A DNA stretch of 44,433 bases, taken from positions 1 through 44,433 of the IMG/VR virus record IMGVR_UViG_3300035183_000669; one strand, written 5' to 3'. Every line of letters starts with the position of its first letter. Position 1 is the first letter of the stretch. Position numbers and translations under genes: made by a program. The notes below the pieces were generated by a model. It had not been told where the DNA came from. It was given only the letters and a program-made list of their open reading frames with translations, and ran no database searches. Below, in pieces: positions 1 through 44,433 of the stretch. Source of the DNA: a virus.

Positions 1-1
1 T

Positions 2-748
2 GTATTGCCATACCAGACGATAGATATTAGTAACATCAAACGCATGGAAGATCTTCCTGTGTTTGAGTATGGTTGCGATTCGAGTTATAGTTGGAGTACG
101 AGATTTAAACACTTAGCTAAAGATTGGGATGAAAAAGAATTAGTTGATGAATTATATCGTCTTGGCGTTGAACGTTTTGGAATGGCTGAAGGTTGGTTTA
201 ATCAAAGAACTGGCCAAGAAATTCAACTTTGTTTCACTGGTGGAGAGCCAATGCTTCAGCAGAAAGCCATGATGGCTATTCTCAATGAAGCTAATGAGAG
301 ATTTGGCGCATTTGGCCCCAAACTTGTTACAATTGAAACTAATGCTACTAGATTTCTGACTGAAGAATTTAAGAAATTTCTTTATGATAGGGATTTTGAA
401 TTAACTATTGCCTGTTCTCCGAAATTATTCACAGTAAGTGGAGAAAAGAATGCAGTCTATTTAGATGTCATTGAAGAATATATGCATTATGCTGATACAG
501 GCATTTTGAAATTTGTAGTAAACGGTACTAAGGAATGTTGGGATGAGCTTGATAGCTACACGGACAAATTGGCTGAGCTTATCAGCAAAGATAGATTTTG
601 GAGTTTGTGGGTGATGCCCGTTGGCGCAACTAAAGAACAGCAAGAATCACCGAGTATAGCAGAAATTGCCAATGAGGCAATGCGTCGCGGATTTTATGTT
701 GCGACACGTAATCATATTCATGTGTATGGCAATGTGGTGGGTAGCTGA
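2..748 (+). CDS. queE: QueE-like radical SAM 7-carboxy-7-deazaguanine synthase (5' truncated)
   Basis: The reading frame is open to the left edge, so the N-terminus is missing; 248 residues are visible. The FTGGEPML motif (about residue 79), the ETNAT segment and the ACSPK segment are typical of QueE, which turns 6-carboxy-tetrahydropterin into 7-carboxy-7-deazaguanine, a precursor of preQ0, queuosine and deazaguanine DNA bases. GCDSSYSW matches the third cluster cysteine and following Asp of CxxxCxxCD. Oddly, no other Cys occurs in the 24 visible residues before it, so either the Cys spacing is expanded or two ligands are absent. The stop overlaps the helicase start (TGATGG). A QueD-like gene lies at 42357. 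Family assignment is firm; exact activity is inferred. Confidence 0.82.
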   Translation, partial: VLPYQTIDISNIKRMEDLPVFEYGCDSSYSWSTRFKHLAKDWDEKELVDELYRLGVERFGMAEGWFNQRTGQEIQLCFTGGEPMLQQKAMMAILNEANERFGAFGPKLVTIETNATRFLTEEFKKFLYDRDFELTIACSPKLFTVSGEKNAVYLDVIEEYMHYADTGILKFVVNGTKECWDELDSYTDKLAELISKDRFWSLWVMPVGATKEQQESPSIAEIANEAMRRGFYVATRNHIHVYGNVVGS

Positions 749-2124
749 TGGATGTTACAAGTGAGAAACTTATCTTAAGTTCTTTAGTTCAAGATGAAGA
801 TTATGTACGTCAAGTATTACCATTCTTAAAGAGCGAATACTTCAACGATAAGGTCGAAAAGGCAGTTTTTGAAACCATTCGTTCTTATCTTTTAGAATAT
901 AACACCCTGCCTAATAAAACTACTTTACTGGTTGACATTCGCAACCATGATGATCTGAATGAAAAAGAGATTGCTGAAGCCGAATCTATCATTCGTGATA
1001 TTTTCAGAATTGAACGTCCGACTGATTCTAAGTGGCTGATTGGACAGACAGAAGAGTTCTGTAGAACGAAAGCCATCTATAATGCCATCGTGAAGGCAAT
1101 TTCGATATATGATGGCACTGACAAAACTATGACTCCGCATGCCATTCCTGATATGATAAAGGAGGCGGTGAGTGTAAGTTTTGATAGCCATATAGGCATG
1201 GACATATATGATGATGCAGGGATTCGTTATGATTATTATACATTACCAGAAAGTAAGATTCCTTTCGATATCGATCTATTGAATGATATTACTAATGGTG
1301 GAGTCAGTCGAAAGACGCTCAATGTTGTTGTTGCGGGAGTGAATGTTGGTAAGACTTTATCTTTAATACATTTCGCTTGCGCTTATGCTCGAGCGGGTTA
1401 CAATGTGCTTTATTTTACTTTGGAGATGCGAGAGGAAGAAATTCTGAAGCGAATGGATGCTAATATGTTGAAAACTCCAATTAATGAGTTGGGTAAACTA
1501 GGCCGCGAAACGTTTATTGATGAGGTTGAGAAACTTCGAGCGAAATCTTATGGTAAGATAAAAGTAAAAGAATATCCTCCAGGTTCGGCGCACGCGGGTC
1601 ATTTCAAACATATTATCAATGAATTAAAACTAAAACAACGTTTTGTTCCTGATGTCATTATGGTGGATTACATTGGAATAACAGGCAGTTCAAGGATGAG
1701 AATGGGTCAGCAGAACAGTTATTTTTATTTGAAAGCCGTGGCTGAAGAATTGCGCGCTTTGGCTGTCGAAACTAACACCATTCTTTGGACTGCAATGCAA
1801 TTGACTCGAAGTGGCATAACAAACACAGATGTAGAGATTACTGATGTCTCTGAATCGATGGGTATTCCAGCAACTGCAGATTTCATGATATCTATTACTC
1901 GAACGGAAGAATTGGATGGTTTAGGACAAGTACTTTTCAAACAGCTTAAAAATCGTTATGGTAATAAAACGAATAGGTTGAGATTTGTGGTGGGTGTCGA
2001 TCTCGATAGACAAACATTGTATAATGTCAACAGCAGTGAACAAGATGATATAATTGCTCAAGAAAGAATAGTAACTAATACAACTAATTTGAAAGAGAAG
2101 TTCAAGCAGTTGAATGGTGAATGA
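748..2124 (+). CDS. 41: Replicative DNA helicase, T4 gp41/DnaB-like
   Basis: A 458-residue RecA-fold helicase that should unwind DNA 5'-3' ahead of the replication fork and pair with the gp61-type primase at 9775. The Walker A motif GVNVGKT has its Lys at residue 202, and the GVNVGK form is the one seen in T4 gp41. Walker B is VIMVDYIG with Asp307. The N-terminal 150 residues are helical, as in the DnaB/gp41 N-domain. Length is close to T4 gp41 (475 aa). The ATG overlaps the end of the QueE-like gene. The gene ends just before a late promoter box, so it probably closes an early or middle unit. Confidence 0.93.
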   Translation: MDVTSEKLILSSLVQDEDYVRQVLPFLKSEYFNDKVEKAVFETIRSYLLEYNTLPNKTTLLVDIRNHDDLNEKEIAEAESIIRDIFRIERPTDSKWLIGQTEEFCRTKAIYNAIVKAISIYDGTDKTMTPHAIPDMIKEAVSVSFDSHIGMDIYDDAGIRYDYYTLPESKIPFDIDLLNDITNGGVSRKTLNVVVAGVNVGKTLSLIHFACAYARAGYNVLYFTLEMREEEILKRMDANMLKTPINELGKLGRETFIDEVEKLRAKSYGKIKVKEYPPGSAHAGHFKHIINELKLKQRFVPDVIMVDYIGITGSSRMRMGQQNSYFYLKAVAEELRALAVETNTILWTAMQLTRSGITNTDVEITDVSESMGIPATADFMISITRTEELDGLGQVLFKQLKNRYGNKTNRLRFVVGVDLDRQTLYNVNSSEQDDIIAQERIVTNTTNLKEKFKQLNGE

Positions 2125-2130
2125 TAAATA
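2123..2130 (+). promoter_or_regulatory. T4-type late promoter box
   Basis: GATAAATA matches T4 late consensus TATAAATA in 7 of 8 bases. It overlaps the helicase stop and sits about 25-30 bases before the nucleotidyltransferase start, so it could drive the 2155-8413 late operon. Confidence 0.6.
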
Positions 2131-2154
2131 TTTAGAAACAAGATGAAAGGCGCC

Positions 2155-3261
2155 ATGTTAACATTCAAGCAATTTTTCTTACTCGAAGGCGGAAATGTAG
2201 TCATAGATGATCAAGAAGCAACTCGCATTGATCTCAATAAAGTTAAGAGATCGGAAATCGTGAAGTTGCTGCTTACTGGTCTGGATGCTATCAATCGTGC
2301 ATTCGAAAAACAGCATGGCTTGCCGCTTTGGAGTAAAGACTTATTCAAATCTAGAGAATTTTTAAGCGGCAGTGCTTTTCATTTCTTCAATCTCGGAAAA
2401 ATAAGCGACGAAGAATTTGTTAATGTCAAATCTACCGTTGGGGATATTGATACTCAGGTTGATGGTAACTTAGATAAGTCTATAGTAGAATTTTTGAACG
2501 CAAATAAAGGGAAGAGTTTTGGGCCATTGACTTTAATTGGATACAAAACGAGTGCTAACCAACACATCACATTATGGCGTCTTGACAAATATAACATGAA
2601 TATTCAGATTGATCTGGAACTAGTTGAATTTGGTCCAGATGGTAAACCGACGCCTTGGTCTAAGTTTAGTCATTCGAGTGCCTGGGAAGATTTGAAAGCG
2701 GGATTGAAAGGCGTTGCGCACAAATATTTGCTGCAAGCTTTAAATGCTCGAGGATTGCACGATCTAGTCATTAAAGCTAAAACATCTCGAGGTAAAGATA
2801 AGGTCGTGAAGAAAAGTATCATGGCATTTTCTGTGACGCACGGATTGCGTCAGCGTCTGGTACCAGTAAGAGATGAGCAAGGCAATCACGTCCATGTAGA
2901 TGGTTTGCCAGCTTATCACGAGCTCAGTACATCAGAAAGTAAGAACATCACGGATCTGGATCAGATTTTCAGAATATTTTTCAATCGAGAGCCTACTCCT
3001 GAAGACCTCAAAGATATGGGTAGTTTCATTGGGCTTGAAAAATTGATTGCGCGCTATTATAATAAACAAGAGCAACAGATGGTCATTGATGGTTTCATGA
3101 ACAAACTTTGGGGTCCAGGAGCTCAAGGTCTTTATCGAGGAGATAAAGAACGGGATTACCGAGAAAAACTTGTCATGGCAAAACACCTTCTTCAAACGCT
3201 TGGTGGTTCTCTCGACAAGTATCAAGAAATGATAGAAGATTATTATAAAGGTTACCGATAA
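2155..3261 (+). CDS. Pol-beta-fold nucleotidyltransferase with capsid-targeting-like N-terminus
   Basis: The protein of 368 residues begins MLTFKQFFLLEGG. This resembles the T4 capsid-targeting peptide MKTYQEFIAE and ends in an LxE prohead-protease-type site. An in-frame ATG at 2143 would add four residues; 2155 is preferred because it follows AAAGG and puts the tag at the terminus. The catalytic core looks like a Pol-beta/MNT nucleotidyltransferase: SGSAF, then GDIDTQVD (the DxD pair), then a third Asp in IQIDLELVEF. Substrate is unknown; nucleotide transfer to RNA or protein is possible. It is followed without a gap by a ligase-fold gene (stop/start overlap TAATG) and an NMNAT-like gene, all apparently late. 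Fold call moderate, delivery by packaging inferred. Confidence 0.6.
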   Translation: MLTFKQFFLLEGGNVVIDDQEATRIDLNKVKRSEIVKLLLTGLDAINRAFEKQHGLPLWSKDLFKSREFLSGSAFHFFNLGKISDEEFVNVKSTVGDIDTQVDGNLDKSIVEFLNANKGKSFGPLTLIGYKTSANQHITLWRLDKYNMNIQIDLELVEFGPDGKPTPWSKFSHSSAWEDLKAGLKGVAHKYLLQALNARGLHDLVIKAKTSRGKDKVVKKSIMAFSVTHGLRQRLVPVRDEQGNHVHVDGLPAYHELSTSESKNITDLDQIFRIFFNREPTPEDLKDMGSFIGLEKLIARYYNKQEQQMVIDGFMNKLWGPGAQGLYRGDKERDYREKLVMAKHLLQTLGGSLDKYQEMIEDYYKGYR

Positions 3262-4154
3262 TGCTGAGCTTCAAAGAATTCATCGAAGAACAAGTCGCAC
3301 CAACAACCAGGCAAGGAATCACACATCTTCAGGACATGAAACCTGAAGAGTTTATATCTTGGATCAAGGAAGTTAAAGCAGCGGGAGGAATTCTTTCGAA
3401 TTATAAAGTCGTAATGAAAATTGATGGGCTTGGTGCTCGTTTTGGTAAAGCAAAAGATGGCAGACCATTCTTTGAAGGTAGCCGAACTGGACCAATCTTC
3501 GATTCAGGGGCATTCAGCGCCTATGCCTTAGCAAAAGGATCTTCTGAAGAAATCTTGTTACGCGCGAAACATTATGATGATATGCTTGAAATTATAAAGA
3601 ATGCTGAGTTCATGAAAGTGATCCCTAATGATACGAAAATTGTTTGTGAAATATTTTACAATCCTATGGCTCATGAAGATGAAGATGGTATCACTTTCGT
3701 GACGGTAAAATATGATAAGAGTAAACTCGGCAAACTTATGAGCATCATGCCCTATACTGTTTTGCAAGCCAGTACAGGATTGGAACATCCACAGAAACAA
3801 GAAATTTTGGATGCTCTCTATAAACAAAGTAATGATGAAATTCGCTTCATAGATCCGAATTTGAAGATGCATAGTATTGATATCAACGGCATCATTGATA
3901 CTGTACATACCCTCGATGATGATGCTCTAAGAATACTCAAAAGTAGAAAAGCTTCTGATCGAGAGGCAAAACAAAATATTCTAGCTATCATTCAGAAAGC
4001 GAAGGATGAATTAGCTAAGTATTTACTTGCTCATCCTGGTATCGAAGGTAAATTCAAGCTCGGACCGAATATCGAAGGTATCGTTATACACATTAATAAT
4101 AAGCCGTACAAGATCACAACCGACGAATTCAAAGCCAGTAAAAGGAAAGCATAA
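3261..4154 (+). CDS. ATP-dependent ligase-fold nucleotidyltransferase with capsid-targeting-like N-terminus
   Basis: A 297-residue protein starting MLSFKEFIEEQ, a T4 internal-protein-like tag with an IxE cleavage-type site. The KxDG nucleophile motif is MKIDGLGARFGK with Lys53. Further covalent nucleotidyltransferase motifs are FFEGSRTGP, the acidic CEIFYNP, EGIVIH near the C-terminus and a final Lys segment (KPYKI). This is the RNA/DNA ligase superfamily pattern, but no OB-fold domain is obvious, so it could be a small RNA ligase or another AMP-transferring enzyme. It overlaps both neighbours by one base (TAATG), indicating translational coupling with the nucleotidyltransferase upstream and the NMNAT-like gene downstream. 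It differs from the replicative ligase at 41032. Confidence 0.68.
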   Translation: MLSFKEFIEEQVAPTTRQGITHLQDMKPEEFISWIKEVKAAGGILSNYKVVMKIDGLGARFGKAKDGRPFFEGSRTGPIFDSGAFSAYALAKGSSEEILLRAKHYDDMLEIIKNAEFMKVIPNDTKIVCEIFYNPMAHEDEDGITFVTVKYDKSKLGKLMSIMPYTVLQASTGLEHPQKQEILDALYKQSNDEIRFIDPNLKMHSIDINGIIDTVHTLDDDALRILKSRKASDREAKQNILAIIQKAKDELAKYLLAHPGIEGKFKLGPNIEGIVIHINNKPYKITTDEFKASKRKA

Positions 4155-4858
4155 TGGAAGAGAAGAAAGAATATCCGAAACCTGGAAAAAAGAAAGTTCA
4201 GCTCTTTATAGGTCGAATGCAGCCTGTTCATCTGGGTCATAAGAAGATCATTGATAGCATGACTAATCCTGTGATTGTTATCGTGAAAGGTGAGAAATCT
4301 AGCGAAGATCGCCTCAGGAATCCATTCAGCGCAGAATATCAAATTAAACTCATCAAGAAAATTGCTCCGCAGGCAGAGATTATTACCGCATCTAGTGGAT
4401 ATCTCCCGAAAATATTGGCGCAACTTCGCGAAAAAGGCATGGAGGTAGATACAATTTATGCAGGAGCAGATCGAATTACAGGCTACAAAAAGCAAATTGA
4501 AAGCGCTAATGCTAAGATGGATCCTGAATATAGGTACAATGTCAAATTCAAAGAAACTGATAGAGTGACAAGTGCGACAGCAGTGCGTAATGCTATTCGC
4601 TCGGGTGATGAACAAGAATTCAGAAAACTCATGCCGAAAGAACTTTGGGGTGAATTTGAAACCATGAAGAAAACGCTTAGTGAATCTTTTGATTTTGATT
4701 TGCTGTCATTTGAAGAATGGTTGAATGAAGAAGGTGAGGGTTCTTCATTGAACACATCGGATCAGATAGCCCAGAAAGATCAACCTCTTGGAATCAAAAA
4801 GAAGAAAAAGAAAAATGAAGAAGATGAATGCGAGGAGGATGAATCTGAATCTGAGTAA
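4154..4858 (+). CDS. NMNAT/cytidylyltransferase-like nucleotidyltransferase
   Basis: A 234-residue HxGH-family nucleotidyltransferase. GRMQPVHLGHKK carries the HxGH motif near residue 27, and TSATAVR is the ISSxxR-type motif, as in nicotinamide mononucleotide adenylyltransferase (NadM type), which makes NAD+ from NMN and ATP. After the catalytic domain comes SFEEWLNE (residues 185-192), which resembles the capsid-targeting tags on neighbouring proteins but sits near the C-terminus. The tail is a run of Lys followed by a very acidic stretch, like the tail of the small protein at 25598. It overlaps the ligase-fold gene by one base. NAD synthesis is the likely role; other nucleotidyl acceptors are not excluded. 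Confidence 0.75.
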   Translation: MEEKKEYPKPGKKKVQLFIGRMQPVHLGHKKIIDSMTNPVIVIVKGEKSSEDRLRNPFSAEYQIKLIKKIAPQAEIITASSGYLPKILAQLREKGMEVDTIYAGADRITGYKKQIESANAKMDPEYRYNVKFKETDRVTSATAVRNAIRSGDEQEFRKLMPKELWGEFETMKKTLSESFDFDLLSFEEWLNEEGEGSSLNTSDQIAQKDQPLGIKKKKKKNEEDECEEDESESE

Positions 4859-4872
4859 CATGAGGATTTGAT

Positions 4873-5640
4873 ATGGCATTACCTACTGTAAAATATCCGA
4901 CTTTTGAGCTGACTATTCCAAGCACTAAGAAGAAAATCAAGTTCCGTCCTTTTTTAGTTAGAGAACATAAGCTACTACTACAAGCTATCGAATTGAATGA
5001 TAGTGCCAATTTCATCAATACAATTTACAAAATAATCGAAGCTTGCACTTTTGGGAAGGTTGATGTTGAAAATCTTGCGATGTATGATATTGATTACATT
5101 TTCTTAATGCTCCGTGCGCGTAGTATTGGTGAATTGGTTCCCGTTGAATATAAATGTATGGCTGAAGTCAAAAAGACGAATGAGAATGGTGAGGAAATTA
5201 CTGAAACTTGTAACAACAAAGTTCGTCTGAATCTTGATCTGAATCAAGTGGAAGTTCATATTCCCGAAGGATATGAAAAGAATCGTATCATTATGATAGG
5301 TCCTGATATGGGACTTAAATTGCGTGCTCCGACTTTTGCGCAATTCAAAGAACTGAGTAAAATTGAAAACGTCGAAGGTTTATTCAACGTTACAGAAGCC
5401 TTCATCTATAGTTGTACAGAATGCGTTTTTGATGGGGATAAGATTTTTGTTCCTGGTAAAGATTTCACTCAACAAGAATTATCAGAGTTCATAGAAAATT
5501 TACATAGTGATGCGATCGATAAGATCAATGAATTTTTTGCTAATATGCCTTATGTGGCGTTGAATGTACATGTTCGTTGCCCTAAATGTGGTAATGAAGA
5601 CGATATAGAAATCAGAGGCTTAGAGGATTTTTTCGTATAA
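4873..5640 (+). CDS. T4 gp26/gp51-like baseplate hub assembly protein
   Basis: A 255-residue protein resembling the T4 baseplate family that includes gp26 and gp51, involved in hub assembly. A C-terminal zinc-ribbon-like knuckle, RCPKCGNED, and an internal Cys pair (YKCMAEV and ETCNNK) are visible. A strong ribosome site, ATGAGGATTTGATATG, precedes the start. The stop overlaps the next small gene (ATAATG), and the tape-measure-like gene follows. This looks like the paired tail-assembly chaperones that precede tape measure genes in many phages. Family call is from sequence pattern only. Confidence 0.68.
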   Translation: MALPTVKYPTFELTIPSTKKKIKFRPFLVREHKLLLQAIELNDSANFINTIYKIIEACTFGKVDVENLAMYDIDYIFLMLRARSIGELVPVEYKCMAEVKKTNENGEEITETCNNKVRLNLDLNQVEVHIPEGYEKNRIIMIGPDMGLKLRAPTFAQFKELSKIENVEGLFNVTEAFIYSCTECVFDGDKIFVPGKDFTQQELSEFIENLHSDAIDKINEFFANMPYVALNVHVRCPKCGNEDDIEIRGLEDFFV

Positions 5641-5813
5641 TGATTGGTAATGGCGAGCTGCTTGATCTCATGAAGAGTAATTTTCTACTAATGAATGAGC
5701 ATCATTTCAGCTTGTCAGAGATCGAAGATATGGTACCATACGAACGAGAAATTTACATTATGTTACTTCTAGATCATCTAGAACTCAAGAAAAAAGCAGC
5801 ACAGCAGAAATAG
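5640..5813 (+). CDS. Small tail-assembly chaperone-like protein
   Basis: A 57-residue ORF whose ATG overlaps the previous stop. The segment HHFSLSEIEDMVPYEREIYI resembles the short second tail-assembly chaperone (lambda gpT-type) found immediately before tape measure genes, with its acidic turn, Pro-Tyr-Glu-Arg core and Lys-rich end. It lies between the gp26/gp51-like gene and the tape-measure-like gene and is spaced two bases from the latter. No frameshift slip site is obvious; coupling is by stop/restart. Too short for a firm family call. Confidence 0.62.
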   Translation: MIGNGELLDLMKSNFLLMNEHHFSLSEIEDMVPYEREIYIMLLLDHLELKKKAAQQK

Positions 5814-5815
5814 AC

Positions 5816-8413
5816 ATGTTACCCGTATTTTTAGCCGCAACCAGAACAATCGCACGTAGTGTTGGTATTCCTCGTGGCATCAGCGAGATTAAAACTGGTA
5901 GCTTGAGAGAAATTGCCAGAAAAATTAGGCGAGAAGCTCCCAGTGCAGTTTGGCGTGCAGCGGGTGGCAATCAAGTACCTGTGTTAGATACCATATTCAA
6001 TAAATGGAATGAGAGAAGGATTTCTCGTCTCGATGAAATAGAAAATGCTAGAGTTACTGGGAATAAGAAAGCTGAAGCAAGTGATATTAAATTTGCACGC
6101 GAGATAAACCGCGAACGTGCAACTAGTAGAAAACTACAGGAAGAAATTTTAAGAAAAGAAGAGGCAGATAGAGTTGCCGCAGCCCATGAAGCTGCACATC
6201 AGAGAGCTATTGCAGCGACTTTAGGTAGAGAAGAAGTAAACTATCTTCAGCGGATTAGCTATGACATTGCGCAATTGAAAGAATATGTGCTTAGACATGG
6301 AATTTGTTGCGAATCGAGTAATGAAAATAAAAAACCAAGCGGATTATTCAGAGGATTGCTTGGCATCTTACCTCTAGGACTCCCGTTTCTTGGTAGGAAA
6401 ATTTTAGATGTTTTTGGAGGGAGAATAAGTGTTATCAAGAATGTCGGCAGTAAAGTAATTGATTTGATCGGGGCTGGTGGAAGGGGAATAGCTGGAGTCG
6501 CTAAAAGTTCTGCTCCCAAGATCAAAAGATTCTTAGAGGGTGCAACAGGGTTTGCAGGGAAAGCTGTAAGAGGATTGAAAACAAGCGCAGCAGATGTGAT
6601 TGCTCGCAGTGGCGTATTAGAAAATGTTAAAAATGCCTCTTCTGGTATATTGAAAGGTATCGGTGCTACAGGCAGGATCACTGGAGTTGCTAAAAATGTT
6701 GTTACTCCTCTTTTAACGACCACTGCAGAATTACTAGATCCTGCCTTAGCGGTTACATCTGCGGGTTTGACTGGTTGGGAGGTTGGTAAATGGCTTAATA
6801 GAAAGATGGGAGGAACGGATATCGGTAGGATCAAGGACAAGATCTTTGACAATATCTTCTCGACTATAGATGCCTTAACTGGCGGTGGAATCAGTGGAAA
6901 TAAAAATATTGCTGAACAGAATTGGAAAGAAAGTTCTCTAGGTAAATTTGCTGAGGAAACGAAACAGAAAGTTTCAAATATCATACAAAAAGTGGCTGAT
7001 GTTATTGTGCCGCCTGCAAGTGCTTCGGAAACCGATGAAAAGATAGAAAAGCAAAAGTTTCAGAGAATTGAATTACAAAAATTCGAAAGAGTTGAGAAGA
7101 TTGATAAAGATTTGATTGCCGCCATTAATGCTAATAATGAAAAATTAGATGAGATGAATGAGTCTCTCAAAGTTATTAGCAGTGATAGTTGGCTTGAAAA
7201 ATTGGGAGATAATTTAAAAAATGGAATGGGTTTCCTAGCAAGTCGATTTGGTGAAAGGTTGAGAAGTGGTGCTCAGAGATTAGAGGAATGGGGGAGAAAG
7301 CTCCAAGAAGATACTGGTACTGGAGTTACTCAGCGATTGAAAAGATTCGCAGGCGGAGTTGCCGAAAAAGTTGGTTCTGGTTTAGAATCTGTTGCCATGA
7401 AAGCAGGTGAGATTGGTTATGATTTACAGAAAGGCAGTAAAAGTCAACTTGAATTGGCGAAAGCTTTCCAAGGAAGTAAAACTATAAAGGGTTTAACACC
7501 CGAACAGACGAAAGCTTATGCAGGTAATGTAGCGGCTACTGAAAGTGGCGGGAAATTAGATATAGTAAATCAATATGGTTTTGTTGGACAATATCAGTTT
7601 GGTGCGGATGCTTTAGCTGATCTCGGGTTCATAGATAAAGAGAAACTTGCCAAAGCAAAAGCCGAAGCTAGAGCCGCGGGTAAGGATTGGTACAAGAGTG
7701 GCTTGCATAAAAAATTCTTAGAAGATCCTAGAAATTGGATTAATGAAGGTGGCCGTGAAGCCTTCATGAAAAATAAGAAAATTCAAGATGAGTTGTTCAT
7801 CGAATATACAAATAGAAACATCGAAGCAGGATTCAGAAGTGGTGCGCTCACTAAAGAAAGCACTCCTGAACAGATAGTTGCTTATGCCAAGGCAGCGCAT
7901 TTGAAAGGAGTCGGAGGAGCTAACAATTACTTCTTGCGAGGAATAGATAGCGCAGACGCTTATGGCACGACAGTTAGTAAGTACGCAAAAGATGCTTCTA
8001 AAAATGTAATAGCACTAAGCAAACAAATCGCGGAAGCTACAACGCCAACCACAGCTAGTGTTCAGCCAGTTACAAATAAAGCTGAAATGAGCATATTTCC
8101 CCTTACCTATGATAATTCTCTCATGACGTCTGGGAGAATTGAGATGGCATCAACTAATGACTTGACAAGATTGATGCCTGTCTCTCAAACAAAAGTAGGG
8201 GATGTTGTGAGTCTACAAACGATGGAAACAAGAAAGGCTGAACAACAAAGTCTTCAGCCTATCGTCATTAATGCTGGTGGATCTGCTCCAGCGCCTGTGG
8301 TTGTTCCGACAAATAAAGTATCTAATACTGGATCGGCGCCCATGGTTACGCGCAATCAAGACAGTAGCATCCGCCGCATTACAGATGCATTGATGAGTTA
8401 TGGTTTGTCTTGA
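5816..8413 (+). CDS. Tape-measure-like tail protein with lytic transglycosylase domain
   Basis: A large 865-residue tail protein. The N-terminal third is charged and helical (residues 60-130, Arg/Glu/Ala-rich), followed by a long Gly/Ala/Ile/Leu-rich region (about 160-330) with hydrophobic helices typical of tape measure proteins. Around residues 565-660 there is an SLT-type muralytic domain: VAATESGG with catalytic-type Glu576, then NQYGFVGQYQFG. The C-terminus is Thr/Pro-rich with ENTSIRRITDAL-like ends. It likely sets tail length, crosses the envelope and locally cuts peptidoglycan during DNA entry. It could instead be a hub/lysin protein. It ends overlapping the convergent spanin gene by 16 bases. 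Confidence 0.72.
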   Translation: MLPVFLAATRTIARSVGIPRGISEIKTGSLREIARKIRREAPSAVWRAAGGNQVPVLDTIFNKWNERRISRLDEIENARVTGNKKAEASDIKFAREINRERATSRKLQEEILRKEEADRVAAAHEAAHQRAIAATLGREEVNYLQRISYDIAQLKEYVLRHGICCESSNENKKPSGLFRGLLGILPLGLPFLGRKILDVFGGRISVIKNVGSKVIDLIGAGGRGIAGVAKSSAPKIKRFLEGATGFAGKAVRGLKTSAADVIARSGVLENVKNASSGILKGIGATGRITGVAKNVVTPLLTTTAELLDPALAVTSAGLTGWEVGKWLNRKMGGTDIGRIKDKIFDNIFSTIDALTGGGISGNKNIAEQNWKESSLGKFAEETKQKVSNIIQKVADVIVPPASASETDEKIEKQKFQRIELQKFERVEKIDKDLIAAINANNEKLDEMNESLKVISSDSWLEKLGDNLKNGMGFLASRFGERLRSGAQRLEEWGRKLQEDTGTGVTQRLKRFAGGVAEKVGSGLESVAMKAGEIGYDLQKGSKSQLELAKAFQGSKTIKGLTPEQTKAYAGNVAATESGGKLDIVNQYGFVGQYQFGADALADLGFIDKEKLAKAKAEARAAGKDWYKSGLHKKFLEDPRNWINEGGREAFMKNKKIQDELFIEYTNRNIEAGFRSGALTKESTPEQIVAYAKAAHLKGVGGANNYFLRGIDSADAYGTTVSKYAKDASKNVIALSKQIAEATTPTTASVQPVTNKAEMSIFPLTYDNSLMTSGRIEMASTNDLTRLMPVSQTKVGDVVSLQTMETRKAEQQSLQPIVINAGGSAPAPVVVPTNKVSNTGSAPMVTRNQDSSIRRITDALMSYGLS

Positions 8414-8934
8414 TTGGCTTGGTTAGCTTGGTATCTGTCAAGTAGCTCTTTTACTGTTCTTGCCCAGGCCTTGCAGAGGTTGAGTTGCTCAACTACTGTG
8501 TCTGCTCGGGCAGCCTCATGGAGAAGAAATCTACTAGCCTCTTCAGAAAGTTCGGTTCCTGTTCCTCCTGAAGTGCTGGTGGTAGAGGAGGAATTTGTGG
8601 AAGAGGCGTTTTGACAACTCGAACGGGAGCCTGGGTCGCGCAGCCTGTGACCAGCACTGATAGCAGAATTGTACTTATTAAGTAATGCTTTGGTGCGTTT
8701 TTCGTTCTCAGCATAGGCTAGTTCTAGTTTATCTCTAGTTGCGAGAAGTTCATGTTCAACTTGCGTGGCATGTTCTCTTTCTTGTCGCAAAGCTTCATTA
8801 GCTATTCGCTCAATTTCAGCAATCCTTTGTGTATATACGGCATCCTTATACTTTGCGGTGTAGTAAATCGAAATGGAGCTGCTAGCGGTAGCTGCAGCAA
8901 TTGTTGCTAGTACAGTTACTTTAAGATTGAACAT
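8398..8934 (-). CDS. Rz: Inner-membrane spanin (Rz-like)
   Basis: A 178-residue protein with an N-terminal membrane segment (residues 5-27), a long charged coiled coil (about 30-90) and a Ser/Thr/Gly linker. This is the layout of an i-spanin, which links the inner membrane to the o-spanin and fuses the membranes in the last lysis step of Gram-negative hosts. The o-spanin gene is wholly nested in another frame (8493-8714), the classic Rz/Rz1 arrangement. It is last in a minus-strand late operon and its start overlaps the gene upstream. Confidence 0.85.
   Translation of the reverse strand: MFNLKVTVLATIAAATASSSISIYYTAKYKDAVYTQRIAEIERIANEALRQEREHATQVEHELLATRDKLELAYAENEKRTKALLNKYNSAISAGHRLRDPGSRSSCQNASSTNSSSTTSTSGGTGTELSEEASRFLLHEAARADTVVEQLNLCKAWARTVKELLDRYQANQANQDKP
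8493..8714 (-). CDS. Rz1: Outer-membrane lipoprotein spanin (Rz1-like), nested
   Basis: A 73-residue ORF nested out of frame inside the i-spanin gene. It has a signal peptide and lipobox LVTGC (Cys at about residue 25), then a Pro-rich mature part (PLPQIPPLPPALQ), the signature of o-spanins. It should be lipidated and anchored to the outer membrane, pairing with the i-spanin. Nested placement supports it strongly. Confidence 0.86.
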   Translation of the reverse strand: MLRTKNAPKHYLISTILLSVLVTGCATQAPVRVVKTPLPQIPPLPPALQEEQEPNFLKRLVDFFSMRLPEQTQ

Positions 8935-9319
8935 CTCTATACACCAAGTGATATCTCTTTGCGGTATCGGCTAATATGTCATCGATGATTCTATTTGATT
9001 CAATTTCATCATCCCAAAGACAATAGCAACCAATAAAAAGAAGCATGCTTTTCGCGACAGAAAATTCATCATCCGACAAAATTATACGAAGCATTTGATT
9101 GACTTTCTTGGTACCAAAAGTGTTGATTGAAATTATAATATTATTCAGAAGTAATTTCTCATTGATCATACCCGTTCTCAAGAAACGAGCAATCATTTTT
9201 CGGATGATAAAGAGATTGTATATGTCTTTCTTGAATTCAATTTCATTGAAGAAACCATTGATGGCATAACCATCCCTGGCAATTTCTATGATTCTCTTTT
9301 TTCTGTCACGGTTCGCCAT
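8921..9319 (-). CDS. Conserved phage protein of unknown function (DUF7207-like)
   Basis: A 132-residue helical protein. It contains NEIEFKKDIYNLFIIRKMIARFL and a following LLNNIIISINTFG segment, a pattern I associate with a small family common in T4-like phages near lysis or tail genes (DUF7207 type). No catalytic motif or membrane segment is evident. The start follows the upstream stop directly (TAGATGG), and the stop overlaps the spanin start, so all three are one minus-strand unit. Confidence 0.6.
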   Translation of the reverse strand: MANRDRKKRIIEIARDGYAINGFFNEIEFKKDIYNLFIIRKMIARFLRTGMINEKLLLNNIIISINTFGTKKVNQMLRIILSDDEFSVAKSMLLFIGCYCLWDDEIESNRIIDDILADTAKRYHLVYRDVQS

Positions 9320-9601
9320 CTATTGTGCGGTTTTCGAACTTTTTGTCCGACGACGGGGCTTCTTTTCTGTTTCATGATCATCTGCTTTGGTTTCTGCTTC
9401 AACAGGAGCCTGTTCTGGTTCAGTTTCAGTAGTTTCTTTAGGAATTTCTCCTTTGTACGGCCGATTAGGTACAAATCCCTCAACTGGATTAGGCAGCCCA
9501 CGCACACAAACTAGTACTTCGCCAGTTTTAGGGAGAGCCCAACCGTAAATAGTAGGAATCGCGTCTGGATGTGGTTTTCGAAAACGTCTTTCGGTTGACA
9601 T
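9320..9601 (-). CDS. Hypothetical protein, acidic/Pro-rich tail
   Basis: The 93-residue protein starts MSTERRFRKPHPDAIP. ATG at 9601 is chosen because AAGGAGA lies 9 bases upstream; a TTG three codons earlier overlaps that site. The first half looks folded (IYGWALPKTGEVLVCVRGLP). The second half is a disordered Glu/Pro/Thr/Lys tail ending in RRRTKSSK. It is the first strong gene of the minus-strand late unit ending in the spanins. Function is unknown; a small virion or tail accessory protein is possible. Confidence 0.62.
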   Translation of the reverse strand: MSTERRFRKPHPDAIPTIYGWALPKTGEVLVCVRGLPNPVEGFVPNRPYKGEIPKETTETEPEQAPVEAETKADDHETEKKPRRRTKSSKTAQ

Positions 9602-9636
9602 TTGTATCAATCTCCTTTATAATATATTAACATGAG

Positions 9637-9735
9637 CTAACACACAGCCAAATACTGCATGTCTTCCGGACTCATCGACTCAGCCGCTGCTGACGCCTCC
9701 TCCGGTTTTTGTTTAACGTCCGACTTGGCTTCCAA
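9637..9735 (-). CDS. Possible 32-residue ORF with TTG start
   Basis: Just downstream of the minus-strand late promoter box is an open frame that would start at TTG and end SMSPEDMQYLAVC. Composition is protein-like (Glu/Ala/Lys/Ser-rich), but there is no convincing ribosome site and the start is non-ATG. It may be a small peptide or only leader RNA. Confidence 0.25.
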   Translation of the reverse strand: MEAKSDVKQKPEEASAAAESMSPEDMQYLAVC

Positions 9736-9747
9736 GCCAGACGATAT

Positions 9748-9755
9748 TATTTATG
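9748..9755 (-). promoter_or_regulatory. T4-type late promoter box, minus strand
   Basis: Read on the minus strand this is CATAAATA, 7 of 8 bases of TATAAATA. It lies about 147 bases upstream of the 9601 start and would drive the operon ending in the spanins, a timing that fits lysis genes. Confidence 0.55.
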
Positions 9756-9774
9756 GTAATTCATTCACTATCAG

Positions 9775-10848
9775 TTGTATCGCAATTTAATGAACCATGT
9801 TGATTACAAGTACATGCTGCTCGTCAGCCCGAGACTTGAGTTATTCAAGGACTTGGGAAATGATATTTACAATTTCAGATGCCCTTTCTGTGGCGATAGT
9901 AAAAGGAAAAAGAATAGAGCTCGTGGTTACTTCTTCCCTGTAGATGATACGGTTATTTTCAAATGTCATAATTGCGGAAAAAGTGTCAATCTTCCGAAAT
10001 TTCTTCAAGAATTGGATTATGGATTGTTCACTCAGTACAAGTTAGAGAAATTCGGTAAACCTAAGCAATCAAATCTTCTCCCTGAATTAGTTTCAACAAA
10101 ACAAAAAGAATTTGTTTCAAAAACAAATGATATTCTTCGAGAATGCTATAAGTTGAATGATGTTCCTGAAGATCTGAAATCTGTGCTTGAATATGCTAGA
10201 AGTCGTTGTATTCCCGAAGTATTTTTTGAAAAACTTTATGCTGCAAGAAGTTTAAATTCAATTGCGAAACGTATTGATCGTTATAAAGATAAAGAATTCT
10301 CTGATTTTCCTGTCTTTGTTATTCCTTTCTTTAGAGCAGATGGCAGTTATAGTTACGTACAATGCAGAAGTATTGATTCAGAAATTCCACAGCATTTACG
10401 TTTTGTTACATTCGGCATTGATACTACTGCGCCGAAGTTATGGGGTGAATTTCGCGTGAATTGGAATAAGCCAATCTATATACTAGAAGGACCGATAGAT
10501 GCTATGTTTGTAGTGAATGGTTTGGCTATAGCAGGCGCGATGCATACTGGTACCATAAATTACATAAAAGAACGTCAAGTCAAATTTCGAAATGAATTGA
10601 ATCTGAAGGATATTTGTTTTTGTTATGATAATGATTATTCAATGAATCAAGATATCATGAAACAGTTATTGAGAAGAATCGATGAGGGATTCAGTGTAGT
10701 CATTTATGATAAGAAATTCAAATTTAAAGACATTAATGATGCCATAAGAGGCGGCTGGAATATTCAAGAAATAAATACTTATATTCGAAGTAGAACATTT
10801 AGCGGACTAACCGCAAAACTAGAGCTTAGTAAATTAGGTAGAAGTTAA
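9775..10848 (+). CDS. 61: DNA primase, T4 gp61-like
   Basis: A 357-residue primase. An N-terminal zinc finger, CPFCGDS then FKCHNCG (Cys36, 39, 64, 67), binds template DNA. A Toprim segment follows, with ILEGPIDAMFV (acidic Glu of motif I) and CFCYDNDYS (the DxD-type pair). It makes RNA primers for lagging-strand synthesis with the gp41-type helicase at 748. The start is uncertain: TTG at 9775 or ATG at 9790, and neither has a good ribosome site. The conserved SPRLELF segment begins after both. The next gene starts with GTG one base after the stop. Confidence 0.9.
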   Translation: MYRNLMNHVDYKYMLLVSPRLELFKDLGNDIYNFRCPFCGDSKRKKNRARGYFFPVDDTVIFKCHNCGKSVNLPKFLQELDYGLFTQYKLEKFGKPKQSNLLPELVSTKQKEFVSKTNDILRECYKLNDVPEDLKSVLEYARSRCIPEVFFEKLYAARSLNSIAKRIDRYKDKEFSDFPVFVIPFFRADGSYSYVQCRSIDSEIPQHLRFVTFGIDTTAPKLWGEFRVNWNKPIYILEGPIDAMFVVNGLAIAGAMHTGTINYIKERQVKFRNELNLKDICFCYDNDYSMNQDIMKQLLRRIDEGFSVVIYDKKFKFKDINDAIRGGWNIQEINTYIRSRTFSGLTAKLELSKLGRS

Positions 10849-10849
10849 C

Positions 10850-12124
10850 GTGACATCTATCAAAGATCTTCAAGAAAAAATTAAGATTAGCGCAGGGTAC
10901 GACAGCTCGATCAGTAAAAAGAGCAGTACTGTTCTTATCGTCGAGACGTCAAAAGGTGAAGATCGTAAAGAAATCTTGCGTGATATCATTGCGCCATTAG
11001 TTGGCGGGGAATATGTTCCTGGCAATAGATTAAAAAGCACTGCAAAATCTAGCAAAGGTGGCGTGATTGTTGATAATATCACTATAATCGCCAAAGAAGT
11101 TATCAATGGTAAAATTGTCAGCCAATTAGATGCTCGAACTTTTACAGTAGGAGCTAAGAAAACAACTATTGATTATAATGGCAGTGAAGTTTCTTGTTAT
11201 GTATTCAGCGATGCAGAAGAAATTGAAGAAAGTATTATAAAAGGATGTTTGCAGGATCGATTGCTCGGAGAGAATATTGCCGACACATTTGCAGATTTCT
11301 TTCAGAATGGGTTCTTTACTTGGGGTAAAGTCGAGCCAGAAACATTGCTTAATAAGATTGGCGTTTATGCTGGCGAATTATTGAGCGGTTGGGTGCTTCT
11401 TAAAGGACAGCAAGCAAAATACATGGTTGGTAATACTCCTTTCAAAGGAAAAGCGAAATATTTTTATCTTCCAGATGATCCTAGTTTCAATGCAGTTGAT
11501 TCGATAGTTGATATGGCTGATGGTAATACTTATGCCATTTCTAGCAAATTTGATAGAGGCGCGGCGGCTAGTCTTTTTGCAAATGTACTTCCAGGAGCAA
11601 TCAAAAAATTGAACTCACTCAGAAATAATACATTGAAAGAACTTGCTACTATTTGTAAGAAAGGAAATATAGATCCAGGTAAAAATTCTAAGAAGATTGT
11701 TTATGAATGGGGTGTTAACTATTTGCTTGGCATGAACATAAGAAATCCTGAAAAGATTGCAGATGTGATTAGGATGGGTAAAACTTCACCTGAGCAGCAA
11801 GCCGTATGTGGTCGCGTAATGGAGATTATGAAAAAAGAAAATGACCCGCGCCTCGGGAAGATGAATTACAGCTTAAGCAGTTTCTTTAATAGAAAATTAG
11901 CCGAAGCCTTGACAGAAGACAGTAAAGATGATATAATTAGTATTGTGAGTGCTAAGAGTTACTATCAATTGAATCTCGATAAGAAAGCTTTCATGAAAGG
12001 AGAGCTGAAATTTCATTGTGTCAAGGCCGGGGATACCGAAATTATTATCAAAGGTAACAAATCGAGCCAGGATGATATTACTTGTAAACAAGGATGGGTG
12101 AATTACGAGATTGTGAAAAAATAA
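10850..12124 (+). CDS. Conserved hypothetical phage protein
   Basis: A 424-residue protein with a GTG start immediately after the primase stop. I do not recognise a family. A DMADGNTYAISSKFDRGAA segment (about residues 222-241) has a D-x-n-SxK spacing reminiscent of PD-(D/E)xK nucleases, but no supporting motif is clear. The rest is mixed alpha/beta without membrane segments or signal peptide. Position between primase and PhoH suggests a DNA-metabolism or structural-maturation role; this is weak inference. Confidence 0.55.
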   Translation: MTSIKDLQEKIKISAGYDSSISKKSSTVLIVETSKGEDRKEILRDIIAPLVGGEYVPGNRLKSTAKSSKGGVIVDNITIIAKEVINGKIVSQLDARTFTVGAKKTTIDYNGSEVSCYVFSDAEEIEESIIKGCLQDRLLGENIADTFADFFQNGFFTWGKVEPETLLNKIGVYAGELLSGWVLLKGQQAKYMVGNTPFKGKAKYFYLPDDPSFNAVDSIVDMADGNTYAISSKFDRGAAASLFANVLPGAIKKLNSLRNNTLKELATICKKGNIDPGKNSKKIVYEWGVNYLLGMNIRNPEKIADVIRMGKTSPEQQAVCGRVMEIMKKENDPRLGKMNYSLSSFFNRKLAEALTEDSKDDIISIVSAKSYYQLNLDKKAFMKGELKFHCVKAGDTEIIIKGNKSSQDDITCKQGWVNYEIVKK

Positions 12125-12139
12125 AAAGGTTAAATAATC

Positions 12140-12232
12140 ATGTCAGAAACAATCAAAAACTCACTCAATGGCAAAAAAACAGATAAAGATCAGCTACCGC
12201 TCTGCTTTCCCTACCAACGACATCCTCTCTAA
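12140..12232 (+). CDS. Possible 30-residue leader ORF overlapping phoH
   Basis: ATG at 12140 follows AAAGG and opens a 30-codon frame that ends inside the phoH start region in another frame. The phoH ATG at 12168 has no clear ribosome site, so translation of this short ORF could feed ribosomes to it. Product is not recognisable; it may be only a coupling leader. Confidence 0.28.
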   Translation: MSETIKNSLNGKKTDKDQLPLCFPYQRHPL

Positions 12233-12950
12233 TTTAAAGCCATTTAAACCACTTACACCTAATCAAGATTTAGCTTATCAGGAATTTAAACAAGGCAAAA
12301 ATTTGTTCTTATATGGATATGCAGGTACTGGTAAAACTTATCTCGCTTGCGCATTCGCGATTGAATCTCTTAAGAAAAGAGAAGTGAGTCAAATTCGTGT
12401 AATCAGAAGTTCAGTTCCGACGCGTGATATTGGATTTTTGCCTGGCACAGAAGAAGAGAAGATGGCTGCTTATGAAACTCCTTATGCAGCAATTTTTAAT
12501 GCCATCTTAGGACGAGGGGATGCTTACAGTATCATGAAACAAAAAAGTATGGTTGTTTTTGAGAGTTCAAGTTTTCAGAGAGGTATTACTTATGATAATA
12601 CATTCTTGATTGTTGATGAATTTCAGAATATGAGTTTCGAAGAACTGAACACTATCATCACGCGTATTGGAGAAAATACTCGTATTATCTTCTGTGGTGA
12701 TATTCGGCAATGTGATTTGGGGAAGCAGGAAAGCGGATTTGGTATAATGAAAAAAGTCTTGACATCTTTGGAGAAATATTTTACAATGATTGAGATGGGT
12801 CAGGACGATATTGTTAGGTCTGATCTTGTACGTGACTACATCATTGCTCTAGAGAGGCTCAAAGATGAGAAATGTAATTCAAAAAAAGTTGAGATTAACG
12901 ATTCTGATCACAGGGTTATTGCTCGCCTTTTGTCCGCTGCAGTCGGTTAG
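12168..12950 (+). CDS. phoH: PhoH-like P-loop ATPase
   Basis: A 260-residue RecA/helicase-like ATPase. Walker A is GYAGTGKT (about residue 49), Walker B is LIVDEFQNM, and a sensor segment IIFCGDIRQCD follows, as in PhoH proteins widespread in phages. PhoH is linked to RNA metabolism and phosphate stress in bacteria, but its phage role is unsettled. The N-terminal LTPNQDLAYQEF segment is typical. The 3' end overlaps a secreted-protein gene in another frame by 86 bases. Confidence 0.9.
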   Translation: MAKKQIKISYRSAFPTNDILSNLKPFKPLTPNQDLAYQEFKQGKNLFLYGYAGTGKTYLACAFAIESLKKREVSQIRVIRSSVPTRDIGFLPGTEEEKMAAYETPYAAIFNAILGRGDAYSIMKQKSMVVFESSSFQRGITYDNTFLIVDEFQNMSFEELNTIITRIGENTRIIFCGDIRQCDLGKQESGFGIMKKVLTSLEKYFTMIEMGQDDIVRSDLVRDYIIALERLKDEKCNSKKVEINDSDHRVIARLLSAAVG

Positions 12951-13224
12951 CGCTAGACAATTTAATATTAATGTTTGGGCTCCTTATGAGGGCTTGAGTA
13001 TTTCGACAGGGCCCTATGGCACATCAATGAGTGTGATGATTCCTGGTATGTTTTCCTTTAACAGTTATGACCCGTACTACCCCAGGTATTATCATGACAG
13101 GCCTCGAGTTTTCATCGAGAGGACAATCATATACCCTTCTTGGCCTGATGGGTATTTTGAAACTGGCAGGGCTTGTCACTCTAATGTTGTTTGTATCAAT
13201 GGTGCTTGTTATCGGTGTTATTGA
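12865..13224 (+). CDS. Small secreted protein, Tyr/Pro-rich, Cys-containing
   Basis: A 119-residue protein starting inside the end of phoH. A clear Sec signal peptide runs from basic MRNVIQKKLR through a hydrophobic core to VSA (residue 30). The mature part is rich in Tyr, Pro and aromatic residues (DPYYPRYYHDRP) and ends with four or more Cys (CHSNVVCINGACYRCY), which suggests disulfides in the periplasm. No family is recognised. Possible roles are envelope modification or superinfection exclusion. The long overlap with phoH is unusual; the signal peptide argues it is real. Confidence 0.6.
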   Translation: MRNVIQKKLRLTILITGLLLAFCPLQSVSARQFNINVWAPYEGLSISTGPYGTSMSVMIPGMFSFNSYDPYYPRYYHDRPRVFIERTIIYPSWPDGYFETGRACHSNVVCINGACYRCY

Positions 13225-13235
13225 GAGGTGTAGAA

Positions 13236-13421
13236 ATGTCTAGTCGTCGTGATAAATTTGACGAAGATCAACTTGAAATTCATCATACTAACATTCAGAA
13301 GAAGCGGGAGCGAAACAAACAAAATTTTAAGTATGTAAATGTACGCGAAATTCTCGAAGATGAATATGGTGATGAAGAAATGTATGCTCGTTTTGAACGC
13401 TTTCATAGGAGACGTGGATGA
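13236..13421 (+). CDS. Small charged hypothetical protein
   Basis: A 61-residue protein; ATG at 13236 is chosen because GAGAGG lies about 9 bases upstream. It starts MSSRRDKFDEDQ and is Arg/Glu/Asp-rich without hydrophobic segments. The C-terminus (EILEDEYGDEEMYARFERFHRR) looks helical. The stop overlaps the RNase H start (GGATGA). Function unknown. Confidence 0.6.
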   Translation: MSSRRDKFDEDQLEIHHTNIQKKRERNKQNFKYVNVREILEDEYGDEEMYARFERFHRRRG

Positions 13422-14278
13422 TTTTATTTGATTTTTCACAGGTTGTGGTTGGTGCCGCTCTCGAATATCATGCACGAACAAAGGAACTAATCGATGTGCC
13501 GCTTTTGCGGCACATCTCTCTTAACAATACTCTGAGTCTCAAAGATAAACTTCGCAAGTATTCTGATGAAATTGTTTTGTGCTTAGACGGTCGCAATTAC
13601 TGGCGCAAGAAGATTTTTCCTTACTACAAACAAAACCGCAAGAAGAGCCAAGAGAAGCAAACATTTGATTGGAAAACTTTTCATGAATCATTTAATATTA
13701 TCAAACAAGAATTCATTGAAAATTTGCCATACAAAGTAATCGAAGTTGAAGGCGCAGAAGCGGATGATATCATTGCGGTACTTTGCACTATTTTTGGCAA
13801 TCAGCGAGATGTTGTTGTAGTTAGTTCTGATAAAGATTTGTTGCAGATTCAGATGAATTTAGCTTCTCATGTGAAGCAATATTCTCCTTTTCATAAGAAA
13901 TTTCTCCAATCAGATCATAACTCATACAACCTCTTTGAGCATGTAGTCAAAGGTGATCCAGGAGATGGCATTCCGAATATTCTGAGTGATGATGATGTTT
14001 TCTTATGTGAAAGTAAAAGAAGTAGACCAATTCGTTCGAGTCAAATAGAAGCTTGGAGTAAATTTGGTCTTGATAATCCTGAAGGCTTCTGCAACGATCT
14101 AGTAGAACTAGAAAAGTTTCGTCGAAATCGTACACTCATTGATTTACGAATGATTCCCAAAGACGTGGTTGACGTCATTGCTTCGACTTACCAAGACATA
14201 AAACCACACGCAGATAATACTTTTAATTACTTGGTGAAGCATAAGTTACGAAAAATTCTTGAAAGAGGAGGTTTTTAA
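13418..14278 (+). CDS. rnh: RNase H / 5'-3' exonuclease, T4 rnh-like
   Basis: A 286-residue FEN-type nuclease that removes RNA primers from Okazaki fragments. Acidic metal-binding motifs are visible: the N-terminal [26 protein letters not shown] (FEN helical clamp), [21 protein letters not shown] and the helix-hairpin [10 protein letters not shown]. Length is close to T4 RNase H (305 aa). It lies upstream of gp33 and gp32 homologues, the same neighbourhood as T4 (rnh, dsbA, 33, 59, 32), though dsbA is at 22144 here and gp59 is not seen. Confidence 0.92.
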
Positions 14279-14279
14279 C

Positions 14280-14537
14280 ATGCCAATTTATGACTACAAA
14301 TGCCAAGCTTGTTCACATCATTTTACTGAAATGAAACGTATGGATGACAGAAAAGTACCAGAAAGTGAACCTTGTCCATCTTGCGGGAAAGTAGGTGAAG
14401 TGAAGCAAATTATTACGACAAATTTTGAATTGATGGCGCCAGATCAACTTGGACGTGTTAAGCCACCATCAGATTGGAGATATTTTCTTCAAAATTTGAA
14501 ACGAAAAAATCCTGGTTCTGATTTTACAACTTACTGA
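14280..14537 (+). CDS. FmdB-type zinc-ribbon protein
   Basis: An 85-residue protein starting [15 protein letters not shown], the hallmark of the FmdB/CxxC putative regulatory family. A second knuckle, CPSCGKVGE, completes a four-Cys zinc ribbon. ATG at 14280 follows GAGGAGG with good spacing; the frame is open upstream but lacks a better start. The C-terminal half has no motif. A small nucleic-acid-binding or regulatory role is likely. Confidence 0.78.
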
Positions 14538-14547
14538 GGAGGTCACC

Positions 14548-14673
14548 ATGAAGAAGATTATCAAAAATTCTGATGTCACGTTTTTCGCCGCATTCTTTTT
14601 CATTGAATTCATTAGTCTGACTCTTTTATCCTCCATGTTGTTCTGGTTGTTTGATATCATTCTCAAGAAGTGA
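14548..14673 (+). CDS. Small single-pass membrane protein
   Basis: A 41-residue ORF with a strong ribosome site (GAGGAGG before ATG). It has a basic N-terminus (MKKIIKNS) and one long hydrophobic segment (FFAAFFFIEFISLTLLSSM and beyond) ending in KK. The stop overlaps the start of the exonuclease gene. It is a membrane peptide of unknown role; holin-like or inhibitory activity is speculative, though the SleB-type endolysin is the second gene downstream. Confidence 0.6.
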   Translation: MKKIIKNSDVTFFAAFFFIEFISLTLLSSMLFWLFDIILKK

Positions 14674-15383
14674 TGGACATTTCGGAATGTAAAATCAAGT
14701 TAAAAAACTTTGAATCTCAAGCAAGAGCAATACGTGATAGAATCGACCCTTCAGTTGGACGCATATACACTACTCCTGAAGGGAAAGAATATGTTTCTAT
14801 CACGACTATCTTATCTGCCGTTTCTGATAAAACTTGGCTTGAAGAATGGAAAAAACGAGTAGGAGAAGATACAGCCAATCGAATCACTCAGGAAGCTGCA
14901 GCTAGAGGCTCTAGTTTACATGATATTATTGAAAGACATTTTAAAGGAAATTTGAATAAGGAGGATCAAGTAGCATCAGGGTGGAAGTTGTATAAATCAT
15001 TATTAATTCATTTGAATAAGATAGAGCCTCTTTCTCTTGAATTGCCACTATGGTCTGATCATTTACATGTAGCAGGCAGAACAGATTGCGTTGGAATTTA
15101 CGATGGGAAATTGAGTATCATCGACTTTAAATCAAGCCGTCGTGAAAAACGAGAAGAAGAAATCAATAACTATTTTCTTCAATGTACGTTGTATGCGTTA
15201 ATGATATATGAGTTGTTAGGTATTGAATGCAAACAAATTGTGGTGTTGATTGGTAATGATAATGGATTCCCTCAGGAGTTCAAAAGAAAAACTCGTACTC
15301 ATGCGAGAGAAGCTATCGAAGCTGTTAGGCGCTATCATTCTCTTTTCGAGCACAGCCGCGATGTCTGCGCAGTACAACGCTAA
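14673..15383 (+). CDS. PD-(D/E)xK exonuclease (RecB-like)
   Basis: A 236-residue nuclease. The core motif HVAGRTDCVGIYDGKLSIIDFKSS shows the acidic pair and D-x-K lysine of RecB/Cas4-like PD-(D/E)xK enzymes; an upstream ARGSSLHDIIERH segment and a downstream Gln/Tyr motif (FLQCTLYALM) match phage exonucleases. ATG at 14673 overlaps the previous stop; a GTG one codon earlier is possible. It probably acts in replication or recombination end processing. Its last 83 bases overlap the endolysin gene. Confidence 0.82.
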   Translation: MDISECKIKLKNFESQARAIRDRIDPSVGRIYTTPEGKEYVSITTILSAVSDKTWLEEWKKRVGEDTANRITQEAAARGSSLHDIIERHFKGNLNKEDQVASGWKLYKSLLIHLNKIEPLSLELPLWSDHLHVAGRTDCVGIYDGKLSIIDFKSSRREKREEEINNYFLQCTLYALMIYELLGIECKQIVVLIGNDNGFPQEFKRKTRTHAREAIEAVRRYHSLFEHSRDVCAVQR

Positions 15384-15774
15384 AAAAGAGATTGAGTGCT
15401 TAGCAAAAACGATCTATCATGAAGCGCGTGGGGAACCAGAGATTGGTAAGAAGGCGGTTGCTATAGTTTTGATGAATCGAGCAAAGAGTGCAAATTTTTC
15501 TAACTCGATTTGTCGCGTTGTGCTCGAGGAAGGACAATTCCCTTGGAAGTTGAGTAGAAGGATTGCGAAGAAAGATATTCGAATGTTTATGGAGATTCGT
15601 GAGTTAGCTGCTTCTTTGTATAAGAGCTATCACATGAGACGAAAGTTGCCAAGAGGCTTGACAATTTTTAAAAATGCGTTATACTTTAGCAAGCGAGGAT
15701 TCAAGAACAAGAACTTGAAGTTTGTTGCGAAGATTGGTGGTCATAGATTTTACACGGTGAGGTATACTAGATGA
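15301..15774 (+). CDS. SleB-type cell-wall hydrolase with signal peptide (endolysin candidate)
   Basis: A 157-residue hydrolase. ATG at 15301 is chosen because it gives a clean signal peptide (basic MREKLSKLL, hydrophobic core, SAM-SA end near residue 23); ATG at 15250 would bury it. The SleB domain shows LAKTIYHEARGEPEIGKKAVA with catalytic-type Glu41 and NRAKSANFSNSICRVV. It should cut peptidoglycan after Sec export or a signal-anchor step, so it is the most likely endolysin in this window. It overlaps the exonuclease gene and the next gene (ATGA). Confidence 0.78.
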   Translation: MREKLSKLLGAIILFSSTAAMSAQYNAKKEIECLAKTIYHEARGEPEIGKKAVAIVLMNRAKSANFSNSICRVVLEEGQFPWKLSRRIAKKDIRMFMEIRELAASLYKSYHMRRKLPRGLTIFKNALYFSKRGFKNKNLKFVAKIGGHRFYTVRYTR

Positions 15775-15998
15775 GTTATAGCGAGAAAGCATTGTTACGT
15801 ATTCAAGAAATTGCCCATGAACAAGGAGTCGATATAGTAGAAGCTACTTCTCTTTTTTGCGAAGAGAATAATATCGATGTTCATGATTTCATCAAAATGA
15901 TTGACAAAAACTTCATTGATCTGTTAAAATATACCGCAATCGAAATGCGTAAAGTTAGGAAATCAGTAGCCAAGCCTATCAGCAAACTACCTATTTGA
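15771..15998 (+). CDS. 33: Late transcription coactivator, gp33-like
   Basis: A 75-residue helical protein resembling T4 gp33 and its cyanophage relatives: a short helix, IQEIAHEQGVDIVEATSLFC, then ENNIDVHDFIKMIDKN and a C-terminal LKYTAIEMRKVRK. gp33 bridges host RNA polymerase and the sliding clamp at TATAAATA late promoters, several of which are seen in this window. Location between rnh and the gp32 gene matches T4 gene order. Starts by ATGA overlap with the endolysin gene. Confidence 0.72.
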   Translation: MSYSEKALLRIQEIAHEQGVDIVEATSLFCEENNIDVHDFIKMIDKNFIDLLKYTAIEMRKVRKSVAKPISKLPI

Positions 15999-16006
15999 AA
16001 ATAGTG

Positions 16007-16114
16007 ATGTTGAAAAATTTGGTTGACATGTGGTTAAAGATCTCATATTATAATGGAGGTACAGTTGATGAAATATTAGCGGTACTTGATCGAACAGAAC
16101 TAGCAAACAGATAG
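16007..16114 (+). CDS. Possible 35-residue ORF
   Basis: A short frame (start MLKNLVDMW, end DEILAVLDRTELANR) spans the promoter before the SSB gene. The C-terminal part looks protein-like, but no ribosome site is visible and it overlaps the promoter elements, so it is doubtful. Confidence 0.25.
   Translation: MLKNLVDMWLKISYYNGGTVDEILAVLDRTELANR
16023..16054 (+). promoter_or_regulatory. Sigma-70-type promoter of the SSB gene
   Basis: TTGACA (16023-16028) is followed at 17 bases by TATTAT, or at 20 bases by TATAAT. It lies about 95 bases upstream of the gp32-type gene. A GGAGG follows at once but leads to only a short frame. Confidence 0.65.
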
Positions 16115-16147
16115 ATTCAATTAATTGATGTAATAAGAGGTAAACAT

Positions 16148-17041
16148 ATGAGCTTTGCAGCTTTGAAAAAATCTAGCAAAACTTCTTTCACTGCTCTCGT
16201 TGAGAAAATCAGAGGTGAACAGAAAAGGGCGGTTGATTACAACGAAGGATTCTGGCAGCCAGAAGTAGATAAAGCAGGAAATGGCTACGCGGTCATCCGA
16301 TTTTTACCGCCTGTTGAAGGCGAGGATATGCCTTATGTGAAGTTATATAACCACGGATTCAAAATCGGAGAACGCTGGTATATTGAAAATTGCCCAACGA
16401 CTATCGGCAAGAGGTGCCCAGTTTGTGATGCAAACAATGAATTGTGGGGAAGCGGTATTCAAGCAAACCAAGATTTAGTTCGTTTCGAACGTAAACGTCG
16501 CCTGAGTTACATTTCTAATATCTTAGTGATTTCTGACCCCAAACATCCCGAAAACGAAGGGAAAGTGTTCTACTTCCGCTACGGAGCGAAAATCTTTTCG
16601 AAGATTATGAGTGCCATTCAGCCTGAATTTGAAGATGAGACTCCATTCAATCCTTTTGATTTCTGGACTGGGGCAAACTTCAAATTGAAGATTCGTAATT
16701 TTGAAGGTTATCGTAATTATGATAAGAGTGAATTTGAATCACCCTCTGCTTTATTTGATGGTGATGATGAAGCGCTAGAAGCTCTTTGGAAGTCTCAAAA
16801 GCCACTTAAAGTTTTAGTGGATGAATCTCAATTCAAACCCTATGAAGAGCTGAAAAGGAAATTTGATGAATTGTCAGGCGCAAAATCTCCATTTGCAGCA
16901 ACTCAGGCTCGTGTGGTTCAAGAAGTTGATGATGAACCTCCATTTGATGTAGATCCTCCGAAGCATTCCAATAAATCTACAGCTGCGATGGATGATGAGG
17001 ATGATTTAGCGATGTATGCTAAATTGCTCGAAGGTGAGTAA
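16148..17041 (+). CDS. 32: Single-stranded DNA-binding protein, T4 gp32-like
   Basis: A 297-residue SSB. The N-terminal cooperativity region (MSFAALKKSSK) is followed by the OB-fold core with the zinc-binding ENCPTTIGKRCPVCDANN segment, then the acidic C-terminal tail (DDEDDLAMYAKLLEGE) that docks partner replication proteins. Length equals the T4 gp32 class (301 aa). It follows rnh and gp33 homologues as in T4, and it has its own promoter and a strong terminator, consistent with high expression. Confidence 0.93.
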   Translation: MSFAALKKSSKTSFTALVEKIRGEQKRAVDYNEGFWQPEVDKAGNGYAVIRFLPPVEGEDMPYVKLYNHGFKIGERWYIENCPTTIGKRCPVCDANNELWGSGIQANQDLVRFERKRRLSYISNILVISDPKHPENEGKVFYFRYGAKIFSKIMSAIQPEFEDETPFNPFDFWTGANFKLKIRNFEGYRNYDKSEFESPSALFDGDDEALEALWKSQKPLKVLVDESQFKPYEELKRKFDELSGAKSPFAATQARVVQEVDDEPPFDVDPPKHSNKSTAAMDDEDDLAMYAKLLEGE

Positions 17042-17062
17042 TTGGCTGTCATATGATCAGGG

Positions 17063-17089
17063 AGAGGGGCTCTATGGCCCCTCTTTTTT
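17063..17089 (+). terminator. Rho-independent terminator after SSB gene
   Basis: An 8-base-pair GC-rich stem, AGAGGGGC with GCCCCTCT, closes a 6-base loop and is followed by five T after the stem. It separates the gp32-type gene from the late promoter directly downstream. Confidence 0.9.
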
Positions 17090-17097
17090 AATAAATA
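17090..17097 (+). promoter_or_regulatory. T4-type late promoter box
   Basis: AATAAATA (7 of 8 of TATAAATA) sits at the end of the terminator T-run, about 42 bases before the ADP-ribosyltransferase start, so that gene is probably late. Confidence 0.6.
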
Positions 17098-17138
17098 TCT
17101 AAACTGTATTCTGGGCGAAAAATAACAAGGGCAACTAC

Positions 17139-20100
17139 ATGAAATTCAAAGAATTCTTAGAACTCCAAGAGAATAGTCTGTACACGGATTCTGCCACGAA
17201 AAACGCTCTTCTTGCAGATAAAGAGCGCGTGATGGATAGTCTCATGTTCAACTTCTTTGGCTTTCTTGGATTGTACAAATTGAGTGATACTCGTGGTTAT
17301 ATGAAAAGTTATGAAACAACTGAAGGGAAGTTGATTGTTCATAACATTAGTGATACTAACCATGATGTGAGTTTATCAATCAAATTGGCTTACGACGCAG
17401 GTCTATTAAATTTGAATGTTGTGAATAAAATGACTCGCTTGCTTGCATTGATCAAACAGAAAAGATTGAGGAGCGAAGATCTTGATGAAACTTTAATTAG
17501 GGCTCTATTAGATGAAATTCATTATGCCACCCATAGGCCTAGTTCAAGAGTCTTTTTATTAATACAGGCATTCCATAATGGCGTTCTCGATTTACCTAAT
17601 TTAGCAAAAGAACTCTATCAACTCGCAAAGCTACGGGAATATAAAAGTATCACAGGTGAATTCCGTGATTTAGTTTTAAAAGGGCAGTACAATAGTCTTT
17701 TTGCGAAATTAAAACCTCAAGCGAATGTCACTAATGATGCGCCAACCACTTCCGAGATATCTGCAGCTGACATTCAAGATACGAATAAGCAAAATCAGTC
17801 TGGCTCTTCTGAAGTAGAAAAACCAGTTTCGCCTCCACCTTCAAAATTAGGACAAACAGATGAGTTCACGGATGGAATTTTTGAAGCTAAGGATCAAGCG
17901 CAATTTAAAGATCTGTTCAAAACTTATGATGTTAAAGAATTTGACTTTGATAAGTTCGTAAAATGGTTCAAATCACCCAAGAACAAAGAAAAGTTTCCTC
18001 CTGGAGTTCTAAATAGTCCACTTTGTAAGTGGCTTCTAGAAACCTTAAATTCCTCGAGGGATGGGAAAGTACGCCAAGCCATTAATGATATTTTAGAAAA
18101 AATTCTGGTTAATTTTGTTTCAAGTTGTGCAGCTTCGAGAGATATAAGAGGATTCCTTGAAGCTATCAAAGACATCGACCCGAAGGTTGTTCACATAATC
18201 GAAATTTCTAGGAAAAGCAAAAAGATACTTGCAGATTCTCTTGATAAACTTCTAGATCTTTTCGTTTCTGATATTGTCGGAAATGTTCCTGATTTTTCAG
18301 ACGCCACATTGGCGCAACTTAAAAAACAATATGAATCTTTCAAAACATTTGCGATAAGCGCTGGATTTGAGGCGAAAATAAATGCAGTTAAAGCAAAAGA
18401 AATTTTTGATGCTGGGTTCAATAAGATCAGTGTTTACATTTTAGCCCTAGATCTCGCATATACCACTTACGCGCGAATTGATTATGCCGAGTGGCTTGAA
18501 AAAGCTTTTGGCTCTGGAAGTGCAATCATCAAGTCTGGAGCAAATTCTAAAACGCCGCCTCTCGCATTGAAGAAGAGTGCCTATGATAAAGCACCAGAAG
18601 AAGCTAAGCAAGCTTTTCAATTGCTAGTTCGGAATAAAATTCAAGGGGCAGAAATAGTTGATGATGATAATGCTGGAACGTTGTGGGCAAAACATTGGAT
18701 CTATGAAGTAAGTCCGTATAGGCATGATGCACATTTTAAAATGAGCAACTACAATGAAGTTAATCTCAAAGCATTCACAGAAAATGAAATTAATGCAGCG
18801 TATGAAGTGTTTGCCAGCTTGACGCCTGCTACTCTTGCCAATTGTATAGATCTATTCTGTAGAATTCGCATAATGAGTTTGAATGATAATGGAAAAGCTT
18901 ACTATAAAAATTTAGTGAAGGTGATCGCCAAATTAATAAAAACAGGTAAAATTGAAGATGTCAAATTGCTTGTCATTTGCGCAGGCTTGGATGATTTGTT
19001 ATTTGATGAAGCCACTAAACTGATCTTGAACAACAACAAATATTTGGATGTCTTAAATGATGCCATGGAGTTTTTGATTGATCATAGAAATGATTATGAT
19101 ATATCATATGTTTCATTAAAGAAGATTTTTACGTGGTATTCGAAGCTAGCTGAACAAGGGAAGGTCATTTCTACCGCGAAATTGGTTACCGCAATCAGAT
19201 TTTATGGTATTGATGCTTATATTATGCCTAAACAAGAGGATGTCGAAGATGTTTTTCTTGTATTAAAACATAAACAAGAATCATTTGATTATCTTCGTTG
19301 GTTAGTTAAACATAATGATAATTTGAGGAAAAAAATCATTGAATACAACACGACTGCTAGTCATGGAGGTGATGTTGATCCTGTCAGAGTGCCTTATCCC
19401 GCAATTTTCTTATCTGATGAAGATATTACTGATGGAATGATTGTAAATTTCAAGCAGCAGTGGTCAGTCAATCCTAAATTCAATAACATCTCAGATTATG
19501 CTTTCAGTAAGAAATTGACTGATGCTTGCCGTGAAACAATGGAAGAAGTATTGAAAACATCTGACAGTAAACCACTCATACTGAAGGCATTGAGTGTTGT
19601 TGGTGGAAAAGCATTTAATGATTATTTCAACAAAACAGATGTTTCGAAAATAAAAAATATTTTTTCTGGTAGCTTGACAAAGCCAGAAGATGTCGCTGAT
19701 ATACTTAGATCAATAGCCAGTGATCAGAAATTCATCACTAATATCGGGCCTACTGCTGCCGCTAAATTTACGACAGTTCTCCAACAAGCCCTTGAGAACA
19801 AGAAAAAATTTGATAAATCTTATCGGGATGAAATCCATAAGTTGTTCTGTGAATTTATGGCTTCAGGGATGGAATCTAACAAATATGATGTTTTAGAGGA
19901 AGTTTATAGTAACGCAAAGGGAGAATTCAAGAAAGCAATTGTTGATTATTTTGTGGGTTATAGCTTCTTGGAAAAGGCATCCAAAGCTATTTTCGCAGAT
20001 GACGTTTTAATCAAACCTTATGAAAAACTAAATCAACAGCGCTTACTTGATGTTCTTCGCTATAACAATGTTAATCCGCCTTCTTTGTCAATTCGTGAAG

Positions 20101-21065
20101 CGCCGACTTTTAAGACTCTTCTGCAAAGAGCAAATATGGCGAATGCTGTTATCTCTGATTTAAAGGTTGAACAAGTTGAACATAATGAAGAGTCTTTAGA
20201 ACGGAAGAGTGCTGAGTATGATGTTTTTAATAAGTATCGTCATGGACAGATTGCAGTTAAATTCCTTCGTGAATTCAAAGTTAATATTCCAGAACAAGAA
20301 AAAGGACAACAGGAATTTTTGAAGTATATGCCTAATACAGATGAGATTGATCCTGCATTTCATGGTACAGGATCAGTTGCCGCGTCTATGATTTTACGTT
20401 ATGGCTTTGCTGTCATTAATAACGATGACGAGATGGTTGTTGGTCGTATGCTTGGTAATGGAATTTATTTCTCAAATGTGCTTGATAAGGTTGCCCAGTA
20501 TGTATCTGATGAAGGTTATACGCGCGGTATTGGCACTAAAGGTTATATCTTTCAAATGAATGCATTACTCGGCAAAGAAGGTGTTGATTATAGAGCTGCT
20601 GGGCTTGGGGGAGACAGCATCATTTCTCCTGAATGGTGTGTATTTCATCTCAATAAACAACTCAGAATTTACAAGGCATTTGAAGTTGAAATTATTAGTA
20701 AGGATGATATGGATGCCTTGAAAGCAAAATACAAGATAAATGAGGAAACAGCAGTGAGAATACTCACTTTTAAGGAGTTCTTACGTGAAGCAAGAACTCC
20801 AGGTAAACAAGTGACTACTTACGTGTTTGTTGATGGAACAATTCCTGTCTCAGAACACAAAGCGGTTGATTTTGAACAATTCAGGCCTGAACAGTTTGGT
20901 CCTCATGTGTGGCTTGAGCCATCTAAGAATGGTCCCATGGTCTGTATCGAACATGATGGAGAACAAAGTGAAGCATTTTGTGTGAGATTTACGCATGCTT
21001 TCATGAGACAAGGACAAGATTTGATGAAGTTCTTGAATTCACTTCGGAAGAAAACGGTTGTTTAA
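17139..21065 (+). CDS. Giant PARP-like ADP-ribosyltransferase with capsid-targeting-like N-terminus
   Basis: A 1308-residue protein. The N-terminus MKFKEFLELQENS resembles the T4 capsid-targeting peptide and holds an LQE protease-type site. Residues 50-1000 are mostly helical with no clear family. Residues about 1060-1190 form a PARP-type catalytic domain: FHGTGS with His1075, GNGIYFS with Tyr1110 and SPEWCVF with Glu1165, the H-Y-E triad of PARP/diphtheria-type enzymes that use NAD+. T4 Alt is also packaged, but it uses the R-S-E triad. A second tag-like segment, LTFKEFLRE (1209-1217), precedes a 91-residue C-terminal domain. It is driven by a late promoter. Packaging and injection are inference; the ART domain call is strong. 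Confidence 0.8.
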   Translation: MKFKEFLELQENSLYTDSATKNALLADKERVMDSLMFNFFGFLGLYKLSDTRGYMKSYETTEGKLIVHNISDTNHDVSLSIKLAYDAGLLNLNVVNKMTRLLALIKQKRLRSEDLDETLIRALLDEIHYATHRPSSRVFLLIQAFHNGVLDLPNLAKELYQLAKLREYKSITGEFRDLVLKGQYNSLFAKLKPQANVTNDAPTTSEISAADIQDTNKQNQSGSSEVEKPVSPPPSKLGQTDEFTDGIFEAKDQAQFKDLFKTYDVKEFDFDKFVKWFKSPKNKEKFPPGVLNSPLCKWLLETLNSSRDGKVRQAINDILEKILVNFVSSCAASRDIRGFLEAIKDIDPKVVHIIEISRKSKKILADSLDKLLDLFVSDIVGNVPDFSDATLAQLKKQYESFKTFAISAGFEAKINAVKAKEIFDAGFNKISVYILALDLAYTTYARIDYAEWLEKAFGSGSAIIKSGANSKTPPLALKKSAYDKAPEEAKQAFQLLVRNKIQGAEIVDDDNAGTLWAKHWIYEVSPYRHDAHFKMSNYNEVNLKAFTENEINAAYEVFASLTPATLANCIDLFCRIRIMSLNDNGKAYYKNLVKVIAKLIKTGKIEDVKLLVICAGLDDLLFDEATKLILNNNKYLDVLNDAMEFLIDHRNDYDISYVSLKKIFTWYSKLAEQGKVISTAKLVTAIRFYGIDAYIMPKQEDVEDVFLVLKHKQESFDYLRWLVKHNDNLRKKIIEYNTTASHGGDVDPVRVPYPAIFLSDEDITDGMIVNFKQQWSVNPKFNNISDYAFSKKLTDACRETMEEVLKTSDSKPLILKALSVVGGKAFNDYFNKTDVSKIKNIFSGSLTKPEDVADILRSIASDQKFITNIGPTAAAKFTTVLQQALENKKKFDKSYRDEIHKLFCEFMASGMESNKYDVLEEVYSNAKGEFKKAIVDYFVGYSFLEKASKAIFADDVLIKPYEKLNQQRLLDVLRYNNVNPPSLSIREAPTFKTLLQRANMANAVISDLKVEQVEHNEESLERKSAEYDVFNKYRHGQIAVKFLREFKVNIPEQEKGQQEFLKYMPNTDEIDPAFHGTGSVAASMILRYGFAVINNDDEMVVGRMLGNGIYFSNVLDKVAQYVSDEGYTRGIGTKGYIFQMNALLGKEGVDYRAAGLGGDSIISPEWCVFHLNKQLRIYKAFEVEIISKDDMDALKAKYKINEETAVRILTFKEFLREARTPGKQVTTYVFVDGTIPVSEHKAVDFEQFRPEQFGPHVWLEPSKNGPMVCIEHDGEQSEAFCVRFTHAFMRQGQDLMKFLNSLRKKTVV
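20754..21065 (+). CDS. Possible in-frame internal gene: 103-residue tagged C-terminal protein
   Basis: Inside the ART gene, in the same frame, GTG at 20754 is preceded by GAGG at an 8-base spacing. The product would begin VRILTFKEFLREARTPG, with the same capsid-targeting-like tag at its very N-terminus as the other tagged proteins. This suggests either a second protein made from the same gene, or a former separate gene now fused to the ART. The rest (YVFVDGTIPVSEHKAVDF and on) is not recognised. Expression is not proven by sequence. Confidence 0.4.
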   Translation: MRILTFKEFLREARTPGKQVTTYVFVDGTIPVSEHKAVDFEQFRPEQFGPHVWLEPSKNGPMVCIEHDGEQSEAFCVRFTHAFMRQGQDLMKFLNSLRKKTVV

Positions 21066-21117
21066 ATTGCCTTGATGCTGCGTCAGATGTCGAGTATTTC
21101 AACTGCAAAACTGATGC

Positions 21118-21146
21118 TTGACATCTGACAATTTTTATCTTACAAT
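21118..21146 (+). promoter_or_regulatory. Sigma-70-type early promoter
   Basis: TTGACA, 17 bases, TACAAT; about 38 bases before the 21184 gene. Likely drives the 21184-22437 unit (hypothetical, dexA-like, dsbA-like). Confidence 0.78.
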
Positions 21147-21183
21147 ATAATCTGCAGTTGATGATAATAAAGGGAATTTTGAT

Positions 21184-21555
21184 ATGGACTCAAAGCTCAA
21201 ACAATTGCTAAAGCTTTGGTTTGAGGCTCATGCAATTAACTATATCAGTTGTAATTGTATCGGTGATGTTGATTTGTCTCAAGAACATTTCAAGATAGTG
21301 AACAAGTTAGGATGTGACAAAGAAAGCTGGGTTGCAATTCACAAGAGCATGATTCATGGAGATTGGGAAGCAGAATTTGACAATTATGAGGCGGCATGTG
21401 ATGCTTTAAGTGATCATTTGAAGGAACAGATTGAAGAAGTTGTTTTCTTGTTCGTTCACGATCACAGCCACTGCGAAGAAAAAGGATTCGAATTTATTGC
21501 TGCTAAATTGGCAGCCATGTACAAGATTCACATGGAACTAAAGAGACTACAATGA
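21184..21555 (+). CDS. Hypothetical protein
   Basis: A 123-residue soluble protein, unrecognised. It has several Cys and His (ISCNCIGDVD, HDHSHCEEKG), which could bind metal, and a helical C-terminus. The ribosome site is AGGGAATTTTGAT before ATG. Its stop overlaps the exonuclease start (ATGA), so the two are coupled behind the 21118 promoter. A role in DNA metabolism is suggested only by that context. Confidence 0.62.
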   Translation: MDSKLKQLLKLWFEAHAINYISCNCIGDVDLSQEHFKIVNKLGCDKESWVAIHKSMIHGDWEAEFDNYEAACDALSDHLKEQIEEVVFLFVHDHSHCEEKGFEFIAAKLAAMYKIHMELKRLQ

Positions 21556-22142
21556 TCACGCATCTAAATTTTGATATCGAAACACTCGGTAGGAGATCCA
21601 ATAGCGTAGTATTAAGTTTGGCATGTATTGCTTTCACATTTGAAGATGATACGCCTTATTCTCAGTACATACTTGATGGTTTTTATGTAAAATTTAATCC
21701 CGTAGAACAAATTAAGATGGGCAGGACCGTTGATCAAGATACAATAGAATGGTGGAAGAAGCAAAGTGAAGAAGCGCGCAAAGTCACGAAACCCAGCAAA
21801 GATGATGTTCATGTCAAGCAGGGGCTAAAATTGTTGCGAGAGTATATTGAAAAAACAGACTATGATTGGAAGGTTGGTTATTGCTGGAGTCGCGGTAATT
21901 ACTTTGATTTTCCTATGATAGAGGATCTTCATCGACAGGTTGGATTAGAGTTGCCATTCAATACTTGGAAGATTCGCGATATTCGGACTATGATTGATGT
22001 ATTAACAGGTGATGATAGAGGACAATATGAGTTACGTGGTGGCTTACCTGCTGAGTATGTTGCTCATCATGCTCTGCATGACGCAGCGTTAGATGTAATG
22101 CGGATGAAAGAAATCTTTAAAAGTTTGTTAGAAGGAGAGTGA
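21552..22142 (+). CDS. dexA: 3'-5' exonuclease, DexA-like (DEDD family)
   Basis: A 196-residue DnaQ-fold exonuclease. Motif I is FDIETLGR (Asp/Glu pair), motif II is WSRGNYFDFPMIED, and motif III is HHALHDAALD (His and Asp). The TIEWWKKQSEEAR segment is typical of the T4 DexA / Rv2179c-type group. It degrades single-stranded DNA or RNA 3'-5'. It overlaps the upstream gene and is one base from the dsbA-like gene. Confidence 0.85.
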   Translation: MITHLNFDIETLGRRSNSVVLSLACIAFTFEDDTPYSQYILDGFYVKFNPVEQIKMGRTVDQDTIEWWKKQSEEARKVTKPSKDDVHVKQGLKLLREYIEKTDYDWKVGYCWSRGNYFDFPMIEDLHRQVGLELPFNTWKIRDIRTMIDVLTGDDRGQYELRGGLPAEYVAHHALHDAALDVMRMKEIFKSLLEGE

Positions 22143-22143
22143 T

Positions 22144-22437
22144 ATGAAAAAACTTGATTCTATGACGACTGAAATGGGTGTAACAATTCCTTCGAATCCA
22201 CAAGATCGTGCAGCTATCAAAGCTGTTATGAGAGACATTAGCGATGCGATGACCATGATCGAAGCCAAGAGGGAGTTCATTAAAGAAGAACTGAAAGCTC
22301 TTGCTGAAAAGTATGAAATGCCAGTTAAACTGTTAAGAAAGATGGCAAAAGCCTACCACCGACAAACGTTTGAAAAAGAAAGACAAGAAATGGAGGATTT
22401 TGAAGCTTTGTACGAGTCAATTATCGGGGATGAGTGA
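22144..22437 (+). CDS. dsbA: dsDNA-binding protein, DsbA-like (late transcription)
   Basis: A 97-residue helical protein. The pattern ISDAMTMIEAKREFIKEELKAL, then EMPVKLLRKMAKAYHRQTFEKERQEMEDFEALYE, matches phage DsbA, a double-stranded DNA-binding protein that helps late gene transcription in T4. In T4 it lies beside gene 33; here it is 6 kb away in an early unit with dexA. A late promoter box follows right after it. Confidence 0.8.
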   Translation: MKKLDSMTTEMGVTIPSNPQDRAAIKAVMRDISDAMTMIEAKREFIKEELKALAEKYEMPVKLLRKMAKAYHRQTFEKERQEMEDFEALYESIIGDE

Positions 22438-22442
22438 ATTAA

Positions 22443-22450
22443 GATAAATA
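22443..22450 (+). promoter_or_regulatory. T4-type late promoter box
   Basis: GATAAATA, 7 of 8 of the T4 late consensus, 30 bases before the tail-fibre cluster. Likely drives 22480-26365. Confidence 0.62.
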
Positions 22451-22479
22451 CATTTGAACTATATACAGCAGAAGTTCAA

Positions 22480-22836
22480 ATGAAACCTGCAGTAATAAAT
22501 CTCACCATTTATCAAGGAAGTACTTTTTCGCAGAAGTTTCAGTGGAAGACAGGAAATCCACCAACTCCTGTCAATCTGACTGGCTACACTGCCAGGATGC
22601 AAATTCGTGAAAAAATCAAATCTCCTAACTACATCATAAATTTGACTACAGAAAATGGTGGGATTGTAATAACGAATGCTGCTAATGGAGAATTTTCAGT
22701 TGAAATTCCCGCTAACGTAACTGCTTCCATGGATTTTAAAACTGCAGTGTATGATCTTGAATTCGTTTCGCCGAGCGGGATTGTAACGAGATTATTTCAA
22801 GGAATGGTTATACTTTCTCCTGAGGTGACTAGATAA
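22480..22836 (+). CDS. Tail-fibre-cluster accessory protein (beta-rich)
   Basis: A 118-residue beta-rich protein. Start TIYQGSTFSQKFQW, then LTGYTARMQIREK, IVITNAANGEF and the end ILSPEVTR form a pattern seen in many phage tail-fibre operons, where a small domain precedes collagen-like and adhesin genes. Likely a virion or baseplate decoration domain. Its stop overlaps the next start. The single ATAAATA box upstream suggests late expression with the cluster. Confidence 0.68.
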   Translation: MKPAVINLTIYQGSTFSQKFQWKTGNPPTPVNLTGYTARMQIREKIKSPNYIINLTTENGGIVITNAANGEFSVEIPANVTASMDFKTAVYDLEFVSPSGIVTRLFQGMVILSPEVTR

Positions 22837-23072
22837 TGTCCGAGACTATTGTCGTTGTAGAAAATGATACTATAGTAATTACTACAGAAAAAGATCCTGT
22901 AGTGATTGAAAAGATTGAAGTGGGACCACAAGGGCCTCCAGGTCCACAAGGTCCTCCTGGGCCACCAGGCCCTTCGGGAGTAATTAGCGCAGACGCAGGA
23001 AATGCTCTTACACACGGATCTGATGGCGGTTTATATTGTCCTGCGGTCATAAGTTCAACGATTCATTGGTAA
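22836..23072 (+). CDS. Collagen-like tail fibre protein
   Basis: A 78-residue protein with a Gly-x-Pro repeat from about residue 30 (GPQGPPGPQGPPGPPGPSG), which forms a collagen-type triple helix in phage fibres. The following SADAGNALTHGSDGGLYC segment is common after such repeats in phage fibres. The N-terminal third is a short beta stretch. Coupled to the gene before it. Likely a trimeric connector. Confidence 0.8.
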   Translation: MSETIVVVENDTIVITTEKDPVVIEKIEVGPQGPPGPQGPPGPPGPSGVISADAGNALTHGSDGGLYCPAVISSTIHW

Positions 23073-23087
23073 ATCTAAAGGAGTTAT

Positions 23088-23654
23088 ATGGCAACAATCA
23101 AAATTCACAAGACTACTACTTTACCTGGTACGCTCGAAGGGCATAGCGTTTATCTTGTTGCGCCGTCTTCGAAGCCCAACTACGTCGAAATGTATGTGAC
23201 GAATTCAGACGGCTCTCAAGCGCGACGTATTATTAACTCAGATGATATCCAGGCCATGATCGACGCTTCTTTGGCAAGCGTTTCTGGCGGTGTTGAAATT
23301 GTGGCGGATATTGCCGCACGCGATGCGCTTACAAAAACTAATGGTAAGTATGTGCTAGTATTAGATGCTAGTGCTGATCCAACTGTTAATAGTGGCGCGG
23401 CATCTTATGTTTGGCGATCAGCCACTAACGAGTGGATCAAGTTGACTGAATATGAGTCGATGGATATGACTATCACGTGGGCGATGATTCAAGGTAAACC
23501 GACTTCGTCGCCATCGGCTATCGACTCGGCTGTGGCGAACAGTCACACTCACTCTAACATGACGCAACTTTCTAAAATCGGTGAGGATGCAAACGGGGAC
23601 TTTACTTACAATGGTAATTATCCTAGAGCGAGGTTAGAAACTGCAGGTTGGTAA
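23088..23654 (+). CDS. Tail fibre / adhesin protein
   Basis: A 188-residue structural protein. The N-terminal domain (ATIKIHKTTTLPGTLEGHSVYLV and EMYVTNSDGSQARRI) is repeated in the gene downstream. A WAMIQGKPTSSPSAIDSAVANSHTHSN segment resembles fibre repeats with a His-x-His metal pair, as in T4-like long tail fibre tips. The stop is four bases before the paralogue. Likely part of a host-binding fibre. Confidence 0.7.
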   Translation: MATIKIHKTTTLPGTLEGHSVYLVAPSSKPNYVEMYVTNSDGSQARRIINSDDIQAMIDASLASVSGGVEIVADIAARDALTKTNGKYVLVLDASADPTVNSGAASYVWRSATNEWIKLTEYESMDMTITWAMIQGKPTSSPSAIDSAVANSHTHSNMTQLSKIGEDANGDFTYNGNYPRARLETAGW

Positions 23655-23657
23655 AAT

Positions 23658-23870
23658 ATGGCTACAATACGTTTCGCTAAAGTTGTGGCAAATTTACCAG
23701 CAACTCTTGAGCCCAATACACTTTACTTGGTGCGAGTCGGATCGGGTTTTGATTTATATGCTTCCGATATGACAGGAAGTGTTGCGTATTTAATCAATAA
23801 AGATTCTCCAACCTCCTCCACTAACCTAGGTCTCGTATACGCTATGCGACTTAATATGTTTGTGCCTTAA
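23658..23870 (+). CDS. Small tail fibre domain protein (paralogue of upstream)
   Basis: A 70-residue protein. MATIRFAKVVANLPATLEPNTLYLVRVGSGFDLYASDM aligns with the first 45 residues of the preceding fibre protein, and YLINKDS aligns with RIINSDD. It looks like a duplicated N-terminal domain on its own, perhaps a short fibre cap. No further motif. Confidence 0.6.
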   Translation: MATIRFAKVVANLPATLEPNTLYLVRVGSGFDLYASDMTGSVAYLINKDSPTSSTNLGLVYAMRLNMFVP

Positions 23871-23882
23871 GGAGTAAAATAC

Positions 23883-24623
23883 ATGGCTGCTAATACCTCA
23901 CCGATCTTTTCTCGTGCTGGCGATATTCAAGGCGGTGTAGTTCTAACTACCGCTGCCAACGACTACACTGGCCAAAACATTAATAACGCTGTAGTCTTCA
24001 CTGCCGATCCTACAAATGGTGGGTATATCCAGCGCTTACGATTTAAAGCGCTAGGTACTAACGTTGCTACGGTATGCCGAATTTATATCAATAACGGAAG
24101 AGGACGTTTTGCTCCAGCTATTTCAGCGCCTTCTTCAGCGCCTACAGGGACTGCATCCACGACAGATGGTAATCTGCAAACGGGTTCGTATTACGCTAAG
24201 ATTGTTGCCGTTGATCAGTACGGTGTCCCAACTTCCCCGTCACCAGAATCCTCGGCTGTTTCCGTTACTGGCCCCACGGGATCTATCACTTGGAACTGGA
24301 CAGCCGTGACAGGCGCAGTAAGTTATATGATCTTTGTGGGGAGTGTTTCTGGTGGACAAGTGTCCTACTTCACTTCAAATACAAATTCCTTTACTCAGAC
24401 AGATCCTGTCGGAACTGTTAGATCTATAAATGGTTCGATTGCCAACAACTGGTTGTACGGTGAACTTTCTTTACCAGCCACCACTGCTTCTGCGACTGCA
24501 GCTACTATCGAAGTTGATTACCCATTGAACTTTGTTCTGCCTCCAGGGTATTCTATCATAGTCGGTCTAGGAACAACTGTTGCCGCGGGTTGGTCGGTCG
24601 CTGCTATTGGAGGTAAGTACTAA
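23883..24623 (+). CDS. Tail fibre protein with fibronectin-III-like domain
   Basis: A 246-residue beta-rich protein. The centre (about residues 75-170) reads SAPSSAPTGTAS, GSYYAKIVAVDQYG, SITWNWTAVTGAVSYMIFV, an Ig/FN3-like domain. The flanks resemble a bacteriophage capsid/fibre beta-sandwich (YIQRLRFKALG and FVLPPGYSIIVGLGT). Its stop overlaps the glycine-rich adhesin start (TAATG). Base composition rises in GC from here on. Likely a fibre shaft or tip adaptor. Confidence 0.65.
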   Translation: MAANTSPIFSRAGDIQGGVVLTTAANDYTGQNINNAVVFTADPTNGGYIQRLRFKALGTNVATVCRIYINNGRGRFAPAISAPSSAPTGTASTTDGNLQTGSYYAKIVAVDQYGVPTSPSPESSAVSVTGPTGSITWNWTAVTGAVSYMIFVGSVSGGQVSYFTSNTNSFTQTDPVGTVRSINGSIANNWLYGELSLPATTASATAATIEVDYPLNFVLPPGYSIIVGLGTTVAAGWSVAAIGGKY

Positions 24624-25564
24624 TGCTGGATATACTGCATTTAGCTGAACAACCAGGGGCTGACGTTCAAATTTTCAGGGGTACAGGGGCTTCTGGCGCT
24701 CCTACATGGATGACTTGGCAAAAACGCCGCGGCGTATCCATGTGTTATATGATCTGTATTGGTGGTGGTGGTGGCGGCGGATCAGGAGCGGTCGGCTCTC
24801 CTTCCTCTGCAGCCGGCGGTGGCGGAGGCGGGTCTGGGGGTCAATCTACACTGATCATTCCTGCTTGCCTTTTACCTGATACTTTGTTTGTAAGTGTGGG
24901 TCGAGGGGGTGATTCAGGGAGCGCAGGCGCTCCGTCGGTCATTTCAATCCAACCGCACGCTTCGAATTCACAAAATTATGTATTGATGGCTAACGGGGGC
25001 GGCGCCGGCGGTAATGCTTCGGGTTCGACTGCTGGGGCAGCCGGCGCCGCAGCATCGGCAGTTTCAATAGGTAGTTGTCCTCTTGCCGGATTGGGGGTTT
25101 ATATTTTCCTTGCTGGTCAAGCTGGGACCGCTGGCGGTTCCACAACCGTCGGTACTGCGCTTTCATACCCCGCCGCAGGCATGGTTGTTACTGGTGGTAC
25201 TGGGGGCGGAGGACTTCCTGCGCTTTCAACCGCAGGAAACGCCGGTGGCGCAATTAATAGTCTTACGCACCCGACATATTTTGTCGGTAATCCAGGCGGG
25301 GCAGGTGGTGCCGCAAACAACTCTCCAGGCAGTAACGGGTCGAATGGAGCTAGTCTATTTCCGAAGCTGCTTTATGGTTGGGGTGGGACAGGCGGCGGAA
25401 GTGGTGGTTTAGGTTCGTCTGGTGCTTCTACAGCTGCTGGTGGTAGAGGTGGTGATGGTGGTATGGGTTCTGGTGGCGGCGGTGGTGGTGGTGGATTCAC
25501 TGGAGCTGCAGTAGCCCCTGGTGGACGTGGCGGTGATGGTATTGTTATCATTGTTTCGTGGTGA
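24623..25564 (+). CDS. Glycine-rich tip adhesin
   Basis: A 313-residue protein. After a WQKRRGVSMCYMICIG start it is dominated by Gly-rich loops (GGGGGGGSG, GGGGGGSGG and GGGGGGGGFTG) with short hydrophobic spacers and the end GGDGIVIIVSW. This polyglycine II-type pattern is known from T-even gp38 adhesins and phage glycine-rich fibre tips, which determine host receptor. The region is clearly more GC-rich than the rest of the window, partly from Gly codons. It is the last structural gene before a small tagged protein. Confidence 0.75.
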   Translation: MLDILHLAEQPGADVQIFRGTGASGAPTWMTWQKRRGVSMCYMICIGGGGGGGSGAVGSPSSAAGGGGGGSGGQSTLIIPACLLPDTLFVSVGRGGDSGSAGAPSVISIQPHASNSQNYVLMANGGGAGGNASGSTAGAAGAAASAVSIGSCPLAGLGVYIFLAGQAGTAGGSTTVGTALSYPAAGMVVTGGTGGGGLPALSTAGNAGGAINSLTHPTYFVGNPGGAGGAANNSPGSNGSNGASLFPKLLYGWGGTGGGSGGLGSSGASTAAGGRGGDGGMGSGGGGGGGGFTGAAVAPGGRGGDGIVIIVSW

Positions 25565-25597
25565 AATTTTTCAAAAGAAACAAGAAGGAGACTTTGT

Positions 25598-25813
25598 ATG
25601 AAAACATTCGATGAATTCTTAAAAGAAAGGCATCTTACTCCAGCCGAATTGAAGAAGCGAGAAGAAATCGCGAAAGCTATTGAAAGAGAACATCCTGATA
25701 TGCCTAAGGATCAAAAGATGGCAATTGCCACTGCAGCTGCTAAGAAAGCGCTGAGTAAGAAAAAGAAGAAAGATGAAGATATGGAAGAGAATGAAGAAGA
25801 AAAATCTAAGTGA
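25598..25813 (+). CDS. Small protein with capsid-targeting-like N-terminus
   Basis: The 71-residue protein starts MKTFDEFLKERHL, close to the T4 internal-protein peptide MKTYQEFIAE, with an LKE protease-type site. Next comes REHPDMPKDQKMAIATAAAKKALSKK, helical and Lys-rich, then a Lys-run and acidic tail, KKKKDEDMEENEEEKSK. It resembles the tail of the NMNAT-like protein at 4154. It is in the late tail operon and has a good ribosome site (AAGGAGA). A small internal head protein is the likely role. Confidence 0.55.
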   Translation: MKTFDEFLKERHLTPAELKKREEIAKAIEREHPDMPKDQKMAIATAAAKKALSKKKKKDEDMEENEEEKSK

Positions 25814-25825
25814 AAGGAGCTTTAC

Positions 25826-26365
25826 ATGAGCATCGCAGCTATACTCGATAAAATTTTCAGACGTTCAAAACCTGAAGAACAAGTAAACAATGAAGGAGTT
25901 GAAAACTTGAAACCAAAATTTCATGTGCAATTAGCTTTGTATAAAGGTCCTCCGAGATATGATTGGATGAATATTCTCTTCCACTACGCAGTTCGTCTAC
26001 GAACTTGGAGTAAGTGGAGTCATGCTGAACTAGTCATCAATGATGTCTGCTGGTCATCGTCTGGTAGGGATGGAGGTGTTCGCGGCAAGATAATCAATCT
26101 CAGCAGTGGAAGATGGGACGTATTTGATTTGGATTTGACTGATGAGCAAGCAGCTAAAGCTCTCGCCTGGTTCAAGTCTCATGAAGGTGAAGGCTATGAT
26201 TGGTTGGGTGTTCTTTGCTTTGTCTTACCTTTCGTAAAACAAGAACGTAAGCGCTGGACTTGCTTCGAAGCAATTGGCTCAGCTTTAGGGATTGAAAATC
26301 CTCACCGTCTAGATGCAAACGATCTGTACAAGTGGGCTCTTGAACATCCGAAGCCTGAGGCTTGA
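25826..26365 (+). CDS. Permuted papain-fold (NlpC/P60, YiiX-type) hydrolase
   Basis: A 179-residue protein. The His comes first (SKWSHAELVIND) and the Cys late (RWTCFEAIGSALG), the permuted order of the YiiX/lecithin:retinol acyltransferase-type papain fold; a Trp-rich GEGYDWLGVLCF segment lies between. Ribosome site AAGGAG. It could cut peptide or acyl bonds, for example in the cell wall, or act on host proteins. It is last in the late tail-fibre unit, so a virion or lysis role is possible. Confidence 0.7.
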   Translation: MSIAAILDKIFRRSKPEEQVNNEGVENLKPKFHVQLALYKGPPRYDWMNILFHYAVRLRTWSKWSHAELVINDVCWSSSGRDGGVRGKIINLSSGRWDVFDLDLTDEQAAKALAWFKSHEGEGYDWLGVLCFVLPFVKQERKRWTCFEAIGSALGIENPHRLDANDLYKWALEHPKPEA

Positions 26366-26457
26366 GAATGATCGACTGTTGCGCGGTTAGAGGTCTACTT
26401 CTGTAACCAGCTCCTGTCTCACTGCCACTGAAGGACAGGGACGTCCTCCCCTCAAAA

Positions 26458-26512
26458 AAGTTCAAAAATTTTTCAAAAATTGCTTGACATCTCGTAGAAG
26501 TTGTGATATAAT
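26458..26512 (+). promoter_or_regulatory. Strong early promoter with AT-rich upstream block
   Basis: TTGACA (26484-26489), 17 bases, TATAAT (26507-26512): a perfect consensus. An AT-rich block, AGTTCAAAAATTTTTCAAAA, sits just upstream and recurs before 26577 and 43885. The nearest downstream GGAGG (about 26532) leads only to a 20-codon frame with TTG start, so this may be an orphan promoter or one of a tandem pair. Confidence 0.85.
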
Positions 26513-26549
26513 ATAATCGTGAAATGAAAAAGGAGGACGCAGAAGTTGA

Positions 26550-26605
26550 ACGGAGTCAAAAATTTTCAAAAATTGCTTGACTTTCCTCAGAAGCTGCACT
26601 ATAAT
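26550..26605 (+). promoter_or_regulatory. Strong early promoter, second of tandem pair
   Basis: TTGACT (26577-26582), 17 bases, TATAAT (26600-26605), with the AT-rich block CAAAAATTTTCAAAAATTGC just upstream. It lies 31 bases before the 26637 start and drives the small-gene unit that follows. Confidence 0.87.
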
Positions 26606-26636
26606 TAAATCAAGATGGCAAAAAGAGGATGCAGCG

Positions 26637-27059
26637 ATGAAAAAGTTCACTCTTCCAGCAAGCAAGTACTTCGTAGGAGATCCTTGCTTTGTTATAGATG
26701 ACAGCTCCAGATGGATGCGTTTTCTTGAAAGTTGTTGTTACTTTGAAGATTCTGTTCGCGCAACTGATGATGGAGATGAGTTTTGGGCTAGTCCGACCAA
26801 GATAGGCAACGGAACTTTTGCTAGCAATACAGATGATTTGTTTGTTGTTGATTCAGGGTTGATTGGTGTGGTTCCGTCAAGTTTGTTAGAAAAATGTAAA
26901 CGCAATGAAGCAGAACTAAACAAACTAGGAAAGATCGTTGAATTCAAAGAGCCATTTGTTGTCATTTTCAATCCGTATGATAGCGCAGGCTTGACACACA
27001 TCATCGGAAATATTAAAATTTTCACAGATGAGGAGTCTGAGGCTGAAAAAGCCTTATGA
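26637..27059 (+). CDS. Hypothetical protein
   Basis: A 140-residue soluble protein, MKKFTLPASKYFVGDPCFVI to the end. ATG at 26637 is right after AGGATGCAGCG; the frame is open upstream only through promoter DNA. KYFVGDPCFVIDDSS and DLFVVDSGLIGVVPSSL look like beta strands of a compact domain. No catalytic motif. It is the first gene of an early unit and its stop overlaps the next gene. The early position suggests host takeover, unproven. Confidence 0.6.
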   Translation: MKKFTLPASKYFVGDPCFVIDDSSRWMRFLESCCYFEDSVRATDDGDEFWASPTKIGNGTFASNTDDLFVVDSGLIGVVPSSLLEKCKRNEAELNKLGKIVEFKEPFVVIFNPYDSAGLTHIIGNIKIFTDEESEAEKAL

Positions 27060-27406
27060 TACACCAAGATACTATTCGCGCTATCGAAGAAGTTCTCGAA
27101 GGGCGCGTTACTGATAGATCGAAAGAATATTTGTTGCAATTTACCGAGTTCCTGGATGTGATTCCAAAAGCGGTAGATGCTGCAAAGAAACATTTCCCAG
27201 AAGCGCAGCTTGTTGTGGATGTCTACCAGGATCCTGAAATTGACGATCACTATCTTGTCTTGTACGTTAGGTCAAAGTACTATGATGACTCATTCATTGA
27301 ACGATTAGAGAAGGCGGAAGCGGAGTTCCTTAACCAGCTTGTGAACAAAAGAGGGTGGATTCAGCTGACCACGGACTTTCGGGAACCAGAAGAAGTTTCA
27401 CATTAA
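27056..27406 (+). CDS. Hypothetical protein
   Basis: A 116-residue protein, unrecognised, that starts in ATGA overlap with the gene before it. The N-terminal half is helical (IEEVLEGRVTDRSKEYLLQF), followed by beta strands (AQLVVDVYQDPEIDDHYLVLYVRSK) and an amphipathic helix. No motif or membrane segment. Early-unit position only; function unknown. Confidence 0.58.
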   Translation: MIHQDTIRAIEEVLEGRVTDRSKEYLLQFTEFLDVIPKAVDAAKKHFPEAQLVVDVYQDPEIDDHYLVLYVRSKYYDDSFIERLEKAEAEFLNQLVNKRGWIQLTTDFREPEEVSH

Positions 27407-27430
27407 ATTGTAATTGAAGGAGGACTTATT

Positions 27431-28414
27431 ATGGCACACGAAATCACTATTCGCGAGAATGGAATGGCTGAGATGGCTTTCACTGGATCACGTCAAGCAA
27501 TTTGGCATGGTCTAGGTCAGCAACTCGATAATGATTCTCCTATCGAAGTTTGGAAGGTCCAAGCAGGCCTCGACTGGGAAGTTTTTGAATCTACTGTCAC
27601 CTATCAAACCATGGAAGGCGGTAAATTAGTCACTAAGACTTTCCCAAACAAAAAAGTCCTGTTTCGTTCCGACACTGGTGCGCCTCTCTCAATTGTAGGT
27701 TCAGAATTTAAAGTTGTACAGCCAGGAGAAGTACTTGAATTCTTTCGTGATTTGATGCAACTACATGGCATGAAATTATCGACTGCGGGTTCTCTCTTTG
27801 GCGGTACCCGTTTCTGGGCACTAGCAGAAACTGGTAAGGCCGAAAATGTCACTAAAGATGATGAAGTTAAAGGACATTTATTATTAGTTACCGCAGTTGA
27901 TGGAACTCTTGCCACTACTGCTAAGTTTGTATCAACTCGAGTTGTTTGTAATAATACACTTACAATTGCGCTCTCTGAAGATTCAAAGAGAATGGTTAAG
28001 AGGACTCATAAAGTCGCATGGGACCCCTCTGCAGTAAAGATTGATCTAGGACTATTAGACAGGTCATGGAATCAATTCATGGAGAATCTTCGCAAGTTAG
28101 CGAATTTCGAAATGTCCGATAAAGAAGTACGTAAATTTTACCAAGATATGTTCTTTGATCCCAAGAAAACAGCCGAGGAACAGACTTGGGGTGCTACTAG
28201 ACGTGTCAACGAACTTATGCGACTGTATGGTAATGGAGCGGGTGCGTCTCTTTCACGAGGAACGGCTTGGGGAGCTCTGAATGCCATTACAGAGATGTTC
28301 ACTCATGGATCAGGCAAACGTGACGCCTCAAGACAATTTTGGGATGCGTACTATGGAAACGGCGATGAAATCAAAAACGAAGCAATGTCCAAACTGCTTG
28401 CCATGGCTGCATAA
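27431..28414 (+). CDS. DUF932 phage/plasmid-like protein
   Basis: A 327-residue protein of the DUF932 family often found in phages and plasmids. The start SRQAIWHGLGQQLDNDSPIEVWKVQAGLDW is diagnostic, followed by VLFRSDTGAPLSIVG and WALAETGKAEN. The C-terminus shows RTAWGALNAITEM-type helices. Strong ribosome site GAAGGAGG. Function is not settled; roles in DNA replication or anti-defence have been proposed for relatives. The last 50 bases overlap a small Cys-rich gene. Confidence 0.88.
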   Translation: MAHEITIRENGMAEMAFTGSRQAIWHGLGQQLDNDSPIEVWKVQAGLDWEVFESTVTYQTMEGGKLVTKTFPNKKVLFRSDTGAPLSIVGSEFKVVQPGEVLEFFRDLMQLHGMKLSTAGSLFGGTRFWALAETGKAENVTKDDEVKGHLLLVTAVDGTLATTAKFVSTRVVCNNTLTIALSEDSKRMVKRTHKVAWDPSAVKIDLGLLDRSWNQFMENLRKLANFEMSDKEVRKFYQDMFFDPKKTAEEQTWGATRRVNELMRLYGNGAGASLSRGTAWGALNAITEMFTHGSGKRDASRQFWDAYYGNGDEIKNEAMSKLLAMAA

Positions 28415-28625
28415 AGAACTGGAAATTCTTCGGGAGATCGAGTCCTTGCTCAGAGAAGCTAAGGACTCACTCCTGATGGTAGAGCATGAGAGTCCATGTG
28501 GTTGTTCTCCAAAAATTAAGGTTTTCAAGAGCCCACAAGCATATCAGATTGCACATAGGTTGAAAGAATTGGAAATTCTTCGCGGTAAAATAAATACTTT
28601 TGCAGACAAGTTAGACGGTTCATAG
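28365..28625 (+). CDS. Small Cys-containing helical protein
   Basis: ATG at 28365 is chosen since GGA lies upstream and the product starts MKSKTKQCPNCLPWLHKEL. The CxxC and a later CGC pair (HESPCGCSPK) could bind zinc. The two helices each carry an ELEILR segment, separated by about 50 residues. It begins inside the DUF932 gene in another frame. Length 86 residues; function unknown. Earlier in-frame ATGs (28344, 28353) are possible starts. Confidence 0.5.
   Translation: MKSKTKQCPNCLPWLHKELEILREIESLLREAKDSLLMVEHESPCGCSPKIKVFKSPQAYQIAHRLKELEILRGKINTFADKLDGS
28589..28596 (+). promoter_or_regulatory. Candidate late promoter box inside coding DNA
   Basis: AATAAATA (7 of 8 of TATAAATA) lies 30 bases before the 28626 gene. 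It is inside the end of the upstream gene, so it may be chance. Confidence 0.3.
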
Positions 28626-28850
28626 ATGAGCTACAACATATTAGACGTCGCAAAAGACGCATTAACAGGCAATCTCAAGATGACAACTACTGAAGAACAA
28701 GAAAAACGTCTATCGATTTGCAGGAATTGTGAATATTTGATTAAAATTCCTGGCAATACGAAGATTACAGGGACTTGCAAAAAATGTGGCTGTTTCATGG
28801 ATGCGAAAGTTAAGTTTGCGCAAGCAAGTTGTCCTCTCGGGAAGTGGTAA
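28626..28850 (+). CDS. Small phage zinc-ribbon protein
   Basis: A 74-residue protein with four Cys in two knuckles: ICRNCEYL and GTCKKCGCFM, followed by AKVKFAQASCPLGKW. The opening NILDVAKDALTGNLKMTTTEEQEKRL and this ending are recurrent in phage proteins. Probably a nucleic-acid or protein-binding zinc ribbon. It directly precedes the tRNA-Thr gene. Confidence 0.75.
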   Translation: MSYNILDVAKDALTGNLKMTTTEEQEKRLSICRNCEYLIKIPGNTKITGTCKKCGCFMDAKVKFAQASCPLGKW

Positions 28851-28860
28851 AATCGATTTC

Positions 28861-28936
28861 GCTGGGTTCGCGTAGTGGTCATCGCAGCGGATTTGTAATC
28901 CGCCATTCGTGGGTTCGAATCCCACACCCAGCTCCA
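28861..28936 (+). tRNA. tRNA-Thr (anticodon TGT)
   Basis: A cloverleaf of 76 bases with CCA encoded. Acceptor GCTGGGT pairs with ACCCAGC; the anticodon stem GCGGA/TCCGC holds the loop TTTGTAA with anticodon TGT; the T arm is GTGGG-TTCGAAT-CCCAC. It reads ACA codons and may supplement the host for this AT-rich genome. Confidence 0.93.
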
Positions 28937-28964
28937 TTTTTGACAACTGACAGGAGGTAATTGC

Positions 28965-29126
28965 GTGGCCACAAAAAACGACATCACAGGTGATGCTATT
29001 AAAAGTCGAGTCATTACGAAAGCTTATGAAGAAGGTTATGAACGGATCTTCGGCAAGAAGAAGCGCGAAGAGAATGAAAAGTCATTAAATAAAATTGATG
29101 ACAAAAAATCACAAGAACAGGCTTGA
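28965..29126 (+). CDS. Small conserved phage protein
   Basis: A 53-residue ORF with a GTG start 10 bases after AGGAGG. The product opens VATKNDITGDAIKSRVITKA and continues YERIFGKKKREENEK, a pattern I know as a recurrent small phage protein of unknown function. It lies between tRNA-Thr and the tmRNA, and its TGA stop is inside the TTGACA of the tmRNA promoter. Confidence 0.7.
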   Translation: MATKNDITGDAIKSRVITKAYEEGYERIFGKKKREENEKSLNKIDDKKSQEQA

Positions 29127-29151
29127 CAACTTGTAAGAATTGCTATAATAT
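29123..29151 (+). promoter_or_regulatory. Sigma-70-type promoter of the tmRNA
   Basis: TTGACA (29123-29128) with TATAAT at 15 bases or TAATAT at 17 bases. It lies just before the acceptor piece of the permuted tmRNA. Its -35 contains the stop codon of the small gene upstream. Confidence 0.72.
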
Positions 29152-29157
29152 TTTAGA

Positions 29158-29392
29158 AATGGCTGTGTAACTCAACTTCAGAAAGTCATATCGGACGGCG
29201 GTTCGAATCCGCCCAGCTCCACCAGGGGCTGAATTGGGCGTCGACGGTATGGTAAGTAAGAAGTTTGGGCAGCTCGACAAGGTAAAGTCGTTAAAACCAA
29301 CCAAAGTAAACGCGAACGACGCAGTTTACGAGTTGGCGGCTTAGTAAGTAACCGCCTGGGGTTTGGTGGGTACCTCGCAACAGAAACCCACC
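29158..29392 (+). ncRNA. ssrA: Circularly permuted tmRNA (ssrA)
   Basis: The acceptor (3') piece comes first: T arm GGCGG-TTCGAAT-CCGCC (29197-29213), then CAGCTCC, A and CCA (29214-29224). With no bases between, the 5' piece starts GGGGCTG (29225-29231) and continues with the tmRNA-typical TCGACGG. GGGGCTG pairs with CAGCTCC exactly as in bacterial tmRNA. The tag frame is GCG AAC GAC GCA to GCT TAG (29312-29344), encoding ANDAVYELAA after the charged Ala and ending in LAA. Permuted ssrA genes are typical of Alphaproteobacteria. It should rescue stalled ribosomes and tag proteins for Clp proteases; a ClpP-like gene follows. Piece ends are approximate. Confidence 0.88.
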
Positions 29393-29403
29393 TTTGTTTT
29401 GTT
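29365..29403 (+). terminator. Terminator at the tmRNA 3' end
   Basis: A 7-base-pair stem, GGTGGGT with ACCCACC, closes a 14-base loop and is followed by TTTGTTTTGTT. It likely ends the permuted tmRNA precursor; part of it could belong to a pseudoknot. Confidence 0.7.
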
Positions 29404-29446
29404 ACCCATATGTAGTAACTGATCTTTTAACACCATGGAGATTCAC

Positions 29447-30049
29447 ATGAGCCAAGAAGAATATACTGAAAATCTTGATCTTAATCTCAATACACCGACC
29501 AATGCTTTTCTGAATATTCCTATTGCTCGCCAGCACAGTTTCTATTTGAGTGGTCCTATCTTATCTCCTGAGCATTACTCAAAATGGTTTCATGTAATTC
29601 GAAATGCCAGCGAGAATGATGTTGTCATTCTACATATAAACAGTCCTGGAGGAGATGTTGCGACTGCAATTCAATTTATGCGTGTGATTGCAGAAACTCC
29701 CGCGACTGTTGTAGCCAGTGCAGAGGGTAATTGTATGAGTGCCGCTGCAATGATTTTCTTAGCAGCAGATTCTCATCAGATCAGTGAGCATAGTTGCTTC
29801 ATGTTTCACAACTACAGTGGAATAAGTGTTGGCAAAGGCGGTGAGATGTACGATAACATAATCTTCGAGCGTAAATGGAGTGAAAGGATGCTCAGGAGCA
29901 TTTATGCCAATTTTCTCACTGATGATGAGATTGAAGCGATGCTCAATAATCGTGATGTTTGGATGGATGGCGAAGAAGTTGCTAAACGACTAGAAAAGCG
30001 ATATGAAAAACTAGCCAAAGAAATGGAGGACGAAGAAAATGGGTGCTGA
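29447..30049 (+). CDS. clpP: ClpP-family serine protease
   Basis: A 200-residue ClpP-like peptidase. ATG at 29447 is chosen because GGAG lies 6 bases upstream; that GGAG overlaps an earlier ATG at 29435. The catalytic triad is intact at Ser98 (NCMSAAAM), His121 (FMFHNYSG) and Asp170 (NRDVWMDG), close to E. coli Ser97/His122/Asp171 numbering, and INSPGGDV is the oxyanion strand. It lacks an N-terminal propeptide. It lies directly after the tmRNA, whose LAA tag is a ClpXP/ClpAP signal. In phages ClpP-like proteins can also act in head maturation; here no capsid gene is nearby, so it may act in the cytosol. Confidence 0.88.
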   Translation: MSQEEYTENLDLNLNTPTNAFLNIPIARQHSFYLSGPILSPEHYSKWFHVIRNASENDVVILHINSPGGDVATAIQFMRVIAETPATVVASAEGNCMSAAAMIFLAADSHQISEHSCFMFHNYSGISVGKGGEMYDNIIFERKWSERMLRSIYANFLTDDEIEAMLNNRDVWMDGEEVAKRLEKRYEKLAKEMEDEENGC

Positions 30050-30398
30050 AGCTGAATATGTTTATTACTACAAAGGCCAAGTACTAAAAGTAGTCGATGG
30101 AGATACGGTGGATGTTGATATTGATCTCGGATTTGATGTTCATTTCAGGACTCGACTGCGTCTGTATGGAGTAAACACCCCTGAACTGAGTTCAAAAAAC
30201 CCTGATGAACGCAAGAAAGCTGATGATGCTAAGAATTTCTTGAAAGAGTTGATTGAAGGAAAGGAAATCGAGATTCAATCTTTCAAACATGAAAAGTATG
30301 GTCGATATCTCGCCAAAATTTTCATCAATAATGTAGATGTAAATCAGAAACTGATCGAAGAAGGTTTTGCAGTTCCATATTTCGGTGGTCCCAGGTAA
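30039..30398 (+). CDS. Thermonuclease (SNase)-like nuclease
   Basis: A 119-residue staphylococcal-nuclease-fold enzyme: VLKVVDGDTVDVDIDLGF, the Arg-containing FRTRLRLYGVNTPELSS, and HEKYGRYLAKIFINNVDVNQKLIEEGFAVPYFG, in the usual order. No signal peptide, so it likely acts inside the cell on DNA or RNA, perhaps in host-genome breakdown. GGAGG precedes the start, which overlaps the ClpP gene by 11 bases. Length is short but covers the whole domain. Confidence 0.9.
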   Translation: MGAEAEYVYYYKGQVLKVVDGDTVDVDIDLGFDVHFRTRLRLYGVNTPELSSKNPDERKKADDAKNFLKELIEGKEIEIQSFKHEKYGRYLAKIFINNVDVNQKLIEEGFAVPYFGGPR

Positions 30399-30400
30399 TC

Positions 30401-30949
30401 ATGCGAATTTGGTTTACTAGTGATACGCATTTCTTTCATAAGAATATTATAAAGTATTGCCCAACCAATCGTGGGCATTTTAAGGATGAAAATGAAATGA
30501 CGGAATATTTGGTTTCAGTTTGGAATGAACGAATTGGTCGGGATGATCTTATATTTCATCTTGGTGATGTTGCGCTTGGAAATCCTCAGAGAGCCGTAGA
30601 AGTTTTGCGTCGCTTAAATGGCATGAAAGTTCTAGTGAAAGGAAATCATGATACTCGTTTGCTAACATATCGAGCATTCGTGAACATCTGGGAAGGCATT
30701 TATGATGCTTATACGGAAATTGAGATTGATGACATCCCGATAGTACTTTCCCATCATCCGTTGTCTAAATGGAACAAGATGGAAGAAGGGGCTTATCATC
30801 TACACGGACATGTTCACGGCAATCACATGAACCGAGAAACAGGACGAAGAATGGACGTTGGAGTAGACACGCGAAAGGATCTTGCCCCTTGGAGTTGGGA
30901 AGAAATTCATGAAAAATTGAATGAACGGCCTGTAGGAGTTGGTATATGA
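30401..30949 (+). CDS. Metallophosphoesterase
   Basis: A 182-residue calcineurin-type phosphoesterase. All motifs are present: FTSDTHFFHKNII (DxH), HLGDVALG (GD), KGNHD (GNHD), SHHPL and HGHVHGN. It binds two metals and cuts phosphate esters; phage relatives include 2',3'-cyclic phosphodiesterase-type and nucleotidase enzymes. It starts two bases after the SNase gene and its stop overlaps the next start. Substrate is unknown. Confidence 0.88.
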   Translation: MRIWFTSDTHFFHKNIIKYCPTNRGHFKDENEMTEYLVSVWNERIGRDDLIFHLGDVALGNPQRAVEVLRRLNGMKVLVKGNHDTRLLTYRAFVNIWEGIYDAYTEIEIDDIPIVLSHHPLSKWNKMEEGAYHLHGHVHGNHMNRETGRRMDVGVDTRKDLAPWSWEEIHEKLNERPVGVGI

Positions 30950-31209
30950 ACTTTTCGAAATACGAAAATCATGAGCATACATTAGTTCTCAAGTATCTTC
31001 ATCCACACATCATCGACAAGATCGAAAAATTTTGGGGATTCCCAGTCTGTCGCGAGTACTTGAATGATTTGTTGATGGACAGTAGAGATGGAACTCGACA
31101 AGGTTTTTCTAAAGAAGCTTTCAAGGCAATCTTATTTTTCTTGAACGAACATGACAAGTGCTTCCCTCAGTTTGACAGACAGCGCGATCCTTGGTCTGAT
31201 GCAAGGTGA
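30946..31209 (+). CDS. Hypothetical protein
   Basis: An 87-residue soluble protein in ATGA overlap with the phosphoesterase. It reads MNFSKYENHEHTLVLKYLHPHIIDKIEKFWGF and ends FDRQRDPWSDAR. Helical, with several His and Trp, but no recognised motif. It ends the 29447-31209 unit and a new promoter follows. Function unknown. Confidence 0.55.
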   Translation: MNFSKYENHEHTLVLKYLHPHIIDKIEKFWGFPVCREYLNDLLMDSRDGTRQGFSKEAFKAILFFLNEHDKCFPQFDRQRDPWSDAR

Positions 31210-31217
31210 AAAAGTGC

Positions 31218-31246
31218 TTGACTTTTTGAACAAATTTTAATAAAAT
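31218..31246 (+). promoter_or_regulatory. Sigma-70-type early promoter
   Basis: TTGACT, 17 bases, TAAAAT, about 145 bases before the 31391 gene. Between them a GGAGGTGTTAGTG site opens only an 11-codon GTG frame ending TGA; no gene is evident there. Confidence 0.72.
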
Positions 31247-31390
31247 ACATACTATCTGGCTTGAAAGTCAAACTAGACATTGAACAAAAACCAAAGGAGG
31301 TGTTAGTGTTAGTTGAGTCTGTGAATCCAGAAGATGTGTGATTTCCGATCATGCATTAAATCAAAAACATCATAGAAAAACGAGAGGAAG

Positions 31391-31672
31391 ATGATGAAAA
31401 ATAATCCTGTAACAATGTATGTTGCGGCTCCTCTAATTTGTGAAAACGATGAATTTCTTGACGTTCCTATTATCGAGGTTCAAGCTTTCAAAACTGAATA
31501 TGAAGGTTACTGGGATGTTCCTCTCCTTGGAGAAATTCTATATGAAGGGATGGGAATTTTTCATTCGTATGAAGAAGCTCGAGGCTATCAAAATAATAAA
31601 ATCGAATCAATGATTTCTGAACTCCGTAAAATTCAAGAAAAGATGAACAATGTTTCTGGTGCTTCTTCCTGA
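31391..31672 (+). CDS. Hypothetical protein, paralogue of 31772
   Basis: A 93-residue protein (ATG at 31391 or 31394, after GAGAGGAAG). Residues 50-80, EILYEGMGIFHSYEEARGYQNNK, align with YFEGHEIFRTYDEARDYQISV of the next gene, so the two are paralogues. The centre has a WDVPLLGE strand, the C-terminus a helix. Unknown function. It sits downstream of a sigma-70-type promoter, so it is probably early. Confidence 0.55.
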   Translation: MMKNNPVTMYVAAPLICENDEFLDVPIIEVQAFKTEYEGYWDVPLLGEILYEGMGIFHSYEEARGYQNNKIESMISELRKIQEKMNNVSGASS

Positions 31673-31771
31673 TTGTTTTAGTTTAATAAATCTTGAAATG
31701 AAATAAGCATTTGATAGATAGCATAATTCTTAATTTGGTGTAGAGTAACAAAGGTATTTGATTTTTAAGTC

Positions 31772-32110
31772 ATGGCACGAATTATGAGTGATGTATTAGA
31801 ACCTTTGATTCCACAAGATTCTTTGGCAGGTGAACAAGAAATTGATGATGGAGGATTGAAGATCATGTATCTCATTGCTTCCCCTCAAGCCCTCTTAGAT
31901 CACAGAGAGTTACCAATTCTGAAAGTCATGGCTTACAAGCATGGTGAGAAAGAATGGATAGTACCGCAGTTTAATCAGCTCTATTTTGAGGGCCATGAAA
32001 TTTTCAGGACATATGATGAAGCAAGGGACTACCAGATCTCAGTCATCAAATCGTTGATCCTGAAACTCAATAAAAGGGTTGACGATTTGCTCAATTCGTA
32101 TTATAATTAA
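31772..32110 (+). CDS. Hypothetical protein, paralogue of 31391
   Basis: A 112-residue protein related to the preceding gene, with an extra 30-residue acidic N-terminus (SDVLEPLIPQDSLAGEQEIDDG). Start choice is weak: ATG at 31772 or 31784, without a clear ribosome site. The C-terminal helix (KSLILKLNKRVDDLLNSYYN) covers the promoter of the tRNA-Arg gene, and its TAA lies in that promoter's TATAATTAA. Function unknown. Confidence 0.5.
   Translation: MARIMSDVLEPLIPQDSLAGEQEIDDGGLKIMYLIASPQALLDHRELPILKVMAYKHGEKEWIVPQFNQLYFEGHEIFRTYDEARDYQISVIKSLILKLNKRVDDLLNSYYN
32079..32107 (+). promoter_or_regulatory. Sigma-70-type promoter of tRNA-Arg
   Basis: TTGACG, 17 bases, TATAAT. It lies inside the end of the 31772 coding region and starts RNA a few bases before the tRNA-Arg. 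Confidence 0.78.
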
Positions 32111-32116
32111 GTTCAA

Positions 32117-32195
32117 GGGCCAGTAGCTCAACAGGAACGAGAGCTCCGGAATTCTAATCCGAGGGTTGCAGGTTCGAGTCCTGCCTGGCCCGCCA
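32117..32195 (+). tRNA. tRNA-Arg (anticodon TCT)
   Basis: Acceptor GGGCCAG pairs with CTGGCCC, discriminator G and CCA are encoded. The anticodon loop ATTCTAA gives TCT, reading AGA codons. T arm GCAGG-TTCGAGT-CCTGC. AGA is common in this genome and often rare in GC-rich alphaproteobacteria, so supplementation is plausible. Confidence 0.92.
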
Positions 32196-32230
32196 TCTTT
32201 TAATCATCATTAACATCTGGAGGTAAAATC

Positions 32231-32350
32231 ATGCGTAAATTAGCTTCCTTGCGTACCATTAAAGAAATTCGTCCCATCGAAGGTGCAGATGCCATTGAAT
32301 GTGCCGTGGTTGATGGGTGGACGGCTGTTGTCAAGAAGGGCCATTTTTGA
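32231..32350 (+). pseudogene. RNA-ligase N-terminal remnant
   Basis: A 39-codon frame with an intact ribosome site (GGAGG). MRKLASLRTIKEIRPIEGAD through DGWTAVVKKGHF is the N-terminal OB-fold start of Rnl5-type (DraRnl-like) RNA ligases, then a stop. The intact ligase at 33106 has the equivalent segment itself (WITKIDKVVKHPDADSLD then GEFKPGDL), so this is a broken second copy and not a missing exon. The homing endonuclease gene sits immediately after it. Most likely the first of two tandem ligase genes was lost around the insertion. Confidence 0.72.
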
Positions 32351-32355
32351 AAAAT

Positions 32356-32363
32356 AATAAATA
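32356..32363 (+). promoter_or_regulatory. Candidate late promoter box before homing endonuclease
   Basis: AATAAATA lies 19 bases before the homing endonuclease start. T4 homing endonucleases are often expressed from late promoters. Confidence 0.45.
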
Positions 32364-32381
32364 GACATAGGAGGTATTTCT

Positions 32382-33095
32382 ATGTCTATTATGTGGTTGA
32401 TTTATAAAACAACGAATACAGTTAACGGTAAGATTTATGTCGGACAACACAAAACTAAGCGTATTGAAGACGGTTATCTAGGTAGTGGAAAACTCATTCG
32501 AAAAGCTATTGAAAAATATGGGGTAGAATCGTTTTCAAGGGAGATTCTTGAGATATGTGATTCAAAAGAGTCTGCTGATAAAGCTGAAGAAAAATGGATA
32601 GCTGAACTTGATTCTACAAACCCTGAAATAGGATACAATATCACTTCTCATGCGTGGGGCGGCCAACCATTAAGCCAGGAATCAAGAAATAAAATATCAG
32701 AAGCGTTAACGGGAACTAAGAAATCTGAAGAGTTTAAGGAAAAGCTAAGAAAGCCAAAGCCGCCTCGAACCAAGGAACATTCAGAGAAAATAAGTAAAGC
32801 GAATAAAGGAAAACGTTGGTTCCATAATCCTCTAACATTAGAATCAAAACAATTTGCTGATTTTGAAGATATTCCTAATGGCTGGGTTTCTGGAAGAGGA
32901 AAAACACAAAAAGTTGGAACGGCTCGTAAGAAGAAAGTTTACTCAGAAGACGGGCTTTTAGCAATACAGAACGCCGCTAGGTCAGAAGAGAGACGGAAGA
33001 AAATATCGGATACATTGCTGGGACATGATGTAAGTGATTCAACTAGGTTGAAAATTAGTAACTCTTTAAAGGAATATTATACTTATACACAATGA
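32382..33095 (+). CDS. GIY-YIG homing endonuclease with NUMOD3 motifs
   Basis: A 237-residue endonuclease. The GIY-YIG domain starts WLIYKTTNTVNGKIYVGQH and continues GYLGSGKLIRKAIEKYG and EEKWIAELD. The DNA-binding half holds repeated NUMOD3-type segments: NKISEALTGTKKSEE, SEKISKANKGKRWF and RKKISDTLLG. Strong ribosome site AGGAGG. It lies between a broken and an intact RNA ligase gene, as expected for a mobile endonuclease that cut its target gene. Free-standing; no intron signs. Confidence 0.9.
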   Translation: MSIMWLIYKTTNTVNGKIYVGQHKTKRIEDGYLGSGKLIRKAIEKYGVESFSREILEICDSKESADKAEEKWIAELDSTNPEIGYNITSHAWGGQPLSQESRNKISEALTGTKKSEEFKEKLRKPKPPRTKEHSEKISKANKGKRWFHNPLTLESKQFADFEDIPNGWVSGRGKTQKVGTARKKKVYSEDGLLAIQNAARSEERRKKISDTLLGHDVSDSTRLKISNSLKEYYTYTQ

Positions 33096-33105
33096 AAGGT
33101 TGGAT

Positions 33106-34167
33106 ATGTACCAAAACGGCAAACGCATGATGGCTTGGATTACTAAAATAGACAAGGTTGTGAAACACCCGGATGCGGATTCCCTTGATATTTGTACTGT
33201 TGGTGGGTGGCAATGTGTTACTAAGCTAGGCGAGTTCAAACCAGGCGATCTTGTCGTTTTCTTTGAAATCGATAGTTGGATTCCACATTCCATTGCGCCT
33301 TTTCTGACACCTAAAGGGAAAACTCCCAGCGTTTATAACGGAGTTGAAGGTGAACGTTTACGTACTGTGAAATTGCGCGGGCAATTGAGTCAGGGCTTAA
33401 TAATGCCATATCAGAAATTCCCAGAAGTTGTTGAATACATGAAAAAGATGGGTCCTGATTGTTCCTATCCGCTCGATTTGACGGAAATTCTCGGAATTCA
33501 AAAATGGGAACCGCCAACTCCTACTCGGCTTGGAGGAGAAATCAAAGGTAACTTCCCTAGTCGTATTCCGAAGACGGAACAAGAACGAGTTCAGAATCTG
33601 ATCGGTGTGGTTTTTGATCCTGATAATTTGAATAACTTCGAATATGAAATCACCATCAAGCTTGATGGCACGAGTATGACTGTTTATCACATGGATGGCG
33701 AGGTGGGGGTTTGTTCTCGCAATTATGAGCTAAAATTAGATCAGAGAGGTAATGCTCTCGTCGACACTGCTCATAAGATTGGCATCTTAGACAAATTATC
33801 TGCTCTTGGCCGTAATATTGCCATTCATGGAGAGTTGATGGGACCAGGAATTCAAGGCAATCGCGAGGATTTAAAAGATCACCAGTTTTTCGTTTTCGAT
33901 GTCTGGGATGTGGATAATGCCAGGTATTTAACTCCTCAAGAACGTTATACTCTTTGCGAAGAACTTGGGCTCTTGCACGTGCCAGTAGTTTATCCTAAAA
34001 CTACCCTCAAAGAACTTGGCATAACTAATCTTGAGATGATGCTAAAATTTGCGGATGGTTCGAGCTTGAATAATAAGATTCGTGAAGGTGTTGTATTCAA
34101 ACGTCTGGATGGTAAATTTTCTTTCAAGGCAATCAGCAATGAATTTTTGCTCAAGGGAGGTAACTAG
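33106..34167 (+). CDS. RNA ligase, Rnl5/DraRnl-type
   Basis: A 353-residue ATP-dependent RNA ligase. The N-terminal OB-like domain (residues 8-70, GWQCVTKLGEFKPGDLVVFFEIDSWIPH) is specific to DraRnl-type enzymes. The catalytic domain has IKLDGTS with Lys185, CSRNYELK, HGELMGPGIQGN, FVFDVWD, EGVVFKRLDG and FSFKAIS motifs. It seals 3'-OH/5'-phosphate nicks, typically in RNA opposite DNA or RNA guides, and may repair tRNA cut by host defences. ATG at 33106 follows AAAGG at 6 bases; a TTG two codons earlier is possible. Coupled to a phosphoribosyltransferase. Confidence 0.9.
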   Translation: MYQNGKRMMAWITKIDKVVKHPDADSLDICTVGGWQCVTKLGEFKPGDLVVFFEIDSWIPHSIAPFLTPKGKTPSVYNGVEGERLRTVKLRGQLSQGLIMPYQKFPEVVEYMKKMGPDCSYPLDLTEILGIQKWEPPTPTRLGGEIKGNFPSRIPKTEQERVQNLIGVVFDPDNLNNFEYEITIKLDGTSMTVYHMDGEVGVCSRNYELKLDQRGNALVDTAHKIGILDKLSALGRNIAIHGELMGPGIQGNREDLKDHQFFVFDVWDVDNARYLTPQERYTLCEELGLLHVPVVYPKTTLKELGITNLEMMLKFADGSSLNNKIREGVVFKRLDGKFSFKAISNEFLLKGGN

Positions 34168-34169
34168 AA

Positions 34170-34640
34170 ATGGTTTCTGTTAAGAAGTTGAGCTGGGCTG
34201 ATATCGAAACCCTATGTAATCGTATAGTCAGAAATTTGAAAGATGAATATGAAATCATAGTTCCAGTTGCTCGTGGCGGGCTTTGTCCCGCCTCTATTAT
34301 TGCTAACATGTTAGGCGTTTCGAATGTTCAGTCATTACTTTGGCAAACGCGAGACAATCAGCTGAGAGATAGAGATGCACTCCAGAAGATCATCAATTGC
34401 CATAGTAATATTTTGCTCGTGGATGATATGATCGATTCTGGCCAGTGCTTGTATGAAATTGGCGAAACGATTATGAATGAGAAGAGAGATTTGAAGCTGA
34501 CTTGCGCTGTTTTACTCGAGAATATTTCTTGCCAATACAATATTTACAATTTTTATAATGTTGTCAGCGGCCAAAAATATGATAAGAATCTTGACAACAG
34601 ATGGGTAGTTTTTCCGTGGGAGAAGAATGGCCATGATTGA
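34170..34640 (+). CDS. Phosphoribosyltransferase
   Basis: A 156-residue type I PRTase. VPVARGGLCPASIIANMLG is the N-terminal motif with the hydroxyl/PP loop, and NILLVDDMIDSGQCL is the PRPP-binding loop. Length and motif order match bacterial hypoxanthine/xanthine-guanine phosphoribosyltransferases. It likely salvages purine bases released from degraded host DNA. Translation follows a GGGAGG site and the gap to the ligase is two bases. Confidence 0.86.
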   Translation: MVSVKKLSWADIETLCNRIVRNLKDEYEIIVPVARGGLCPASIIANMLGVSNVQSLLWQTRDNQLRDRDALQKIINCHSNILLVDDMIDSGQCLYEIGETIMNEKRDLKLTCAVLLENISCQYNIYNFYNVVSGQKYDKNLDNRWVVFPWEKNGHD

Positions 34641-34659
34641 AAATTTCATATCAGGATAG

Positions 34660-34667
34660 TATAAATA
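34660..34667 (+). promoter_or_regulatory. Late promoter box, exact T4 consensus
   Basis: TATAAATA, a perfect match, 28 bases before the 34696 gene. The clearest late promoter of the window. Confidence 0.75.
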
Positions 34668-34695
34668 ACCAGGTCAAACAACCTGCAGTTCAATT

Positions 34696-35181
34696 ATGCC
34701 ACTAGAAATACCGGCCATTCAAATCAATACACCAATGGTGGAAATTTTAACTGCAATCACAGGGATTGTCGTAGCAGCAGCTGGTATTGTCTGGCCAATA
34801 ATTCAAGTTCTTCGGAAGTTTAACATCGAAAAAGATAGTGCAATTGAACGCTACAAAGCTGAAATTACTTTATATGAACAACTCAGAGAACAAATAGAAG
34901 TCTATAAAAGGGAGCTCGACGAAGCTCTCTGCGAGAATCGCCGCTTGTGGGACATCATAAAAAATCTAGAAGGTCGCCTAAAGAAAATTGAAGAAATCGA
35001 GATGGATCTCGATAAACTTCGCAACAAATTGAATGAGAAGGATGAAATCATCTCTCGGAGGGATCATGAAATTAGTGAGTTGAGGGAGATGTTGGAAATT
35101 AAGGAAAGAAAAATAAAGGAACTTGAGATCAGAGTCGCGTACTTAGAATCCCTCCGCCAATCTATACAAAATGAATCCTGA
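34696..35181 (+). CDS. Membrane-anchored coiled-coil protein (late)
   Basis: A 161-residue protein with an N-terminal hydrophobic segment (residues about 15-40, ILTAITGIVVAAAGIVWPII) followed by a long charged coiled coil to the end (EQLREQIEVYKRELDEAL and ELREMLEIKERKIKELEIRV). It has its own exact late promoter and a terminator. The shape resembles i-spanins, but a nested spanin pair already exists at 8398. A membrane-bound lysis regulator or virion protein is possible; unresolved. Confidence 0.65.
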   Translation: MPLEIPAIQINTPMVEILTAITGIVVAAAGIVWPIIQVLRKFNIEKDSAIERYKAEITLYEQLREQIEVYKRELDEALCENRRLWDIIKNLEGRLKKIEEIEMDLDKLRNKLNEKDEIISRRDHEISELREMLEIKERKIKELEIRVAYLESLRQSIQNES

Positions 35182-35205
35182 GGGGTTCCGACCCCTCACC
35201 TTCTT
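35179..35205 (+). terminator. Terminator after coiled-coil gene
   Basis: TGAGGGGT pairs with ACCCCTCA around loop TCCG; the following CCTTCTTCTT is pyrimidine-rich. It separates the late coiled-coil gene from the ThyX unit. Confidence 0.78.
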
Positions 35206-35206
35206 C

Positions 35207-35236
35207 TTGACATTGATACACAACATCCATTAAAAT
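35207..35236 (+). promoter_or_regulatory. Sigma-70-type early promoter of the nucleotide-metabolism operon
   Basis: TTGACA (35207-35212), 18 bases, TAAAAT (35231-35236), 28 bases before thyX. Likely drives thyX, the dCMP deaminase, nrdA and nrdB. Confidence 0.72.
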
Positions 35237-35263
35237 TATACCTCTTGAAATGAGGAGACAAAC

Positions 35264-36136
35264 ATGACCTATCAATCTGATGTTCTCAATGACCCTCGAT
35301 ATGTGCCAGTACTAGATCACGGTTTTGTGGGATTGATTGATATAATGGGTGATGATAAAGCCATCGATGAAGCAGCTCGAACGAGTTATGGTCTCGGCAC
35401 TCGTTCTATGAATGATATGCGAAATCTTATTCGTTATTTGGTTCGCAATTATCATACTTCTCCACTCGAGATGGTGGAACTTAAATTTCATTTGAAAATG
35501 CCAATTTTTGTGATGCGCCAGCATGTTCGGCATCGAACGGCTAATTTGAATGAATATTCTGGTCGTTATAGTATCATGACTGATGAGATGTACGTTCCCG
35601 AACTTGAACGGTTTCAAGGTCAACATCCTAATAACAAACAAGCCTCAGGTGAATTTTTAGGAGAAGATATTGCTGAATCTCTATTAAATGATCTGAAAGA
35701 AAGCTACAAAATCACCTATCAGAATTACAAGAAAGCTATAGACCAAGGACTTGCGCGAGAAGTAGCTAGAATTCAGCTACCACTCGCTACCTATACTGAA
35801 TTATATTGGAAGATTGATCTGAAGAATTTCTTTCATTACGTTAAACTTCGAAACGATCCCAAGCATGCGCAAAAAGAAATTGTGCTCTATGCAGATGCAA
35901 TGTATAATTTAGTTAAACCTAAGCTGCCAATTGCTTGTGAAGCATTCGAGGATTATTGGCTGAATGGCGTCAGCTTCTCTCGAATGGAAATGGATCTATT
36001 GAAACGTCTCATCAGTTTCGATAAGTGGCTTGAAGTGAATGAAGATTTTCGAGATGAAAAAGGCATCGCGAAAGCTTTTGGTTTAACTGATCGAGAATTG
36101 AAAGAATTTAATGAAAAATTGGAGATTAACTGGTGA
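35264..36136 (+). CDS. thyX: Flavin-dependent thymidylate synthase ThyX
   Basis: A 290-residue ThyX. The signature RHRTANLNEYSGRYS (Arg89-His90-Arg91 through Ser99) fits the RHRx7S flavin-thymidylate-synthase motif exactly. It makes dTMP from dUMP using FAD and methylene-tetrahydrofolate. Length is a little over the usual 220-260 residues because of a C-terminal extension after LNGVSFSRMEMDLL. The stop overlaps the dCMP deaminase start; that enzyme supplies dUMP. Confidence 0.93.
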   Translation: MTYQSDVLNDPRYVPVLDHGFVGLIDIMGDDKAIDEAARTSYGLGTRSMNDMRNLIRYLVRNYHTSPLEMVELKFHLKMPIFVMRQHVRHRTANLNEYSGRYSIMTDEMYVPELERFQGQHPNNKQASGEFLGEDIAESLLNDLKESYKITYQNYKKAIDQGLAREVARIQLPLATYTELYWKIDLKNFFHYVKLRNDPKHAQKEIVLYADAMYNLVKPKLPIACEAFEDYWLNGVSFSRMEMDLLKRLISFDKWLEVNEDFRDEKGIAKAFGLTDRELKEFNEKLEINW

Positions 36137-36630
36137 ATCGTTGGGATACTTTCTTCATGGATATTGCGATTCGAACTGCTATGATGAGTCGTGCCATCAA
36201 AATGAAGGTTGGCGCGGTAGCTGTTCGAGAAAAGAGAATTGTGCTATGTGGATTTAATGGCACGCCTGCAGGGAGACCCAATGAATGTGAAACTAGAGTA
36301 TACCCAACTGAAAAAGATTTGAGTTGGTTATCCCCTGAAGAAATCCGCACTCAATTCCCATATATAGATGAACAAGGCGAACATTATTCTTTAGTGACTC
36401 GCGCCGAAGTTATGCATGCTGAAGAAAATTTAATCCTCTTCAGTAGCAAGAAAGGCATTGCTCTAGAAGGGTGCGAGATATATTGCACCCATCAGCCCTG
36501 TTTGAACTGTGCCAGGATGATTTACGGCGCAGGGTTCGTACGCGTGGTTTTCAAAGAACCATATCGTTGTAACGAAGGCATAGAATTCCTTCGTTCTATG
36601 CAAGTTCCAGTCGAACAATATATCGGATGA
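36133..36630 (+). CDS. dCMP deaminase
   Basis: A 165-residue zinc deaminase. The zinc and proton-transfer residues are His95-Ala-Glu97 (MHAEENLILF) and PCLNC (Cys123, Cys126). It converts dCMP to dUMP, the substrate of the neighbouring ThyX, as T4 Cd does. It starts with GTG overlapping the thyX stop, and its own stop overlaps the nrdA reading frame start. A longer insert (YPTEKDLSWLSPEEIRTQF) lies before the zinc site. Confidence 0.93.
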   Translation: MNRWDTFFMDIAIRTAMMSRAIKMKVGAVAVREKRIVLCGFNGTPAGRPNECETRVYPTEKDLSWLSPEEIRTQFPYIDEQGEHYSLVTRAEVMHAEENLILFSSKKGIALEGCEIYCTHQPCLNCARMIYGAGFVRVVFKEPYRCNEGIEFLRSMQVPVEQYIG

Positions 36631-36638
36631 GGTTTTTC

Positions 36639-38462
36639 ATGGAGAAATCACCCTTAAAAATAAAACATCAAAGTGGCATCGAAATGGATTTATCGAGGGA
36701 TAGTCTTTTTGATGAATTAGGCATTCGTCGCCTCAAAGATTCTTATATGAAAGAAGATGAGACTAGCCCTCAAGAGAGATTTGCTTATGTGAGTGCAAAA
36801 TTCGGCTCTGATCCTGAACATGCGCAACGTCTATATGAATATGCAAGTAAACATTGGTTGAGTTATTCGACGCCTATTTTGTCTTTCGGACGAAACAAGA
36901 AAGGATTGCCAATTTCTTGTTACTTAAATTACTTAGAAGATACCGCGGAAGGATTGGTTAATAATCTTCATGAAACTTGTTGGTTGAGTATGTTAGGAGG
37001 TGGTGTAGGCATTCATGTCGGAATACGCAGCTGTGATGAAAAATCTGTAGGGGTGATGCCTCACTTGAAAGTTTATGATGCGGCTTCTTTAGCTTATAAG
37101 CAAGGCACTACTCGTCGTGGAAGTTTTGCGGCTTATTTGCCTATCGACCATCCAGATATTATTCAATTTCTTGAGATGCGTAAACCGACTGGGGATCAGA
37201 ATTTGAGAACTCCGAATTTGAATCATGGCATATGCATCACTGATAAGTTTATGGAGATCATTGAAAGATGTATGGTCGATCCTGAAGCAGATGATACTTG
37301 GGAGTTGATTCAACCTAACACTGGTAAAGTAGTTGAAACTGTTTCAGCTCGTGAACTTTGGCAACGTATTTTGGAAACTCGCATGCAAACAGGCGAGCCC
37401 TATTTGTGGTTCATTGATACAGCTAATCGTGCTTTGCCTGATTATCAGAAAGCGATGGGATTGAAAATTCATGGCAGCAATCTTTGTTCTGAAATTTCTT
37501 TAGCAACTTCTCCTGAACGAACTGCAGTTTGTTGTCTCAGTTCAGTGAATCTCGAATATTGGGATGAATGGAAAGATAATGAACAATTCTTGCCTGATGT
37601 ACTTGAGATGCTTGATAATGTTCTAACCTATTTCATCGAAAATGCTCCAAACACCATAGCTCGAGCTCGTTATAGTGCTATGCGTGAACGAAGTGTAGGG
37701 GTCGGAGCTCTTGGTTTTCACGCACTATTACAGAAGAATAATATCGCTTTCGAGAGCGTATTAGCAAAGAGTCTCAATAAACGAATTTTTTCTCATATTC
37801 GTTCTCAGTTAGATAAAGCAAATCTCGAATTAGCCAAACGTCGCGGTCCGTGTCCTGATGCAGCTGAAGCTGGAGTGATGAAACGATTCACTCATGTCAT
37901 GGCAATTGCGCCGAATGCTTCTTCTAGTATTATTATGGGCAATACTTCTCCTAGCATAGAGCCTTATGTTGCCAATGCTTACCGCCAAGATACTAGCTCA
38001 GGGTCTTATTTCATGAAAAATCGTTTTCTGGATAGCATTATCAAAACCGAAGCAGAAAAACATGGGAATGGTTGGTATGATGAAACGTGGGCTAGTATAA
38101 TTGCCAATGATGGTTCTGTTCAGCATCTGGATTGGATGGACGAGCACACCAAGGCAGTTTTTAAAACAGCTTTTGAAATTGATCAAAGATGGATTGTTGA
38201 ACTCGCGGCAGACAGACAGGAATTCATTGATCAAGCACAGAGCGTAAATCTATTTTTCTTACCGAATGTAAATGTTAAATATCTCCACGCGGTTCATTTT
38301 ATGGCTTGGAAGAAAGGATTGAAGTCTCTCTATTATTGTCGCAGCACGAAACTTCGTAAAGCTGATAGAGTTGGTCAGCGCATTGAACGTAAAAGAATAG
38401 AAGACGAAATTGATATGACTTCTCTTGTCGAGAACAATACCTGTCTTGCTTGCGAGGGTTAG
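36639..38462 (+). CDS. nrdA: Ribonucleotide reductase alpha subunit (class I)
   Basis: A 607-residue NrdA. ATG at 36639 is chosen because GAGG lies 6 bases before it; an ATG at 36627 overlaps the previous stop. Catalytic residues: Cys94 (PISCYLN), Asn281/Cys283/Glu285 (SNLCSEIS) and Cys298 or Cys299 (AVCCLSS); the C-terminal CLACEG pair accepts electrons from thioredoxin or glutaredoxin. There is no N-terminal ATP cone (E. coli NrdA is 761 aa), so overall activity is probably not shut off by dATP, useful to a phage. Pairs with NrdB, 3 bases downstream. Confidence 0.94.
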   Translation: MEKSPLKIKHQSGIEMDLSRDSLFDELGIRRLKDSYMKEDETSPQERFAYVSAKFGSDPEHAQRLYEYASKHWLSYSTPILSFGRNKKGLPISCYLNYLEDTAEGLVNNLHETCWLSMLGGGVGIHVGIRSCDEKSVGVMPHLKVYDAASLAYKQGTTRRGSFAAYLPIDHPDIIQFLEMRKPTGDQNLRTPNLNHGICITDKFMEIIERCMVDPEADDTWELIQPNTGKVVETVSARELWQRILETRMQTGEPYLWFIDTANRALPDYQKAMGLKIHGSNLCSEISLATSPERTAVCCLSSVNLEYWDEWKDNEQFLPDVLEMLDNVLTYFIENAPNTIARARYSAMRERSVGVGALGFHALLQKNNIAFESVLAKSLNKRIFSHIRSQLDKANLELAKRRGPCPDAAEAGVMKRFTHVMAIAPNASSSIIMGNTSPSIEPYVANAYRQDTSSGSYFMKNRFLDSIIKTEAEKHGNGWYDETWASIIANDGSVQHLDWMDEHTKAVFKTAFEIDQRWIVELAADRQEFIDQAQSVNLFFLPNVNVKYLHAVHFMAWKKGLKSLYYCRSTKLRKADRVGQRIERKRIEDEIDMTSLVENNTCLACEG

Positions 38463-38465
38463 TAT

Positions 38466-39437
38466 ATGGTCAATAGAAAATTAAAACTGACTGATGAGCG
38501 TCATTACTTCAAGCCTTTCACTTATCCTTGGGCTTTTGAAGCCTTCAAGGCCAGCGAGCAGATGCATTGGCTATGGACAGAAGTTCCGATGCTAGAAGAT
38601 GTGAATGATTGGAGAAACAAACTGACAGAAAGCGAAAAAACTTTCATTACTCACATCTTTCGTTTCTTCACTCAAGGTGATATTGATGTTTCTGGGGCTT
38701 ATGTAAGAAATTACTTGCCTGTATTTCCACAGCCTGAAATACGAATGATGTTGAGTAGTTTTGCGGCTCGTGAAGCAGTACATATAGCTGCTTATTCCCA
38801 TCTCATTGAAACATTAGGATTACCAGAAACAACTTATAATGAATTTCTTCAGTATCAGGAGATGCGAGATAAGCATGATTTTGTGTCTGAATTCATTAAA
38901 CAAGATAAGGAAACTATAGCTCAGCAGATTGCGGTGTTTTCTGCCTTCACAGAAGGCATGCAACTCTTTTCTTCCTTTATCATGCTTTTGAATTTTCCTC
39001 GTTTCGGTAAATTGAAAGGAATGGGTCAGATCATTGCCTGGAGTATCGCGGATGAGACCTTGCATTGTGAATCAATGATAAAATTGTTTAGAGAGTTTAT
39101 CAAAGAAAATCGTCATATTTGGACTGATGAGCTTAAGTCTCAGATCTATTCGATTGCTGAGAAGATGGTTGAACTCGAGGACAAGTTCATTGACTTGGCC
39201 TATGGGGTGAATGAGATGGAAGGTCTCCCTCGAGAAGATGTGAAGAAGTATATTCGCTACATTGCGGATCGTCGTTTGATTTCTCTTGGGATGAAAGGTA
39301 TCTTCAAGCAGAAGAGGAATCCTGTTCCATGGGTCGATGGCATGTTGGGCGTTACGCACACGAACTTCTTTGAGCAGAAGGTCGTTGATTACGCTAAGGG
39401 AGCACTGACTGGTTCTTGGGAGGAAGTCTGGGCGTGA
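38466..39437 (+). CDS. nrdB: Ribonucleotide reductase beta subunit (class Ia type)
   Basis: A 323-residue NrdB. Metal ligands and radical Tyr keep the E. coli spacing: Glu103, His106 and Tyr110 (REAVHIAAYSHL), then TEGMQLF and DETLHCES for the second Glu/His set. It makes the tyrosyl radical for NrdA. Three bases after nrdA. It is followed by a strong early promoter. The C-terminus (TGSWEEVWA) would dock NrdA. Confidence 0.94.
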   Translation: MVNRKLKLTDERHYFKPFTYPWAFEAFKASEQMHWLWTEVPMLEDVNDWRNKLTESEKTFITHIFRFFTQGDIDVSGAYVRNYLPVFPQPEIRMMLSSFAAREAVHIAAYSHLIETLGLPETTYNEFLQYQEMRDKHDFVSEFIKQDKETIAQQIAVFSAFTEGMQLFSSFIMLLNFPRFGKLKGMGQIIAWSIADETLHCESMIKLFREFIKENRHIWTDELKSQIYSIAEKMVELEDKFIDLAYGVNEMEGLPREDVKKYIRYIADRRLISLGMKGIFKQKRNPVPWVDGMLGVTHTNFFEQKVVDYAKGALTGSWEEVWA

Positions 39438-39448
39438 CTCAAAGAGGC

Positions 39449-39477
39449 TTGACTTTTTCTAGAAGTTGTGCTATAAT
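39449..39477 (+). promoter_or_regulatory. Strong early promoter
   Basis: TTGACT, 17 bases, TATAAT, with the shared spacer TAGAAGTTGTGC. It lies 33 bases before the 39510 start. Drives 39510 and probably 40542 and the ligase. Confidence 0.87.
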
Positions 39478-39509
39478 TAGATCAAGAAAAATGAAAGAGA
39501 GGAACTGCC

Positions 39510-40541
39510 ATGAACGCTAGTGAAAATCCCAAGAGAAAGAACACTCAGACTGAACAAGAACCTACCTTCACGATTCTTTCATCTGATAAGATCGGCTTGA
39601 TCAAGGGATTGAATTTTTACTCTCGCAACCATGATTACACTGACAGCAAGAAATGGGCAATTGCTTGGCTGAAGAAAAATCGCGCAGAACTTGCTGAGAA
39701 GTTAGCTGGATTAGAAGATTCTTATTTTTCGAATCGAGGATTCATTTGCCGCATGATGGAACGTGGCTATGTGCTTTCGCCTGAACAGGAGGCAGATCTT
39801 ATCAAATACTTTGAGAAATTGCAATTCGTCAAGCAAGAAGAACCCACTGCCAAACCTACGATAAGAACCAAGCCGAAAGTCGCTGAAGTAAATCCTTGCT
39901 TACAGAGCTTAGATGATGTAATTGATGCAACCCTAGAAGGTAAAACTCCGCCTGCTCTAATTCTGAATGATAATAAATCTCATGTCCAGGCGGTAGTTGA
40001 TTACTGTGAAAGAACCATCAAAGAAATGACGGAATACAGTGAGTATTATAATACTCGAACCATAAAAATCCTGAAACCTGTATTACAACAATGCCGCGAC
40101 AAAGCTTTAGCGATGATCAAGGCACTCGAAAACAAGAAGACAATTGCTAAAGCTCCGAAGAAGGTGAATCCTATCAAGATGACTAAGACTGTTCGCTATC
40201 AGAAAGAAGATCAAGCGCTGGGAATAAAATCCGTTCCCATTACTTCTGTGATTGGCGCTCGAAAGATGTATGTCTATGATGCCAAGCGCAAGAAATTGAG
40301 ACTTTATGTAGCGAACAATCCACAGGGATTCATGTTCGTAGGTACTACTCTGAAAAATTATGACCCTGAAAAGAGTGTCTATAAGACAGTTCGCAAACCA
40401 GAAAAATTCTTTGAACAATTCAAAAAAGATGATGGTATGAGATCATTAAATAAACTATTCAAAGAACTCACTACAACTGAAAATAGCATCGGAAGTAAAG
40501 GGCGTTTCAACGAAAATTTCATCATCCTTGGTGTCGCATAA
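39510..40541 (+). CDS. Hypothetical protein
   Basis: A 343-residue protein, unrecognised. The N-terminal part has a winged-helix-like stretch (DSKKWAIAWLKKNRAELAEKL), a Pro/Lys linker follows (TAKPTIRTKPKVAEV), a helical centre (about 150-205), and a C-terminal beta-rich domain (SVIGARKMYVYDAKRKKLRLYV, FMFVGTTLKNY). No catalytic motif seen. Good ribosome site GAGAGG. Its stop is adjacent to the next ATG (TAAATG). Context is early, beside DNA ligase. Confidence 0.6.
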   Translation: MNASENPKRKNTQTEQEPTFTILSSDKIGLIKGLNFYSRNHDYTDSKKWAIAWLKKNRAELAEKLAGLEDSYFSNRGFICRMMERGYVLSPEQEADLIKYFEKLQFVKQEEPTAKPTIRTKPKVAEVNPCLQSLDDVIDATLEGKTPPALILNDNKSHVQAVVDYCERTIKEMTEYSEYYNTRTIKILKPVLQQCRDKALAMIKALENKKTIAKAPKKVNPIKMTKTVRYQKEDQALGIKSVPITSVIGARKMYVYDAKRKKLRLYVANNPQGFMFVGTTLKNYDPEKSVYKTVRKPEKFFEQFKKDDGMRSLNKLFKELTTTENSIGSKGRFNENFIILGVA

Positions 40542-41030
40542 ATGCCAAAAGAAACTAAAATCACCGCACCGCAATTCAAAACTGGTGGGAAACCTACTGA
40601 TGTAACTGTTGCTCCGCCTAAACCTGGCGTTCCTAAAGACGCATCGACTATATTACGAGTCACACCGCAACTCATACCCTCTGTAATTAAAAATCCTCGC
40701 AAGCTAGTCATTATCGAATGTCCTTATGGCACAGAAGATCCTGCTATGAGGGATCGGTATATCTTGTATGCGAAGAAATGTGTGCAAGACAGTATTAAGA
40801 GAGGCGAGGCTCCTTTTGCGGGTCAGCTATTCTATTTGAATTTCCTGAATGATAAAGTTCCCATCGAAAAGGACGTCAGTCTTATATCTCATATGAGCTG
40901 GATTACTGTAGCGGATCTAGTTGCAGTGTATATCGACATGGGAATTTCTGCTAGCATGCAGATGGGCGTCAACGTCGCTATGATCAAAAATAAACGGCTT
41001 GAATATAGAACGATTGGCAAGGTGAGTTGA
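40542..41030 (+). CDS. DUF7768-type / deoxyribosyltransferase-like protein
   Basis: A 162-residue protein. The core LVIIECPYGTEDPAMRDRYILYAKKCV, RGEAPFAGQLFYL, WITVADLVAVYIDMGISASMQ and EYRTIG fits the DUF7768/nucleoside 2-deoxyribosyltransferase-like fold seen in many phages, with a flexible N-terminus (Pro/Thr/Lys, first 45 residues). It may act on nucleotides or nucleosides; activity is not established. It starts right after the gene upstream and the ligase starts one base after its stop. Confidence 0.7.
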   Translation: MPKETKITAPQFKTGGKPTDVTVAPPKPGVPKDASTILRVTPQLIPSVIKNPRKLVIIECPYGTEDPAMRDRYILYAKKCVQDSIKRGEAPFAGQLFYLNFLNDKVPIEKDVSLISHMSWITVADLVAVYIDMGISASMQMGVNVAMIKNKRLEYRTIGKVS

Positions 41031-41031
41031 A

Positions 41032-42300
41032 ATGAGCATACTTGATATTTTGAATGAATTGGCAGCTGACAATAGTCGAATCTACAAAGAAAATATTCTG
41101 AGAAGAGAACAAAATAATGAACTTCTGAAGAAAGTAATAGTTGCGGCTCTCAATCCTTACATCAATTACTACATCAAGAAAATTGATCATGAGCCTACTT
41201 GCACAGGGGAGATTGATCTCGAGCAAACATTAAACGAACTAGAAAAATTGTCAACCCGTCAAGTCACGGGAAATGTTGCTAGAGCATTTCTGAATAGAGT
41301 TTTGAATAGGTGTTCTAAAGATGATGCTGAAGTCATCAAACGTGTTCTGGAAAGAGACTTGAGATGCGGCATTAATGTCGCCACGGTGAACAAGATATGG
41401 CCTGGACTCGTGCCAACGTTTGATGTCATGCTGGCAGATACAGACAAATCTAAGATCAAATTCCCCGCTTACGCGCAAATCAAAATGGATGGGGTTCGTT
41501 GTCATTTGTATTTCGATGGAAAAAATGCTTTGGCATTTTCTAGGAACGGAAAGCCAATTGACCATAGAGGTAAACTTGACGCTTCTGCTAGGATGTTAAT
41601 GAAACCAGGCCAAACTTGGGATGGAGAATTAGTTTGCATCAATCCTGATTCTTCCTTCATGTCTCGTCAGATCAGTAACGGAATCATCAATAAAGCCATC
41701 AAAGGAACCATCTCAGACGAAGAAGCGGATACTATTACTTTTACTGTCTGGGATATTGTCGATTTTTCTTCTACGATCCCTTATGAGAAACGCATTCGTG
41801 AACTAGAAGATATTTTTCATGAAAAATATACGGATGGTCTTAAATTTCGCTTGATAGAAAATCGCATGGTTTCATCAATAGAAGAAGCAGAAGAATGGTT
41901 CAAGGAAGCATTGTTGTCAGGGAAAGAAGGCATCATTCTGAAAAATACTCAAGCAGTTTGGCAACCCAAACGAGTTAAAGATCTTTGCAAATTGAAGGCA
42001 GAAAAGGAAGCAGATCTTCGAGTAATTGGATGGGAGTATGGGACAGGCAAAAATGCAAATCGTTTGGGTAATTTGATTCTTGGCACGGATGATGGATTCT
42101 TGAAAGTCAGTGTGGGAACTGGATTCTCAGATGAGCAACGCGAAGAATTTACAAAAGACTACATGATGGGCAAGATTGTGACTGTCAGATATAATATGAA
42201 AATTCGTGACGAGACTGGCGCCTGGAGTCTTTTCTTGCCACGCTTCGTAGAGATTCGATTCGATAAAGATGAGCCCAACAAGGTTGATGAAATTGATTGA
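41032..42300 (+). CDS. 30: ATP-dependent DNA ligase, T4 gp30-like
   Basis: A 422-residue ligase. Motif I is IKMDGVR with Lys151, then motifs SRNGKPI, WDGELVCI, VWDIVDFS, EGIILKN and VKDLCKLKAE, then an OB-fold region ending FLPRFVEIRFDKDEP. It seals Okazaki fragments together with the RNase H at 13418. Length is slightly under T4 gp30 (487 aa). The N-terminal helical domain (residues 1-120) is present. It ends in TGA inside TTGACA of the next promoter. Confidence 0.93.
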   Translation: MSILDILNELAADNSRIYKENILRREQNNELLKKVIVAALNPYINYYIKKIDHEPTCTGEIDLEQTLNELEKLSTRQVTGNVARAFLNRVLNRCSKDDAEVIKRVLERDLRCGINVATVNKIWPGLVPTFDVMLADTDKSKIKFPAYAQIKMDGVRCHLYFDGKNALAFSRNGKPIDHRGKLDASARMLMKPGQTWDGELVCINPDSSFMSRQISNGIINKAIKGTISDEEADTITFTVWDIVDFSSTIPYEKRIRELEDIFHEKYTDGLKFRLIENRMVSSIEEAEEWFKEALLSGKEGIILKNTQAVWQPKRVKDLCKLKAEKEADLRVIGWEYGTGKNANRLGNLILGTDDGFLKVSVGTGFSDEQREEFTKDYMMGKIVTVRYNMKIRDETGAWSLFLPRFVEIRFDKDEPNKVDEID

Positions 42301-42325
42301 CATTTGCTAGCAAATACATTAACAT
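42297..42325 (+). promoter_or_regulatory. Candidate promoter before QueD-like gene
   Basis: TTGACA (42297-42302), 17 bases, TAACAT; the -35 hexamer contains the ligase stop codon. About 32 bases before the QueD-like start. The -10 is weaker than in other early promoters here. Confidence 0.5.
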
Positions 42326-42356
42326 AAATTTCTCTTCCTTCACATAGGAGACTCAC

Positions 42357-43280
42357 ATGAACAAAAGAAGCACTATGTTTTTAAATTACTTGACTTGTGT
42401 TGACCATGCTTTCATTGATGACAATGGTCGTGTCGTAGGTGGTAGCTATCATCCGAATTTCTTAGTTGGCGGTAAAGTAGATGAAGTTGAGCAAGTAGTC
42501 GTTGACTTTTCTAAGGTCAAGAAACAAATCAAGGATGCCATCGACGATAGAGAAACAGGTTTTGATCATAAACTTTGGATCATTCCAAGTTATAGTAGAT
42601 GTGAGTATGACACCTGGCAAGATCAAATTACTATTCGTACGCCAGCTTGTGAATTAGAAATGCCTAGGAATGCAGTCAAGATCTTCGATAACAATTACAT
42701 TGGTACATTTCAAGAGACTGTCCAAAGAGCCATTCAGCATCATGTCTGGCAAGCTCTAGACAATCTGCATCCTGGATGTGATATTTCTGTGGAGTGTCAG
42801 TTGACTACTCAAGCTTTTATGAAAGACCCACAGAAAAGTTTCATGTTTAGATACGTACATGGATTGAAGAATTCCTCCAGTTGGGGATGTCAGAATCATA
42901 GCCATGGGCATCTTTCGTGGATTGAAGTAGAACATGATCTGTTCTACAATCCTGATTGCCAGGACTGTAGGCGTGGAATGCAGACTGTTTATGATATCGC
43001 TACTGCTCTTGACGGTGCTATTTTGATCTATAATCAAAATATTGTGAAGGAAACAGATGAATATGTTAAGATTCAGTATGCTTCAGAAAGAGGCATCTGG
43101 AAAGCAACCTACAGCAAAGCGCACAACAAAATTGTCGTGCTAGATCGTGAAACCACAATTGAGAACATCGTTGATTGGGTTGTTGAGAAGCATCTGGGTA
43201 CATTGATGATGGGTCATGTCAAACGTCTTTTTGTTAGCGAAGGGCTGAGCAAGGGTGCCGTAAGAGAATTTTCTGTTTGA
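42357..43280 (+). CDS. QueD/6-pyruvoyl-tetrahydropterin synthase-like protein (extended)
   Basis: A 307-residue protein. VVVDFSKVKKQIKDAI then GFDHKLW (His71) fit the DF-x-x-x-K and LDHK motifs of QueD/PTPS enzymes; TTIENIVDWV fits the TAEN motif, and a C-terminal SEGLSKGA fits the final Glu. The zinc-type HSHGHLSW (His181, 183, 185) lies in a central insert of about 100 residues, not near the N-terminus as in QueD, so the order looks rearranged. If active it would make 6-carboxy-tetrahydropterin, the substrate of the QueE-like protein at 2. Paired Cys (NPDCQDC) add a possible zinc site. Moderate confidence. Confidence 0.6.
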   Translation: MNKRSTMFLNYLTCVDHAFIDDNGRVVGGSYHPNFLVGGKVDEVEQVVVDFSKVKKQIKDAIDDRETGFDHKLWIIPSYSRCEYDTWQDQITIRTPACELEMPRNAVKIFDNNYIGTFQETVQRAIQHHVWQALDNLHPGCDISVECQLTTQAFMKDPQKSFMFRYVHGLKNSSSWGCQNHSHGHLSWIEVEHDLFYNPDCQDCRRGMQTVYDIATALDGAILIYNQNIVKETDEYVKIQYASERGIWKATYSKAHNKIVVLDRETTIENIVDWVVEKHLGTLMMGHVKRLFVSEGLSKGAVREFSV

Positions 43281-43289
43281 GGATATATT

Positions 43290-43523
43290 ATGAACAAACC
43301 AGACTATGTCTACGTGAATGGTAATTGCGCTGTCAGCTATCTTCCAGGGTATATCCTGATTCGTTATGTTTCACTGAAGAATCGTTACTTGAATCCAATC
43401 TCTTGTGGTTGCTATAGAACTGATACATCGGCAGGCTTGCAAGATTGCGAGATCACTTACGGACTCGTTCGAATCAGTAATGGTGTGCCTTCGATGGTAA
43501 ATTTTTTCAAGGTGGGTGCTTGA
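43290..43523 (+). CDS. Small hypothetical protein
   Basis: A 77-residue beta-rich protein (MNKPDYVYVNGNCAVSYLPG to the end FFKVGA). Cys-rich in the middle (SCGCYRT). No family. Its TGA stop is inside the -35 hexamer of the next promoter. Ribosome site is weak (GAGGATATATT). Function unknown. Confidence 0.55.
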   Translation: MNKPDYVYVNGNCAVSYLPGYILIRYVSLKNRYLNPISCGCYRTDTSAGLQDCEITYGLVRISNGVPSMVNFFKVGA

Positions 43524-43548
43524 CATCTTGCAGGAGTTGTGATATAAT
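43520..43548 (+). promoter_or_regulatory. Strong early promoter
   Basis: TTGACA (43520-43525), 17 bases, TATAAT: perfect consensus, 29 bases before the 43578 gene. Spacer ends GGAGTTGTGA, like the others. Confidence 0.87.
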
Positions 43549-43577
43549 ATAATCAAGAAAGTGAAAAGGAGAACATC

Positions 43578-43754
43578 ATGATGCTAACATTCATCGGTCG
43601 AGCTGGAAATGCAGTCCTGTGGTCCTGGGGCAACTATTGCTACAGTATCGATGTGTGCGGCAAAGAAATCTTGAGGATGGTCGATACTGATCTGGAAGAT
43701 GCCTTGAAGCGCTTAGCTGAGTACGGCGAAATTCAGTACCCCTCGAGCAAATAA
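43578..43754 (+). CDS. Small hypothetical protein
   Basis: A 58-residue ORF (start MMLTFIGRAGNAVLWSWGNY, end EIQYPSSK) with AAGGAG upstream, so it is likely real. ATG at 43578 or 43581. Its TAA sits in AATAAATA, a late-box-like sequence. Single early gene between two promoters. Function unknown. Confidence 0.6.
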   Translation: MMLTFIGRAGNAVLWSWGNYCYSIDVCGKEILRMVDTDLEDALKRLAEYGEIQYPSSK

Positions 43755-43771
43755 ATACAGACGTTAACCCC

Positions 43772-43792
43772 GCTAGTGATAGCATCGCTAGC
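43772..43792 (+). repeat. Near-perfect inverted repeat (hairpin)
   Basis: GCTAGTGAT and ATCGCTAGC form a 9-base-pair stem (one T-G pair) around AGC. It lies just before a terminator; it may be part of it, a protein site or an RNA structure. Confidence 0.5.
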
Positions 43793-43795
43793 CCG

Positions 43796-43823
43796 ACGCC
43801 CTCGCTTCTGGGGGCGTTTCTTT
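43796..43823 (+). terminator. Rho-independent terminator
   Basis: ACGCCC pairs with GGGCGT around a 10-base loop, followed by TTCTTT. Ends the single-gene unit 43578-43754. Confidence 0.7.
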
Positions 43824-43857
43824 GTATGCTTTAGAATTGCCATCCCATCTCGCCTCT

Positions 43858-43913
43858 CCACTCTGAAAATTTTTCAAAAATTGCTTGACTTCTCCTAGAA
43901 GCTGCACTATAAT
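43858..43913 (+). promoter_or_regulatory. Strong early promoter with AT-rich upstream block
   Basis: TTGACT (43885-43890), 17 bases, TATAAT (43908-43913), with AAAATTTTTCAAAAATTGC upstream, as before 26484 and 26577. About 40 bases before the 43953 gene. Confidence 0.87.
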
Positions 43914-43952
43914 TAGATCAAGAAAATGAGAACTGCGAATTAGGAGGATGAG

Positions 43953-44153
43953 ATGAAGACTGTATCTGTAAAGACTAAAAACGGTGGGATCACAATCGGC
44001 AACGTAGATGAAAAGGGACGGGTGGTCTATCTTGCAGGCCATTGGGTTCCGTGTAAAGATCCTGATCGCTTGAATGAAATTTTCGGAAGCAAGATTGAAG
44101 AAATCATTTATGATGGCGGTTTGATGTATAAGAGCATGATAGCTCACATCTAA
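43953..44153 (+). CDS. Small hypothetical protein
   Basis: A 66-residue protein with TAGGAGG upstream. It reads VKTKNGGITIGNVDEKGRVVYLAGHWVPC, beta-rich, then a helix and IIYDGGLMYKSMIAHI. No family recognised. Behind a strong early promoter, so likely a small host-takeover gene. Only 19 bases separate it from the acyltransferase start, so that gene may share its transcript. Confidence 0.6.
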   Translation: MKTVSVKTKNGGITIGNVDEKGRVVYLAGHWVPCKDPDRLNEIFGSKIEEIIYDGGLMYKSMIAHI

Positions 44154-44172
44154 AAACAACTAAAAAGCGCGG

Positions 44173-44433
44173 ATGAGTATTAGGACAAATCCATTAACAG
44201 CAGCTTCAGCCGATCAGGTAGACTTGCGAACAAAATTCCATGAGTACTTTGAACTAGTTCATGCTAATACTGACGTTCTCAAACGTGAAGCTCATAAATT
44301 GAGATTCCAGGTGTATTGCCTTGAGACTGGATTTGAGCGCCAGGAGAACTGCGAGGTATTCAACGAGGACGGACACGAGGTCTACCTAGAAGTGGACAGC
44401 TATGATCGCCGCAGCGATCATTATCTAGTACGT
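44173..44433 (+). CDS. LuxI/exosortase-associated-type acyltransferase (3' truncated)
   Basis: Cut by the right edge; 87 residues visible. FHEYFELVHANTDVLKREAH, then KLRFQVYCLETGFE and LEVDSYDRRSDHYLV, fit the GNAT-fold group that includes acyl-homoserine-lactone (LuxI) synthases and the PEP-CTERM/exosortase-associated acyltransferase (TIGR03694-type), with the conserved R-x-x-V-Y/F, E-x-D-x-Y-D and S-x-H/Y-L residues. It may make an acylated signal or modify lipid or protein. The ribosome site is weak; it follows the 43953 gene behind a strong early promoter. Family call good, substrate unknown. Confidence 0.75.
   Translation, partial: MSIRTNPLTAASADQVDLRTKFHEYFELVHANTDVLKREAHKLRFQVYCLETGFERQENCEVFNEDGHEVYLEVDSYDRRSDHYLVR

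Follow-up and report, generated by a model that had tools for sequence, protein, structure and literature searches.

A TIGR03694-type acyltransferase gene at the end of a T4-superfamily phage contig, probably derived from a methanotroph

Related synthases and comparison with the phage locus

Proteins of the TIGR03694-type family make long-chain N-acyl amino acids according to the literature (Craig 2011, as cited in later papers). Disruption of ExoAT in Methylomonas sp. LW13 leads to loss of a polysaccharide band that is restored by complementation (PMC11072679), and the related synthase Nas354 becomes inactive when Ala takes the place of its catalytic Glu103 (PMC4897644). LuxI-type acyl-homoserine lactone (AHL) synthases are known from phages: prophages with LuxI/LuxR exist in Phaeobacter (PMC13345283) and an AHL synthetase is annotated in the Roseobacter phage RDJL Phi 2.

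The window analysed here is the whole of IMG/VR record IMGVR_UViG_3300035183_000669 (44,433 bases, classed as linear). Genes for gp32, a DnaB-like helicase, primase, ligase, NrdAB (ribonucleotide reductase) and the baseplate, together with the gene at 42357-43280 that it shares with KVP40-type phages, identify it as a fragment of a T4-superfamily myovirus. The features at its right end are the following:

42357..43280, + strand: phage backbone gene (phrog_14221, weak QueD-like match), common to KVP40-type phages and two sister contigs
43520..43560, + strand: second copy of the extended promoter, TTGACA-17-TATAAT
43795..43818, + strand: terminator-like hairpin closing the upstream unit
43885..43925, + strand: extended promoter of the phage, TTGACT-17-TATAAT-TAG-ATCAAGAAA, belonging to a set of five related copies
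43953..44153, + strand: 66-aa ORF with an AGGAGG Shine-Dalgarno sequence, between promoter and acyltransferase
44173..44433, + strand: 5' third of a PEP-CTERM/exosortase-associated acyltransferase gene (ExoAT / N-acyl amino acid synthase-like; TIGR03694) that is truncated at the contig end

Like the methanotroph ExoAT proteins, the phage piece matches the N-terminal quarter of the TIGR03694 profile. It is close to a Methylothermaceae-type orthologue, which adjoins prsT, and exosortases occur in the genomes concerned. Unlike them, the phage copy lies in a T4-type phage, where its neighbours are a promoter and genes of the phage. The contig contains only a third of it, and none of the window proteins tested matches an exosortase or prsT. 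FeeM (PDB 2G0B) matches the predicted fold of a full-length relative and there is a weak match to the Pfam FeeM profile (21.1 bits, cut-off 27), but sequence similarity is low and the catalytic Glu lies outside the window. The LuxI-type AHL synthases (LasI, EsaI, TofI, BjaI) share a GNAT-related fold and Arg, Asp and Asp positions with the family, but differ at a position detailed below. Phage-borne luxI genes also place a synthase of this fold on a phage. However, they are annotated as true AHL synthases and are paired with luxR in the prophages, whereas the present gene belongs to an exosortase-linked family.

Phages of methanotrophs reportedly carry pmoC as an auxiliary gene. As with pmoC, the acyltransferase would be a host-derived gene on a large phage with a likely methanotroph host, but pmoC concerns methane oxidation and the acyltransferase would concern surface or EPS chemistry. 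A text search of the methanotroph-phage paper PMC7674155 found no acyltransferase or exosortase.

The open reading frame and its relatives

The reading frame starts with an ATG at 44173, preceded by an in-frame stop codon at 44161-44163, and stays open for 87 codons, right up to the window's end. Circular closure was rejected because the frame has no continuation at base 1 and because of the linear class of the record. Since the window spans this entire linear record, the remainder of the gene is absent from the data. The visible part amounts to about one third of the protein and the acyl-binding half lies beyond the contig end. The equivalent of the catalytic Glu of type I N-acyl amino acid synthases (Glu95 in FeeM, Glu103 in Nas354) is the Glu of AEISRF (position 134 in the Methylohalobius relative L004) and falls past the contig end. 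The start codon is not preceded by a Shine-Dalgarno sequence, a property shared with 10 other listed phage starts. The motifs named in a preliminary description of this DNA are all read in the frame: KLRFQVYC, EVDSYD (E-x-D-x-Y-D) and SDHYL (S-x-H-Y-L).

The comparison with TIGR03694-type profiles proposed in that description gave a match at E 1.6e-12 (47.4 bits, NCBIfam), covering profile positions 2-61 of 241. The curated cut-off of 111.95 bits applies to whole proteins and the 87-aa fragment is too short to reach it; the lower score is expected for an alignment over a quarter of the profile. Acetyltransf_5 is a further weak Pfam match, and a PDB search with the 87-aa piece as single sequence returned unrelated weak matches only. 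TIGR03694 is matched by all 21 aligned members of the family, and the three nearest full-length relatives score 246-254 bits, far over the cut-off.

The best relative in genome contigs is a full-length protein from a Methylohalobius MAG, with 70% identity over 83 residues (residues 5-87). It is followed by proteins from a Methylothermaceae MAG (58%) and a Methylococcaceae MAG (53%), and another Methylococcales genome carries a homolog 65-66% identical. The closest relatives all come from Methylococcales of the Methylothermaceae type. Matches at E <= 1e-5 are found in 65 of 201 Methylococcales genomes. Outside the order, the best match in a class-wide sample, the Methylohalobius genome being set aside, is 52% identical (E 4e-12). 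All invariant family columns in the covered stretch are kept by the phage piece (LR-x-QVYC...GF, E-x-D...D and the L/H positions). A stretch of about 10 residues after GFER (EV-FNEDGHEVYL) is common to the phage piece and the Methylothermaceae-type clade and absent from most other members. The tree built on 87 columns is poorly resolved and supports only the grouping with this clade (87/90, with an open fork).

The homolog L004 of Methylohalobius is chromosomal, has 268 codons and adjoins prsT (TIGR02917, 716 bits) and hemC. Exosortase (TIGR02602) is above cut-off in 9 of 10 homolog-bearing genomes, including nearly all of the closest. The acyltransferase gene by itself points to a Methylococcales methanotroph as the probable host of the phage. 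Two other host markers were discarded. For the tRNA-Arg, Methylothermaceae-type genomes led within the order, yet equally good matches occur throughout the class, and it was therefore dropped. A CRISPR spacer candidate, an exact match of 25 bases in one methanotroph genome, has no repeats around it and was therefore treated as chance.

Probable residence of the gene in the phage

The extended promoter TTGAC-N18-TATAAT-NNN-ATCAAGAAA occurs in five copies (at 26484, 26577, 39449, 43520 and 43885), against 0.03 expected by chance; three of the five are exact to the search pattern. This class may represent the early promoters of the phage. The copy nearest the acyltransferase contains a strong sigma-70-like promoter (43885-43913, scoring 11/12), which bears out the strong upstream promoter of the preliminary description, although the 66-aa ORF comes first. 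Searches for relatives of this ORF found none. It is separated from the acyltransferase by 19 nt, and no terminator was found between the 43885 promoter and the acyltransferase. The gene may be expressed early.

Two sister contigs in IMG/VR are colinear with the window at 94% and 92% DNA identity. They stop at 43486 and 43372 in window coordinates, some 700-800 bases short of the acyltransferase. Beyond these two, no longer or overlapping IMG/VR contig was found with the exact end pattern, the neighbouring ORFs of 58, 66 and 77 aa or the full-length relatives, and these IMG/VR searches found no second contig spanning the junction of gene and phage. No homolog was detected in phage records by tblastn with a full-length relative. 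No other IMG/VR contig with a homolog was found using short exact peptide patterns, which may miss diverged homologs.

An alternative explanation is an assembly artefact, in which the last ~260 bases would be methanotroph chromosome wrongly joined to the phage contig. The position of the gene at the extreme contig end, the early ends of both sister contigs, the absence of the homolog from the other viral contigs and phage records searched and the lack of a Shine-Dalgarno sequence are in line with such a join. At 0.448, the gene also ranks near the top of the window in GC content once the 23-26 kb block is set aside, and only two of 37 genes score lower per codon under the phage model. However, homology starts at the gene start, and the frame comes shortly after a promoter and an ORF of the phage; a random join would need to hit a gap of a few tens of bases. 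The DNA upstream of the ATG does not resemble the corresponding host DNA, and the best DNA-level match in the genomes sampled from the order is only 73% identical. GC3 is 0.437, within the range of the phage (0.27-0.45) and far from the three nearest homologs (0.655-0.817), and codon usage favours the phage model over two host models, each derived from two genes. Given the phage promoter, the 19-nt gap and the phage-like codon usage, a chimeric contig end is unlikely. Were it chimeric, the significance of a phage-borne acyltransferase would fall away.

Equally improbable is a gene that was captured but is dead or truncated, that is, host DNA passing without function through a variable early region. 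The second half of the gene lies out of view, its start has no Shine-Dalgarno sequence and the region near the contig end is rich in small unique ORFs, as such a relic would have it. A dead gene does not readily account for 87 codons with zero stops, for the retention of residues conserved throughout the family or for a strong upstream promoter with no terminator found between.

Several other features of the phage were observed. A tmRNA is encoded at 29109-29435 (ARAGORN tag ANDAVYELAA; Rfam tmRNA_permuted 111 bits, beta_tmRNA 108 bits) and is directly abutted by a ClpP-like protease ORF (29435-30049). Nothing similar to the tmRNA DNA was found in phage records, and none of the methanotroph genomes tested has a permuted-tmRNA match over cut-off. 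A protein of 1308 aa (17139-21065) has partial-length kin among proteins annotated as ADP-ribosyltransferases in Stenotrophomonas, Xanthomonas and Aeromonas phages. A QueE-like radical SAM protein (2-748), together with the weak QueD-like match at 42357-43280, hints at 7-deazaguanine DNA modification. A glycine-rich protein (24623-25564), possibly related to tail fibres, has a GC content of 0.56, much above the rest of the phage, and belongs to a region between about 23 and 26 kb in which GC is elevated. Finally, ORFs of 73-178 aa occupy the minus strand at 8398-9610, the rest of the window being plus-stranded, and the GC skew falls in this block.

Predicted activity and possible role in infection

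The preliminary description had presented the gene as a quorum-signal synthase. The fold comparison used a model of the full-length relative L004, of moderate quality (mean pLDDT 69), and not of the phage protein itself. AHL synthases come first, with LasI as best match (E 8e-8), and the N-acyl amino acid synthase FeeM is matched at E 5e-5 to 5e-4. The Arg, Asp and Asp positions of AHL synthases have aligned counterparts in the family, some members of which weakly match TraI models. However, sequence similarity to AHL synthases is marginal (E 0.001-0.009), and the phage piece and 20 of 20 full-length relatives have Phe where all five aligned AHL-synthase chains (BjaI twice, TofI, RpaI and LasI) have Trp. 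A true LuxI-type enzyme, whose acyl-homoserine lactone product would serve the phage for signalling or for disturbing host quorum sensing, would agree with the shared fold and with the precedents on phages, but is very improbable given this Phe, the TIGR03694 matches of the full-length relatives, the exosortases in the genomes of nearly all the closest ones and the absence of a luxR-like gene among the window proteins scanned (part of the ORFs). A signal role of the phage product is less likely than one in acyl-amino-acid and EPS chemistry. The quorum-signal proposal is not supported, the closest proteins being exosortase-linked methanotroph acyltransferases from a family that the literature connects with N-acyl amino acids and EPS. 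The broader proposal of a TIGR03694-type acyltransferase in a phage holds up, given the profile match, the methanotroph relatives and the phage genes in the record.

We therefore consider, with a probability of about 0.6, that the contig ends in a host-derived auxiliary gene, the phage copy of an exosortase-A-associated acyltransferase of a Methylothermaceae-type methanotroph. Action on the host surface or EPS is the most likely role because the relatives come from exosortase-bearing genomes, the nearest one neighbours prsT, the family literature points the same way and the kinship with AHL synthases is a remote one, at the level of the fold. The captured gene would continue intact beyond the contig end and be expressed early by the phage, and its product would be an N-acyl amino acid. 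The phage might benefit from an altered host surface or EPS, for example by keeping up or altering the secreted matrix or by shutting out rival phages. More tentatively, a T4-type methanotroph phage with a working N-acyl amino acid synthase could alter both the acyl-amino-acid pool and the exopolysaccharide matrix of its host during infection.

If true, this would be, within the collections and papers searched, the first phage gene known to act on a PEP-CTERM/exosortase-linked pathway. That a phage keeps its own copy of the acyltransferase would imply that the product matters within a single infection cycle. The phage copy would offer a compact tool for testing what the acyltransferase does in PEP-CTERM/exosortase systems, and would connect phages with the chemistry of the matrix and surface in methane-oxidising bacteria.
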